From: Bolinopsis microptera
Taxonomy: Eukaryota; Ctenophora; Tentaculata; Lobata; Bolinopsidae
Length of the DNA: 64,000 nt
Assembly: GCF_026151205.1 (NCBI RefSeq)
Contig: NC_087081.1
Span: forward strand, 3,043,246 to 3,107,245
Direction: 5' to 3'
The notes below the pieces were generated by a model, which did not search any database, was not told where the DNA came from, and saw nothing but the letters and a program-made list of their open reading frames with translations. Shown one piece after another: positions 1 to 64,000 of the stretch (position 1 is the first letter of the stretch; the number at the start of each line of letters is the position of its first letter). A program made the position numbers and the translations under genes.

Positions 1-2166
1 TGATGTAAAGATAATTGTGCAGACTCTACTTTACTTTGAAGTTAGTAGCTTATGGTTGTGGTGTGTCAGCTTTATTACATTTATGATGTTAGGTTTGGGT
101 AGACAGTAGATTGGGCTTGTTAGGTTAATTGTGCTGACCCTTCTTTTGAGCGTTTGGTTTGATGGTTAGTACTTGTGATGCAGATGATGTAAGATTTATG
201 CAGACTATACTCAGTGCTAGGTTTGTAATTGTGTAGACTATACTCTGAGTTTGTAGCGTGTAGACTATACTTTGAGTTTGTAGCGTTTGGTGAAGTTTGA
301 GTGGTATGTTTGTCTTTGTTAATTGGTTGGCAGCTGGAGCCGGAATCTGGTATTTGAGCTGCTCCAGCATGGGCTGAATATTATTTACAACCTTAAATTG
401 TTCCTTTAATTTGCATTGCTAATTTCGTAGATATCTCCCTGTCTCTGATCACATAATCAATCCAGCTCTTGTAGTTGTGATATTACCGTCCATTTCTAAT
501 TATGCCTCGTCGCCGGACCTCATACGATTCATTTTTTCAGCCTGTCCTGCAGTATTAGAAAGATCTATTAAACCATTTATAGCCATCAATATTGAAAGTT
601 TAATATTACGGAAATACTTATAAGGTGCTTAAGTTGGTCAGCCAGGGATTGCCGATTACTCGGGGACAACAGTATCAAATACGCCCCCCCGATTTGTCCA
701 TCTGCTTGTATTGGTTTATAAAAGCGACATTGGTTCGGAAGTTTTGGTACCGGCCGGTCCTTTTTAAGCAGGTCGCAGACGGTGTTAAGCAATTGCCCCA
801 TAACTAAAGGCCTAATAATCTCCCATTTTTGTTGTTATCGGGAGTATAAGTGAGTCTGTAGTAAACTTCCAAACTCCTCTGCAATGTACAGCAAACTGTT
901 AAAACATTACCCTCCTCCCAATAACAACATCATCTGTTTACAAACTAGATGTAACAAGGCTGGTATAAGTGGTATAAAGTCGACACTTTCATCTCACCAC
1001 GTGACACACCACGTGACACTGTGACCACCAGGATTCATTAACACGTCCCTCACCTTGACACACACTCCGTACTTACCAGACCCGGAACTAATAAATCACT
1101 CACAGCACATCCTGTCAAACATTGTAGCACCCTCCTCCACTTCTCATCAAACACTGCACCACCACCGGCCCACGTGCAAGTTCTCATGGGTACCCCTGGC
1201 AACACAATAGCAAGTTGTACAGCGGGGGGCTGGCGGAAGTAAGCTAGTCACGTGGTGTTGTCACGTGGCGGTGTCACGTGGGGGGTTGTACCCTGGTGGT
1301 TTATATGGTTTATCGTGTATAATGTGTACTGCATGTGTGTGTTTTGGGGCGGGACTGGTTATGGCTACCATGGTGACTGTTTGCTGTTATTCTGTGATTC
1401 TTCATTTCTCTCATAGATTCCTTGTCTCGTTGGTATTGTGGTTTTATTGTTTGTTTTAGGTTTAATTTTATTTCCGGATACAATTTTTTAAAATAACACA
1501 ATATATTTTGTCGCCATTCGAATAGCATCCTACACATATAAATGGGACCACCCGCACCGTATTGAAATTTCAAAATATCAACATTCCGGTGAAATAATAA
1601 TCCCACATCAGCAGACGGGCCCCTCCTCTGAATTGATGTACAAATATGTGTTACAAATATGTGTTACACCAAACAATACTCCCTCACTTTACTTTACTGT
1701 TCTCAGTTGACAGTTTCATTGTTTGGGCCATTCATCATTTCAATAAAGCCAATGAAGCAATGATACTACACCAGATTCAGAAAAAAACAATAAATAAATT
1801 CCAATTCGTCACACTCTTCGCAGCCTTTTATACTAAAGTTTCGTCTGTCTTTAAGCAGTCGTCATCATGAGTAATCCAGCGGCCATGTTGAATGCCATTT
1901 AATTCGTCACACTCTTCGCAGTTTTAGTTTGCCTAAAATATCAGCCGGCGTTGTAAATCGAGGCAATTAGTATGTACCTACTCATTAAACAGGAAAATAA
2001 GGTGTAATTATGTGCCATCTAATGGACAGTTTCAGCTGACAGAAGTGTTCCAGGAAGGAACTACATAAAGGGTCGTCTGCACACAGTTAAGCACAGTTAG
2101 TACACACTGCACCATTTGTAGCTACCCCTCCACCTTCCCACATGTAACAACTTAACAACACTGTAG

Positions 2167-2192
2167 GGAGAGAGAGAGAGAGAGAGAGAGAG
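2167..2192. repeat. (GA)n microsatellite
   Basis: An uninterrupted AG dinucleotide run of about 26 bases. A shorter GA run of the same kind lies near 13581-13596. Confidence 0.95.
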
Positions 2193-2737
2193 GTATTCAT
2201 TACACACAACCAACTCAGCCACAGCTCATTAAATAACACTTATACCCCGCCTATTACTGATTTGTAAAGCTTGTACGACGACCGGTTATTTATTCTCCTC
2301 GAAGGAATGATCAACAGATAATTGGTCAGCTTTCCCAAGCTGCAAGCCGTGTTTACCTTCTAGTTTACTATTGTCTTCTAATCCCTTTTGTTAGTGGTGA
2401 TCTTTATATTCATCATCGGTACATTCCCCCTCCACCAAATTGTTCCCAGCGTTTGACTTGCAGTTGAAGGCACATTGAAGTACTTACTCCCTCCCACTAA
2501 TTTCCCCAGTTGAGCAACACGGCAGCAACACGCAAGTAAATGGTCCGATTTTTATAATGTAATAATTAGTGTGTGCTGCTGCTGGTTTCGCATAACACAA
2601 CTGTCTACTATCTCTTTTGTGTGTCTTTGACGGTAGAGACAGCGGAGCATCCTCGTAAGATACTGAAAGCAAACAGGTCACGTGATACTAATTGGTGGAT
2701 TATCTCCCCCACAGTGTCACTCTTGCAGCCGAACTGT

Positions 2738-3235
2738 TTGTCGTTAGTTTAACTCCGTCAGGCTGGATTGGACTTGGTTAGCCTGGTGGATAATGGCATC
2801 TTATATCTGAGCTTGTACTTTGTGTTTGTTAACTGTTAGCGTGTTAGCTGGTACAGCATTTCTTGAAATTGGGCTGATCAGGTGGTTAGTAATACTGTCA
2901 TGCTCAGTGCTCACAGTCTGTTTGTCGTTAGTGGATCTCCGTGGGATGAACCTGTTATGGTTGGCTCGAGCTAGCCTGGCGGATAATGGTATCTTTTTAT
3001 ATAACATAGTTTTAGCTTGTGTGTATATCAACTGTAGATCTGGAGGCTGGTGGGGAGGTGAACCTTACCTGACACGTGACAGTGATTAACCAATCAGCTC
3101 CCAGTATGGACCAATATATAGTTAGAGTCACTGTCACGTGTCAAAACAAATATGGTTCATCTCCCTACTAGAACCATTACATAGTTAGATGATAGCTGGT
3201 CCATCGTTTCTTGAAAATGAGCAGATCATAAAGTT
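2738..3235. repeat. Diverged local direct duplication
   Basis: The stretch starting CTGTTTGTCGTTAGT at about 2738 recurs at about 2919. Both copies continue through a shared 'agcctgg.ggataatgg.atctt' block. A third shared piece (GTTAGCTGGTACAGCATTTC at about 2844) recurs in altered form near 3190. The copies differ by many substitutions and an insertion that contains a CACGTG inverted repeat. No reading frame is conserved. Confidence 0.65.
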
Positions 3236-5751
3236 AGCCTAAACTTGGAGTTAACTAATTTGTATGCTTAACCTAGTTCAATTTAAAGTATTTTATACTT
3301 TACTAAGATAGTAAGTTTTGGAAATATGAAGTCGGCAAGTCAGCCAGCAGATATGTATATCTTTAATTTGTATCTTGTATCTATTTTATTACTTTAATTA
3401 ATCAGTATTAAATATCTTGATGTGTGGTTTATGTAACTGGTATGTGTTTAAATACCTCTGAACGTATTTCGTCATTCGATATTCATTGGTCTACTTTTAA
3501 CCTTCCCTTTGATGAAGCCTCCTGACATTAGTCAAGTTCAGCTGATCTTCATGAAGCTAAATACTGATGTTCAAGTTTTCCTGGTACGTCTAGACTTAGA
3601 GTTTGATATAGGCAGTCGGTGCATATACTTATCTAGTTATGGATCCCTTTCTCTGTAGTTTATGTATCCTTTAAAGATATATTATGCGTGGACTAGTGTG
3701 CTATTCTTGACTAGTCCTGCTGTGAACTACTGCTATTCTGTATAATAATCCTACTTGACCAATCCTGGTAACCTTACTGATACCGATAGCTTATATCACG
3801 CTTTTAGAATCACGCTCAACTTATTTTATTGCTTTAGTATTTACTCAGATTTTACCGCTTACGTTGCTTTGTTTATTTGATGACTTGATCGCTGTTTGAA
3901 CTTTGAATTGGACTTATGACTATCGTATGTAAGTGTATGTGGTCGAGCACAATATGTGACGCCCCTCAGGCGCTCCAGCTTCGTGATCTACAGGTCGGCC
4001 AAGTTTTCAAGTTAATTTTCTAAAATTATGATCAATCAAGCGATATAATTACCACTATCTACAATTATCGTGCCAAGAATCTATGTCTCATACGGTGTTG
4101 TGCGGTTTCGTACGTAAATTTTTAAAGAAGTCAAACTACCGTCGCGTTTCGAGCTAAGAGATACGATGAGATAAGGTGAGATAAGATGAGATAAGTCATC
4201 ATCATGCCATGAAGATGTTCACGTCGACACGCTGATTGACTCACAACATCTTGTGGTGAACTTGCTCTATAATTAGCTTTTAAACTATAGTCATAGATAG
4301 TCACTCGTTATCTTGGTCGAACATCAAGCTGTTTGGATGATAAGTTTCACTCAGTTATTTTTGTCCGAGGTGATTTTTTGGTATATATTTTAAAGGTGAC
4401 TTAATGGTAACGTTACACGTGACGTTACACGTGACGTTGAAAACGTCCGTGCGAACCAACACTTATTCACGTACGGTGTACACGTCTGTCGTCTGTGGAG
4501 TGTCACCAGGTCCGTTCTGTTCCCTGAAAATCGGAATTTCCTAATGATCTTTGTCAATTTCTCCCTTGTCAATTACTCCCTTTACATATTTGATATGCTC
4601 TGGTGAAGCCGTTTTGTATCCGTTTCATTTTCTGTTCTCAGCGCTCATAAGTAGCCCTCAATGACTCAGATTGACTGTAAAAACTACAGGATCACAAGCG
4701 AAATAATGTTCTCCATTTTCCGGCGACGCAACTCCTCTCCGACACACCCACACCACCCCTTTAGAATAAAAATGTGGAGCCAAGACTGCTCTGCAAGCGT
4801 GCGTGGGAGTACTGTGCTAGTATAGACACTAGTCATGCTCCAGGCTTTTTTCCGGAGGTCAGCGAAAAGGTCATTAATTCTCCACTATTCATTGATCCCA
4901 CTCCTGGTCAATTCACGTTCTCCTTTTAACCGCCCGATTATCACACTTTAGTAGTCCAGCCGTCTGGATTAACACCACAAAACCACATCTAGCGTTTATC
5001 TGCTTGAGGTCACGTGACTTTTGCTTGATTTCAGAATCTTATGCTCGTGCGCTACTGCTAGTAGACTGAATGATCATTCTCCACCGAGTATATTATGATT
5101 GACCACAATAAACTTCAGTTTCTTAGACTGCGCCTCTTTAACGATGCGTCTTCCATGATTGTTACCCGCTCTCTTAATCTTTCTTCGATGATTGTGTCAG
5201 AAATTCATGTCTGGGCCATGATCAGCTGGCTTGTACAAATTAAATGGGGAATTCCTGCATTTTATCTGGTTTCATTCGAAGGATTTTCTTCGTTTATGAG
5301 TTTAATATTTCGTCTAAATTCTATTCACCCAGAAGATTGATGATGCCTATTTTCAATATAATGTAATTTCAAATTCAAGTCCATATATGGTAAGGTATTA
5401 AACTGACAGCCCATCTGTTATAGACCGCAGTAATAAAGATTACTTGTTACATCAAATTTGCAGTTCTTTCGTTTTGTTCATTTCGGTGGTCCAGTACAGG
5501 GGAGTAGGACTCTAGAGCGGGGGACTCTAGAAGTAGGACCCTAGAGCGGAGTCAAATCGCCAGGGTAGGACTCTAGAGCGGAACTCCCCTACCGGACCCA
5601 TACTATGAGGACTCTAGAGCGGTACCCACATGCAGATTTTAGAGCGGTTAGAAATTTGAGAGCGGACTGGACAGCGGACTTGGTCGGAAGATTGAAATCA
5701 GATTAGATACAACTCGTGATTGATTATTACAGTCGTGACATTAGAATAAGT

Positions 5752-5850
5752 GGGGGGGGGGGTCCAACCCGATGTCCGATATGAGGGTTGATGAGGCCAA
5801 AATCGGAATCGGAAAAATCGGAAAAATCGGAAAATTGAGAAATTTTAGAG
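5752..5850 (+). repeat. Left inner inverted repeat of the 5.5-9.07 kb element
   Basis: A run of 11 G is followed by GGTCCAACCCGAT, then a 33-bp core (5775-5807), then repeated ATCGGAAAA units. The outer parts are the reverse complement of 8295-8386, but the core is in the same orientation in both copies. Confidence 0.75.
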
Positions 5851-6305
5851 AATCGATCTCTAAAACCTCTCAGAAGTGAGGAAGTGATAAAAAACCCCTA
5901 AATATGCTATATTGTTATGAGAAAACGAACTAATTGGACATTCCAATAGTATGTTTTATGTGTTTTTCCACTGCAGGGGCTAGTATGCTCACTACTAGTT
6001 GGAGTTGTCATGTACTCCCAGACCCGAGTGCTTTGGCCTCTTGACTTGAGATTGATTGTTTCTGCTCATTAATTTTATCCCTGTTACTTGTTATTATGTA
6101 TAAGTACAACACTAGGGTTATATTTTGTAGTCCGGTCTTTAAACATACCATAATATCACTAGTACACTGCACCTTAAATGTATAGTCAAGTACATTTGTA
6201 TCGTAACACATGCTTGGCTGGGGGATCATGTTTTGTGTCCGTTCGGTACCCTGTATTTTCAAAACGGACAAAAAGTAGGGCGGACAAAAACAGACAAAAC
6301 ATTTA

Positions 6306-7715
6306 GATGTCCTCCTCCTCCTAAGTCTTCCTCCTCCTGAGTCCTTCTCCTCCTCAGTCCTCTTCAGTCCTCTTCCTGACTCCTCGTCCTCGTCCTCGTC
6401 CTTCTCCTCAATCCTCCTCACCCTCCTCCTCAATCCCCTTCTCCTCCTCAGTCCTACTCCCAGTCCTCCTCCTTCTCCTTCTCCTTCTCCTCCTCCTCAT
6501 CCTCTGCATTTCTCCTCCTGATCCTCCTTCTCCTCCCCATCAGTTCTCCTTAGTCCTCCTCATAGTCGTCCTCCTCCTCCTGAGTCCTTCTCATCCTCCT
6601 CCACCTCCTGAGTCCACCTCCTGAGTCCTCCTCCTCAGTCCTCATCCTCCTCCTCAGTCATCATCCTCTTCCTCCTGAGTCCTCCCCAGTCCTCCTCCTC
6701 TTTCTCCTCCTCATCCTCCTCCTCCTTCTCCTCCTTATCAGTCCTCATCCTCTGTCCTCCTCATAATCGTCCTCGTCCTCATCCTCGTCCTTAGTCCTCC
6801 TCCTCCTTCTCCTCAGTCCTCCTCCTCCTCCGCAGTCCTTCTCCTCCTCGTCAGTCCTCCTCCTCGCCAGTCCTCCTTCTCCTTCTTCTCCTCCTACTCC
6901 TAAGTCCTCCTCCTCCTCCTCAGTCCTCCTCCTCCCTCTCATCCTTTTCCTCCTTCTCCTCCTTCTCCTCCTACTCCTAAGTCATCCTCCTGCTCCTCAG
7001 TCCTCCCCCAGTCCTCCTCCTCATCAGTCCTCCCCCAGTCCTCCTTCTCCTCCTCCTCATCCTCAGTCCTCCTCCTCATCATCCTCCTTAGTCCTCCTCC
7101 TCCTCAGTCCTCCCTAAGTCCTCCTCTTCCTCAGTCCTCCCTAGTCCTCCTTCTCCTCCTCCTCATCCTCAGTCCTCCTCCTCAGTCCTCCTCGTCCTTA
7201 GTCCTCCCCCAGTCCTCCTTCTCCTCATCCTCAGTCCTCCTCCTCAGTCCTCGTCCTTCTCCTTTTTAACAGTCCTCCTCCTCAGTCTTCCTCCTCGTCC
7301 TCGCTCTCGTCCTCCTCCTTCTCGTCTTCCTCCACACCAATCCTGCTCCTCTTCCTCAGTCCTCCCTCTCCTCTTCAGTCCTCCTCCTCCTCAGGCCTCC
7401 TCGGTCCTCCTCTTTCTCCTCAGTCTTCCTCCTTTTCCTCCTCCTCCTCATTTCTCTTCCTCATCCTCCTCCTCCTTCTTCTCTTCCTTCTCCTCCTAAT
7501 CAGTCCTCCTCCTAATCAGTCCTCCTCCTAATCAGTCCTCCTCCTCAGTCGTCCTCCTCCTCGTCCTTAGTCCTCGTCCTCATCGTCCTTAGTCCTCGTC
7601 CTCATCCTCCTAGTCCTCGTCCTCATCCTCCTAGTGCTCGTCCTGGTCCTCCTCAGTCTTCCTCCTCTGTCCTCCTCAGTCCTCCTTCTCCTCAGTCCTC
7701 CTCCTCCTCCTCATC
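6306..7715 (+). repeat. 1.4 kb CCT-rich polypyrimidine tract
   Basis: About 1,400 bases made almost entirely of TCC/CTC triplets with interspersed CAGTCC, with very few purines on the plus strand. Two minus-strand open frames (6008-6433 and 6745-6942) are Arg/Glu-rich low-complexity translations of the repeat and should not be read as genes. Such strand-asymmetric tracts can form triplex (H-DNA) structures; whether this one does is inference. Confidence 0.95.
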
Positions 7716-8294
7716 AGTTTACACAATTTATTGTTACTAAAATGTTTTTAAACGCATTTGAGTCTGTAACATATTGACATGTTACTGTTACTGACTCAAA
7801 ATGTGCCCGAGAATTTTTTTGTTTAACAGAGTTTTACTCTCCAGTACTATGGAAAAGTTGTTACATGATAAATAAAGATTTTGATAAATAAAGTGATTTT
7901 CATCCCTTTTAATGTTATTGAAAATTGTGTAGACTATTCTTTGTATCTAACTGAGGATTGGAAGTTTGAGAAAGGACCATAGTCATTAACCGTGCTACCC
8001 ATTTCTGCAGATAGCCTGTTACAAATTGTGGAGACAATTTAAATCAAAAGTTACTAAAGCGTTCGCTATTTGTTACGATTGTTATTACCAACCGTACCTC
8101 TTTCAATTGTGGACCGGGGTGGATGTTTCTGTCAAACAAGAGTTGGTACGACATTGTGTTGTTTTTCGGACGAAACGATTCTTGTTTGGAACAAGATACC
8201 GTTTTGGGGTTCTGGGACCACCACCAATCGATTTCTTGTCATATTTAAGTACAGAAATAGCTACCTATATCGCCTAGAAACCTCAGAGGGAAGA

Positions 8295-8386
8295 TTTAAA
8301 TTTTCCCGATTTTTCCGATATGAGGGTTGATAAGGCCAAAATCGGGATCGGAATGATCGGAATTGATCGGGTTGGACCCCCCCCAA
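8295..8386 (-). repeat. Right inner inverted repeat of the 5.5-9.07 kb element
   Basis: Reverse-complement partner of 5752-5850. It ends in ATCGGGTTGGACC followed by a run of C. Its central 33 bases (8314-8346) match the left copy in direct rather than inverted orientation. Confidence 0.75.
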
Positions 8387-8983
8387 TAAGTCATGGAGTT
8401 GTTGAAGCAGAAAATTGTCCAAGATCGATTTATTTATATTATACATCATATCATATTGTAATTTTTAGATACGTTAGACAATTGTTCGGTATAAACTTCT
8501 TCCATTTGACTGAAATATCCTCATGTTACTTTAAAATGCAAAAAAATTCTTTAATAAAGACTAAAGAGGTATAATTATGAACTTATTGAGGTATATATTA
8601 AAGAGGTATACTTATGAACTTGTCGTATCGATGTGATTTCGCTAAGCGAAATACCGACCAAGTACGTGCACTTAAGCAGATTGTTTAAGAATGAGGATCT
8701 CATCGCGTGACACTTTTGAAGTGGTGACAGGGTATGATCCAGTTCAGATCCCATCGCATAGCGGTTCTTGTTAGTGATTCCGATGTGCAGTATAAATGTC
8801 ACGGAGAATTTAGTTTTAGTATATCACATTCGATTCCTACTCCTCTTTACTCCGCTTTTCATTCCTCAAATTTGGCACGACGATCAGGACCTTGTCTCAC
8901 ACCTTGACATGTTGAGGAGCGTGATGATCGAGGAGTGAACTATTTTCAGATATTTGATTCGCAGTATTAATGTATAATCTGCA

Positions 8984-9067
8984 TGTGGATACCGCTCTAG
9001 AGTCCTCATAGTATGGGTCCGGTAAGAGAGTTCCCCCCTCTAGAGTCCCCCGCTCTAGAGTCCTACA
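8984..9067 (-). repeat. Right terminal inverted repeat
   Basis: Reverse complement of the left terminus near 5494-5640, including the XbaI-type CTCTAGAG motifs and the CCTCATAGTATGGGTCCGGT block. It is shorter than the left end by the one extra internal motif block. Confidence 0.75.
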
Positions 9068-10696
9068 GCCCAATACAAATTCCTTTGGAAAATTGCCAAT
9101 TTGTAAATAATTTGATTGACAAAGTTTGAGTTTTACCTCCTTTTAATTATTGTTTTATAAAGATTTTATATATTGTTCACCTTAAGCGAGAGTGTATTAT
9201 TTCACTACTAACCACCAAATGCAGACAGATGAACGAGCTTAATTATGGGATTATGATTTGATTTTAATTATGAATGATGAATATTATGTTATAACATTTT
9301 CATTAAATTTCAAGGCACGCCAGACGCATTAATTTCCATACTTAGACATGGTCTATCTAATCCATCCAGGAGTAGGCCTAATTGTGATAAGTAATTACCT
9401 AATTTTGATAAGTTAATTTTCTATTCAGTACCTCTGAGGTCCGTATTAGGAGACATTGTTGAACAAAAGTTTGAAGAAAACATTCGCAAATCTCTCAGTC
9501 AATCGTTTAACTCAGTCAAATTTATAACATTACTTTGAGTACTAAAATCCACTGCTCGACTGCTTCATGAAGGAGCAATGCAGCTGTTGTTTTGCAGCTT
9601 CTGAATCAAATTTCTCTGAAATTACACCCACACACACTGACACACAAATATGTACTCTGCTGTTGCTCCTTCGTAAATTTGCTTTACATCGGAAGTTGCT
9701 CCTTCATAATATTTCTTTACTTCGTAACATAACATGACACTGGGCACGGCTACTCTTTTTGCTTTTTGACAACATTTCTAACATGTTCTGATTACTTGAA
9801 ATTGTCTTGAGTCTCCTTTAAAACCCGTGAAAACAAAGTCCCCCGCGTCAGCTTGTCCAGTACTAATGTTAACATACACGGTGGCGTAGAGAGTCATGAT
9901 CAGTCCTTCGTCACCGTTACAGATTTTCGTGATCCGTAGCATACATTATGATTATATGCAATATACATGTGCGCCGTAGGGTCAAGAGTTGGCCATAATT
10001 GCTGAATTATGCATTTTTTGTTGCATGAATTTATAATCGACCTTTGGTAAAGCATAGCGGTACGGTTTTGTCATTGGGATTGTCTCCTCCTTCTTACTAT
10101 ACTGGGACCCGTCGTACATACTTTATTACATTTAAACGAGGTGGTCATCTTTACATATTATGTACAGTAAAATTTAGTAGGTTATACTGCATGCAGAATC
10201 TAGCTGGTTCAATTTTTAAGTTTCCCCGAGTTTTGGTGGTGTGGAATTTGATATTTCAGTGTAAGGATATATTGTCTGCTCTTCATTACACAAAGTGAGT
10301 CTGACCGTTGACTTGGTGATGTGATTCCCTTTAAAAACATTTAATTGGTTAAATTTGTTTCCTGTTTATCAATTAAATTAATTAGTCCCACCCAATCTGA
10401 CCAGGATATCCTAATTAAAACGTACGTTACATGAAACGCGTGTATTGCAAGTGCAGGACGTTTTGATATACAACTTCATAAGACTTCACGGTGTGGGCTG
10501 GGTTTCACTTCACATCCAGTTCCCCCCAGCTTTAACCGCCATTTGCTGATCACGTGTTGCTCTTTCTCCTGTAGAATTTACTGTAATATTTATTAATGCC
10601 AACAGATTACGGCAATCATCAGCGTCTCCCCGCTTGTTAAGAGAGACTACAATCAGACGGTAATGAGGTAATCATCAAACTTTAAACCACGTAAAA

Positions 10697-10803
10697 ATTC
10701 TCATTTCGGCGGAGATTTCTTGGATTCTTTGTCAAGTTTAAAGGATAATTTCTCATTTCGGTTGGGATTTCTCGGATTCTTTGTCAAGTTTAAAGGATAA
10801 TTT
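10697..10803. repeat. 53-bp tandem duplication
   Basis: Two head-to-tail copies beginning TTCTCATTTCGG and ending AGTTTAAAGGATAATTT, differing at a few positions. Confidence 0.85.
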
Positions 10804-12445
10804 GCTGGCGTGATGTTGAGGGATTTTGTTGTTTAAGTTTAAATAATTTGATTAAATTAAGTTGCTTCTTCTTTGTTGTTGTTTGAACCGATATTTTGAT
10901 GTGTATTTGGTATTAACTATTATTATATACAAATTAAAATAATACGAAGGTTTATATTTAGGTGCAATTATAAATATGATTTTTAAGGAACCATAATATT
11001 ATCTTGATGTTATTATAGTTAATACAATACGCAATACGCATGGTGAACATCTCATCTACAGTTTGTTACTCAATATCATGATGTTATTACGGTGTTAAAA
11101 ATACAAGTAACCTGTTCCCGGCCAATAACTTACCCGCATTTGTTTCATAAAAGCCGCGCCGTCTGTATTTTCTTTAGCAAATACTGATCTGTATGTTTAT
11201 ATTAAGTAGATTTCAAGATTTAACTAATCCTGCGTGTCAAACTGAATATTTCAAACTGAATATTTCAAACTGAATATTTCCGGTCTTCAAGTAGAAACTG
11301 TCGGTTCTCAGAATCACATAACTACAAGGGTGTGTCGGTTCCACAGCTCCAGTTCACAGTTCCACTTTCAGCTTACATCACATTCTACACTACTCCCTCA
11401 TCACATCTGTAACACTGCATGTTTACTAATCCCCGCCCTGTCTCTGTTTCCAGCCTCGCATTATTCCGCACCAAGCTACAACTAGATCTGTCAGTTCATC
11501 ACTTCAGAACACACTGGACACGTGACAGTGAACCATATCAACAGATAATCAAAATCCGCGACTTTCACATGTCATACCTGTTGTACGGTTGGTTCCGCAT
11601 GATCAGTAGGTGAATATAACAATCGTGAAATAACTGACGACAGCTATGTTCGGTGCTCTCACTGGTCATGTGACAGTAGAATCTGAACACGTGGGCAGTG
11701 ACGAGACCACGTGACCTAATATGACGCGTTATTCCCCCGATGATTGTACTTTGTAGCATGTTCCTTCGTACAGGTTATTGTGTGTTCTGCAGTTTCCTAA
11801 CTTGGTGATGCTGTGGTTTTGTTAGTTACCAGCAATAATTAAAATTAATCGATAGAATTTGCTACTTATTTGGAGGGAGCGTCCGCTTGTGCTTAGTACT
11901 GGGAACCTCTTGCTGCCAATAATCTTGGGACTCAGCAAATCGATTACAGGAATTATAGATGTCACGTGTTACAACAAATGGCCCAACTCTTACTCACCAC
12001 ATTTATTGAATTATCCGCACACTATTATATCGCCGTATTCCGACCCATAATTCCTCAACTATTAGCGTGAATGGGTGCTTCGCCGAGTAAAGTGCGTTTC
12101 TATTCTCCTTAATCGAGTAATTATGTGGAATTTATCATGTGGTATAACTCATATCGGTGTGGTCTGGGGCCGTGTTACTCCACAATCCACATTGCATGGT
12201 CCGTGGTCGTTAGATCTGGCAGAAACATGATCATCATGACTTCAACAGCTCCAGAACACTACCGGTTACAAGTTTTTGGAAAGTTATCTCTCATTCTTTT
12301 CGTTCATGAGCGAACAAATCCACAATTTGATATAGCAATCCTTCTGAATGAATTATGAACATTCGATTTTGGGTTTAGCATAGCTCATTACGAATCACAG
12401 ATGTGAAAGGTTACTTCAGCGCTCCTAAGGTTCACATAAACGTAC

Positions 12446-12526
12446 CAATCAGAAAGCTGCTCCTCACATATTTCTACCAATCAGAGATCAAGAACCTGAT
12501 CACATGAGTGGCAGGACCAATCACAA
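12446..12526 (+). promoter_or_regulatory. Cluster of three CCAAT boxes
   Basis: Three ACCAATCA motifs in the same orientation at about 12447, 12477 and 12516, a spacing seen in NF-Y-bound promoters. No gene can be recognised directly downstream, so the assignment rests on motif density alone. Confidence 0.3.
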
Positions 12527-15518
12527 TGCTCCATTTCGAACAGAAGCTGTAGCCACCTGCTTACAGAGCAGTCGAGCATGGTAATCTGATCGCCAATTGT
12601 TTGGGAGTTTCGTTGAGAGATTGAATATTCGTTAGCTCAATTTGAAGTGTAACAGTGTCAGAGTAGACTGAACGCTTCAATGATCGTCTCTATTTGAAGT
12701 TTTGAACCGTATATGGTTTGTATAATAGCCGTCGTGTCACTCAGACAAATCCGAAGAGCTCTCAACTAGTTAACAGAATCTAAATTACTGTCTCACTTTT
12801 GACTTCAGAACCAGATTTAAATGAAATTCAACTTGCAGTTTTTACGAAATTGCTATTTAACTATATTAAAATTACACTTTTACTTTCGAGCTTTGATCCC
12901 TCCTAAAAGTTAGGTATTGTAGCCATAAAATAGTAGCGAGGGAGCAGTAGTTCATATTTTAACCAATTATCTTATAAAAATTAAAAATTTCTCTGAGTAC
13001 ATTCTCATTCGAGCGCAGTACCCAGAATATAACCGTGTATTAAAGTAGGCCCGTCTCACTCTTCAGCCGCACCAACATTCCCTCTCTGGATCTGACAGAA
13101 TTGGATTAATTGGCACTGACTACAACATTAACCCTCCCACTTAGTAACTACATCACCCGCCCAGCGCCCTGAACCAGCATTTTAGACGAGGTTAAATGCT
13201 GACTCAGCCTTATGTCAGGGAGCAGGGTTGTGTGGTTGAGAGAGTGGGCGAGAGCGTCTAGACATGCACCACCTCTCTCAACTTTACTTTGATATTATAG
13301 TTTGTAAAAACTGTTCCACCGCTCTAATGTTGTGTTTAGTGTCTCTGTCGAGCTTTATGATGTTGTGGTTTGTGACTTTAAGTATGTCTTAAATGTTGGT
13401 TTAGTTTTGCGGTAAGAGCTTAAGAGGCTACAATCTAATTCACACCCGATTTAGAGGTGTCTGTGTTACTTCATTACGTGTTGCTTCCATGCGTTTTGCT
13501 TCCATGCGTCACTCGCCTACAATGTGGAGTTTCGTCTGAAAGCTTTAATAGGAGTCAGGACCATCCTGTGACCACCCCAGAGAGAGAGAGAGAGAAGATA
13601 TTTCTATCGTTCAGCGAGTTTGAGTTCTGGGGAGTAATGGTGTTGTGGTAATAGCTTAGTAGTAGTTGTAGTAGTGTTGCTTCCATGCGCATGTTTTAGT
13701 AGATAAGGATCAAATAGGATGTGCCGGAATTTAGGTGCTTGTTGATTTGATTTTAGCAACCAGGTTCTAGTTTAGAATTAAACAGTGTGGTGTTAAAAAA
13801 TAATTTCTCTAATTTATATCTGATGAGTGTAGATTATTTGTAGATAAATTATAATGCATCTGCTTTTTGTTGATTAATAAAATGACCGTGACTGTCTTAA
13901 ACTATATAGTGTCCTACAATAATAAGATTTAGCGTTGAAATCATTAAGTATGATCAATCTTATCATGTGACTGGCACTAATAGTGATCAGTGATTCAGTG
14001 ATAGCCTCATATCAGTGGAATGCGGAGTAGCGTCAACTGCGTAGCCTAGTTATTCCTTGCACTTATTTATCGTTGATTATCAGTGTTTAAAGTCGTGCAC
14101 AACTCACTAGCTTTGTTATTTCAGTATGACCTAATCACTCTGCTAATATCATATTTATGTTAACTCGCCCTGATGACTTGATACATAATTGCATGGTCAA
14201 TGATTATGACATTTTAATCACGTCGGCATGATATTTTTTAGACTGCCAATGTCAAATTCCTGTGTTTGTGACTATCATATTTGTGATGTTGAACAAATAT
14301 TTGTGGCAGAATGTGATTGTTATCTCCGCATATTTCTTTATCTTATCAGTTAATGGAATTTTAGAATTTTAGAGTGTAAGTCTTACACAGATTTACAACC
14401 TCACGTTATACTGCTTGATTCTGATAAGCAATTTATGCATTCAATTATCCATTTTTCATGAGTTGTTGAATTGCTTCTGTATATAGTTGTTGTGTAATAT
14501 TTGTTAGCTCATGCTCAGTCTGTTGCCCTTTCTGCCAATCGCCCTTTTTTCATTTATTTGTCCTGATTTCAGGCCACTTAATACTCTTGAGGGCTGAGTC
14601 CAGTTGGTCAAGCAGTACAAGTTTACCCAATAACACGATCAGTATATCTTTTAAGAATTGATTTATTTCATTTATCCCATAAATCAAAAGAACATCTTAG
14701 ATTTAAGATCACGTTGTGTTCATTTCATCACGTGGTGCTCATTTGGTCAATATTTCTTCATTATCTTAAGTTGCAAGGTGCAAGTATATTATGATGTGGC
14801 CGTCACAGAGCACACATATTATTTTAAAATACAGCATGTTTCGTCTTAGCACTACATTATTGTGAGTGCTGGGGAATTTCGTTTCAGTATAAAAATAGCT
14901 TGAACGTAAATTTTATAAATTTTTAAACTGCGCTAAGAAAATCCGCGAACGGTTTTACCAATTACCATTTTGTTAATGGCTTCGCTTGTACGTAAACGAT
15001 ATGACGATTCGCATTCTTTAACACTAATTGTGAGTTCTAATTATTCGCTGAGGTTCACTTATTTATGGAAAAGAGCGTTGATAACTTTAAACTGCATTTA
15101 ATCGATAAATTGTTGCCAAATTAGTTTCTATTGATTATGCAGTTACTTAATCACAGATATGCTTGGCTACGTGACATAAAAATGGGATCTCATATCTTTA
15201 ATCGGTGCTTGCGAGGGAAATAACGACTTCTCACTTAAAGTTAAACTACACTTTCGTGAATTTCGAACTTTATAAACGGTTTAACTTTGCTTTCTTTAAC
15301 CTGATACGGTACACAATTTCTGTAAATCACATCGCAGCTTTCGAGATTTCGTCTGTTTTAATTCTTTCAACACCACTGTGTATTAAATTATTATTAATCT
15401 AAAAAACTTAAACGCGGTTTAGTTACATTGAAACAACGACTTAGTTTCATAAAAACAGCTTTTTTAACCATGTCGCACAAACGTGATACTCAGAAACTAA
15501 TATAAATAATCATATTAT

Positions 15519-15580
15519 TTGCTCTGTTTGCTCAGTTTGCTCTGTTTGCTTTGTTTGCTCTGTTTGCTCTGTTTGCTTTC
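15519..15580. repeat. 9-bp tandem repeat (TTTGCTCTG)
   Basis: About six to seven copies of a TTTGCTCTG unit with minor variants (TTTGCTTTG, TTTGCTCAG). Confidence 0.9.
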
Positions 15581-16771
15581 CCTGTTTGTGATTGGCCCCA
15601 GAATATCCAGGTCTATATAATTGCCAGCTTATTTTATAGTATTAAAATAATTGGTAACTAACTATATTCTCTCCCTTTATCCTATGTAAAACACTCCTAA
15701 CATTGTGAGTTGTTCAGTCATTACTCTAGTTTATAACCAATCTAGTTTCATTTAACTCAACAAGATAATCAGAACCTAACATAATAACATCACTTGCATC
15801 ACGTGAAATTAAAGAACCAATCTGTACCAACATTGTTCCTAACTCTCGCATATCTCGGGTAACCTTTAACCAACCTGTCCGTGTTTATTCGCTATTTTAA
15901 ATATTTCGCTATCTTGTTAAAGATTAAAAAGATTGCTGTTTAGATAATGCTCATATTACTAAAATAATGACAGACTTGTTGATTAGTGGTTTCTGATAGG
16001 ACAATGCTATACTTTGACATCCTGCAACCTATTATCCATTTTATATCATGTATCTAAATTCTAAATCATCAGATATCAATATTAGTGTTAAATAGAATTG
16101 AATCGAATATCCCATGGGCGTAAACTATTGTTTCGTGTACGTTAACATGACTGGAAACGTGATTTCATATTTAATTTAGGTGGATACTGGAAATGTGCAG
16201 CTGTCCTCAATTACCCGGTGCTCAATGCTCATCCCCACGCACAATTAAATTCCATCTTAAACTGGTTATTGTTAACCTGATTTTAATTTCAGTAGGGACT
16301 GGATAAGTACTTTTAAAACCTGATTAGTATACTTGAGCATTACATATAAAGAGATATCACGTAAACCACAAGTTTCTATTTTAAGTTTTAACAATCATGT
16401 GAACGCTTTTAACAAGATTTTCATATTTCACAGCGATAACCGAAATAACAAGACACCTGCTCATTTTAATCGAATCGGTCAACTTACTAACACCGGCTTC
16501 GTCTCTTTTAAAGATATCCTTTCAGATAGGGTTTCAGAACTTGGGAACATATGCTCATTTTCTGTGATGTTTACAGCTCGAATTGTTATTCCCACCCTCG
16601 TAGTTAACACCTGTTGTTTTATAAATACCACTTTTCTTGTTCCATTCTAAAAACATTTAAACTTTATTTGGTCCAGTTTCGGTCACACCCGCGGGGTGTA
16701 GCCGGATATTTGTTTTTAGCATGTGTTTATAAACACTATTTAATAAACAATGTTTATAGCGAGCCATGCAA

Positions 16772-16796
16772 GGGGGGGGGGGGGGGGGGGGGGGGG
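16772..16796 (+). repeat. Run of 25 G
   Basis: An uninterrupted G homopolymer in otherwise AT-rich sequence. Comparable runs are C at 27442-27452 and 27460-27479, and G at 26805-26816. The exact length may be affected by assembly error. Confidence 0.9.
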
Positions 16797-17299
16797 CTCT
16801 ATAGATATTAATACGACAATAATCACCTCATTAACCTGTGTTTGTCATACTTTGTTTGTTATACTTCTCCGTACCTATCAAAGGTTAAAACATCACCAGC
16901 TCCCCTTTTTAAGGAGATGTAAACTGACCAATCAATCCGCTGACAATCACCCAACACCTTAGCCGTGAGAATTAACCTTTCACTTATCACCGCCCTATCT
17001 CAACCAATTAACCTGCCCCGGATAGTTTAGTAGCTTCTCAGGATAGTTAGTTAGGACCCTGATCATTAGAAACACCCCTAAAAGTTCGTTTTTGAAAAAA
17101 ATTTAAAACATCCGTAATTTCATTTCTGTTGTTTTAGTTTCGCTTTTAATTTTTTGTATGCGTATAGAAAATTAATACGGCTTAAAAATGAGATGTCCGC
17201 GACCTCGTTAGCTCTGTCCAAACCAGTGGATGATTGACCATGTCGAGACGTATTGGAGGAACGAAATTTACTCAATTTCTAAAAAGAACATTATGCTCT

Positions 17300-19865
17300 T
17301 TTACTGCCATGATACAATTGATAAATCCAATTGTTATATAATCGGGGATAAGTTTATTATTTAAATGAATTTTGGTTTGCAAATGTCAGTTTTAATTTTA
17401 AGTAGACTTTTGGTCGATTTTTAACAGGATTCGTAGTACAATATCTTTAATTGATCAAAAATATTGAGTTAGCTCCTTACACGTCTACTTCAGAATTGCG
17501 CCAGGTCTACTTGTCAGCCCAAGTTAGGGCTATTAAAGAAATTTGATCCGCATTTTAATTGTTTTGATGTTATTGGTAACAGGTTAAACATAAGTTCAAA
17601 GGTTATTCTGCTAGTTATCTAAAGGTTACTTAAAATTCTTGGGATTAAATTTAAACTGTAGATCTATATTCGATGTTAGAAATGTTTGTCTGAATCACTT
17701 ATGATGATGGAGTTGTGACACTGAAGCAACATTTTCACGATTTGTTATTTCATTTCGATTTGTTCGCTATTGTACTATCTAATAATGCTAACGATAGAGC
17801 TGAGATTCATCCATCCACAAACCAAATTCAGAAATCGCCGCCGTATCAGGAAATGCCCACTTGTAGTGTGGCAATGATGTGGAGGCTAATACAAACGGAC
17901 ATTATTACAGATCTTCTTAAACTTGATGTACGGAAAAATTGTTAGTAGACCCACATATGATAATTGGTAATTGTAGGGGCCCGAAGGGTTTTAGTTACTC
18001 TTATCGATAATATATGTGGTGAGGTATTGGTTAATGAGCTACCTTGCCCCTACCTTGAGAAAATTGATTCTAATAATCAGACGGCAAAAAAGTTCAATAG
18101 CTACTGTCAATGTTTGCGTGAGCAGGAGACGCGCATGTTAGATGAAGAAAATGAAAGTTGGGTAGGAAGGTTTTCTAGAGCTGTTGGGCTGAGTTAGGAC
18201 GCGCTTGCTTCTAGGGATGCTTCTAGGCTAGTGCCGGATGCTACCCAGGGTCCATGTATTTAATACTGTATTTTGCTATGAGAATGTTTAGAAGCTAAAC
18301 CGTGAGCATAGGTCTATTAAAAATGAACTTTAAGATTGTACGAAGGTCTTATATTTTGCTTGTATATTCTAAACGCAAGGAGAATTATATGTTTCCACAA
18401 TTATGAGGTGTCAGCTTTACCAAGTAGCCCACATTAAGCTTATGTTTGCACTATTGAACTCATAATCGTAGTATAATGCTGGAATACTAATATTCTAACA
18501 TCCCCTTATGGGTACGACACTACTGAAACCAAGGCTAAAAAGAGGAATTAGTTTTAGATGACCATTTTGTAAAAATAAGTGGCTCTGTCAAATGTTATCA
18601 AAGTAAAGCAATCCAACATTAGGATACAAATTATAAAATAGTAAATAAGCGGATGTTAGAATACCTCGTATGAATACAGGTTAGGAAAAGAGTTTGAATT
18701 GTTGCGGAGGTGGCTGACAAAATTGGTTATGACACAAACTTCGATGTTTTATTTTGTAATTATTTACCCCATCTGAAGAGGTGTGAGTTCTACAGTTAAA
18801 GCTGCAAAATGTATCAGGAAAGAACAGTTTTAAATCGTATTGTCAACTATAATTTATTAAACAATTTTAGCCATATTTACCCTCCATTAGAATGAAATTC
18901 CATTGGACCTGTTTCATCCATCTTTTGTATTACCCATGGAGGTGAAGGATTAGGGTTAGAGTAGGAGTTATTCGTTCTAAAATAAATTCAGGAAATTAGA
19001 AGACATTTGTTGCTCAGTTCCCGTCCCTTAGAAATTCAGGCTTCACTAGAGCAGCTTTTCAACGCGTTATTTAATTAAATAGCATAGATTTTAGGTCGAT
19101 GAATACGTGGCTTTATAATACAAAAATTCACGTACAAGTAATGCACTTGTTGCCTCATCCCCGTATTATATGGATCAAAAAGTGGTAGTTCTACCAAGAG
19201 TCAATTCGACACCCCTATTCCTACCTGTAATATAGTGCGGGACACCCCATAGTTTCTATGATAAGTAAATTCAATAAGACTTATGGTTGGAGTCCTGTTA
19301 AAGCCCACCCCATGCCATTTGGTGGAATACACGAGTTCGGGCCGGGCAGTCTTCGACCTGGCTTATTTTATTTGAGGTATGGTACTTTGTGAGTTAGATT
19401 ACTTAACTTTAATTTAAAAATTATTTAAAGAAACTGCAAGCTTTATATTAAAGAAAACGTGGGGCGTTTTCATAGCTTAGATCGTATTAGCATAATGACC
19501 TCATTATTTCATCGGTCAAGAGGATTACTTTGTAATGACATTATATTAAATTAGTTACTAAATTTTAGTAATAACCGTAGATCAGACCTCCAAATTCCAT
19601 TCCCTCATAGTGCCAAAAAAATTACAATCTTCATCTCTGAATTCCTTTCAAAACTACTGCATCTATGAATTGCGGGTTTAAACTATGGTTTAAATTTATG
19701 CATGTTGGTTGGGTGTTTTATGTAGGGGGTCGAATGTAATATTCTTTGTATTTGCATCGTTCTAAACTAAAATTTGTTAATTATGAATTAATTTCAGTTT
19801 TGAGCTTAATAGATTTGTCATGTAAATATCTATCCTGGCATATCTAATTGTTCTTTGTTACCATC
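17300..19865 (+). repeat. Large diverged direct duplication, copy 1
   Basis: Matches 20290-23505 in the same order and orientation over most of its length. Shared anchors include TTTGGTTTGCAAATG (17370/20356), the CAAC.TTTTCACGAT block (17729/20770), TGTACGAAGGT (18348/21596), ATAATCGTAG.ATATAATGCTGGA-like text (18463/21832), a GGACACCCC.TAGTTTC block (19240/22677) and TTGGTTGGGTG-TTTTAT (19706/23322). Indels are not multiples of three and no frame is conserved, so it appears non-coding. A 77-codon open frame at 17964-18197 has no counterpart frame in copy 2. Copy 1 looks more AT-rich than copy 2. Confidence 0.75.
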
Positions 19866-20289
19866 TGTCTAAAAGTTAAAATGGGAAAATGTGGTCCATC
19901 TCGTGCGAACTTTCCTAATGACCAGGGTCTCAGTTATTATTGTTATTAGTAAGTTATACACACCACAATTTGGAGCAGCATCACAATGGTGCTGACTGGT
20001 GGCCCTGTGTTAAACACACCCTCTCTCCCCCTCTTTATAGTTTAAACACTTGGAAATCTACCTGAACCCCATAATAGTGACTGTGAGCTGCTACTCTTCA
20101 TGTAATACTAATAAACACTTTGTTTGGTGTGTTAAAACTATGATTCGTCACGTGACTCTGTTGACGATCTGTCACCATGGTGATCTGTCACCATGGTTAC
20201 GAGAGGTGTATTGTGGAGGAGGAGTATTGTAATGTTACCAATTGTCTAGAAATTATTGGAATTGTTCATTAACTGCTCTTTGTGGAGCT

Positions 20290-23200
20290 GCAGTTACAAT
20301 TATTAAAAGCTGCCAATTGTTCAAAATCCGGAGAGTTTTATTTAAAACTGATCATTTGGTTTGCAAATGATCAGTTTTATTTTTGTGAAGGATTTCGGCG
20401 ATTTAACACGGAATTCTCGGTACCAATCTCTTCTTAATTGATCAAAGATACTTGAGTAGCTCACGATTGAACACGGTCTACCTTCCAATTTGAGGCAGAC
20501 CTCAGGTCTTGTCACTTAACGTTTAGCGGTATTGTAACAGGGAAATTTGAATGGTCCACATTTCTTAGATTGTTTTGATGTTTATTGGTTTTCACACGTT
20601 CAGGGCTAAAACCTAAGTTCAAGGTTATTCCTGGCTCAGTTCACCTCAAGGTTACCTTGAAAGATTCTTGTTTACAGTTAACTGTAGATCTATTTAGATT
20701 TCAGACTCATGTTTGTCGTGGCAATCATCTTGATGATGAATATGGTAGTTTGTTTTGACACGTGACAGCAACTTTTCACGATCGATTAGTTCATTTCATT
20801 TCAATTTGCTCCGCTATCTGTGCCATAAAATGCTACCTCCGGATGCAGCTGACGATACCCCACTCACAATCCACAAACACCAGGAGATCCCAGGACAACA
20901 TCCCGCACGTGGGCGCGTCATCAGGACAACATCCCGCACGTGGTGTCGTGGCAGTATTGTAGTTGTGGAGGCGTTCAATTATCATTACACACGTGCATCC
21001 TCGTCATTCTACAGAATCTTCAGTTCACATGACCCACTTGACTGCTACCCGAGCTACCACATTATTAATTTCGCTTAGTAGCACACATCCGGTGATGATG
21101 ATGGCCCTATAATATAGATATTGGTGGCCCTGGAAGGGGTTAAAGTTGAGCTGCTACTTTATAATTAATGATGTGGTGACCAGTCTAAACTTGGGGGTAA
21201 CCTAAATAGTCTCACCTTGACCCTCTCCACACCGTTATGATATTTTCTCATTAATCTGAAGAGGCAAAGTGTGTCAAATAAGCTACCTTAAACTGTTTGT
21301 TGTGAGCAGAGGAGACGTGCGCTGTGATGTTGAAACCGTGAAACCTTATGAGGTTGCTGTCTAGGAGGTTGCTGTCTAGGAGGTTGCTGTCTAGGTTTAA
21401 GCTTAGTACAGGATGCCTCCACTCACCTGGCTCCCTTATCGGGTGAACTAGCTACTTTTAAACTGTTTGTTGTTGCTGTGAGACGTGTTTGGTAGAAAGC
21501 AGAACCCGTGAAGCCTAGCGGGCTCTTAAAATGAATTGGCGGGAGATTTATCAGATCTTAAGACGACTGTCTACTTCATTAGAATTGTACAGTACTGTAC
21601 GAAGGTTTCATGATTCTCATAGTCGATCATGGTTTTGCAGTTCTTCAGGTTATGTTTTCCCAAACAACAGAAACAATTAAATGTGTTTTGGCCACCGATA
21701 TCATTTAAAAAACTGCTCGAATATTCTCGAAGGACGTAGTTCAGTATGGTATTCCACCATTATTGAGTGTGTCAGCTGTACCAGTAGCCACCTTGAGCCC
21801 CTTTAATGTGTTAATCTATTGACCGTCCTTATAATCGTAGCATATAATGCTGGACACATTAAATACGTGCCTACCGACCCCCTGTGGGGCTACGACGCCA
21901 CTATCTGCACAACCAATCAGAGGGGAGTATTTCATCACGTGACCCCTGTAAACCAATCAGAGGGCTGCATGTTAGTCACGAGAGCAATCAACATGCAGGA
22001 TACAATTGTTAAAGATTAGTAAAAGTTAATTGGGACTGGGAAAACACCCGTATGTAATGGACATGTAGTACGGAGGTTTGGGTTGTTTGCGGAGGTGGCT
22101 GACCCAAACTTTGGGTTGTTTGCCAAACTTCGACCACGTATTTAGTTGTTGTCCGTCCATTTTTAATTTTTGTATATTTATTTACCCGCTTTGAGGTGAG
22201 TTTAAAGTTAAAGCCTGACAAGTGATAATCCGTTTAACGAAAACAGTTTTAAATCGATGTCACCTTCCTACATATTGATTTAACACAATGGTTTAGCACA
22301 CGTATCCAACCGCTATGAATTGAACATTCCATTTGTGAAGTGCTGCTTTTCCTTCCGTACGTCTTTTGTATTACCCCCGATGAAGGAGGTGAAGGATGTA
22401 GGGGTTGAGTGGTATACTGCCGAGGTTCCTAAAAATAAGAGTTCGGTACGTATGTACGGTATGTTACATTTAGTTCAGTTCACTTAGAAATTCAGTCTTA
22501 TCTCTAAGAGCTCTTTTATCGAAGATGGCTGTGTTATTTAATATAAATAGCATAAGTTTAGGCTCTGAAACGTGCTTTTAAACACAAAATGCACGTGCAA
22601 AGTAATGCACAAGTTCTGGTGTGCTCTCTGATCACAGTTATATCGCTCTAATAGAGTCCAATGTGCGGACACCCCCTAGTTTCCTACCTGATAGAGTCCA
22701 ATGTGCGGACACCCCCTAGTTTCCTACCTGATAGAGTCCAATGTGCGGACACCCCCTCCAGAGAGGTCGTTATGGTTGGAGTCCTCGTAAACCCACACCG
22801 ACTGATGTCCACTTTGGTTTGGATCCCGTTTAGTTCGTGGTCTTTCCAGGGCGTCTTATCTCGACCTGGGTTTTTATTGTTATTTGAGGGATATGGTATT
22901 TGTGGTTGAGAAGTGTACTGTACTTTAATTTAAAAGATTGATTTTATGAAACTGCAAGGCATTAAAGACTAAAGTGGGGACCTTTTAATCTCATAGATTA
23001 GTCGTATTAGTCACTATTATAGACACTCCATTGATCCGTCATCGATGATCGAATGAGGATTTATTTTGTTAATCGACCGATTAAACATATTACTAATTAG
23101 TTACTAATTTATACTGTATACTAACCAGTAGATCCAGAGCAGACCCTCACACAAGGGGAAGGGCCCTCTCCATCCTCCCCTCCAAGTGCCACAACATCAG

Positions 23201-23505
23201 CGCTAACAAGTTCTATCATGCTCACTAGTAATATCACCTTCCACATCATATCTCACTGTACAAATATAGAAATTACCGGCTTAAGGAAACGTTGAATGGT
23301 TAAATTGTGAACTGAATTGTTGGTTGGGTGGTTTTATAGTAGGGGGAGTGATCCCCGTAATTATTCCTTTGTTTGATGTTTCTAAACTAATAATTCTGTT
23401 GAATTTATGATTAATTTTCCGTGGTGTCTGAGCTGTAAATTATGAACTTTGACATCGTTAACATCATCTCCACTCTTATAAGCATTATCAATTGTTCGTT
23501 GAATT
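20290..23505 (+). repeat. Large diverged direct duplication, copy 2
   Basis: Partner of 17300-19865, longer by several internal insertions, including a 15-bp triple repeat (AGGTTGCTGTCT type) near 21352-21397 and a 40-bp triple repeat near 22652-22758. It carries several CACGTG palindromes, for example at 20760, where copy 1 has a diverged sequence. No gene is supported within it. Confidence 0.75.
22652..22758. repeat. 40-bp tandem repeat, about 2.7 copies
   Basis: Near-perfect units each containing AGAGTCCAATGTGCGGACAC followed by CCCCTAGTTTCCTACCTG. Copy 1 of the large duplication has a single diverged version of this unit. Confidence 0.95.
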
Positions 23506-26500
23506 AATCATCCTGTCATGAAACATATAAATTACTCTGTCGCTTTAACAATCTCCTGAAAAAGGCCGATATTCTCAAGGTAATAAAGTATAATGCTAAC
23601 AGTCCAATATATTGGTTTACTGGTTATTAATTACAGTTAAGGTAACATGTGTTCTCTCCAAGGACATCTATTTCTCGAACTTTTACAATTTACATTATCT
23701 TCAGAATAAGAGATCGAATAATATCGGTAATTATTAACTTTAATAGTTAACTTTACCTCGAGACCATTACATTTAAGTAATATATAATAACTTTACCCAA
23801 GAAGAAAGGTAAGCTTAAACTGTTAAACAGCTTAAACTATTAAAACTGAACGTATATGTAAAGGTAAGCTCAGTAAATTATATGAGAGGTCGGCGTTTAA
23901 ATAATTAAGTTAGGTAATGTTCGCTACTTATCTAAAACATGGGGGTAACATCGCTCGTTGTGTGTTTCAATGTCAGTGAACTGTATCTTGTTGCATGTAT
24001 CATCATTGCCGCACTTCTCGTAGTTTGAGGGGCGTTTAATTTCACACCCCTTTCCTCTGTTTCGAATCCCTTCCCATGTCCAGCGCCTCGTTACTAGATT
24101 TAATATAGCACGTCCTAATGGCGCCCTTTTGACGCTTAAATACCGCGGCCGATAATATTCAACCGGCGCCAGACTGCCTGACTGCCTGCTGTGCAGCTGG
24201 GAATGAATCTGGGTTCCAACTTTCGCGCGCAAATTATTCTTTCTTCTTTTTTTCGCGCGCAAATTATGCTATTACTTTCATTTTCTGGTCGGTATCGTTC
24301 CGTCGCACGTTTATTTACGATTTTGTCGTGGAATCTAGCTTGTAAGTGTAAGTATTTACCACATCTTGCTTACCTATCTAAATCTGTTATTGCTACAACG
24401 TATGTATCGTTAATCGTACGGCTATAGACCTGAATTCATGCCTTAATTGTACTCAATAGATATGATCTCTAAAGTTATGTCAAGTGTACGATATCGTTGG
24501 TTTCGTTATATTACGTTATACTATGTTACTGTACACTTTATCGAAGTGTTATTTGCGGCTACATAGTTTTACGTGTTATACCTTGTAAATGTCACGTGAT
24601 GCAACAAATCGATATTTATTTATCAAAACGGCCGATATAAGAAAAGTATCGTAGCTTTGTGAGTTCTGAATAATAACGGTTTAAGACTTTAAGAAATTTA
24701 GACGACATCTATACGACATCTCTACGAAACAGCATTATCCGTACATTGCACATATCAAAAAAACATAGCATGGGATACGGTTCCATGCCCTGATGGTTCA
24801 CATTAACTTATATATCATGAATATTATAAATAAATCCTTCCTAAGTGCTGAGCCTCCCTTCAAACCGTGCATGTTTACTCAATAACATTATATTGCTACA
24901 AAGTGACCGGTGGAGGGAGCTAGGGAGTAGGGATCTGCTCTCTTTCAACATGTAATTTGAAATCGATTAATCTGCTTTCTCTCTCCGTTTAAACACCATC
25001 TTTACACGTTGCTGAAGTTGTGTTGTTGTTGTGACGCTTCTCTTTGTGTGTGGGGGCCGGGATGTTTTGTATTTGCTGTTTTTTTAACGTAGCCGATTGA
25101 TATTCATATCATTTTTATTGCCGATTCATGTAGAGTTCATGTTGCAAGCACCGAATCGTTTTCCTTCAACCAATACCATTGCTCTCCCCGTTTTAAGGTT
25201 AGACTGGAAACCGGATTTTGTAATGTGTACCATTATCGATATTTTAAAATTTGTAAGCTCCCACGGAATTAAGTTTAGTTTTTGCGATATCGTTAGCTGT
25301 AGCACACTTATTTTTTGAGAGGCTTCAACCTTAACCTTGATGGCGGCTACCTCCCTTTTAGATTTCGTGTTATTTAAATGTTATTCTCATTAACAAATCA
25401 GACGCACATTTGTAAGTTTTACGCTGCATGAACGCGGACTGGCTGAAACTGGTTCATAGCTATTTCCATCCCAATTACATAATATCTAATAATTTGTTGG
25501 CGCTTTAACTTGCAGTATAGGTGTGTTCTCTCTTGATTACAAAATTCTGATTTATAATGTATAATTAATGTTTAATCAATGTATAATGTACTGATGGTGG
25601 TATTTTACATTTGGGTTATAGCTGAGCTGCCAATCGATTACAATGTGCATTGTGCAATGGCTGAGTACTTGAGTAGTGTTACAAAATCTGGATTTTATAG
25701 TTTCCGGTCAATAATTTGCAGTGAGGTTTCACCTTCCAGTTCCCGTCCCCGAGGAATGTTAACGTATAATTGTGCACCAAAGTCCCGTAGGCAGACTAGA
25801 CCTTACCTTACCATTGAACAATTTGGTAATGATACTTTTAATAGTGGTCTCTTTTTAAGTCGATCTGGTGTTGGCTATTATTTACAACAGTAGTGTTCCA
25901 GCAACTAAATATCTTCAATATCTATGAAACTGTAAGAAAGCGACGTTACCGTACATCTCACCACAGACGGTGGTTATTATAAGAGACATTTTGCAGCATC
26001 TTTAAAGATTAGAAACATGTTTTGGCTATATTCTGCCGCTATATGGTTTGCGCAAGGTGTATTAATACTAATAGATCAGAATATTTAACCTTGAAACCTT
26101 TTCCCTCTGTTGCTTTACTTTTCGTTATAATACCTTTTTGCAGCTTTCACCATTAGCCGAGACGTAGGAATATAATTGTTCCCGTAAAATAATTCGTATG
26201 GCTCACAATCACATGTTTGCAGCTTCTGTCGATAGAAATTTACTTTACCTCTTTTCGATTCGATGGATTATTTTAATCCTTTTTGTGGCCGTTTCATATT
26301 TATAACAGATACATACTATATTACATTATCTCCACATAGATTTTTGTTCAAAATTTGATGAAGCACCTTTCGCGGAGGCTTCATAATATTACCTTGGGTA
26401 CCTCAACCTAACCCTAAAAGTAGATATCTAAATGTGCCCCATGAAATGTAACACGTCCCCTGGCTAACTAATAACCATTACTTTATCTTTACTATAAGTA

Positions 26501-28418
26501 TACTGTATAAGTATAACCACCACTATACAATATCTTATTAATCCCTTAGCAGCCCACTGGAGCCATGCTTACTGACCAGTCCCTGCTCCCTGATTAGTAG
26601 GACCTTTACCTCAAATAAACTATCATTTTAACACCCGCAAGGCTGCTCTGCTAATAGAAACTACTTAATTAATACAAAAAGTTAAACAGTTAAGTGGTTT
26701 AAGTAGCCGCTGCATGCTGGTGTGATGACAAAACTTTCTCTCTTATAGTTGTGTTGTCATACTGCTGTACTATTGTATGACCAGGAGCAAGAGGGACGGG
26801 GGCCGGGGGGGGGGGGTATTTATTTGCATATATCACATATTTTAGTCATCAACTTCAGTTGTTTTCCCACCATCTATGACAGAATATAAGCTGTAACTTT
26901 GCTAAATTATTTCGTATTTAAATTGTCCGTCCAGATTATAGGTTTGCAGTCTGGCTTAGTAATAGTCACAGCGTGGGTCACTACCCAAGCTGGTGTATCA
27001 TACACGCTAGAGTATGACTAAGTGACTAGATACATACTTGCATAACCTAAAATTGAATTTCGATCATTTGACCAGAGGCTATAATTCATGATCTGGAAAG
27101 AATAGCAGTAAATATTTAACTCATCCTGAATTACCACTATTACTGGAATATCAAGTTTCATTTAAACTATTTCTAGCTCCTTTTTTTTGTGTATTACACA
27201 TTTTGTCATTGTTGTAAGTCTGCGATTTTTAAATTCCACACCAGATAAACGGTTATGTGCAGCTAATTAAGGCATAATTACAAGATTTCTTTACTTTCAT
27301 CAGTTTTTTGTTAGGTCAGTTGTCCTTACGCTAAAACTTTAACCAAGAAATCAGTTTCCTCAACTCGTTAAAGATTTTAAACTTACTTTGAGGATGAAAT
27401 TTAATCTATTTTTGTAATTTGGAACTGCTTAGTTGCTTGTGCCCCCCCCCCCTCTCCGGCCCCCCCCCCCCCCCCCCCCTTTTTAATACTAGTAAAACAC
27501 GCAGGCTCACTACCGCTGCTTACATCATACATAACAGAAATACCACAATTAGTGGTGAATTTGTCAGCTGTCAAGTTTAACGCCAGCAGCACTCACGTTT
27601 CATACTTTCATAGTTCATCGACAACCGCTGATATCTCATCATATTGTATTATATCCTGAACGTTTCCCATTTTGTTTCTCTTATAGTTTTACAGGGAATG
27701 AATTTTGAAATTGATGGCCGTTGCTTTAAGATGTGTAAGCTATGTCATGGGGACTTCACAAAAGAGAGGTATAGTATGACGTGATTTATTACCACAGCCA
27801 AGGGTTTGATTGAGATTTGGTGTGTCGTCATAGGAACACTCCACACGTGAATGGTTACCAATACCACAATTTAACTGACATGTGGTTTAACACATGTATC
27901 TGTCACGTGTTTTACCACGTGTATCCGGTAAGAGCTTACATCATATCACCTGAGACTGGTTAATTATTTGTTTTACTCAGCTTTACTTGTACTTGCAGAA
28001 ACAACACTGTTTACTTGTACTTGCAGAAACAACATTGTTTACTCGTAGTTTTACTCTGCGCCATTGATACTACTTCATGTTTGGAGGTTGCTTGTTTTAT
28101 CTTGATGGACAGAATTTTACAGAATTTTACAGTACTTTACTTAAACTGTGAATTTTTCATTTTGGACTTATATTAATAATATACTATTATTTTCTTGTTA
28201 CAATTTTAATTTGTGTGAAACAATAAAGAAACGAAACTCATCCCATTATAAAATTTTTTAAAAAATTATACATTGTGATAATATAAATTAAAAACATAAA
28301 AAGGAGTGCTGTTCGATAAAATAAATTCTTTAGTAAAAAGTCGATTAAGTGCATTATATAATGTAAATACTGGAATATCTCATTGTTTTTCCATTATCTA
28401 TTCGGATAATTCTGGCTT
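23506..28418. other. Gene-free AT-rich DNA
   Basis: No supported gene. A relatively GC-rich island at about 24000-24270 has open frames on both strands (23924-24262 minus, 24191-24427 plus) without a recognisable domain. It ends with two TTTCGCGCGCAAATTAT motifs. Long C and G runs lie near 26.8 and 27.45 kb. Further CACGTG palindromes occur near 24593 and 27843-27920, and a short direct repeat (TTTACTTGTACTTGCAGAAA) occurs near 27984 and 28010. Confidence 0.5.
24223..24268 (+). promoter_or_regulatory. Paired E2F-like motifs
   Basis: Two copies of TTTCGCGCGCAAATTAT about 29 bp apart, at the edge of the only GC-rich patch in this part of the window. TTTCGCGC matches the known E2F recognition pattern. 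No cell-cycle gene is visible alongside. Confidence 0.3.
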
Positions 28419-28419
28419 T

Positions 28420-28507
28420 TCCCGGACTCAATCAGTTCGGAACATCATGACAGTTGTCAAGGTTCCCGGACTCAATCAGTTCGGAACATCATGACAGTTG
28501 TCAAGGT
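28420..28507. repeat. 44-bp tandem duplication over a stop codon
   Basis: Two nearly identical 44-bp units beginning TTCCCGGACTCAATCAG. The distal unit covers the last codons and stop of the minus-strand gene at 28472-28729. The other lies in its presumed 3' UTR. Confidence 0.9.
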
Positions 28508-28729
28508 TGCAGCAAGCACCAGTGCTCCAGTACCAACTTTTGGTGCGTCAGAAGCATAAGCTTCTTCATAATAATAATCATCTTCTACTGCTGCATCTTC
28601 CGGATAACCCGCATAATCTCCCTCCGCCGGCACCTCTACCTCCTCATCCATAACCTCGGGATCCCTATATTCATAAGTAGCGAGTGACAGAGTCAGGAAT
28701 GAAGCTAGTAGGACCACGAAAAGTTTCAT
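28472..28729 (-). CDS. Small acidic secreted or GPI-tailed protein (unknown)
   Basis: A single-exon frame of 85 residues that I do not recognise. Residues 1-17 form a clear signal peptide (MKLFVVLLASFLTLSLA). Residues 18-62 are strongly acidic, rich in Glu, Asp and Tyr with runs such as EDDYYYEEAY, and have no cysteine. Residues 65-81 are hydrophobic again (GTGALVLAATLTTVMM) with only a few polar residues after, the layout of a GPI-anchor signal or a short membrane segment. The start is the first ATG after a TATAAAATA-like sequence (28749-28757), but that box is only about 20 bp upstream. The end of the frame lies inside a 44-bp tandem duplication. Signal peptide plus biased composition makes a real gene more likely than chance, but there is no family evidence. 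Confidence 0.6.
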   Translation of the reverse strand: MKLFVVLLASFLTLSLATYEYRDPEVMDEEVEVPAEGDYAGYPEDAAVEDDYYYEEAYASDAPKVGTGALVLAATLTTVMMFRTD

Positions 28730-28759
28730 TGCTAGGATAGTGAAGGTTTATTTTATATG

Positions 28760-30975
28760 TTGTGTTTTCCTATTTCTTTTGGGAATAAGGACATGCGAAC
28801 AGGTCAAGAAAAACCAATCTGATGCAATATAAAATACTATTAAGAATAGCAAGAACTCCTAACAAAAAATAATGGAACAAGTGAGCGGACGGTGGCGAAT
28901 TGTGGCGCTCTTAAGTCTTTAGTCCCTCACGCGCTGTGCGTGAGATCTATAATGCTATTATCTATTATATTCTAATACTGTCGCATGTTCTGGGTGTTTG
29001 CTAAATATAGAGCTGCTAGAAAATTATAAGAATTAAATGAAGACAACAAGTCTCAGTCGGAGGTTATTTGTTATTTTAAAATACCATATTCCCCACCAAT
29101 ATTAGGCCGCAGGGGAATGTCAAGATTGAAAGCCTTGCAATGTGTAAAGCAATTTTATAGTAAAATCACGACTCCCTGAATAATTATTGCACGAACACCC
29201 GGACTGGTTCTGAAATCATATACTTTTATTATCTAGGAACTATGAACAATTATTCGATTATCCTAGTCCTCTTAACCGTGCATATTAAATTATTTGTCAT
29301 AATTTAAGTAATATCGAGGAACGTTAAATATTCAAAATTCAAAGTCACGCATAGAATTTGCATGGCTCGAGATAGCCAGTATAGAAAGAGAGTGGCAAAC
29401 AAGTGGCAACGTGAAAAAGTGTTGGAGAAGTTGGTCAGTAATTAATGGAACTGAAAAACGTTATATAAGACTTTTGTCACTCGTTGTTTCGATATTTCGG
29501 TTTGTAGATACCTCAAAGACTCGAATCGGTAACGGTCAATGAACTACATACCAGTAATAATGATAATCGTGAAGTGCTATTAGCAATTCATTAACCCACA
29601 CCGACCAAACGCATGGCAACAGCATGGCATTATTGGCAATGTAGCTTGGCAACACATGCAGCAACAGCAAGAAACAAACTAAATAAGTTTTGGGATCTTA
29701 ACAAACGCTCTGAAATCACTTTATACTCAAAACATACTGCCGGCAGGCTATATTAGATATATTATATTTTGGTGGCCGGCCACTGTGCCTCCGAGGCTTT
29801 AGCTGGTTAACATAAACAAAACTCTGAAATTACAAAAAACCAAACAAATCCAGCTTCTGATGTTTTATTCCATGCTAAATCTCGCACCTTTCGTGGCTTT
29901 GGCTGTTCACTAAAGACCCAAGCAAACTTTATTGAGCTTGCGGTATGGATAATGAAGTTTGAGCCACATATCTGAACAAAAGATGAAATAAGCAAGCAAT
30001 ATTTAGCACATAAATGTGAATTCTGGTGTTTGAGACTTGGAAAGGTTTGAATTTTAAATTTCTGTGCTGACTCCAAATTATCTGAATTTATCGTGCAAAA
30101 TTTGGATTTAGTTGATATACATAATATATAATAATAGTCCGGTTATTATATTCTAGATTTCTGGTTTTCTAAATTAATGCGCACATGAGAGTCACGTGAC
30201 TTGAGCCTACACTGCGTATTAGTCGGCCGGTGCTTGATCTTAACTAAAATTTCACCTCATCAGCATTATTCATAATATATTAATAGAAACTATAGCAGCA
30301 TTTAACAACATTTGAGGGTTAAAGGAAGATGAATAAGAAATACCAAGTTGCAAGTACCACCTGTATTCACACTCAGTATTTTCCAATACGAGATTGGGGA
30401 CGGGTTCTATAAACAAACAAACAAACAAACAGTAACAAGTGTTGCAGACCTATATCTTCAAGGGTCACCTGGCCTGTGCAATGGTCAGTGGTCACCTGGC
30501 CTGTGCAAGGGTCACCTGTGGTGAGTGGCCTGGTGATCGTTTAATCGCTAGTGTCCTAAAAACAATCTAATGTAAGGAATAAGCCAATAAGGCTGAACTA
30601 TTCTTGTTCTTTTTACTTTTCCTCGCTGGTAATTATATTAGAGACATATCTTTATTAGATTTAATGCTACCTTTTTAAATTAAATCCAAAAAAAGAAAAA
30701 ATCGTTCTGTTTAAATTTGATTTCTCAGCTGTTTCTAATCAATGTTAATTTAATATTCAATCTTCAAGGCCCCGCATCGATGTTTAAAAAAACTTAAAGG
30801 GACACGTACACCTTTTGCAACTGTAAGAGGCTAACTTAAACGAATTATAGACAAACTGAATTTAAATGCAATGGTGTAGTATTTTATATATTACTTATTA
30901 ATGAATTAAAGCCAATTGTCAGCAACCAAAACGCGAATAATAGCAATATCTAGATTCTATTATTTAATAGCCTTA
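28760..30975. other. Gene-free AT-rich DNA
   Basis: No supported gene. I see a short (AAAC)n tract near 30413-30430, a local duplication of GGTCACCTGGCCTGTGCAA near 30464 and 30490, and one CACGTG palindrome near 30193. The 89-codon minus-strand frame at 29807-30076 shows no domain or signal. Confidence 0.5.
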
Positions 30976-30979
30976 TAGT

Positions 30980-31217
30980 TATCTTCTATTATCCGACAAC
31001 AGCCTTATCTGTCTTATCTCCGTAATTAAGCTTATGACAAGAGATATTGGCAGAAACTACAATGAAGTTTTGATATTTATTTATTTGTTTCAGGGAAAGA
31101 TTAGAATTGAGCGTTGTTTTTTAACTATTTCTTGTTTATAACTTTTATCTAATATAAAACCTTATCTTATCTTACCCCACAATAGCCTTATCTTATCTTA
31201 CCCCACAATAGCAGACC
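30980..31217 (+). promoter_or_regulatory. Likely promoter of the Ig/lectin/CCP gene: GATA boxes and TATA
   Basis: About seven TTATCT (GATA-factor-type, AGATAA on the other strand) motifs fall in 240 bp. They include two tandem 25-bp units, each carrying TTATCTTATCTTACCCC, at about 31162-31211. TATAAAA at 31153-31159 lies about 60 bp before the ATG at 31218, giving room for a short 5' UTR. Regulation by a GATA factor is inference. Confidence 0.45.
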
Positions 31218-34200
31218 ATGAAGAGATACCTACCGACAGTGCTGATACTGGTAGAGCTACTGGTTGTAGCGTGCAGTGTTGGGAAGGATGCTGCTGAAAG
31301 GGAGGCGGTGGAGCGGGAGGCTGTTGCCGTGGTAACGGGCGGTTTGAACACAGTTGTCGTCGTCAAAGAGTCTCGTAAGTGTGTTTGATTAAGTTTATTA
31401 TGAATAAATAATTCAGATTTTGATTCTGTGTTTATGGATAAGGTAAGGAAATGTTGCCTCTAAACATTATTATACTTCATGCGTATTTGAATATAAAGCC
31501 GCAATGTTTTGACCACTTCTGGCTTATGAATTTTATATCGACATTAATTTTAGCTCCAACATCAACAGAGATTCCGTTAACTACAGTTATAGGTAGGGTG
31601 AGCAAGAGAACACTAATATTTCATCTTTACATTACCTCTCCAACAATAAGCAGAACCAGTGCAATATCTTTCTTAACCTTGCTTGTTTATTTTGAAGAGC
31701 CAGAATGAGCCAAAGAGAATTCTTGAACTAGCAGTTTGTTGTAACCACTAGTAACCAGCAGTAATCACTAGTAACCAGCAGTAACCACTAGTAACCAGTA
31801 GTAAACAGCAGTAACCAGCAGTAACCACTAGTAACCAGCAGAACTAGCAATTTGTTGTAACCACTAGTAACCACTAATAACCACTAGTAACCAGCAGTAA
31901 CCTCTAGTAACCAGCAGTTGCACTAGCAGTTTGTTGTGCATTCACTGTGACTTTTTGCATTGCCTCGCGACTCGCTTCACGGATGATTATCATTTAAACT
32001 TTCGTTCTACTTCTTGATTCTTCCACTTGCACGAACAAGCTTCTTCCAAGATAAGTATACTCATGAAAATGTAACACCTCTTGATCGCCCGAACACTATC
32101 AGCAAGACGTTTACTAAACTATACACTCTTGTACTAAAATCTCTTAACTAATAATCTTTGACTGTAATTAACTGATTATAAATAAATTATTAATAATTTC
32201 ATGACACTTTTTCCGTCAGCGTTGGAATCGCTAATCTTTCTGGAGCAACCAGAAGATAAGGATGTGAATGAGAACACTGCTGTACGACTAGCATGCAGGG
32301 TCCAGGAGGTAATTAATAAATAATTACTACATAATTACTACATAATTACTACATTATTACTACATTTAATTACTACATAATTACTGCTTAACTTTGATCA
32401 TTACACAATAATTGTGTAAGTATTTAATCTAATAATAACTATGAAGTATAAATTAAATATGTAGTTACATTAATTAACCTACAGGTGCAGGGAGCCAGCT
32501 ATGTGTATGAGTGGTTCGTTTCCCCGGACCTCAGAAACATCCAGATGGTAAGACTTCACGTGATACATATATAATATATATTATGGAATTTTCCTATTTC
32601 TATAACTTATACTTACATACATGTTACATGGCGAGATCTCCATCCAAAAGGATTAGTCTGCGTCATCTGCGTCATTACTTTGTATTATACAACTTCGGCG
32701 GGTAATATTTCTCCATCCTTTTCGATCTGCAGCCAATCTTCTCATACAATCAATCGTGAGTCCATTACGATCCAATCTCTGCTCAGCATATTCAATAAAT
32801 ACATCATTTAAGCTCTTCCTAGGCCTGCCTCTTGATCGTTTCCCATGCTTGGGTTTCCATTCAAGTAGATAGTTAGGTAACCGATCTTCAGGCATTCTAC
32901 TGACATGTCCAAACCAACGTAGCCGTTTTGTTGCTATTATGTCAGTAAGAGCAGTTATTGAAGCCCTTCTTAAAACATCTTCATTTCTTACTCGATGGAA
33001 CCACCTCACTCTCAGGATTCTGCGTAAGCAGTACTGATGGAAAGACTCTAATCTTCTTGTCTGCACTTGAGTCGTGTTCCATATCTCACTTCCATAGGTC
33101 AGAATGGTAAGAACAGCTGCGATGTAGATTCGCACTTTGTTGTTAATGCTTATGTTCTTATTCTTCCAAATGTTATTGAGTTGGTTAAAAGCTCCGGTTG
33201 CTTTTCCAATCCTGACACTTATTTCTTTATCGATCTTGCCATCCGATGTAATTTTGGCACCCAAATAAGTGAATTGAGTGACCTGCTTTGCACAGTCATC
33301 AAATCAGTCAGTTTCCCCTGATTTTCTGTAACCGCTACATTTAAGGCGCTAACCGTTAAACCCGCGACTTCATCTCAGCATTCAGATCTAATATTTTGGC
33401 AGTAACCAGGTGTAACCAATAGTAACCACTAGTAACCATCAGTAACCACTAGTAACAACTAGTAACCACTAGTAACCAGCAGTAAGCACTAGTAACCAGC
33501 AGAAACCAGTTGTAACCACTAGTAACCATCAGTAACCAGTTGTATCCACTAGTAACCAGCAGTAACCACTAGTAACCAGCAGTAACCACTAGTAACCACT
33601 AGTAACCACTAGTAACAACTAGTAACCAGTTGTATCCACTAGTAACCAGCAGTAACCACTAGTAACCAGCAGTAACCACTAGTAACCACTAGTTTCTCAG
33701 CACGAAGATAACAAGATATCAGGAGCTGACGGTCCGGAGCTATTTATCTCCTCAGTACAGTCCCACCACGCTGGACAATACATCTGTACTGTTACTGTTC
33801 AGGGGACGAACTTTACTGTTATCAGCAATACTGGCCAACTCAAGGTAAAGTAATAAATGTTACAACTCAAGGTAAAGTAATAAATGTTACAACTCAAGGT
33901 AAAATAATAAATGTTACAACTCAAGGTAAAGTAATAAATGTTACAACTCAAGGTAAAGTAATAAATGTTACAACTCAAGGTAAAGTAATAAATGTTACAA
34001 CTCAAGGTAAAGTAATAAATGTTACAACTCAAGGTAAAGTGCAGGTTTTAGTACAATTTGTTTTTATACTGGCCAACTCAAGGTAAAGTAATAAATGTTA
34101 CAACTCAAGGTAAAGTAATAAATGTTACAACTCAAGGTAAAGTAATAAATGTTACAACTCAAGGTAAAGTAATAAATGTTACAACTCAAGGTAAAGTAAT

Positions 34201-37200
34201 AAATGTTACAACTCAAGGTAAAGTAATAAATGTTACAACTCAAGGTAAAGTGTAGGTTTTAGTACAATTTGTTTTTATATACTCAAGGTAAAGTACAGGT
34301 TTTAGTACAATTTGTTTTTATATACTCAAGGTAAAGTGCAGGTTTCAGTACAATTTGTTTTTATATACTCAAGGTAAAGTGCAGGTTTTAGTACAATTTG
34401 TTTTTACATACTCAAGGTAAAGTACAGGTTTTAGTACAATTTGTTTTTATATACTCAAGGTAAAGTACAGGTTTTAGTACAATTTGTTTTTATATGCTCA
34501 AGGTAAAGTACAGGTTTTAGTACAATTTGTTTTTATATACTCAAGGTAAAGTACAGGTTTTAGTACAATTTGTTTTTATATACTCAAGGTAAAGTGCAGG
34601 TTTTAGTACAATTTGTTTTTATATACTCAAGGTAAAGTACAGGTTTTAGTACAATTTGTTTTTATATACTCAAGGTAAAGTACAGGTTTTAGTACAATTT
34701 GTTTTTATATACTCAAGGTAAAGTACAGGTTTTAGTACAATTTGTTTTTATATACTCAAGGTAAAGTACAGGTTTTAGTACAATTAGTTTTTATATTTTC
34801 ATTTTCTAAAAGAAAGACTTGCTACATTTCTCAACTCAAGTCACTTTACTTCAATCCTCATATTTAGTGATCGAACATGTATGTATAATGTATAATGACA
34901 CTGATATTTTCATACAGATAAACTACTACGATGGACCGAGAGAGTCAATAGATTTCGGGGACGGTAAGAGAGTATCCGTACAGAAGAACAAGGATTACCA
35001 GTCCCTCTCATGCATTCTACCTGAAAGTTACCCCAAAATTGAGGCTGTATGGTGAGTTCCAACTTCAGTTTTGGGTTTCTGGCTTGTTTTTAGTTGGGTT
35101 GTGACTAGTTTCTAATTAGTTTTAATAAGCTCATGTTCACTTCTTCCTTTTCGAGAGTTGAGATTGATTTTGCGTTCTGTTTAAGGTACAAAAACGGTGA
35201 AAAAATAGCAGATGAACGACGAATGTTCATTCTCCCCCGAGAAACTTACTTTGGAAGACAAAAGATATTCGGAGGGGCTCTCATAATCATGTTAGTATAA
35301 TTAATTAATATGTATAATTAATTAGTATAATTAGTTAGTATAATTAATGTTAGTATATATATAATCATGTTAGTATAACTATAACAGTATAAGGAGAAGT
35401 ATTATATACGGAGCAACGCTGATCTGACATTATTTCACTGTAATATATATAGTGCTATCTTTTGTAAACCTTGTTGTACGGCGAATGATAAGGAGAAATA
35501 AGTAATCTTTACTTATGACAGTAGACGGTAGAGATTAACATAAGATTGCTGTGTACATTGTACACATTGTACATATTGTACAGACAGTGCTGTGTACTGA
35601 CCTCTAACTTATTTGCCATCGAGCTGTCTCGTCTGATAGATTTTTGGCTAATTTGCACATAAAGAAAAGTTTAAGTGTCTGAAATCAAGATTTGGAATAT
35701 CTGCCTTGCCATTGTCCACCGAAAACTAAAATAAACAGGTTTTTGCTACGTATCAACCTTGCTCAATCCCTCAGTTAAGTATGAAAAACCACTGATGCAT
35801 GATAAACAGTTTCTTTATAAATAAATTTAAGTCTATAAAGCTATAATATTATAATTGACGTATTTCACAACACTTTTATTTCCCTGTTTTCTGTTCTAAC
35901 ACGGTGCATCTTTACCAGGTATATTGACCGGGAAGATAAGGGGGTGTACGACTGTAAAACAACTTATAACGGTACTGAGTACTTACTACAGAGATATACC
36001 CTGCGCGTTGTCGTGAGTTTCACTTTCACTTTGCCTTCAAAATAAACTCAGAAAAGAACTTATTGACTATGTGTTCAGTCTATGTATTTACAATCTAAAT
36101 TTAGCTATATCATCTTACTTCTTATAATGCAAGGTAAAGTCGCTGTGTATATTTATATGTCTATATCCGTATTAAACTGTACGTGGGACGCGGAAGTAAT
36201 CCCAGTAACACCTTCAAACTTTGCGACACAAATTTAATACGAGCAATTTCATTATTTCATGGTCTCTGAATTTCTTCAAATCCCATTTACTACAGAAAGG
36301 TGGCCGATTCCCTAATTTCAACTTGATATAATGCTATGTCTCAGCGGGCAATATATAGATCATGAAAGTCATTTTCCCGTAGCTTCATGAATCATGATAC
36401 AAACCCCGATTCACCGCGGCCATTTCTTTCCCAAAATATGGATGAATTAGAACGCGTACAAAACAAAACCCCGATTTCTGCAAACCAGGACCCCCGGCCT
36501 CCTTGCCGCCTTGCGGTTAAAAATGCAGGCTTTTTTTCTTTTATTATCAAACCTCAAAACCTGATTCAGACATAAATCATTTTAATCGCTAAGTACAGAG
36601 ATATTAGTTTCTTGAATCAGTAGTAGCCCCTTTTAAGAAAGTCATATATTTATCCGCTGTACCAGGTACCCTCCACCAAATCCACACTAAATTCCACGAA
36701 AATAAATAAATAAAACTGATAAACAAAGTTTAAAATCAGCTAAATACCAGGGAGAGGTTCAAGCGTCCAACCTGATAAAACCGAGTAATATAGTGACGGT
36801 GGACGGGGAGAGCACGTACGGAGGACAGGCTACTCTATACTGCTCCGGTATTGGCAAACCAGCACCTCGTATATCCTGGAATAAGGTACATGGTGATACA
36901 CTTTAATTTACTTATTAGTTTACGTATTTAACCGATATAATGTGAAATAATTAGGACTACTGCTTTACTTATTAGTTTACGTAAGAGTAAAGTATTGGTT
37001 AAGTATTAGACCAAGTTTACACAGTTCAAAATAAATTAAACATTGATTATATAATCGAAGTAATATAGCAAGTATATTAACTTAAATTAATATAACAGAT
37101 ATATTAAGTAAAGTGTTTTCTATCAGATGGATGGTTCCAGAGTAGAAACAAGCGAGAAGTTCCTGCTCCAAGACAACAGAAGACGACTTGTGATTACAAA

Positions 37201-40200
37201 TGTTAACAGTGATGACGGTACATCTTACACCTGCTCTGTGACTGTCGGGTGAGTGACATCTCGTTATTATGTCATGTTGTCACGTGACTATGTCATCCTG
37301 TCACGTGACTGTGTCATCTTGTCACGTGACCTTGGCCTTAAAAAATAAAACATACGATAACCCACTCTAATCACGTGACACGTAGCTCCTTATGAGCACA
37401 TACCTGAGTTTCATTCACAGAGATGGTTCATACAAATACAATTTTAATTAAAGTTGTTTTAATTAAATTTGTTCAGAATTGCTTAGACGGCACGGTAATA
37501 ATTTAAACGGTCTGATTCATTGATAAGTATAACGAAGAAATGAGGAAACAAAACATCATGCAGTATAAAAGGAGCAAATATTTATGAAAATGGAAAAATT
37601 ATGAAAAACGAGCATCCTATTTTTATATATAATATATATAAAAATAGGATGCTCGTTTTTATTATATTATGTATCCTACAGGGATATTTAAAACATATAT
37701 TTAAAACTGCCTCCTCTCAGCGCGTGAAAATGTGGTCACGTGACACGTCCAGGGACACGTGACAGTAAACCTTGTAAACCTCGTGACAGTAAACCTTGTA
37801 AACCTCGTGACAGTAAACCTTGTAAACCTCGTGACAGTAAACCTTGTAAACCTCGTGACAGTAAACCTTGTAAACCTCGTGACAGTAAACCTTGTAAACC
37901 TCGTGACAGTAAACCTTGTAAACCTCGTGACAGTAAACCTTGTAAACCTCGTGACAGTAAACCTTGTAAACCTCGTGACAGTAAACCTTGTAAACCTCGT
38001 GACAGTAAACCTTGTAAACCTCGTGACAGTAAACCTTGTAAACCTCGTGACAGTAAACCTTGTAAACCTCGTGACAGTAAACCTTGTAAACCTCGTGACA
38101 GTAAACCTTGTAAACCTCGTGACAGTAAACCTTGTAAACCTCGTGACAGTAAACCTTGTAAACCTCGTGACAGTAAACCTTGTAAACCTCGTGACAGTAA
38201 ACCTTGTAAACCTCGTGACAGTAAACCTTGTAAACCTCGTGACAGTAAACCTCGTAAACCTCGTGACAGTATGTCCTTGACAAACTATTGATTCTGCATA
38301 TTCTAATAATTTCGTATAATTTGTCCGGTTCCCAATTTGTCAATATAACGTCTCCTGATTCTTGGAGCGAGGTGTTCACACTTCACACCTGTGCCGAGAC
38401 TGGTCACTAACTGGTCACTTACTGGTCACTTACTGGTCACTTACTGGCCACTAACCGGCAAATAACTGGTCACTTACCGGTCACTAACTGGCCACTGACT
38501 GGTCACTAACTGGTCACTAACTCCAGAACCTTCCACAGGGGTGCTGGCAAGAAAACTCAGATTGTTAGCATGGATATAATTCCCCCGGTCTCAGCTCAGA
38601 TTACATTTGTAGAGCAGCCCAAGTCTCAGATAATCTTTACAAACAGATATCCTACATTCTCTCTCAAGTGTTCTATCAACCTGGCCGAGTAAGTACCGGC
38701 CTTTTCTTCAGTTCATTTCAGTTTCCGTGCAAAGTATTACGATGAAATAAAAGACAATATTGAACTATAAAAACTAAAAACCAACAAACCTCAGGTTTAT
38801 TGGTGTAGAAGGAAGTATGATGCCAGTACTTTACTGGTTAAAGAACGGTAACCAGTTGGGCTTCTCTAGTCGGAGAAAGTCCACAACCAGACAAGACTCA
38901 GAGACCAATGTGTTGGAGAGCTCGATAGAGTTTGTTTCTCCGAATGAGAGTGATTTAGGTTCGTGTTTATGTTGTGGTTCCAGTTAGCCCTATTTTTTAA
39001 TGAAGTATGCTAACAACTGGCCGAGGAGATGCAAATCGCTTTTACTTGTAACTCAAACTTACATCACCTCCCGCTACCTTATCTTACGTTAAGTTGTTTG
39101 ATTTATCAGCTAAATATAACGCCTGTGGTAGGAATATATCAGTGTATTGCACGAGGCATAACACAACTGAGACAAGTAACAGCTTACGTAAACGTGAGGA
39201 GCACTGAGGGGGACTACAATATGGAGGTGGTGGAACCTAAATATGACTTTATCAGCGTTCCTATGACTGTAAGTATGATTTCATCAGTGTTCTGTGTTTA
39301 CTCAGGGGGAGCAGGGACAAAAGGAAATCGCGGTATGTGCGGGATCACGATTTTTCCCATTCTTTGCGACAAATTTTATATGTCGAGTCTGTTTGGCTTG
39401 TCGCAGTATCGCGATTTTTGGCCAAAATAATCGCGATTTTCGTTTTGTCCCTGTGGGGGAGTAGTACGTGGCTAGAAATTATATTATCATGTTTTTGTTT
39501 GTTTTGGTATATTTATGTCTTGTGCTATGCAAAAAAACCACACAATAAATTATCAAACGACTCCCGTAAGTTATGTGCCGGCATAGTTGGCGGATTTTAA
39601 AGGTGTTTGAAAATATCAAGTTTTTGCACAATTACAGTCATGTCATACAAGCATAAAATTGTGGCTGTATATGACTGATAGGAATTTACTTTACAACATC
39701 TTAACCACTGTATTTTTGCTAATCTTGGCTCAAGCTCTGCCGGATTTATTTGCTATGTTGTGAAAGCAAATTTAAAAAATATGGTAAAGTGACGGTCCCT
39801 TATTTACAGGTGTCGGCAGCCGAAGAACACTGTAGGTCCTGGATGACAAACGGTCATTTAGTGAGTATTATGAGCAGAAAAGAGGCGGATACTGTCACCC
39901 GACTTCTCAAACAAGAGAGTGAGTAAAACTCTTATCATCTGCTTAGTGTTATCTTGCACGTGGAGTAAAACTCTTATCATCTGCTTAGTGTTATCTTGCA
40001 CGTGGAGTAAAACTCTTATCATCTGCTTAGTGTTATCTTGCACGTGGAGTAAAACTCTTATCATCTGCTTAGTGTTATCTTGCACGTGGAGTAAAACTCT
40101 TATCATCTGCTTAGTGTTATCTTGCACGTGGAGTAAAACTCTTATCATCTGCTTAGTGTTATCTTGCACGTGGGCGTGAGCACTTTACGGACCTAGAGTT

Positions 40201-41587
40201 GAACCGTTTAAAAACCCCAGATTTAGACTATAAACAAAACACTAACGTATGTATTAATGCTTTTCAAACAAAGTTACAACGAATTATTCTGTAGCGCTCA
40301 GGAGATACTTTAAATGTTGTATTTTACACTTTTACTGGTGCCAACTCTAGATTATCATAAGCTAAATGTAATTCTAACACTGGCTTCATGTTCAGATATA
40401 GAGCAAGCCTGGATAGGACTAACTTGTGAACGGTACTCTGGCACCTGGCTCTGGACACAACCTGCCGACGATTCCAGCAAATTCAGTTTCTGGGCTGAAG
40501 GTGGGTTAACTACCCTTCATCATCACGTGACACTTCATTGTCACGTGACACTATAATTTGTTGCGCCACACCATTAATTATTATAATAGTTAATAGTTAA
40601 TTAGTTAATAGTACTGTGTTTACAGTATGCACTAGGGGTATCCTAGGAAGTTTCTTGAACTTTTAACAGGTACCCCTCCTCATTTAAACCTCAATAATAA
40701 AGTTTCCTATCATTCGGCTGAGTCGACCGAGGAGATCGCATTGATCCAATGGATCCTTAGCTACTTTTTTAAGCACCTGATAATGTAACTAAACAGAACA
40801 TTCTCAGAGAACCCTGATAACCTGTACGCGGGTGAAGAGTACGCTATAATGGACACAAGTCTGGAGGGTCGGTGGCTGGATGTCCGACTGGCCGATAAAA
40901 AGTATCCCTTTGTGTGTAAACAGTACACCAAGACGTGTCCTAGTATTAGAGAGTATTACAGTGGTAAACTTGAACCGCTTAATAAAGTGAGTAGCGGTAA
41001 ACTACTTTAGCTGCTTTAGCTGAGTAGAGGGGGATTCTTTCAATTTTCTTATAAATTATTTTTGAAATTTTTCTTAGAAAGTTAGGATTAGCCGGCATTA
41101 TTACTTTATTATTACTATTGACTTTGTAATCCTCCTGGACTCGCAAGTGTTAGATCTCAAATCTAATGGACAGCCGTCACTCACCAAACGACTCACAAAC
41201 AATATCATTACCAGGTTGAAAGTAAAGATACACGATATGGGGTCGGAGAGAGTATAACTGTAACCTGCGTTGATCGAACGGTAAGATTCCAAACACAAGG
41301 AAATATTTTACAGTTTTTAAAATTTCGGCGTCTATTTTCTTAAGAGTTCACAAAAGAATAAACGTCAGCAAGTTATATGTTCTCTAAGCTTAGAGGAAAA
41401 CTGAAATAAACATTGACTAAACCCTCAGGTTCAGATCAAAGAAACTTTAACTTGCACTACGTCGGGGAAATACTATCCTGACGAGGGTTTCGCCTGTCCC
41501 GTCTACAGTTCTGCTCCTTCACAAACATTTTCATCATTTATTCTCCTAGTGTCGGTTATTAGCAGGTTAATTATCAGATTGTCCTGA
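31218..41587 (+). CDS. Secreted/cell-surface protein with 4 Ig domains, C-type lectin domain and CCP domain
   Basis: A 17-exon gene encoding 703 residues. Exons: 31218-31374, 32220-32308, 32485-32547, 33701-33844, 34918-35051, 35186-35290, 35919-36012, 36751-36885, 37127-37248, 38539-38688, 38795-38958, 39132-39268, 39810-39918, 40396-40500, 40808-40986, 41215-41280, 41429-41587. All introns are GT-AG and phase is kept at every junction. Residues 1-19 form a signal peptide. Ig domains have paired cysteines at about 78/132, 183/243, 293/343 and 392/457, each with the core Trp and three with a D-x-G-x-Y-x-C-like end. The C-type lectin domain (499-608) has WIGL, WLW, WAEENP and an FVCK end. The usual EPN/QPD calcium motif is not intact. 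The CCP domain (613-674) has four cysteines. The last 20 residues are hydrophobic with one Arg, suggesting a GPI signal or weak anchor. Likely role: extracellular adhesion or recognition. An AATAAA lies near 41744. Exon ends are hand-called. Confidence 0.85.
31741..31925. repeat. Minisatellite in intron 1 (GTAACCACTAGTAACCAGCA type)
   Basis: Imperfect tandem GTAACCACTA / GTAACCAGCA units, about 10 bp each and mostly paired. The same motif forms a second array in intron 3 at 33402-33690. Confidence 0.9.
32653..33350 (-). mobile_element. 5'-truncated RTE-like LINE fragment, antisense in intron 3
   Basis: The minus-strand frame 32653-33264 (203 codons) has the sequence of a LINE reverse transcriptase C-terminal part: a LGAKITSDGKIDKEISVRIG-type opening, AVLTILTYGSEIW, RRILRVRW, RLRWFGHVSRM and RGRPRKS followed by a GW.N segment. 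These match the tail of RTE/BovB-type and related ORFs. The catalytic YxDD lies upstream and is missing. Coding similarity continues a little past 33264 in another frame (FTYLG), implying a frameshift. It ends in a short GATGACGCA-type repeat, as many RTE elements do. It is a dead copy lying opposite to the host gene, between exons 3 and 4. Confidence 0.8.
33402..33690. repeat. Minisatellite in intron 3 (GTAACCACTA/GTAACCAGCA)
   Basis: About 28 imperfect 10-bp units of the same family as the intron 1 array. It runs up to the acceptor of exon 4 at 33700, so the polypyrimidine stretch before that acceptor is very short (TAGTTTCTCAG). Confidence 0.9.
33837..34255 (+). repeat. 27-bp minisatellite that replicates the exon 4 splice donor
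   Basis: Eight and then seven tandem copies of a 27-bp unit that contains CAACTCAAG followed by GTAAAGTAA. The first unit is the real end of exon 4 plus its donor (junction at 33844/33845). The second block starts with a longer copy of the exon end (ACTGGCCAACTCAAG at about 34067). Every unit keeps the reading frame and places TAA two codons after the junction. Confidence 0.95.
34256..34795 (+). repeat. 43-bp minisatellite, also carrying donor-like CTCAAGGTAAAG
   Basis: About twelve 43-bp units, each with ACTCAAGGTAAAGTACAGG followed by TTTTAGTACAATTTG and an AT-rich end. It appears to be derived from the preceding 27-bp array by inclusion of adjacent intron sequence. Confidence 0.95.
37249..37330 (+). 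repeat. Short repeat of TGTCAC-GTGAC units after the exon 9 donor
   Basis: Starting right at the donor of exon 9 (GTGAGTGACATC), three about 20-bp units of the form ATGTCATGTTGTCACGTGAC follow, each with a GTCACGTGAC palindrome. Confidence 0.75.
37604..37660. repeat. Perfect 57-nt palindrome (28-bp arms, 1-nt centre)
   Basis: The left arm 37604-37631 starts AAAAACGAGCATCCTATTTT. The right arm 37633-37660 is its exact reverse complement, with a single central A at 37632. It lies in intron 9 of the Ig/lectin gene. Transcribed, it would fold to a perfect hairpin with an AU-rich tip. Confidence 0.97.
37759..38270. repeat. 24-bp minisatellite, about 21 copies
   Basis: Nearly identical 24-bp units of GTGACAGTAAACC followed by TTGTAAACCTC. 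Because 24 is a multiple of three, several frames stay open on both strands (for example 37717-38379 minus and 37740-38291 plus). These open frames are repeat artefacts inside intron 9. The array is seeded next to an ACACGTGACAGT motif. Confidence 0.97.
38398..38521. repeat. 11-bp repeat (ACTGGTCACTA)
   Basis: About eleven imperfect units of ACTGGTCACTA/T directly upstream of exon 10 of the Ig/lectin gene. Confidence 0.85.
39917..40172 (+). repeat. 42-bp minisatellite beginning at the exon 13 donor
   Basis: Six nearly identical 42-bp units of GAGTAAAACTCTTATC, then ATCTGCTTAGTG, ending TTATCTTGCACGTG. The first unit starts at the exon 13/intron 13 junction (AGAGA|GTGAGTAAAAC). Later units read GTGGAGTAAAAC, so the donor is altered. 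Open frames on both strands across the array are artefacts. Confidence 0.95.
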
Positions 41588-41599
41588 AATTATTAGCTG

Positions 41600-43715
41600 T
41601 CTGTATTATAGGTTCTGCTTTTCTATAGCAGGGAACTGTTTTGTATCATCTTTTTAATCAGAAACGAAATGATAGTAAATTGTGGGTCCCGCACTGTTGG
41701 GGACGATTGTAAGATATTTATTCAGAGTTTTGATGTCGAAGAAATAAATTGTGATGATGTGATGCCATTTGGTGATTGAGCTCTCATTTCCGAAAATAAG
41801 ACATATCAAACTGCCAGACTTGCCAACTGGAATCATAGTTTTCAGCGTGTATGACAGTTTAAAACTGGATCGGACACGATGCAACAATTGGCTCTGAAAA
41901 CCCGTTTACTGTACTTCGAACCTTGAAACTGAAGGAGGACCGAGATAATGTTCACACAAGCCATGCCCTTATTTGGGTATCACGTGCCATGTAGAAGTTT
42001 TAATATTTACAGATTTCCCTCTAAATTCATATTCATGAGATTTAAGCAGCGAGCTTTTGTAAACAGACCTTTTGAATTTCGAACTTGCGTAGATTCCGTA
42101 AAGCCATGCCCTTATTTGGGTATCACGTGTCATGTTCCCTAAAGTTACATTATCTTGATCATAATACAGAGTTCTCAGTTCAAAAAGATTGGAGAGCATT
42201 ACATACTGCATACTGCATAGTCCAGTATTGATAAATTGGCGAAATTTCCAATAAAAATCATCTGTTTTTTATATAATGATAAGAATGAATAAGAATGATC
42301 TCAAATACTTTTGACATTCAGATTGTAGGTTCGATGATTAATTAATTTTAATGTTACCTCATTTTTATCGAATTCCTAAAAAATATTTATTTGAGTTGTA
42401 TCCACCAATTAGTATATATGTACAAGTTTAATTCACCTGGGCCAATTTGATGTTAACATGTAACGACATTAGATTTAATTTCTATTTCGTTATATTTTTA
42501 ACGTAGACCTAATTTACTGTAAAACGGTTACATTTGGTCACAACATCTCATTTTACATTATTCATTTAGCTGACATTTTATTTAAATTTGTTGACATTTA
42601 TTCTATTACAGTAGAATGTCTTTTCGAGTGATTAATAGATGTGGATACTGGCGGGGAGGTGATAATTGTTTGTTTACATTAATAGTGAGCACATGTTAAG
42701 CAGGCTGAGGAGGTGATAATTGCTAGTTTACATCTAAGTTTACATCAGTAATTACAATTTTAATTACAAAGAAGTTAACGAGTGAACGATCGTTTCTTCA
42801 GAATTTTCAAGGAATTCATAAATTTTTATTTTTAAAGAGCACACTCTGTGAATGTAATCAGGGATCCTGGACATTAAATTAAAGTGGAATATTAAACTAT
42901 TTTTATTGATTAATATATTGATCTGTAAATAATGATAACTTATTCGTACGAAGTGGATTTTGTTTACAAACGCAAACTTGGCTTATTTTTATTGTACCAC
43001 ATAAAGCTATGAACTAAACCGTCAGTTGCCAACCAACCTGATTCTGATTGCTGCCAGACGAGAGGGCCCCCTAGCTGTGATCTAACTGCATTCACAATGT
43101 CCAAACGCTTTAGCTACTGCAAAAAATATTCCGTCTTGTTAACGCTAGGTAATGTTGTAGTATAATAGGTAAGGGTCTGTAGTCAGTAGATATTAGAGCC
43201 TTAAAGTTAATAAGGACGAATAGGGCAGTGGGCACATCACGTCTTGTGGAGGTTCACCAGTGCAAGTAGGAAAGAGAGTTTAGTCGGGAAGAGTTGATAC
43301 ACGTTGTATAAATTCGATACTGTGATAAGAGTTGATACACGTTATATACCACTTTTCACAGAAAAGAAGGTGAAAAGTGAATTGTGGCTTAAAGTTAAAA
43401 TGTATGTTTATACTCACCGGATTACACTGGCTTACTTTCAACTTGTAGTTGTATGAATGACCCTTATCACTTATAAATATAATTGACCGTGACGGATGTT
43501 ACTCGTCTAAGAGTAAGACTAAATTTCTTCGAAGTAGCGCGCCGCTTTCTTCTCGAAATACAAAATATAAACCGAAATAATTAATTTCCATCGGTATTTT
43601 GTCGAACTAAACATCCTGCGGCTGCACCCTTTGAACATCCTCGAATTGCTTGAATCTCAAAAATTGGCGAGCTGGAGGCCAGTCTTACAGGTTCCAATAC
43701 TAATAGGTAAGGACG
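41600..43715. other. Gene-free DNA downstream of the Ig/lectin gene
   Basis: No supported gene. A 36-bp sequence (AAGCCATGCCCTTATTTGGG then TATCACGTG) occurs twice, near 41960 and 42102. A small inverted repeat (CACTTTTCAC ... GTGAAAAGTG) lies near 43352-43379. A GAGTTGATACACGTT motif occurs twice near 43282 and 43328. Confidence 0.5.
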
Positions 43716-43721
43716 TATCAG

Positions 43722-43795
43722 AGCTTACTGGGCCGCGCTCAGCCTGTCATTCCGCCAAATCTTTATTATGTTAATGAACATAATAGCCTTCTCAA
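43722..43795 (+). pseudogene. GPCR exon relic (TM3-like), copy of 53.54 kb
   Basis: About 70 bp closely matches 53539-53604 and translates in one frame as AYWAALSLSFRQIFIMLMNI and then IAFSN. This has the look of transmembrane helix 3 of a rhodopsin-type GPCR, but the E/DRY motif does not follow and no other helices are found nearby. It is probably a stray duplicated exon fragment. The helix assignment rests on pattern only. Confidence 0.4.
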
Positions 43796-44044
43796 ACATT
43801 TTATTACATTATCACTTCTCAAACATTTTATTACATTATGTTGTTATCTAGTCTTGCTGCTAAATAGATAAGCCGACAGTGCAGCAGCTCATCGTGACGT
43901 GGCTTAAACACTAATACTACGCACACTGACTACAACACTACAGATAACAGAGACCCCTAGGCTCGGTGGCCCCAATTTAATTGGGCCCCTCCTTCCACAT
44001 AAGTCCACCGTAGCCCTCCTTGAAGCGTAAGTTTACCTTTCTAC

Positions 44045-45637
44045 ATGACTGAATCGACGGAACGCCCGTTTTGTTTCTCAACTGCAACCTGTTTGGAATT
44101 GGTCGATAAACTCATTGTATCTCAACTCGACCGTGAATTGCTGCTCTTTGGAGCGACTGAAGATGACCTTCAGTTATGCAAGCAATCCAAGCAGAAAATG
44201 CTACGTGCACACATTCTTGACAGTCATAAGTGTACCTCTACATTAACCGAAACTACTGACAAACTTATCTCTCTAACTCAAATTTTTTCGAGATCGTCCA
44301 CTGATGCGATGACCGGCCTCCAGAACACCGTTAGTGAAGCACAGTCCCTTGTCCAGTCTCTACGTGACCATTCTGCTCACCCTCCTACTCAACCTACAAC
44401 CACCCTCCCCGAAATACCTGCACCACCAACACCGGTCCAGACTGTGGAACAGCCCTTCTCCAAGCTCGAAACTGGTGACCAGCTGCAGAGGTTTGACTTT
44501 AAGAGATTGGACTCTGAATTAACCTATGATAAAGTTTTCTCGAATAGAAAGGTTGCATATTTTGGCGATGCTCCTTACAAGTATTTAGGAGGGTACCACA
44601 GGGCAAAGCAATTAGACCCTGAGACGTACCTTGCTGAAATACTTGTAGCAGTTGATGATGTGTGCAAGACCAACAACATCAACTATAAGGATTTCAATAG
44701 CTGCATGATCACCAAATATGAATCACACGTCTCGTGTATACCTCCTCATTCCGATGATGAATCGTGTATAGTACCCGACAGCACTATACTTACCATTTCC
44801 CTGGGGGGTAAAAGGGATTTGGTTTTTCGTAGACGTCCTCCAGGCGAGTATCGCGATGAAACCGTGACAGTTCAACACGGCGACTGTTACACTATGACGC
44901 GAAAATCGCAGGACCTTTTTGACCATGCTGTTCCTCCGCAAACTCAGGCGGATTTTGAAGGTCCTCGAATCAGCTTAACCTTTAGACAGTTGGCCTCGGC
45001 ACATTCCAGAAAATCTAGCAGCCATCAGCTGCGACCTCTACCCCATCATAAAGTGAACCAGACCAAACGAGTGCTGATACTGTCTGACAGCAAAAACTGT
45101 AATTTTGACTGTTCTCAATTTCGTTCACCTGTCATAGCGTTCCGGGAAAACTTATTTTTCCTCCGCGACTTAAAGGAACACCGGGAATCGATTCAACAAG
45201 CCGACATTGTACTCATAAGTGCTGGCATAAACGATATCCAGAAAAACAGAGCGAGTGCCGTCCTGCTGCATAATCACATCAGAAGTTTCATAGAACAGTT
45301 CCCGCGCACTATGTTCTTATTCGATGCAGTCAGTCCACTATCGATACATGCTGACCGATTCAACACCCACAACGACATTATCCAGTACCTTAATGAACTC
45401 ATGTTCAAGTGCTCCCTTCACCATGACAACTTCAGACTCTTCGACAACTCAAGTTTTAGTCTCGCTCACCTCGCTCGTGACGGTCTACATCTTAATTATA
45501 TTGGACAGAGTGTATTATCAGATTGCTGGGTAAACTGTGTGCTCATTGGACTGGGGTTCAGGCGTGGACCCCTACCTCTACGTGAGCATTTTAAACGTAT
45601 GATATCTTATCCAATCCCTGGCCACTTTGGCACCTGA
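44045..45637 (+). CDS. LINE ORF1: AlkB-type 2OG-Fe(II) oxygenase fused to SGNH esterase
   Basis: 530 residues. Residues 1-110 are an unrecognised helical region and 111-135 a Pro/Thr-rich linker. Residues about 160-315 match the AlkB oxygenase fold: N218 and Y225 near FNSCMITKY, the iron-binding H235-S-D237 in PPHSDDE, a TISLGGKRDLVFRRR strand, a HGDCYTM turn, the distal iron ligand H294 in FDHAVPP, and the 2-oxoglutarate-binding R308 with R314 in RISLTFR. Residues about 341-500 match an SGNH hydrolase: nucleophile S349 in ILSDSK, AGIND (N396) and D479/H482 in DGLHL. All catalytic positions are present and no stop interrupts the frame. AlkB enzymes demethylate alkylated DNA or RNA, and SGNH domains are known in CR1-like ORF1 proteins. 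A role in protecting or modifying the element's RNA is inference. Confidence 0.85.
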   Translation: MTESTERPFCFSTATCLELVDKLIVSQLDRELLLFGATEDDLQLCKQSKQKMLRAHILDSHKCTSTLTETTDKLISLTQIFSRSSTDAMTGLQNTVSEAQSLVQSLRDHSAHPPTQPTTTLPEIPAPPTPVQTVEQPFSKLETGDQLQRFDFKRLDSELTYDKVFSNRKVAYFGDAPYKYLGGYHRAKQLDPETYLAEILVAVDDVCKTNNINYKDFNSCMITKYESHVSCIPPHSDDESCIVPDSTILTISLGGKRDLVFRRRPPGEYRDETVTVQHGDCYTMTRKSQDLFDHAVPPQTQADFEGPRISLTFRQLASAHSRKSSSHQLRPLPHHKVNQTKRVLILSDSKNCNFDCSQFRSPVIAFRENLFFLRDLKEHRESIQQADIVLISAGINDIQKNRASAVLLHNHIRSFIEQFPRTMFLFDAVSPLSIHADRFNTHNDIIQYLNELMFKCSLHHDNFRLFDNSSFSLAHLARDGLHLNYIGQSVLSDCWVNCVLIGLGFRRGPLPLREHFKRMISYPIPGHFGT

Positions 45638-46470
45638 GCACGACGTATTTTATATCTTAATGTCAAATTATCATGACAAAAATATCGAATCCTGAACAAC
45701 TTTCCAGACTCGCGCTGAGTCGCAAACAATTTCACTAATCAAACAAACGTAACTTATTTGAACAAACTCTTACCATATTTTTTAAATTTTCCGTCATTTC
45801 AAATCAAAATTAGAAACTTAAATCAATAAATTCAAACTCAAGCACAAAGCACATAATACAACCAACTACTTAAAAGAACTTTTCCCTTATCCAGATTCCC
45901 TACCTTCTCATCTTATCTATCACACCTTATCAGCAAAACGCGAAATAAACCCTGCTTGATAATAGTCCACGTCCCTACATCATAACAATCATTTCATATT
46001 ATCTAATTCCTAACCTCATGCCGTACTCAGACAACGACGACGCAATATTTACACGATATCTACACAGATATTTTACACAGTACTCATTATACATACATCA
46101 CACATTACTGTACATTTGACTCTGTACATTTGACTGATCTGTACATTTGACTCTGTACATTTGACTCTGAACATTCGACACATACATTACTGTACATATG
46201 GAAATTAGGCTCATGCACGGTGAGCTGCTGCCATCAAGTAATAGAAGAGAAGTTAAAGGTCAATCATAAAGGTAAAGGTGAAGTTTACTTAATTACTGTA
46301 GATAAGTCACGGTACTTTCTACACACAGGACTGAAAGTCTTCGTTAGAAGTATCTGACTAGGTCACGTTATTATTATCATATTTTGTATTAATAGTAAGT
46401 CTATACTCTCTTAAATATATCATAATATAACTATAATACTAACGAATATAATACATTATCTCATAGTTCT
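45638..46470. other. Spacer between LINE ORF1 and ORF2
   Basis: 833 bases of AT-rich DNA without open frames of note. It contains about five imperfect copies of TGTACATTTGACTC near 46109-46175. A segment near 45706-45724 (CCAGACTCGCGCTGAGT) resembles in reverse complement a stretch near 52631-52645 (TTAGCGCGAGTCTGAAAGG). Confidence 0.6.
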
Positions 46471-49400
46471 ATGAACGAATCTCAGCGTTGCAACAAATGT
46501 AATACACGTATTCCTAAAGCACGTTCGTTCCTAATTTGCAGTCACTGCGACAAAATAAAACATATGAAATGCATGAAGTTATCTAAGTCTGAGGCAAAAA
46601 TAATTGTAGATTCTGGCTCTGCCTGGATATGTTATGACTGTATTTCCAGCGCCTTACCAGTAAATGCATGCCCCTCGGCAAAGCCACCGAGACAAGGGCC
46701 CGTCATAGGTCCTAAATTTAAAGTTCAATGCACATGCTGTAATGGCTGGATTTACTCCCCGGCCAACCTGAAAACCTGCCACTGGTGCGAATCTAAAGTA
46801 TATACCAAATGTCACTCCGACTCTTTAGGATGCAGAAATTGCTGTGAAAATATGATCCCGGGATACTATGTACATTGCTATCAGCTATACTCATTACATA
46901 CACATACTCACACCGGCGTAATCCACAATCCCTACGATCGCAATCAGTTGATTAACGAAATAGGAAATACAATTGACCAAGATCAGGAACTCGAATATTG
47001 GAATGAGATTTCTGATATTTTAGTTAGCTGCAATTACATGGAGCCGACAAATGTAAGTTCGTCAGGACCATGTGATCTTAAGATATTTACCTTAAATATA
47101 CGGGGACTTCTTAAAAACGTAGACAAATTAAGAGAAGATATATTCACGTACTCGAAGTATGATGTCCTTTGTTTTAACGAGACTAATCTCTTGCAGGATA
47201 AGCTTCCTAATGGTATTAATGACCTAGTGATTGAGGGATTTTATGAACCACTGTTACGAGATCCAATACGTAGTTCTGGTCGTGGTGGGGGTTTAGCAAT
47301 TTATATCAATACGCGCGTATGCGAGTCTGAAAATATTGAAAAATTCTTTCCCCAAAACTTTGATGTGACAGACAAGAGTGGTGAATTCATGTTGGTAAAA
47401 CTCCATAACTGCAAAGGCTTTAACAAAACAAAGATAATCGTCAATTATATATATCGGTCACCAGCATCAAAAAAATCCTGATAATTTTAACAAACTCATT
47501 GACTCCCTATTACACGGCATAGAAAGGCACTCGAGAAAACATACTATATTAGTCGGTGATTTCAATGTAGATCTTACACATTATGATACTGGCAAACATT
47601 GTCAAAATTTGATTGAAACTATGACTAAATACGGTTTCTTTCAGCTAGTCTCACGTCCCACACGTATCACTGATCACAGTGCCACTCTTATAGATCATGT
47701 TTACAGCAATAACGTACAACACACACACAGCTGCAATGTTCTTACTGTTGACCTGTCTGATCATCTAGCCACTCTTGTTACTATCTCACTTGGGCAATAC
47801 AGCCACATTGCAGGGAGTAGAAACGAACGACACAGAGTCGACCATGGAATGAATATTGAAAAACGTATGTTTAACGAGTCGAACAACCTTAAATTTATAG
47901 AATTAATTGGATCCGAAATGTGGGAGGAAGTCACACGTGAAAATTGTGCTGATGAACAATATAACAAATTTATTGAAATATACGGTCAGCATTATGATGA
48001 GGCATACCCAGTGAAAACCAATCATGTGCGCCGCAAATTTGAAAGGCAGGACCCCAAACCTTTTATGCTACCCTGGCTTGAAATTGCATGTGCTCGTAAA
48101 AACAAATTATTCCATGCCAAAATAGTGGACCCAACGGAGGAAAACTACAAGGCTTACAAAAAGCATAAGGCATTCTGCGACAAGCACGTCAATAAGGCAA
48201 AAGACAAATACTACAAAACACAATTTGATAAGTATAAAGATTGTTCAAAGAAACAATGGCAGCTGATCAACACTCTATTTGGCAGAAAATCTAAATCTCA
48301 TAACAAAATTAAACTCCAAAACGCCGACGGAAATATCATAAATAGTGACAGTGATGTAGCTGAGCACTTTAACTCTTACTTCTCCAACATTGCCACAAAA
48401 ATCAAAGATGCGATCAGCGCGCGTACTGTATTCGATCCAGGGGGTTTTAAACATTACCTTAGCAGCCCAGTTTCGCAGTCTATATTCGTAAGACCAACTA
48501 CCGAAAGTGAAGTTGAACAAATTATTAGCAAGCTTAAGAATAAATCCACTCAAGACACTAAAATTGAACCCCTAAAAATTGTAAAAGACTGCCCCTCCTT
48601 CTGTAAAGTCTTGTCCATAATCATTAACACATCATTTAGTCAAGGTATCTTCCCATCATCTCTCAAAATAGCTAAAGTTATACCAATTCACAAAGGAGGC
48701 AGCAAATCCGACGCCACTAACTATCGACCCATATCTTTGCTGTGCACCTTTTCCAAATTGTATGAAAAACTTATGCATAATAGAGTAATGGATTTCCTTG
48801 ACAAGAAAGGGTCGCTCTTTGAAGGGCAATATGGCTTCCGGCCAGGCCGATCCTGTGAGCATGTTCTTTTAGATGCTCAACACACGATTCTGAATTCCCT
48901 TGCCAAAAAGGAAGTTGCTCTATTACTCCTAGTCGACTTTAGTAAAGCTTTTGACGTTTTGTCTCATGATGTATTGATTGACAAACTCCAGCACTATGGA
49001 ATCCGTGGGCAAGCTTTGCAATGGTTTAAATCCTACCTGAGCACACGTCAGCAATATGTATGTTTGAATGGTATTAAATCAGCTCTTAAACCTATTACAT
49101 ACGGAGTTCCACAGGGCAGTATTATGGGACCTTTGTTATTCCTAATCTACATCAATGATATGCCAAATATCAACAGTATGATAAAGTTTATACTCTACGC
49201 TGATGATGCGAACATCATAATAAAAGGAAAAAATGCAAACGATGTTATACAAAAATTCAACCAATTCTCCCACGAGTTTGTACGCTGGGTTGACTGTAAT
49301 GGACTTGCACTTAATCTAAAAAAGACCTGCTATATGCTTTTCGGTGTTAGAAATACTGATAATACTCCAAATATTCATATTGCAGACACACAATTAGAAC

Positions 49401-50134
49401 GTAAAAGGGAAGCACGGTTCCTTGGCGTTATAATGGATCATAAACTAACATGGTCTAAGCATATAGCAGCTGTTAGATCAAAAATGATGCGGTATGTAGG
49501 AATTATGTATAAAATAAAACGTCACCTATCGATTCAAATAAGGCTACAGATATATCAAAGTTTTGTTCAATCGCATTTAAACTTCTGTTCAATTGTATGG
49601 GGGTTTGCAGCAAAAAATCACATTGAATCACTCTTCTCACGACAAAAACAGGGTATCAGGGCAGTAATGCCAGGTCACATTAATTACTTTTACAAAGACG
49701 GTCGACTGCCAGAACACACAAAACAATTTTTCAATAACAATGGTATACTCACGGTGCACAGTGTTATTGTAAAAAACACACTAATTCTCATGCACCGAAT
49801 CAAACATTTCCGCAGCTCAGTCCCTCAACAAATCTGTATGACTATCCCAGAAAATTCACCCACTGCAAACTCAGATCACGTGAATGCAGCATCCTGGTTA
49901 GCCGAGTACAACACCACACATTTCAGATCTTCGATGTTCTTCAAAGGACCTTTACTCTCAATTTATGCTGTAAATGCAAATGTAAGCACCCTACCCACAC
50001 TTTTTTCCATAAACCTTTTTAAATCGGCTACAAAAAGGATGCTCTTGAACCTGCAGAGTGAAAATGACGATGACACGTGGCCCAGTTTCTTATTACATAA
50101 TATTCCAGGTCTAAGAAGGTCACAACGTGTCTGA
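46471..50134 (+). pseudogene. LINE ORF2: PHD finger, AP endonuclease, reverse transcriptase (one frameshift)
   Basis: The N-terminal frame 46471-47481 (336 codons) has a C4HC3 PHD-type finger (C7, C10, C23, C26, H31, C34, C54, C57), then a second cysteine cluster (87-125). The endonuclease follows, with N209 in LNIRG, E237 in FNETN and YRSP near 328-331. A 7-A run (47469-47475) has one extra base and leads to TGA at 47479. Removing one A joins it to the other frame, which continues with VGDFNVDL and the SDH motif and is open to 50134. The reverse transcriptase shows RPISLL, FRPGRS, LVDFSKAFD, GVPQGS, the catalytic YADD (49196-49207) and FLGV. This is a CR1/Jockey-group ORF2, about 1,220 codons if whole. 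The single-base lesion suggests either a very recent copy or a consensus error. Confidence 0.9.
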
Positions 50135-50387
50135 AAGTTACTGGACACAACGGTCATTATATCAGTTTAGTGAATTAGTTAATTAGTTAATTAGTAAATC
50201 AGTTATTAGTCATATGGTTATTATTAAGTACTATCACAGTGCTGGCAAGCACGACCGTTGCATTTATTGTGGGTATACTATGTTCCCCATTTACTATTAT
50301 ACCCCCTTTACTATTATACCCCCTTTACTATTATACCCCTTTTACTATTATACCCCCTTTGGTACACGTTACAAGCCTCTTTTGTGC

Positions 50388-50446
50388 ACGCGAAGCGTGC
50401 ACTCCGGCCGGAGGCGGCGGCCGAAGGCCGCCGCCTCCGGCAGGAG
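50388..50446 (+). repeat. Twin GC-rich hairpins with GAA loops
   Basis: Hairpin 1 is GCACGCGAAGCGTGC (6-bp stem, GAA loop). Hairpin 2 has 15-bp perfect arms (CCGGAGGCGGCGGCC and its complement) around GAA. The region is almost pure GC in an AT-rich setting. The same pair occurs in reverse at about 60870-60933 in module B. Confidence 0.95.
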
Positions 50447-51844
50447 TTTTCCAGGCATTAAGACTCATCGGAAGTCGTTCAGCAGATTTATTTTTAGTTC
50501 AAAACATTCTAATTTGATGTCAAAGATGACAGGAATAAAAAATAGTTATGTTCAGATTTTTAAGAAATTTGCATAAAATACTCGCCAGCACTGTTATACG
50601 AAATTCGGTAAAAAACCCAAAATCGCCATATTCAGGTGCCCTAAAAACCATGTTAAAATTGAGTTAGAGATCTGAAATTTTTCAGAGCGTCTAGACGTTG
50701 ACCAAATTGACTGCAAAAAAAGTTTCAGGTTTCAGGAGCATCGGGAAATGGGTTTTCTAGAACCCCTGTTTTACGACAGATTGTCGGGACATATACATAC
50801 AGATATACAGATATATATATTCAGGGATAGACGCTTTGCCAGTCAATTGTAGCCTGTATTTAAGTGTCCATAGATTCAAAAGTATAAAAGATACAGCCAT
50901 TTCCGACCACAGGTCTTGCAAATAATTGTTTACACTTTAGTTTACATTGTATACAAAATTTATTTGACGTCATAAACACCCCTTGATGACGTCATCAAGT
51001 TAACCGTTTTTAAAACTTGATTTTTGACAAAGTAATAACTTTTAAAATTAATTTTAACCCATTAAGGAGTAATTTTATTCAAAATCTGAGGAAATTTTCA
51101 TCTTAGATAATTGTTCAAGCATTCTGAAAATCTACCGGAAAGTTTTTCTAGCTTGCTCCTTCATAAAGATATTTGTCATTGAAGTTTGTGCTTTTTTGAA
51201 GAATTATTTTATAAAAACGTCAATTTTGCGATTTAGTATTCTTTGGTGTTGGGCCATGCCTTGGGTTGTGGAGCTCAGTTCTGCTTCCTATAGGTATAAA
51301 TTGTGCATTAGGCTAGTTTTAAAGTTGAAAATCGAAAAGTTGCACACGTGGGGACACGCCCAAATTGATAGAAAATTGCTAAAATCACTGAAAATTGCTG
51401 TTTTCGTCATTTTCTGTCAACTTTAGAGTGCCGTTGTGATTACAGTTCTTCTTGAAATACTTTGAAACTTTGCATGCTTATCAAGCTATATATAAAACAA
51501 TTACATACAAAAATTTACGGCGATTCAATATTGGATGCGCATGCAACGTCCGCTCAAAGTTTGCACGTGCGAAAGGTGAGAATTTTGCTCATTCGTGATT
51601 TCCAACAAATTCTGCTTTGCCACGACAGTTTAATGTCATTATATATGAATTTAATGTCAACTTGAATGAGTATTAAGTGGTATATTCAGTCAGTGATGGA
51701 CCGATATGCTTACCTAAACACAAGGAAATGTTTTTAAAGGAAAAATTTCGAAATCGTTGAAACTTCCTCCTTATTATAATGAAGATATCAGTTTATATTT
51801 CGACTTTATAAAGTACCCTGACATTATAATCAAAAAGAGATGAT

Positions 51845-52352
51845 ATTTTACCAAAACCCATAATCATGGGTAGAGTGGACCGCTGCCAGTGTCTCTCTTT
51901 CCCAAACAAAAGGAAATGATATTAATTTGATTGACCGTTCTCAAATGCAAAATGATACCGAGAATGAAATCGGTCGCTCGCTTTTCCCATTCATTTACAA
52001 TTGTAATAGATTAAGAAGAACTACCCAAAGGCAGCTGTACTCGGCAATAAAGATTCAATAAACTTCAGCTAATGCAATAAGTGATAACTACCACCCTTAC
52101 CCCGAAATACTAGGTATCGACCCGAACGCAACCCAAAGAGATTTTTACAGCATCTGATTGACATGTAATCAATCGAAAATTATTACAATTCGTAAGCCGT
52201 GAATGAATGGGAAAAGCGAGCGACCGATTTCATTCTCGGTATCATTTTGCATTTGAGAACGGTCAATCAAATTAATATCATTTCCTTTTGTTTGGGAAAG
52301 AGAGACACTGGCAGCGGTCCACTCTACCCATGATTATGGGTTTTGGTAAAAT
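51845..52352. mobile_element. Foldback/MITE unit in module A
   Basis: Long terminal inverted repeats of about 155 bp (51845-52003 and 52198-52352) start ATTTTACCAAAACCCATAAT and include GTCTCTCTTTCCCAAACAAA. The spacer is about 195 bp. No coding capacity. A clear target-site duplication is not visible because the unit sits at the end of the larger module. Confidence 0.9.
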
Positions 52353-52439
52353 ATATTATATGATATTACAAAAATAGACTATGAATATATATTTGCACAC
52401 AAAAAAACCAGAACAAACTGATCACAGACTAGCGGCAAC

Positions 52440-52875
52440 TAATATTAATGGATAAGCCACACATCCTAAATTCCAGGTCCATATTTACACTGCCACATTC
52501 CCCACTATCACTATTTTCCTATCAGCACAAACCGTAATTAATTGATTTCAACAATCACAAACACTACATATCCAAACTAATGACATGGCATAGCAATATC
52601 TACGATATCCTAAATCAGTCCCTAACAAACTTAGCGCGAGTCTGAAAGGCTGTTGGAAGCACAGAGTGCTCCATATTTTGTTTTTATCAATAAACCCTTT
52701 TTTTTTCATTTTCATTTTCTTTTTTTTATAAATTTATTAACTGCGTGCAAATTTGTGTTTCAGATTTGATCTATTTATGATATATATTTATGATTATGTA
52801 ATAAAGTTATTAATATTATATTCGTAAACATTGGCTGGCTTACAAACCAGTCCCCAAACAAACAAACAAACAAAC
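52440..52875. other. AT-rich segment ending in a (CAAA)n tail
   Basis: A stretch with an AATAAA (52690) and T-rich DNA that ends in about five CAAA units at 52855-52876. This could be the 3' tail of another LINE or SINE copy, but nothing coding remains to support it. Confidence 0.35.
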
Positions 52876-53051
52876 AACAGTGTTGAATGCAGATCGGAAA
52901 ATTAAATTCACATTCAAGTATTATAATTATATTATGGTTTATTCTATATAAGTATAACAGTACAATATGAATCAGAATTAGGTTTCCCGAGAATTAGATT
53001 TCGCGAGAATTGGGTTTCAAATACTTTTGGTGTGGATGCAACATCACCAAC

Positions 53052-53365
53052 AGCATAGACTCATAGAGTCATAGGTGTCTAAAAACTCAACGCCGTCCCT
53101 AAAGTAGTCGTAAGTGAACAAAAGGTTTGGGTGGATACTGTTAAGCCATTCCATGAATTGTAATAGTTCCTCACCAGTACCAGGTCAAGCCATATAAATG
53201 TCATCACGTAATCTACCCCAGAATGCTGGTCTATGAGGCGGGCCATATTCTAGATCTGATCCTTCATTAACTAAAATATCAATCTTATCCATAGCACAAT
53301 CTGCATACTCACATGAGTTCTTAGGAGTAGGACCCATCGCTGCTCCACGCTCCTGGACCTGACGG
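53052..53365 (-). mobile_element. Penelope-like reverse transcriptase fragment (dead)
   Basis: Read on the minus strand from about 53365, the frame gives QERGAAMG, then a segment ending GPPHRPAFWGRLRDDIYMA, a TGA stop where related sequences usually have Trp, then ELLQFMEWLNSIHPN and GVEFLDT. This order (MG..., RDD/IDD catalytic box, L.F..WLNS.HP..KFT, .FLD) is typical of Penelope-like or closely related reverse transcriptases found in many invertebrate genomes. Only about 105 codons are left, and both ends are missing. Confidence 0.65.
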
Positions 53366-53492
53366 TATGTAATATGTTATTCCGTTAAACGAAGCCATGT
53401 TGTAATCAAGAGTAAATGTAATTTCTAGTGCACTAATAATGCATTCTGTACTAAACAATTGATCACCACTACTTCTTTTATCCTGGGATGGG

Positions 53493-54312
53493 GCCTACTG
53501 TTACTACAATTTTGAGATGAAGTTCGAGCACGCTGTGGACTTACTGGGCCGCGCTCAGCCTGTCATTCCGCCGAATCTCTATGTTTATGAACATAATAGC
53601 CTGAGGTCCCCAGGTATGCTGTGGACCTACAGGGCATATGGTGGGAGTCCCTCCCATTTTATTATTAACCTTCGTAACCCTCATGGTATCAGTTCTCAAG
53701 TTGCATTTCTCTGCTAAAAAGTCTGTAAGTCAGAGTGTCAAGGGTGATAGAAGTCCGAGAGCCAAGGTGATTCAGAAGTGGAAAGACCGAGCCAGCATAA
53801 CAATAGTGATGTTCACTGTTCAGCACACTGTTTCTGGTGTGTAACCTCCCCTTTTTGTGAACATGATGCACAACATGACCAGCAGGTGCTTCGAGGTGAA
53901 GTACCCAGGGGTTTACTTTGGTACTCGCTTCATGTTCTGGTACTCCTGGCACATCGCCAAGATGGAGAGTGTTGTGGTAAACGCGGCTCTCAATCCAGTA
54001 TTCTACTACTGCAGGATGAGACGGTTCCGGTTGTGGTGCAACCTTGTTATTACCTCAACCTGCAGATCCTTTAGACTAAACGACTTTCACGATAGCATTA
54101 GACCGGGATTTTCAGAGATGCAGGCTAGTAGTGATGCAGCTTATAGGCTGAGGATGGTGCGTTCTGCGAGGATCGCGAACGGGAGATTGGAAAATGGGCA
54201 ATGTCAAACAATGTCACAGAGTGTTGCCGACTCAAGTGGCACTGGGTGTAGTGGGCTCGTAGAGGAATTGGCTTCGTCTTCTGCTATAATTGATTGTGAG
54301 ACTAATTTATAA
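53493..54312 (+). pseudogene. Rhodopsin-type GPCR remnant
   Basis: In one frame, 53539-53601 gives a TM3-like helix (TYWAALSLSFRRISMFMNII) ending in TGA at 53602-53604. After a gap, still in frame, 53638 onward gives a TM5-like helix (VGVPPILLLTFVTLMVSV), a basic third loop (SVKGDRSPRAKVIQKWKD), the start of TM6 (ITIVMFTVQHTV) broken by TAA at 53842-53844, then TM7 with the diagnostic NPVFYYCRM (NPxxY) and a basic C-terminal tail to 54312. TM1, TM2 and TM4 are absent. A neighbouring frame across 53830-53855 reads better through TM6, so paired frameshifts are likely. This is a decayed class A receptor, ligand unknown. A copy of its TM3 region lies at 43.7 kb. Confidence 0.65.
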
Positions 54313-54856
54313 TTGAATTCATTCAAGAGAAAATCAGCATTGGGATTTAACTGATACGAACAACCTTAATAGTTTAAATAATTACTTTTGTTGTGCCCAA
54401 ATTATTATCGCTATTATTACGCTATACTACTAGGCTTGTTTGCTTTCTTGTAGCTATGTAGACATAGACTGCGCTACATATCGCTTTCTCATATCCCAAT
54501 ATGTTAGATTCATCTCTAATTGGTACAGTATCGGAATACATTGTAGTCTCTTTTAATATTGTATAGTAAATTTAGTAAGTTCGTTAATTCATATTTCTTC
54601 ATTTAGTTCAGAAACAAGTTAAATTCATGCATCAAATTCAATGAATTTTGTCCCAAATTACAATTAAATTATTGACAACCTTAGAAAATCTTAAAGTATA
54701 ATGGTTTTAATACTACTTTATCAAATCAAAGTAAGATTAACCCCTTACATAATTGCATAATTTATACCCTACGATAAAATGTAACAAAAAGTGTTCGCAT
54801 CTTATTATTATATCATTAACATACAATTCTTAGTGTCCAAACCCCATAGCCCGGAT

Positions 54857-57133
54857 CTAGTTGAGCATGCAGAACATGAACACAGCCAGGTCGTAGTATC
54901 CTGACTCCTCCATACCATGCTTCACCATCTTCCTCCACACTTTCCAGTGTTCTGCACTGTCTGCGTGCACTGTCAAAACTCCGTCGTCGTCTACTAGCTT
55001 CTCCGCTATATCTTTCAGCAGCTGGGGTTGTAAGAGTTGTCAATAAGAAGAGCATCGTATCTCAGAAAAATTGAAACTACCGGACCACGATGTATGGGGA
55101 CTTGCCACCCCATGGCAACATTAAAATATATCGACTCTTATGTATCTAGCTTACCTCAATATCGGAGAGATCAAAGTCAATTCCATCGAAGTCTGCTTGT
55201 GACCCCTCGCCACTGAATCTGAAGTTATAGCTAACACGGTAGCCTATGTCGTACCTGCCAGGGTCAGCTGATCGTTTCTCTCTAGATTCGAGGTCTGAAA
55301 TTATAATTTATTTGTATACTAAATGGTGTATATATTATATATACTAGCAGGATCCCGTCTAACCCTAAAGTGGTGTCAAGACTCGAGAGGCTAAAATAAT
55401 TATTACCTATTTAATTCGCGTTTTTGACACCACTTGGGAGTCCAAATTTTGGGCACTAAAATTCTTATTTCTTGGCCAATTTTTTATTTTTTCATGCCGA
55501 TTTGAAGGCCATTAAAGCATTTGACCCAGTGAAAAAAGTTTCAGTTGTATATCTTTTACGGTTTTTGCGGAAAGTCGCGTTAAAGTTGATGCCGTGGTGT
55601 CAGTAAAATGGCACAGATAAATATATATATATCGTCTCGCTTTATATATAGTAAGATATATATAAGGTATATACTGGTCCTTACATACCCTGTTATGTGG
55701 GTACGTCCTCAATCACGACGAAACTTACAATGATCTGTAATGGTTTTGTTTCCAGAGGTAATTCCAGGGTACTTGATCTTGAAGGCCATGAGATTCAAAT
55801 AGTTCAGGATATCGTTCTCTGCAACATTGGTTGCACAACCACAGACATCAGACTCAGGGTCCAGTAGTCGTTCTACCAACCTATACTGCTCGGCGGTGTT
55901 ATCCCAGATCTCAGCCATGTGGAAGGCGTGGGTCAGTTTATCGAGGGTGTTGAAGTTGGTAATTCCCCACCAGGTTCGGTTCATGTTCCTCATCACCTGT
56001 GCAAGGTATCAAGGTACTGAGAGTCTTATTTGAGCACTGAAGAAATTTATTATTCAAGTATTCGGACAATTATGCCTCATTAATAAGTCCCTTAAGCTAA
56101 AACACTCAACGTATCTCCCTCGTTACCATAGTCACCACACGTACCAAGTCGAATGTCTTCATGCTCTGTGTCGAGAAGTCTTCATCGTACCCTGCTAACG
56201 GTGCGTTGGGTAGAATCCTCGTGTCGCTCCTCAGATCCATATTTACTGAAATATCATGGAATTAAACTGGAATTAAACTGGAATTAAACTTAAATAGTCA
56301 GAGGGAACACTAACGAACCCGTCGTGACAATACATCAATGAAATAAATAACATAATTATAAAAAAAATCATAAATAAGACCCAAAACACGTAAAAAAATT
56401 AACTTCACTACAATCTGTACGAAAAGGAAACAAGATCAAATATAATAATTTAACCGGATTAAAGTGGGTAATGCACCGATAAGGTAATACATTATGCAGG
56501 AGAGGTTCATAAAATTCACAAAGTTACTCCAAAAGTCAAAAATACACTATCAAGAAAGATTACACACATGTATATTAAATAATATCGTTCACTTCACTAA
56601 TTTTAATTGGGAAACCCATTCATATTAACTATAAATAGCATGCATTATGGTGGTAATTGGCCACAACCGTCGTATCTATTTGGCAAGAGAAAGATACATA
56701 TCTTAATCAAAATATGCGAATTACCTGTTGGAACGCCATTTTCCTCCGTAGCATCCTTCTTGAAAAAGTAACGGATATCCTCTAGTGTCAATGAATGTAT
56801 GCTATGTGCTACCATTGGGGCAAACATCCTTGATATTCCGGCCGCATCTAGGATTCTCGGGCATTCTTCAGAAGTTGGACCTAAATTGTTATTCGTCATT
56901 TTTATTGTTCACAGAAGAGAGTTTCTACTTACTGGGAATGGAATACGTTTCATTTTCGCTCGGTCAGTGAATATTTATAATGGATACAATGTCTTATAAG
57001 TTATACAATATCAAAAGTAGAATTGTATGATATTACCAATTAGGAGTGATAAACATCAAAAGCTTTTATAATGATATGTTTGATTACCTGCTCCAACAGT
57101 TCCAATTAGAAATACGAGGGCTACAAACATCAT
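54857..57133 (-). CDS. Unknown secreted protein, 6 exons, 291 aa
   Basis: Minus-strand exons: 57088-57133, 56725-56880, 56145-56245, 55729-55996, 55155-55294, 54857-55021 (stop TAG). All introns are GT-AG with consistent phases (1,1,0,1,0). Exon 1 encodes a signal peptide (MMFVALVFLIGTVGA). The start could be either of two adjacent ATGs. The mature part begins GPTSEECPRILDAAG and includes ITNFNTLDKLTHAFHMAEIW, VCGCATN, a KR/SADPGRYD site that could be dibasic processing, FDGIDFDLSDIE, and ends SGYYDLAVFMFCMLN. It has few cysteines (C22, a CGC pair, C288) and no membrane helix. I do not recognise the family. Intact splicing and no stops over 2.3 kb argue for a functional gene. It lies between the two inverted 2-kb modules and is convergent with the GPCR remnant. 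Confidence 0.75.
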
Positions 57134-57139
57134 CTTGTT

Positions 57140-59095
57140 CTGGTGTTAAACGATCAAAACTTTGGGAAGATTTAAAAATGCAAATTAATTCCTACTCAAT
57201 AAAACCCCAAAATACCGTGCACTGTCATTTTGTGAATGAATTGTTCGGCCGAAAAAGGTTAAATTCATAACTTTGAGACCCGGCGTTCCGAGGCAACAGG
57301 ATTTCGGAGATTCATTGTATGAAACGGTGGCTTGAAATACAAGAAAAACAGATGTTATATAAAAGCCTATGAAATTCGAGCGTGCTAAATCACTCTACAA
57401 TCGATCTTTGAGATTGTTCTAAAAGGGCCCCCGACAGTTGTAACCAACAGCAATCGATGTATTTTCGGACGCTGATTCCGAATCACCCTACAATTACATG
57501 ACATAGGGTTAAAATGCTCCCCTAGCTGACGAGATATTAGCGAACAACTATCTCGATCACGTGATATGACCGTATAATTAAAGGAAGTTAGTCTAATTTC
57601 TCGTTAGGGTTAGGGTTTCAGCATATGCTTTTGTTAAGGATTGGGTTAGGGTTAGGGTTGGGATCAGATTAGAGGGATAGGGTTTCGAATAGTCGTTCAG
57701 GACCAGCTAGAGAACGGGTTGAAAAAGTCACGTGACAGTCGAGTGTAGAGTGATTAATCATCATCCTATGAGAACATGAAAAAATAGCATGATTTATGAC
57801 AAAAAATAGACCAAACATGACGGAAAAGTTCTCTTATGACTCTGAAAAGAGTCAAAAGATTATTTGAACTCCTCAACTGTGAGCAGTGGTGTTAAAAGGG
57901 CTTACAGAAAATGAAAACGCGTTGCTCATAACGCGACAGTATCCTCCTAATCAGGGAAACGCGTGCACATTGTGATTAATATTTCATAATTCGATCAATT
58001 AAATCAGATGATAAAATGTCCCGTGGATATTATTACGTTCCTCAGCGGAAAATAAGTTCGGGAGAGATTTAACTTTAAGGTCAATAAATTTGGTTCACAA
58101 TAAATTTGGTTCATTATAAAATTTTGGTCATACATCCGGATCCCGATGGCACTGTCGCGGCACTCTCGAGACATTCACGTGGCATTATGGCGGCGTTCTC
58201 GTTGCACTATCGTGGCATTCTCGTGAATTTAGTCTAAACTAAATTTGTCGTTCTTAAGGTAATCTACATTTTATCTTAATTGCTAAATCCTGATAATGCC
58301 CCACGTATCCCTAATCTCAATATATCTTCCTGGTTTATAAAGGCACCGATTTCATAATGCTAGGATACCGTTATATCGGGGTCTCTGCAGTCTGCACGAT
58401 AAGTATAAGTATTACCGTATTGTGGATCTAGTTAATATGAATAAACTCTTAATTGTGCTTGATACATCAGTATCTTGATACATATAGTTATCTGAGAAGC
58501 TTAAGTCTCCATTTTTTCTATCTCTACTATAATTCAAAGAATTATTTCTGATGTAGAATGTAGAATGTATGTACGACCGCCCACATGCAAATCAGACGAG
58601 AAATAAGAATTTAGGTAACAACCAAAAGGTTCCATAGCAACGGTGTTTTAATGCACACATGCACGTGCAAAGATTATTTTAACGTCATTTTGATCGGTTT
58701 TGTGGTAATTACGTTGTGTTTAAAGTGTTTTATATTTAAATCGGTTGTATCTTCGGTCGGGATGGATCCTTTTTGATGCGCTTAAAACTTTCTTTCAAAG
58801 AATACTACTAGCTTCGTCCCTGTTACCACGGGCTTTCTAGTTTAGTATAATATTCTTTTTCGGTGCAGTTTTTTCTGCTCATTTTGGGTTAAATTGACTA
58901 CCAGTTAAATTTCAGGGGTCAAGAGTGGGGTTAAATTCAATTTATAAAACTTTCTTAGATTCAATATTAAATTGCAGTTAAATTGAAGCTATTAAGCTGC
59001 CAAGTTGTAAATTTTTAACAGTGTTAAAAATCTTAAATGAAAATTAGGCATTACCCGGAAAACCGGATGAGATAAGGAGCAAATTATTATATAAC
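57140..59095. other. Gene-free DNA upstream of the secreted-protein gene
   Basis: No supported gene. Contains degenerate TTAGGG repeats near 57603-57680, two CACGTG palindromes (57559, 57729), a GGCATTCTCGTG-like short repeat near 58147-58215 and a weak TATAAAA near 57358. Confidence 0.5.
57603..57680. repeat. Interstitial telomere-like TTAGGG repeats
   Basis: Degenerate GTTAGGGTTAGGGTTT and GGGTTAGGGTTAGGGTTGGG units, matching the animal telomere repeat. They are too short and too mixed to be an active telomere. Confidence 0.6.
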
Positions 59096-61058
59096 ATTTT
59101 ACCAAAACCCATAATCATGGGTAGAGTGGAGCGCTGCCAGTGTCTCTCTTTCCCAAACAAAAGGCAATGATATCAATTTGAATGACCGTTATCAAATGCA
59201 AAATGATACCGAGAATGAAATCGGTCGCTCGCTTTTCCCACTCATTCATGGCTTACGAATTGTAATAAGTTTCGATTTATAACATGTAATCTATTTCAAT
59301 TGTAAATGAATGGGAAAAGCGAGCGACCGATTTCATTCTCGGTATCATTTTGCATTTGATAACGGTCATTCAAATTGATATCATTGCCTTTTGTTTGGGA
59401 AAGAGAGACACTGGCAGCGCTCCACTCTACCCATGATTATGGGTTTTGGTAAAATATCATCTCTTTTTTTATTATAATGTCAGGGTACTTTACAAAGCCG
59501 AAATGTAAACTCATAACTTCATTAATATTAATAAGGAGGTTATTTCAACGATTTCGAAATTTTTCCTTTGAAAACATTTCCTTGTGTTTAGGTAAGCATA
59601 TCGGTCGATCACTGACTGAATATGCCACTTTATACTCATTGAAGTTGGCATTAAATTCATATATAATGACATTGAACTGTCGTGGCAAAGCAGAATTTGT
59701 TCAAAATCACGAATGAGCAAAATTTTAACCTTTCGCACGTGCAAACCTTGAGCGGAAGTTGCGTGCGCATCCAATATTGAATCACCGTAAATTTTTGCAT
59801 GATGGTGTTTTATATATAGTTTGATAAGCATGCAAAGTTTCAAAGTATTTTAAGAAGAACTGTAATCACAACGGTACTCCAAAGTTGACGGAAATTGGTG
59901 AAAACAGCAATTTTCAGTGATTTTAGCAATTTTCTATCAATTTGGGCGTGTCCCCACGTGTGCAACTTTTCGATTTTCAACTTTAAAACTAGCCTATGAC
60001 ACAATTTAGAGCTTTAGGAAGCAAAATTGAGCTCCACAACCCAAGGGATGGTGCAACACCAGAGAATACTAGAACGTAAAATTAGCGTTTTTATAAAATT
60101 ATTCTTTAAAAAAGCACTAACTTCAATAGCGAATATCTTTATGAAGGAGCAAGCTAGAAAAACTTTCCGGTAGATTTTCAGAATGCTTAAACAATTATCT
60201 AACTTCAATATGCCCTCAAATTTTGAATAAAATTACTCCTTAATGGCGTAAAATCGATTTGAAAAATGATTACTTTGTGAAAAATCAAGTTTTAAAAATG
60301 GTTAACTTGATGACGTCATCAAGTGGTGATGATGACGTTGAATTACTTTTTAACATAATGTTAACTAAAGTCTAAACAATTATCTTCAAGACCTGTGGTC
60401 CGAAATGGCTGTATCTTTTATACTTTAGAATCTACGGACACTTAAATACAGGCTATAATTCACTGGCAAAGCGTCTATCCCTGAATATATATATGTATAT
60501 AAGTATATATATATGTATGTATATATCACGACAATCTGTCGTAAAACAGGGGTTCTAGAAAACCAATTTCCCGATGCTCCTGAAACTTGAAACTTTTTTT
60601 ACAGTCGATTAGGTCAACGTCTAGACGCCCTGCAAAGTTTCAGATCTCTAACTCAATTTTAACATGGTTTTTAAGGCACCTGAATATGGCGATTTCGGGT
60701 TTTTTACCGAATTTCGTATAACAGTGCTGGCGAGTATTTTATGCAAATTTTTAAAAATCTCAACATAACTATTTCTTATTTCTGACATCTTTGACATCAA
60801 ATTAGAATATTTTGAACTAAAAATAAATCTGCTGAACGACTTCCGATGAGTCTTAATGCCTGAAAAACTCCTGCCGGAGGCGTCGGCCTTCGGCCGCCGC
60901 CTCCGGCCGGAGTGCACGCTTCGCGTGCACGAAAGAGGCTTCCGACGTGTACCAAAGGGGGTGTAAAGGGGGTATAATAGTAAAGGGGATAGAATAGTAA
61001 AGGGGGTACATAGTATACCCCCAATAAAGACACCGCTCGTGCTTGCCAGCACTGTGAT
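59096..61058 (-). mobile_element. 2.0 kb repeat module B (inverted partner of 50.2-52.35 kb)
   Basis: Reverse-complement copy of module A. The foldback unit (59096-59455, inverted arms of about 150 bp with a short spacer) comes first, then about 1.4 kb of AT-rich DNA, the GC-rich hairpins (about 60870-60933), the pyrimidine-tract units and an edge at ACTGTGAT (61051-61058). By eye the copies are about 90 percent alike. One arm of hairpin 2 has a single mismatch here. The open frame 60648-61097 mirrors the one in module A and is not considered a gene. Confidence 0.8.
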
Positions 61059-61685
61059 TGTCCATGAATCAATTTGTGTTGCACGATGTATAATCAAAAG
61101 TAAGGACTTTTGTCAAATTCAAGCGTACTCCATTTTACCAACTTATAAAAATTTCACATTTAACGAACTTAAGTCACGATTATAAATTGCCCTTGCAATA
61201 GCATCAGGGTAGCATGAAACGTGAAGAAAAGAAGTTCCCAGCATGAACCAAGGAGAAAAGTGGTTTCTAGAAATCCACTTTCATAAGAATTTCTTAACCC
61301 ACTCGCCTGCTGACGTAACCTTGTTAGCCTAAAACTTGACCACTATAGACATAAAGTTGACCACTAGACATATAAAACTTGACCACTAGACATTAGCAAT
61401 TGGCCACTAGAGTCTAGGCATAAACTTGATCACTACTAGACAAACAATGAAATCGTGCAGTAGGTGAAATCAGTGCTGTTATATTGATTGTCACTTGTAT
61501 ATATATAAAATGTTCATTTTAAAAAAAATGAACACCAATATTGATATAATCTTCGAACTATAACGATAATAGCACGTCATACTAGAAAGAATTATAACAA
61601 TTATAGGGCGCTCAGCGACTGAATAATAAGCCTCAACGTATGTGTATTGACTTTCGCCCCCCTCCCTTTTGTTGACATATTTACC
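61059..61685. other. Gene-free DNA
   Basis: No gene seen. A loose repeat of TTGACCACTAGACAT-type units lies near 61337-61445. Confidence 0.5.
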
Positions 61686-61690
61686 AGACA

Positions 61691-61900
61691 TAAAAGAGTT
61701 TGGGAAAAGCACGTACAGCTCTTTTGAACAACACAGGCAGTTAGGCGACATATTTGCTAAAGAGTTTGGGAAAAGCACGTACAGCTCTCTTGAACATGAA
61801 CACAGGCAGTTAGGCGACATATTTGCTAAAGAGTTTGGGAAAAGCACGTACAGCTCTCTTGAACATGAACACAGGCAGTTAGGCGACATATTTGCTAAAT
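61691..61900. repeat. 69-bp tandem repeat, 3 copies
   Basis: Three units starting GAGTTTGGGAAAAGCACGTA. The first has a small deletion. On the plus strand they stay open as a 23-residue repeat (EFGKSTYSS... GDIFAK), giving a 77-codon frame 61669-61902. The minus strand is open as well, so the frame is probably a by-product of unit length. Confidence 0.95.
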
Positions 61901-62847
61901 AGTACCTGCAGATTAGCTAATCAGGCAGAAATTGTGTGACTGCTATTCTCTTATCTCTAAATTACCGGTTATTTTGTGGATTGGTTCCTAAATACTAAGG
62001 ATCTCGACTCTTGCAGATGATTACCAATTCTTGGCAATAGAACAATACTTTTGCTGATTAAGACTGCAAATTGGTAATTGCGCCAGGTGCTGTTCGGTTA
62101 AAACGGTGGTTTAGTAGACGCGGTATCTTATCATTTGTGATTAATAATCGGAGCCTTGATCTAACCTTTAATATGAGCACCAATCGCTGCTCACTCTACC
62201 GTCCTTCCAAGCACCTTTTCCATCGAATAGGGGTGATTCGGTGAAATGAGTTCCGTACAAATTAACCCTCTACATACTTCCGAGTTCCGACTTTTATAAT
62301 TAAGAAATCTAGGAAAGAGGACGATAAAGGCTCAATAAAACACAAATTATCACTACACAGCAACGTTGATAAGATTAGAGTTCAAATTTGTTAATTTTTT
62401 TACCGGCAGACTTTTATTAACTCAATTACACGTACAGAGTAAAAAGCAAAAGTTATGTTATAGCAGTACCACTGGCGCTGTGAAAATATTCCTCAAACCG
62501 AACCGTTCGTTCGTGAACTGAATAGCTGAAAAGATATAGCCTTCCATTCATCAATAATTGTTGCTTCAAATCAATTTTATTAGCAATATAGAACTTCGCT
62601 AATTTCCTTAATATTAGTACTTCGGTGAACTGAACTCTGTTGACCAACTGATTAAATCAGTCACACTCTATACCCCCTCGTTGACTGACGGAAGGGGTAT
62701 GTATTAACATATTAAGTAAAGGGGGTTAAGAAGGAAGTACTTGTTCAGATTTTTATTCTGATTTTACGATAATGTTCACTTAACGAGTACTGTGCAACTC
62801 TCAAGGTCACATGAACTTGTAAAGGAATTAAACATGAAATGACCAAG

Positions 62848-63005
62848 GAGAACACTAACGAACTCGTCTTCGTAATACAGCAATTCATAAAGACGATCAG
62901 AACTCTAAAAAACGAGAGAATGCTATAAAAATAAAATCTTAAAAATTAACCACGTTACAATTTCATGGAAAAAAATCGAATATAATAATTTAAATACGGG
63001 TAAAA
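62848..63005. repeat. Dispersed repeat shared with 56303-56475
   Basis: Common blocks are AACACTAACGAAC.CGTC near the start and AATATAATAATTTAA near the end, with similar AT-rich sequence between. Both copies have the same orientation. Confidence 0.6.
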
Positions 63006-63055
63006 AAGTCATGGAGATGAGTTAATGACGATGAGTAGGAGACGGGAGGTGATGA

Positions 63056-63156
63056 CTAGGACTTCTTTTCAGGAGGATTTCGAAGGTGAAAGGATTCTGT
63101 GAGGTACTTTCCGAATTCTGTTGCACGGAATGAGTTCATGATGGCCCAATATTCTT
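63056..63156 (-). CDS. Possible terminal exon of a gene running in from the right
   Basis: On the minus strand an acceptor-like TTTGTAAG is followed by an open frame reading EYWAIMNSFRATEFGKYLTE and then SFHLRNPPEKKS with a TAG stop at 63058-63056. The composition looks protein-like, and the E-x-W start and distance to the stop resemble the last exon of the secreted-protein gene (EHWKVWRKM...). No upstream exon was found, so this is weak. Confidence 0.25.
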
Positions 63157-64000
63157 CTTACAAATAAGTACATGAACAGACGTTTATACTTTTTAGTAAC
63201 CGAAGCTTTAAAAACCATATTATGTTAATGACACTCGTCTTAAAGAAATGTTTTTGTTTGTTAAATTAATGACCATAGTTTTAAAAAGTTACATTGAATA
63301 TTGAGTTTTATTTCTCTTAGAGGTGCAAAATATTGCAATTTACTTTTATATCAAAAATAAAATATACTCCTATATAATATGACATTAATAAAAAAAATAT
63401 GATATTTTCACCAAAACCCAGAATTGGGTAGACTTAGAGAGGAATGGAAATTAAAGCTACAACTTTTGTGATATAGCATCTTTCTACCGAAAAGTGGCAT
63501 GCAACGTATGTCAAGCATATAAAGATAATATTATAGTTATTTGGCAAACGATGCCTTATATATATAATTATATAAGGCATAACAAGAATTGCGCCCGTTA
63601 TAAGCTTATAAGGCCATGTAGGCGGATGCTAAATTTCCATCCACTGCATTTTAAAGACCTATTATAATTATCACAATTTACAATTCTATATCACAGCTCA
63701 TTCCGAATCTTACTCAATCACAAAACTTAGCAAAACTCGTCCGTACGCACTACGCGTATTTAATATACATAATATAATTATATGCATTGCAATTAATTTA
63801 CAAAATGACTAGTGACTACTGACGACTGATTACTGTGTGCTGACTATACGTCTAGGGAAATGTTTTAAATTTACGTGTATTATTATAGTCCCCAGTAATT
63901 ATTTACAGTTTAATGTTTTTAGATTTATCAAACGCTATACCCGGCTGCGAATTCCATTTTTCATGGTTAATAGTTAAAGATGGATACATGAAAATAATAA

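Follow-up and report, generated by a model that had tools for sequence, protein, structure and literature searches.

The locus analyzed here raises the question of whether a LINE can carry, in the protein of its first open reading frame, an AlkB-type dioxygenase fused to an SGNH hydrolase, and what such a protein would do for the element. The window is the whole 64-kb stretch of DNA that was analyzed, and coordinates are positions in it on the forward (+) strand unless noted. A preliminary description of the sequence had claimed an uninterrupted frame of 530 codons, and translation of 44045..45637 (+) indeed yields ORF1, a protein of 530 amino acids, without a stop. The stop-free run comprises 537 codons, against a maximum of 242 in 200 dinucleotide shuffles of positions 44000-46000; the longest ORF of the window apart from the LINE encodes 220 amino acids. 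ORF1 consists of a helical N-terminus, a probable coiled coil, the AlkB domain, a basic linker, and the SGNH hydrolase. The N-terminal segment (residues 13-44; 44081..44176) is helical in the AlphaFold2 model, with block pLDDT values of 82-91, and carries no Pfam domain. Residues 49-109 (44189..44371) are modeled as one long unbroken helix (block pLDDT 49-84) that is probably a coiled coil; heptad support is weak, with 56% hydrophobic residues at the a and d positions in the best of seven registers. ORF1 had no NCBIfam match at 0.01.

The AlkB-type Fe(II)/2-oxoglutarate dioxygenase domain spans residues 133-318 (44441..44998), and its residues 174-314 score 70.4 bits (3.1e-19) against PF13532 (2OG-FeII_Oxy_2, AlkB type), whose cut-off is 31.2. 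The iron ligands H235-x-D237 (44747..44755) are followed directly by D238 and E239, the third iron ligand is H294 (44924..44926), and R308-x5-R314 (44966..44986) lies on the 2-oxoglutarate and substrate side. ORF1 thus has what characterizes the AlkB family, namely, the HxD...H ligands, the RxxxxxR motif, and, in the predicted structure, the AlkB fold. The assignment to AlkB had been offered for checking by profile and structure searches, and both match AlkB.

The SGNH hydrolase domain occupies residues 338-505 (45056..45559), with the nucleophile S349 in a DS motif (45089..45091), the oxyanion residue N396 in a GIND motif (45230..45232), and the catalytic pair D479-x2-H482 (45479..45490). PF13472 (GDSL/SGNH) matches residues 384-488 at 2.3e-4 and 22.2 bits, under its cut-off of 32.9; the assignment is firm because the family profile and the predicted structure agree on it. 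Compared with known structures, the family profile matches the platelet-activating-factor-type hydrolase 2hsj (1.2e-8) and the LINE ORF1 esterase 4c1b (9e-5), which places the domain nearer 2hsj than 4c1b; 4c1b was not among the 50 structural matches listed. S, N, and D-x2-H stand in the order of the family, and the predicted structure has the SGNH fold. The nine catalytic residues named in the preliminary description (H235, D237, H294, R308, R314, S349, N396, D479, and H482) are all at the positions it gave.

ORF1 is followed by a spacer of 833 bp (45638..46470) that has stops in three frames and a short 14-bp tandem repeat, and then by ORF2, which had also been claimed from the sequence. The first part of ORF2 (46471..47481) encodes a PHD finger (46489-46641; PF00628, 2.6e-5) and an APE-type endonuclease (47089-47328 and on; PF03372, 5.5e-4, which is below the cut-off in this broken copy). 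The second part (47609..50134) is out of frame with the first and encodes the reverse transcriptase (RVT_1, 48704-49432; PF00078, 9.9e-35). Comparison with P0090, an unbroken ORF2 relative of 1,223 amino acids that carries endonuclease and reverse transcriptase, supports the assignment: its residues 2-336 are colinear with 46471-47481 and its residues 336-1223 align from 47471 on, leaving the window copy with a single frame break, which lies between the endonuclease and the reverse transcriptase. P0090 is 96% identical over the searched reverse transcriptase region and belongs to a cluster of 14 whose longest contig is 7,001 bp. Among the 120 ORF2 relatives listed of 5,366, three have a named organism, in each case Mnemiopsis leidyi, which makes a ctenophore (comb jelly) the probable host of the LINE. 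Starting 32 bases past ORF2, an 8-bp tandem repeat, (TTAGTTAA)n (50167..50210), is probably the 3' tail of the LINE. The element belongs to the non-LTR retrotransposons (LINEs) with an APE-type endonuclease. No word of 9-16 bp that could represent a target-site duplication is shared between 43600-44044 and 50135-50300, and there is no second copy of the LINE within the 64-kb window.

Several other repeats and reading frames lie in the window. A MITE-like repeat (50232-50598) adjoins the LINE tail; it has terminal inverted repeats of 18 bp (89%), contains a 17-bp tandem array and a 22-bp hairpin, and has a copy of about 93% on the other strand (60615-61058). The match extends to at least 50700, and the unit may be longer. 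A 66-bp stretch just ahead of the LINE (43724-43789) is 91% alike to one downstream (53540-53602). At 37758-38271, a 24-bp unit repeated 21 times is open in several frames; of the four longest non-LINE ORFs of the window, three come from it. A TCC-rich tract of 1.4 kb (6310-7713) shows strong strand asymmetry (GC skew of -0.59 in 6001-8000), and an ORF of 203 amino acids on the minus strand (32653-33264) has a weak match to DUF6451 (1.7e-5, below cut-off) and may be left over from a different retrotransposon.

When 5.8 billion proteins were searched with ORF1, 55 relatives were returned, the closest of them 92% identical, and among them the hypothetical protein ACHWQZ_G008922 of Mnemiopsis leidyi (54% identical). 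In the second search, run with a profile built from distant members, 34 proteins were listed, including P0056, which had already been found, and P0089, an isochorismatase-AlkB-GST protein of another kind that was rejected as a family member. The resulting alignment holds 88 proteins (P0001-P0088, fragments included, P0089 left out); of the sets used below, A1 comprises 45 of the first 56 proteins and A3 comprises 50 of the 88. H235, D237, H294, and S349 are each present in 86 of the 88 proteins (2 gaps), N396 in 85 (3 gaps), and D479 and H482 in 80 each (8 gaps), and none of these seven is ever substituted; R314 is present in 87 with one gap, and R308 in 86, the exceptions being two fragments, P0087 and P0088, in which it is substituted. 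Within A3, whose members go down to 19% identity to the window ORF1, 20 of 530 positions are invariant, and these include seven of the nine catalytic residues (P = 1e-9); the remaining two are present in all 47 ungapped rows. The catalytic positions also stand out against their own domains (P = 2e-8), with the qualification that a search favoring shared words biases toward conservation. The interpretation in the preliminary description is supported in part, namely, for an AlkB-type dioxygenase and an SGNH hydrolase in one ORF1 ahead of a LINE ORF2, with active sites that are kept in 88 related proteins. Three relatives are named AlkB by their sources (P0023, P0035, and P0051). P0051 is an AlkB-SGNH fragment filed in a Planctomycetes metagenome bin and is most likely animal DNA in that bin. 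The structure predicted for P0056 (on A2) had a mean pLDDT of 53.9, too weak for a structural search.

That AlkB and SGNH share one ORF1 ahead of a LINE ORF2 is seen directly in the window. A chance ORF or a host gene as an account of ORF1 was rejected in view of ORF2, the conservation, and the shuffles. One could still suppose that ORF1, as a gene of the host or of a virus, lies ahead of a LINE ORF2 by coincidence, the two being separate units. The 833-bp spacer would fit such an arrangement, as would the fact that the linkage of ORF1 and ORF2 is directly visible in the window only. Searches of viral and genome contig collections with P0001, A1, A4, and A5 found no other locus of the family with both ORFs; the scan with A4 gave one reverse transcriptase match of 29% (L005), and a match obtained with A5 (L006) was discarded, the matched piece being an AbiTii domain by Pfam. 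In addition, none of the 88 ORF1 hits agrees in exact longest-contig size with any of the 120 ORF2 hits listed of 5,366. Against two separate units, however, ORF1, ORF2, and the tail follow one another on one strand within 6.2 kb, and a coil with an SGNH domain is the architecture of a known class of LINE ORF1. The relatives of ORF1 also fall into clusters of up to 38 members, and the longest contig is of about the size of one element, 6.0-7.5 kb, for 27 of the 88 hits, with only 4 at 7.5-20 kb, 16 longer, and 41 shorter, as for dispersed one-element repeats; 11 of the 120 ORF2 hits listed of 5,366 fall in the 6.0-7.5-kb range. Such contigs are indirect evidence of dispersed repeats that collapse in assembly, and together with the clusters they speak, indirectly, against a single-copy host gene unlinked to any LINE, the finding that had been named as decisive against the proposal. 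We consider two separate units very improbable.

The history of the two domains could be followed in the relatives. The longer members from the second search (648-774 amino acids) have a Cys/His-rich segment N-terminal of AlkB, in which Cys and His are nearly invariant across 25 aligned members; PHD-type Pfam matches to it were obtained in 5 of 10 scanned proteins, all below their cut-offs. The second group (P0056-P0088) has this PHD-like finger in the ORF1-like protein, and in the window element it is ORF2 that begins with a PHD finger; a transfer of the finger from one ORF to the other is conceivable. For a comparison of the two domains, 13 proteins with fewer than 130 residues of either domain were left out, and AlkB and SGNH distances among the remaining 75 correlate with a Spearman coefficient of 0.85, or 0.71 within the first set only (48 proteins), with none of 999 permutations as high in either case. 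The second group (27 proteins) forms one branch in both the AlkB tree and the SGNH tree, and so does the first (46 proteins) once two long-branched proteins lying outside both groups, P0054 and P0055, are set apart. By these sequence comparisons, the AlkB-SGNH combination is a single fusion that has been inherited. In a tree with five outside sequences only (ALKBH2, ALKBH3, and three phage AlkBs; L004 was left out), the LINE AlkB domains lie on one side, apart from all five (support 95/86), and group with neither ALKBH2 nor ALKBH3 as orthologs would. Because the LINE-type domains are all on one side, a single capture of AlkB is the simplest reading of the sequences, although the outside sample of five is small.

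What would such a protein do? N1-methyladenine (m1A) and N3-methylcytosine (m3C) stop reverse transcriptases, and a demethylase bound to the template would be advantageous for that reason. We propose, with confidence somewhat above even, that ORF1p, in which both folds are predicted ones, is a two-enzyme protein of the ribonucleoprotein particle (RNP). In our model, ORF1p would self-associate through the probable coiled coil and would coat the element RNA in cis. The ALKBH2/3-like domain would strip methyl groups from the Watson-Crick face (m1A and m3C) of the element RNA or of the first cDNA strand, and with such an enzyme carried on the template, more full-length copies would be made. For the SGNH domain, we envisage that it anchors the RNP to membrane lipids, as proposed for zebrafish ZfL2-1 ORF1p. 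Several points count against this proposal: E239, kept in 85 of the 88 proteins with one gap, is substituted in P0012 and P0088; the motif is compatible with m6A as well; ORF2 of the window is broken, and no target-site duplication of 9 bp or more accompanies it; ORF1 is seen linked to a LINE ORF2 in the window only; the LINE AlkB domains group with neither ALKBH2 nor ALKBH3; and the SGNH domain is nearer 2hsj than 4c1b. Since both active sites are retained in many distant relatives, the sequences suggest that there are retrotransposons with an RNA or DNA repair enzyme of their own. Such an element would be the first retrotransposon known to us that repairs its own template. The broader statement, that an old LINE class with two main groups, one bearing a PHD-like finger in ORF1 and the other lacking it, demethylates m1A and m3C on its own RNA or cDNA template, we advance tentatively, as something a little less than an even chance. 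If the enzyme is active, methylation of template bases would impose an enduring limit on retrotransposition, either as damage or as a defense by the host.

The AlkB domain might instead erase a regulatory host mark, either m6A on the element RNA or a methyl mark on the DNA of integrated copies, and so serve escape from silencing rather than repair. The motif leaves m6A possible because ALKBH3, which reverses 1-methyladenine and 3-methylcytosine in RNA, can also remove m6A from tRNA, according to PMC5304225. The HxD[D/N]E motif and the ranking of the matches point to m1A/m3C reversal of the ALKBH2/3 type over m6A or an epigenetic mark on DNA, and we regard a role as eraser as unlikely. The fold could also serve as an RNA-binding or packaging module that took the place held by RRM domains in other ORF1 proteins, with catalysis secondary. 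ORF1p should bind RNA, and yet Pfam finds neither an RRM nor a CCHC domain in ORF1; the SGNH esterase of ZfL2-1 did not bind oligo-A RNA, according to PMC3905857. A pure binding role, however, needs no ligands for iron or 2-oxoglutarate, and these are unsubstituted in the 88 proteins down to about 20% identity, bar R308 in two fragments, which weakens the case for packaging and makes it, in our estimate, quite improbable.

The closest architecture is that of ZfL2-1 ORF1p, from a zebrafish LINE assigned to the CR1 clade in PMC3905857 (PDB 4c1a and 4c1b). As described there, it resembles the window ORF1 in having a coiled coil and, C-terminal of it, an esterase of the SGNH kind (S, N, and D-x2-H); it consists of coil and esterase only, whereas the window ORF1 has AlkB between the long helix and the SGNH domain and so departs from an ORF1 of the ZfL2-1 kind, with coil and esterase and no further enzyme. 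PMC3905857 favors membrane targeting of the RNP as the role of the esterase and also mentions LINE or Penelope esterases from cnidarians and sponges. ORF1 types I-V of the Jockey superfamily, as set out in PMC4120745, offer a further likeness, with PHD domains found where ORF2 begins and with some ORF1s of the esterase type; the domains that the survey's table gives for the ORF1s of 448 elements are RRM, CCHC, PHD, Tnp22, and esterase, with no AlkB, and esterase ORF1s appear there in two vertebrate subgroups only. GDSL ORFs are also described in LTR elements of bdelloids (PMC5408684).

AlkB domains have precedents in other replicons. Those of plant flexiviruses and other RNA viruses, in the account of PMC544882, likewise belong to an RNA-based replicon with its own AlkB and share HxD, H, and RxxxxxR, and the AlkB model of the window ORF1 has matches in viral proteins, among them those of Grapevine virus T and GLRaV-3. 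The viral AlkB is part of a viral protein, whereas that of the window is fused to SGNH in the ORF1 of a LINE, which replicates through cDNA; the same study argues against an ancient integration of AlkB into plant RNA viruses. A Ty3/Gypsy element of orchids also encodes an AlkB enzyme and is thus a retrotransposon precedent. According to PMC9289625, the enzyme has m6A activity in vitro, is compared with ALKBH9B, and is encoded by an additional ORF acquired recently in one lineage of a plant LTR element. Searches of the open-licence PMC literature brought up no LINE with an AlkB domain among the matches listed, nor does one appear in the AlkB passages of PMC9289625, PMC6015446, PMC9921365, PMC11294593, PMC8857917, PMC8141815, and PMC12786077. 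Human ALKBH2 and ALKBH3 are cellular repair enzymes, and the LINE domains form a branch separate from them; in contrast to the orchid Gypsy enzyme, the AlkB of the window belongs to a deep family, is ALKBH2/3-like, and is fused to an esterase. Judged against the open-licence literature, the window ORF1 represents a known class of ORF1, coil plus esterase, to which AlkB adds a further, conserved enzyme, the second for ORF1s of the esterase type.
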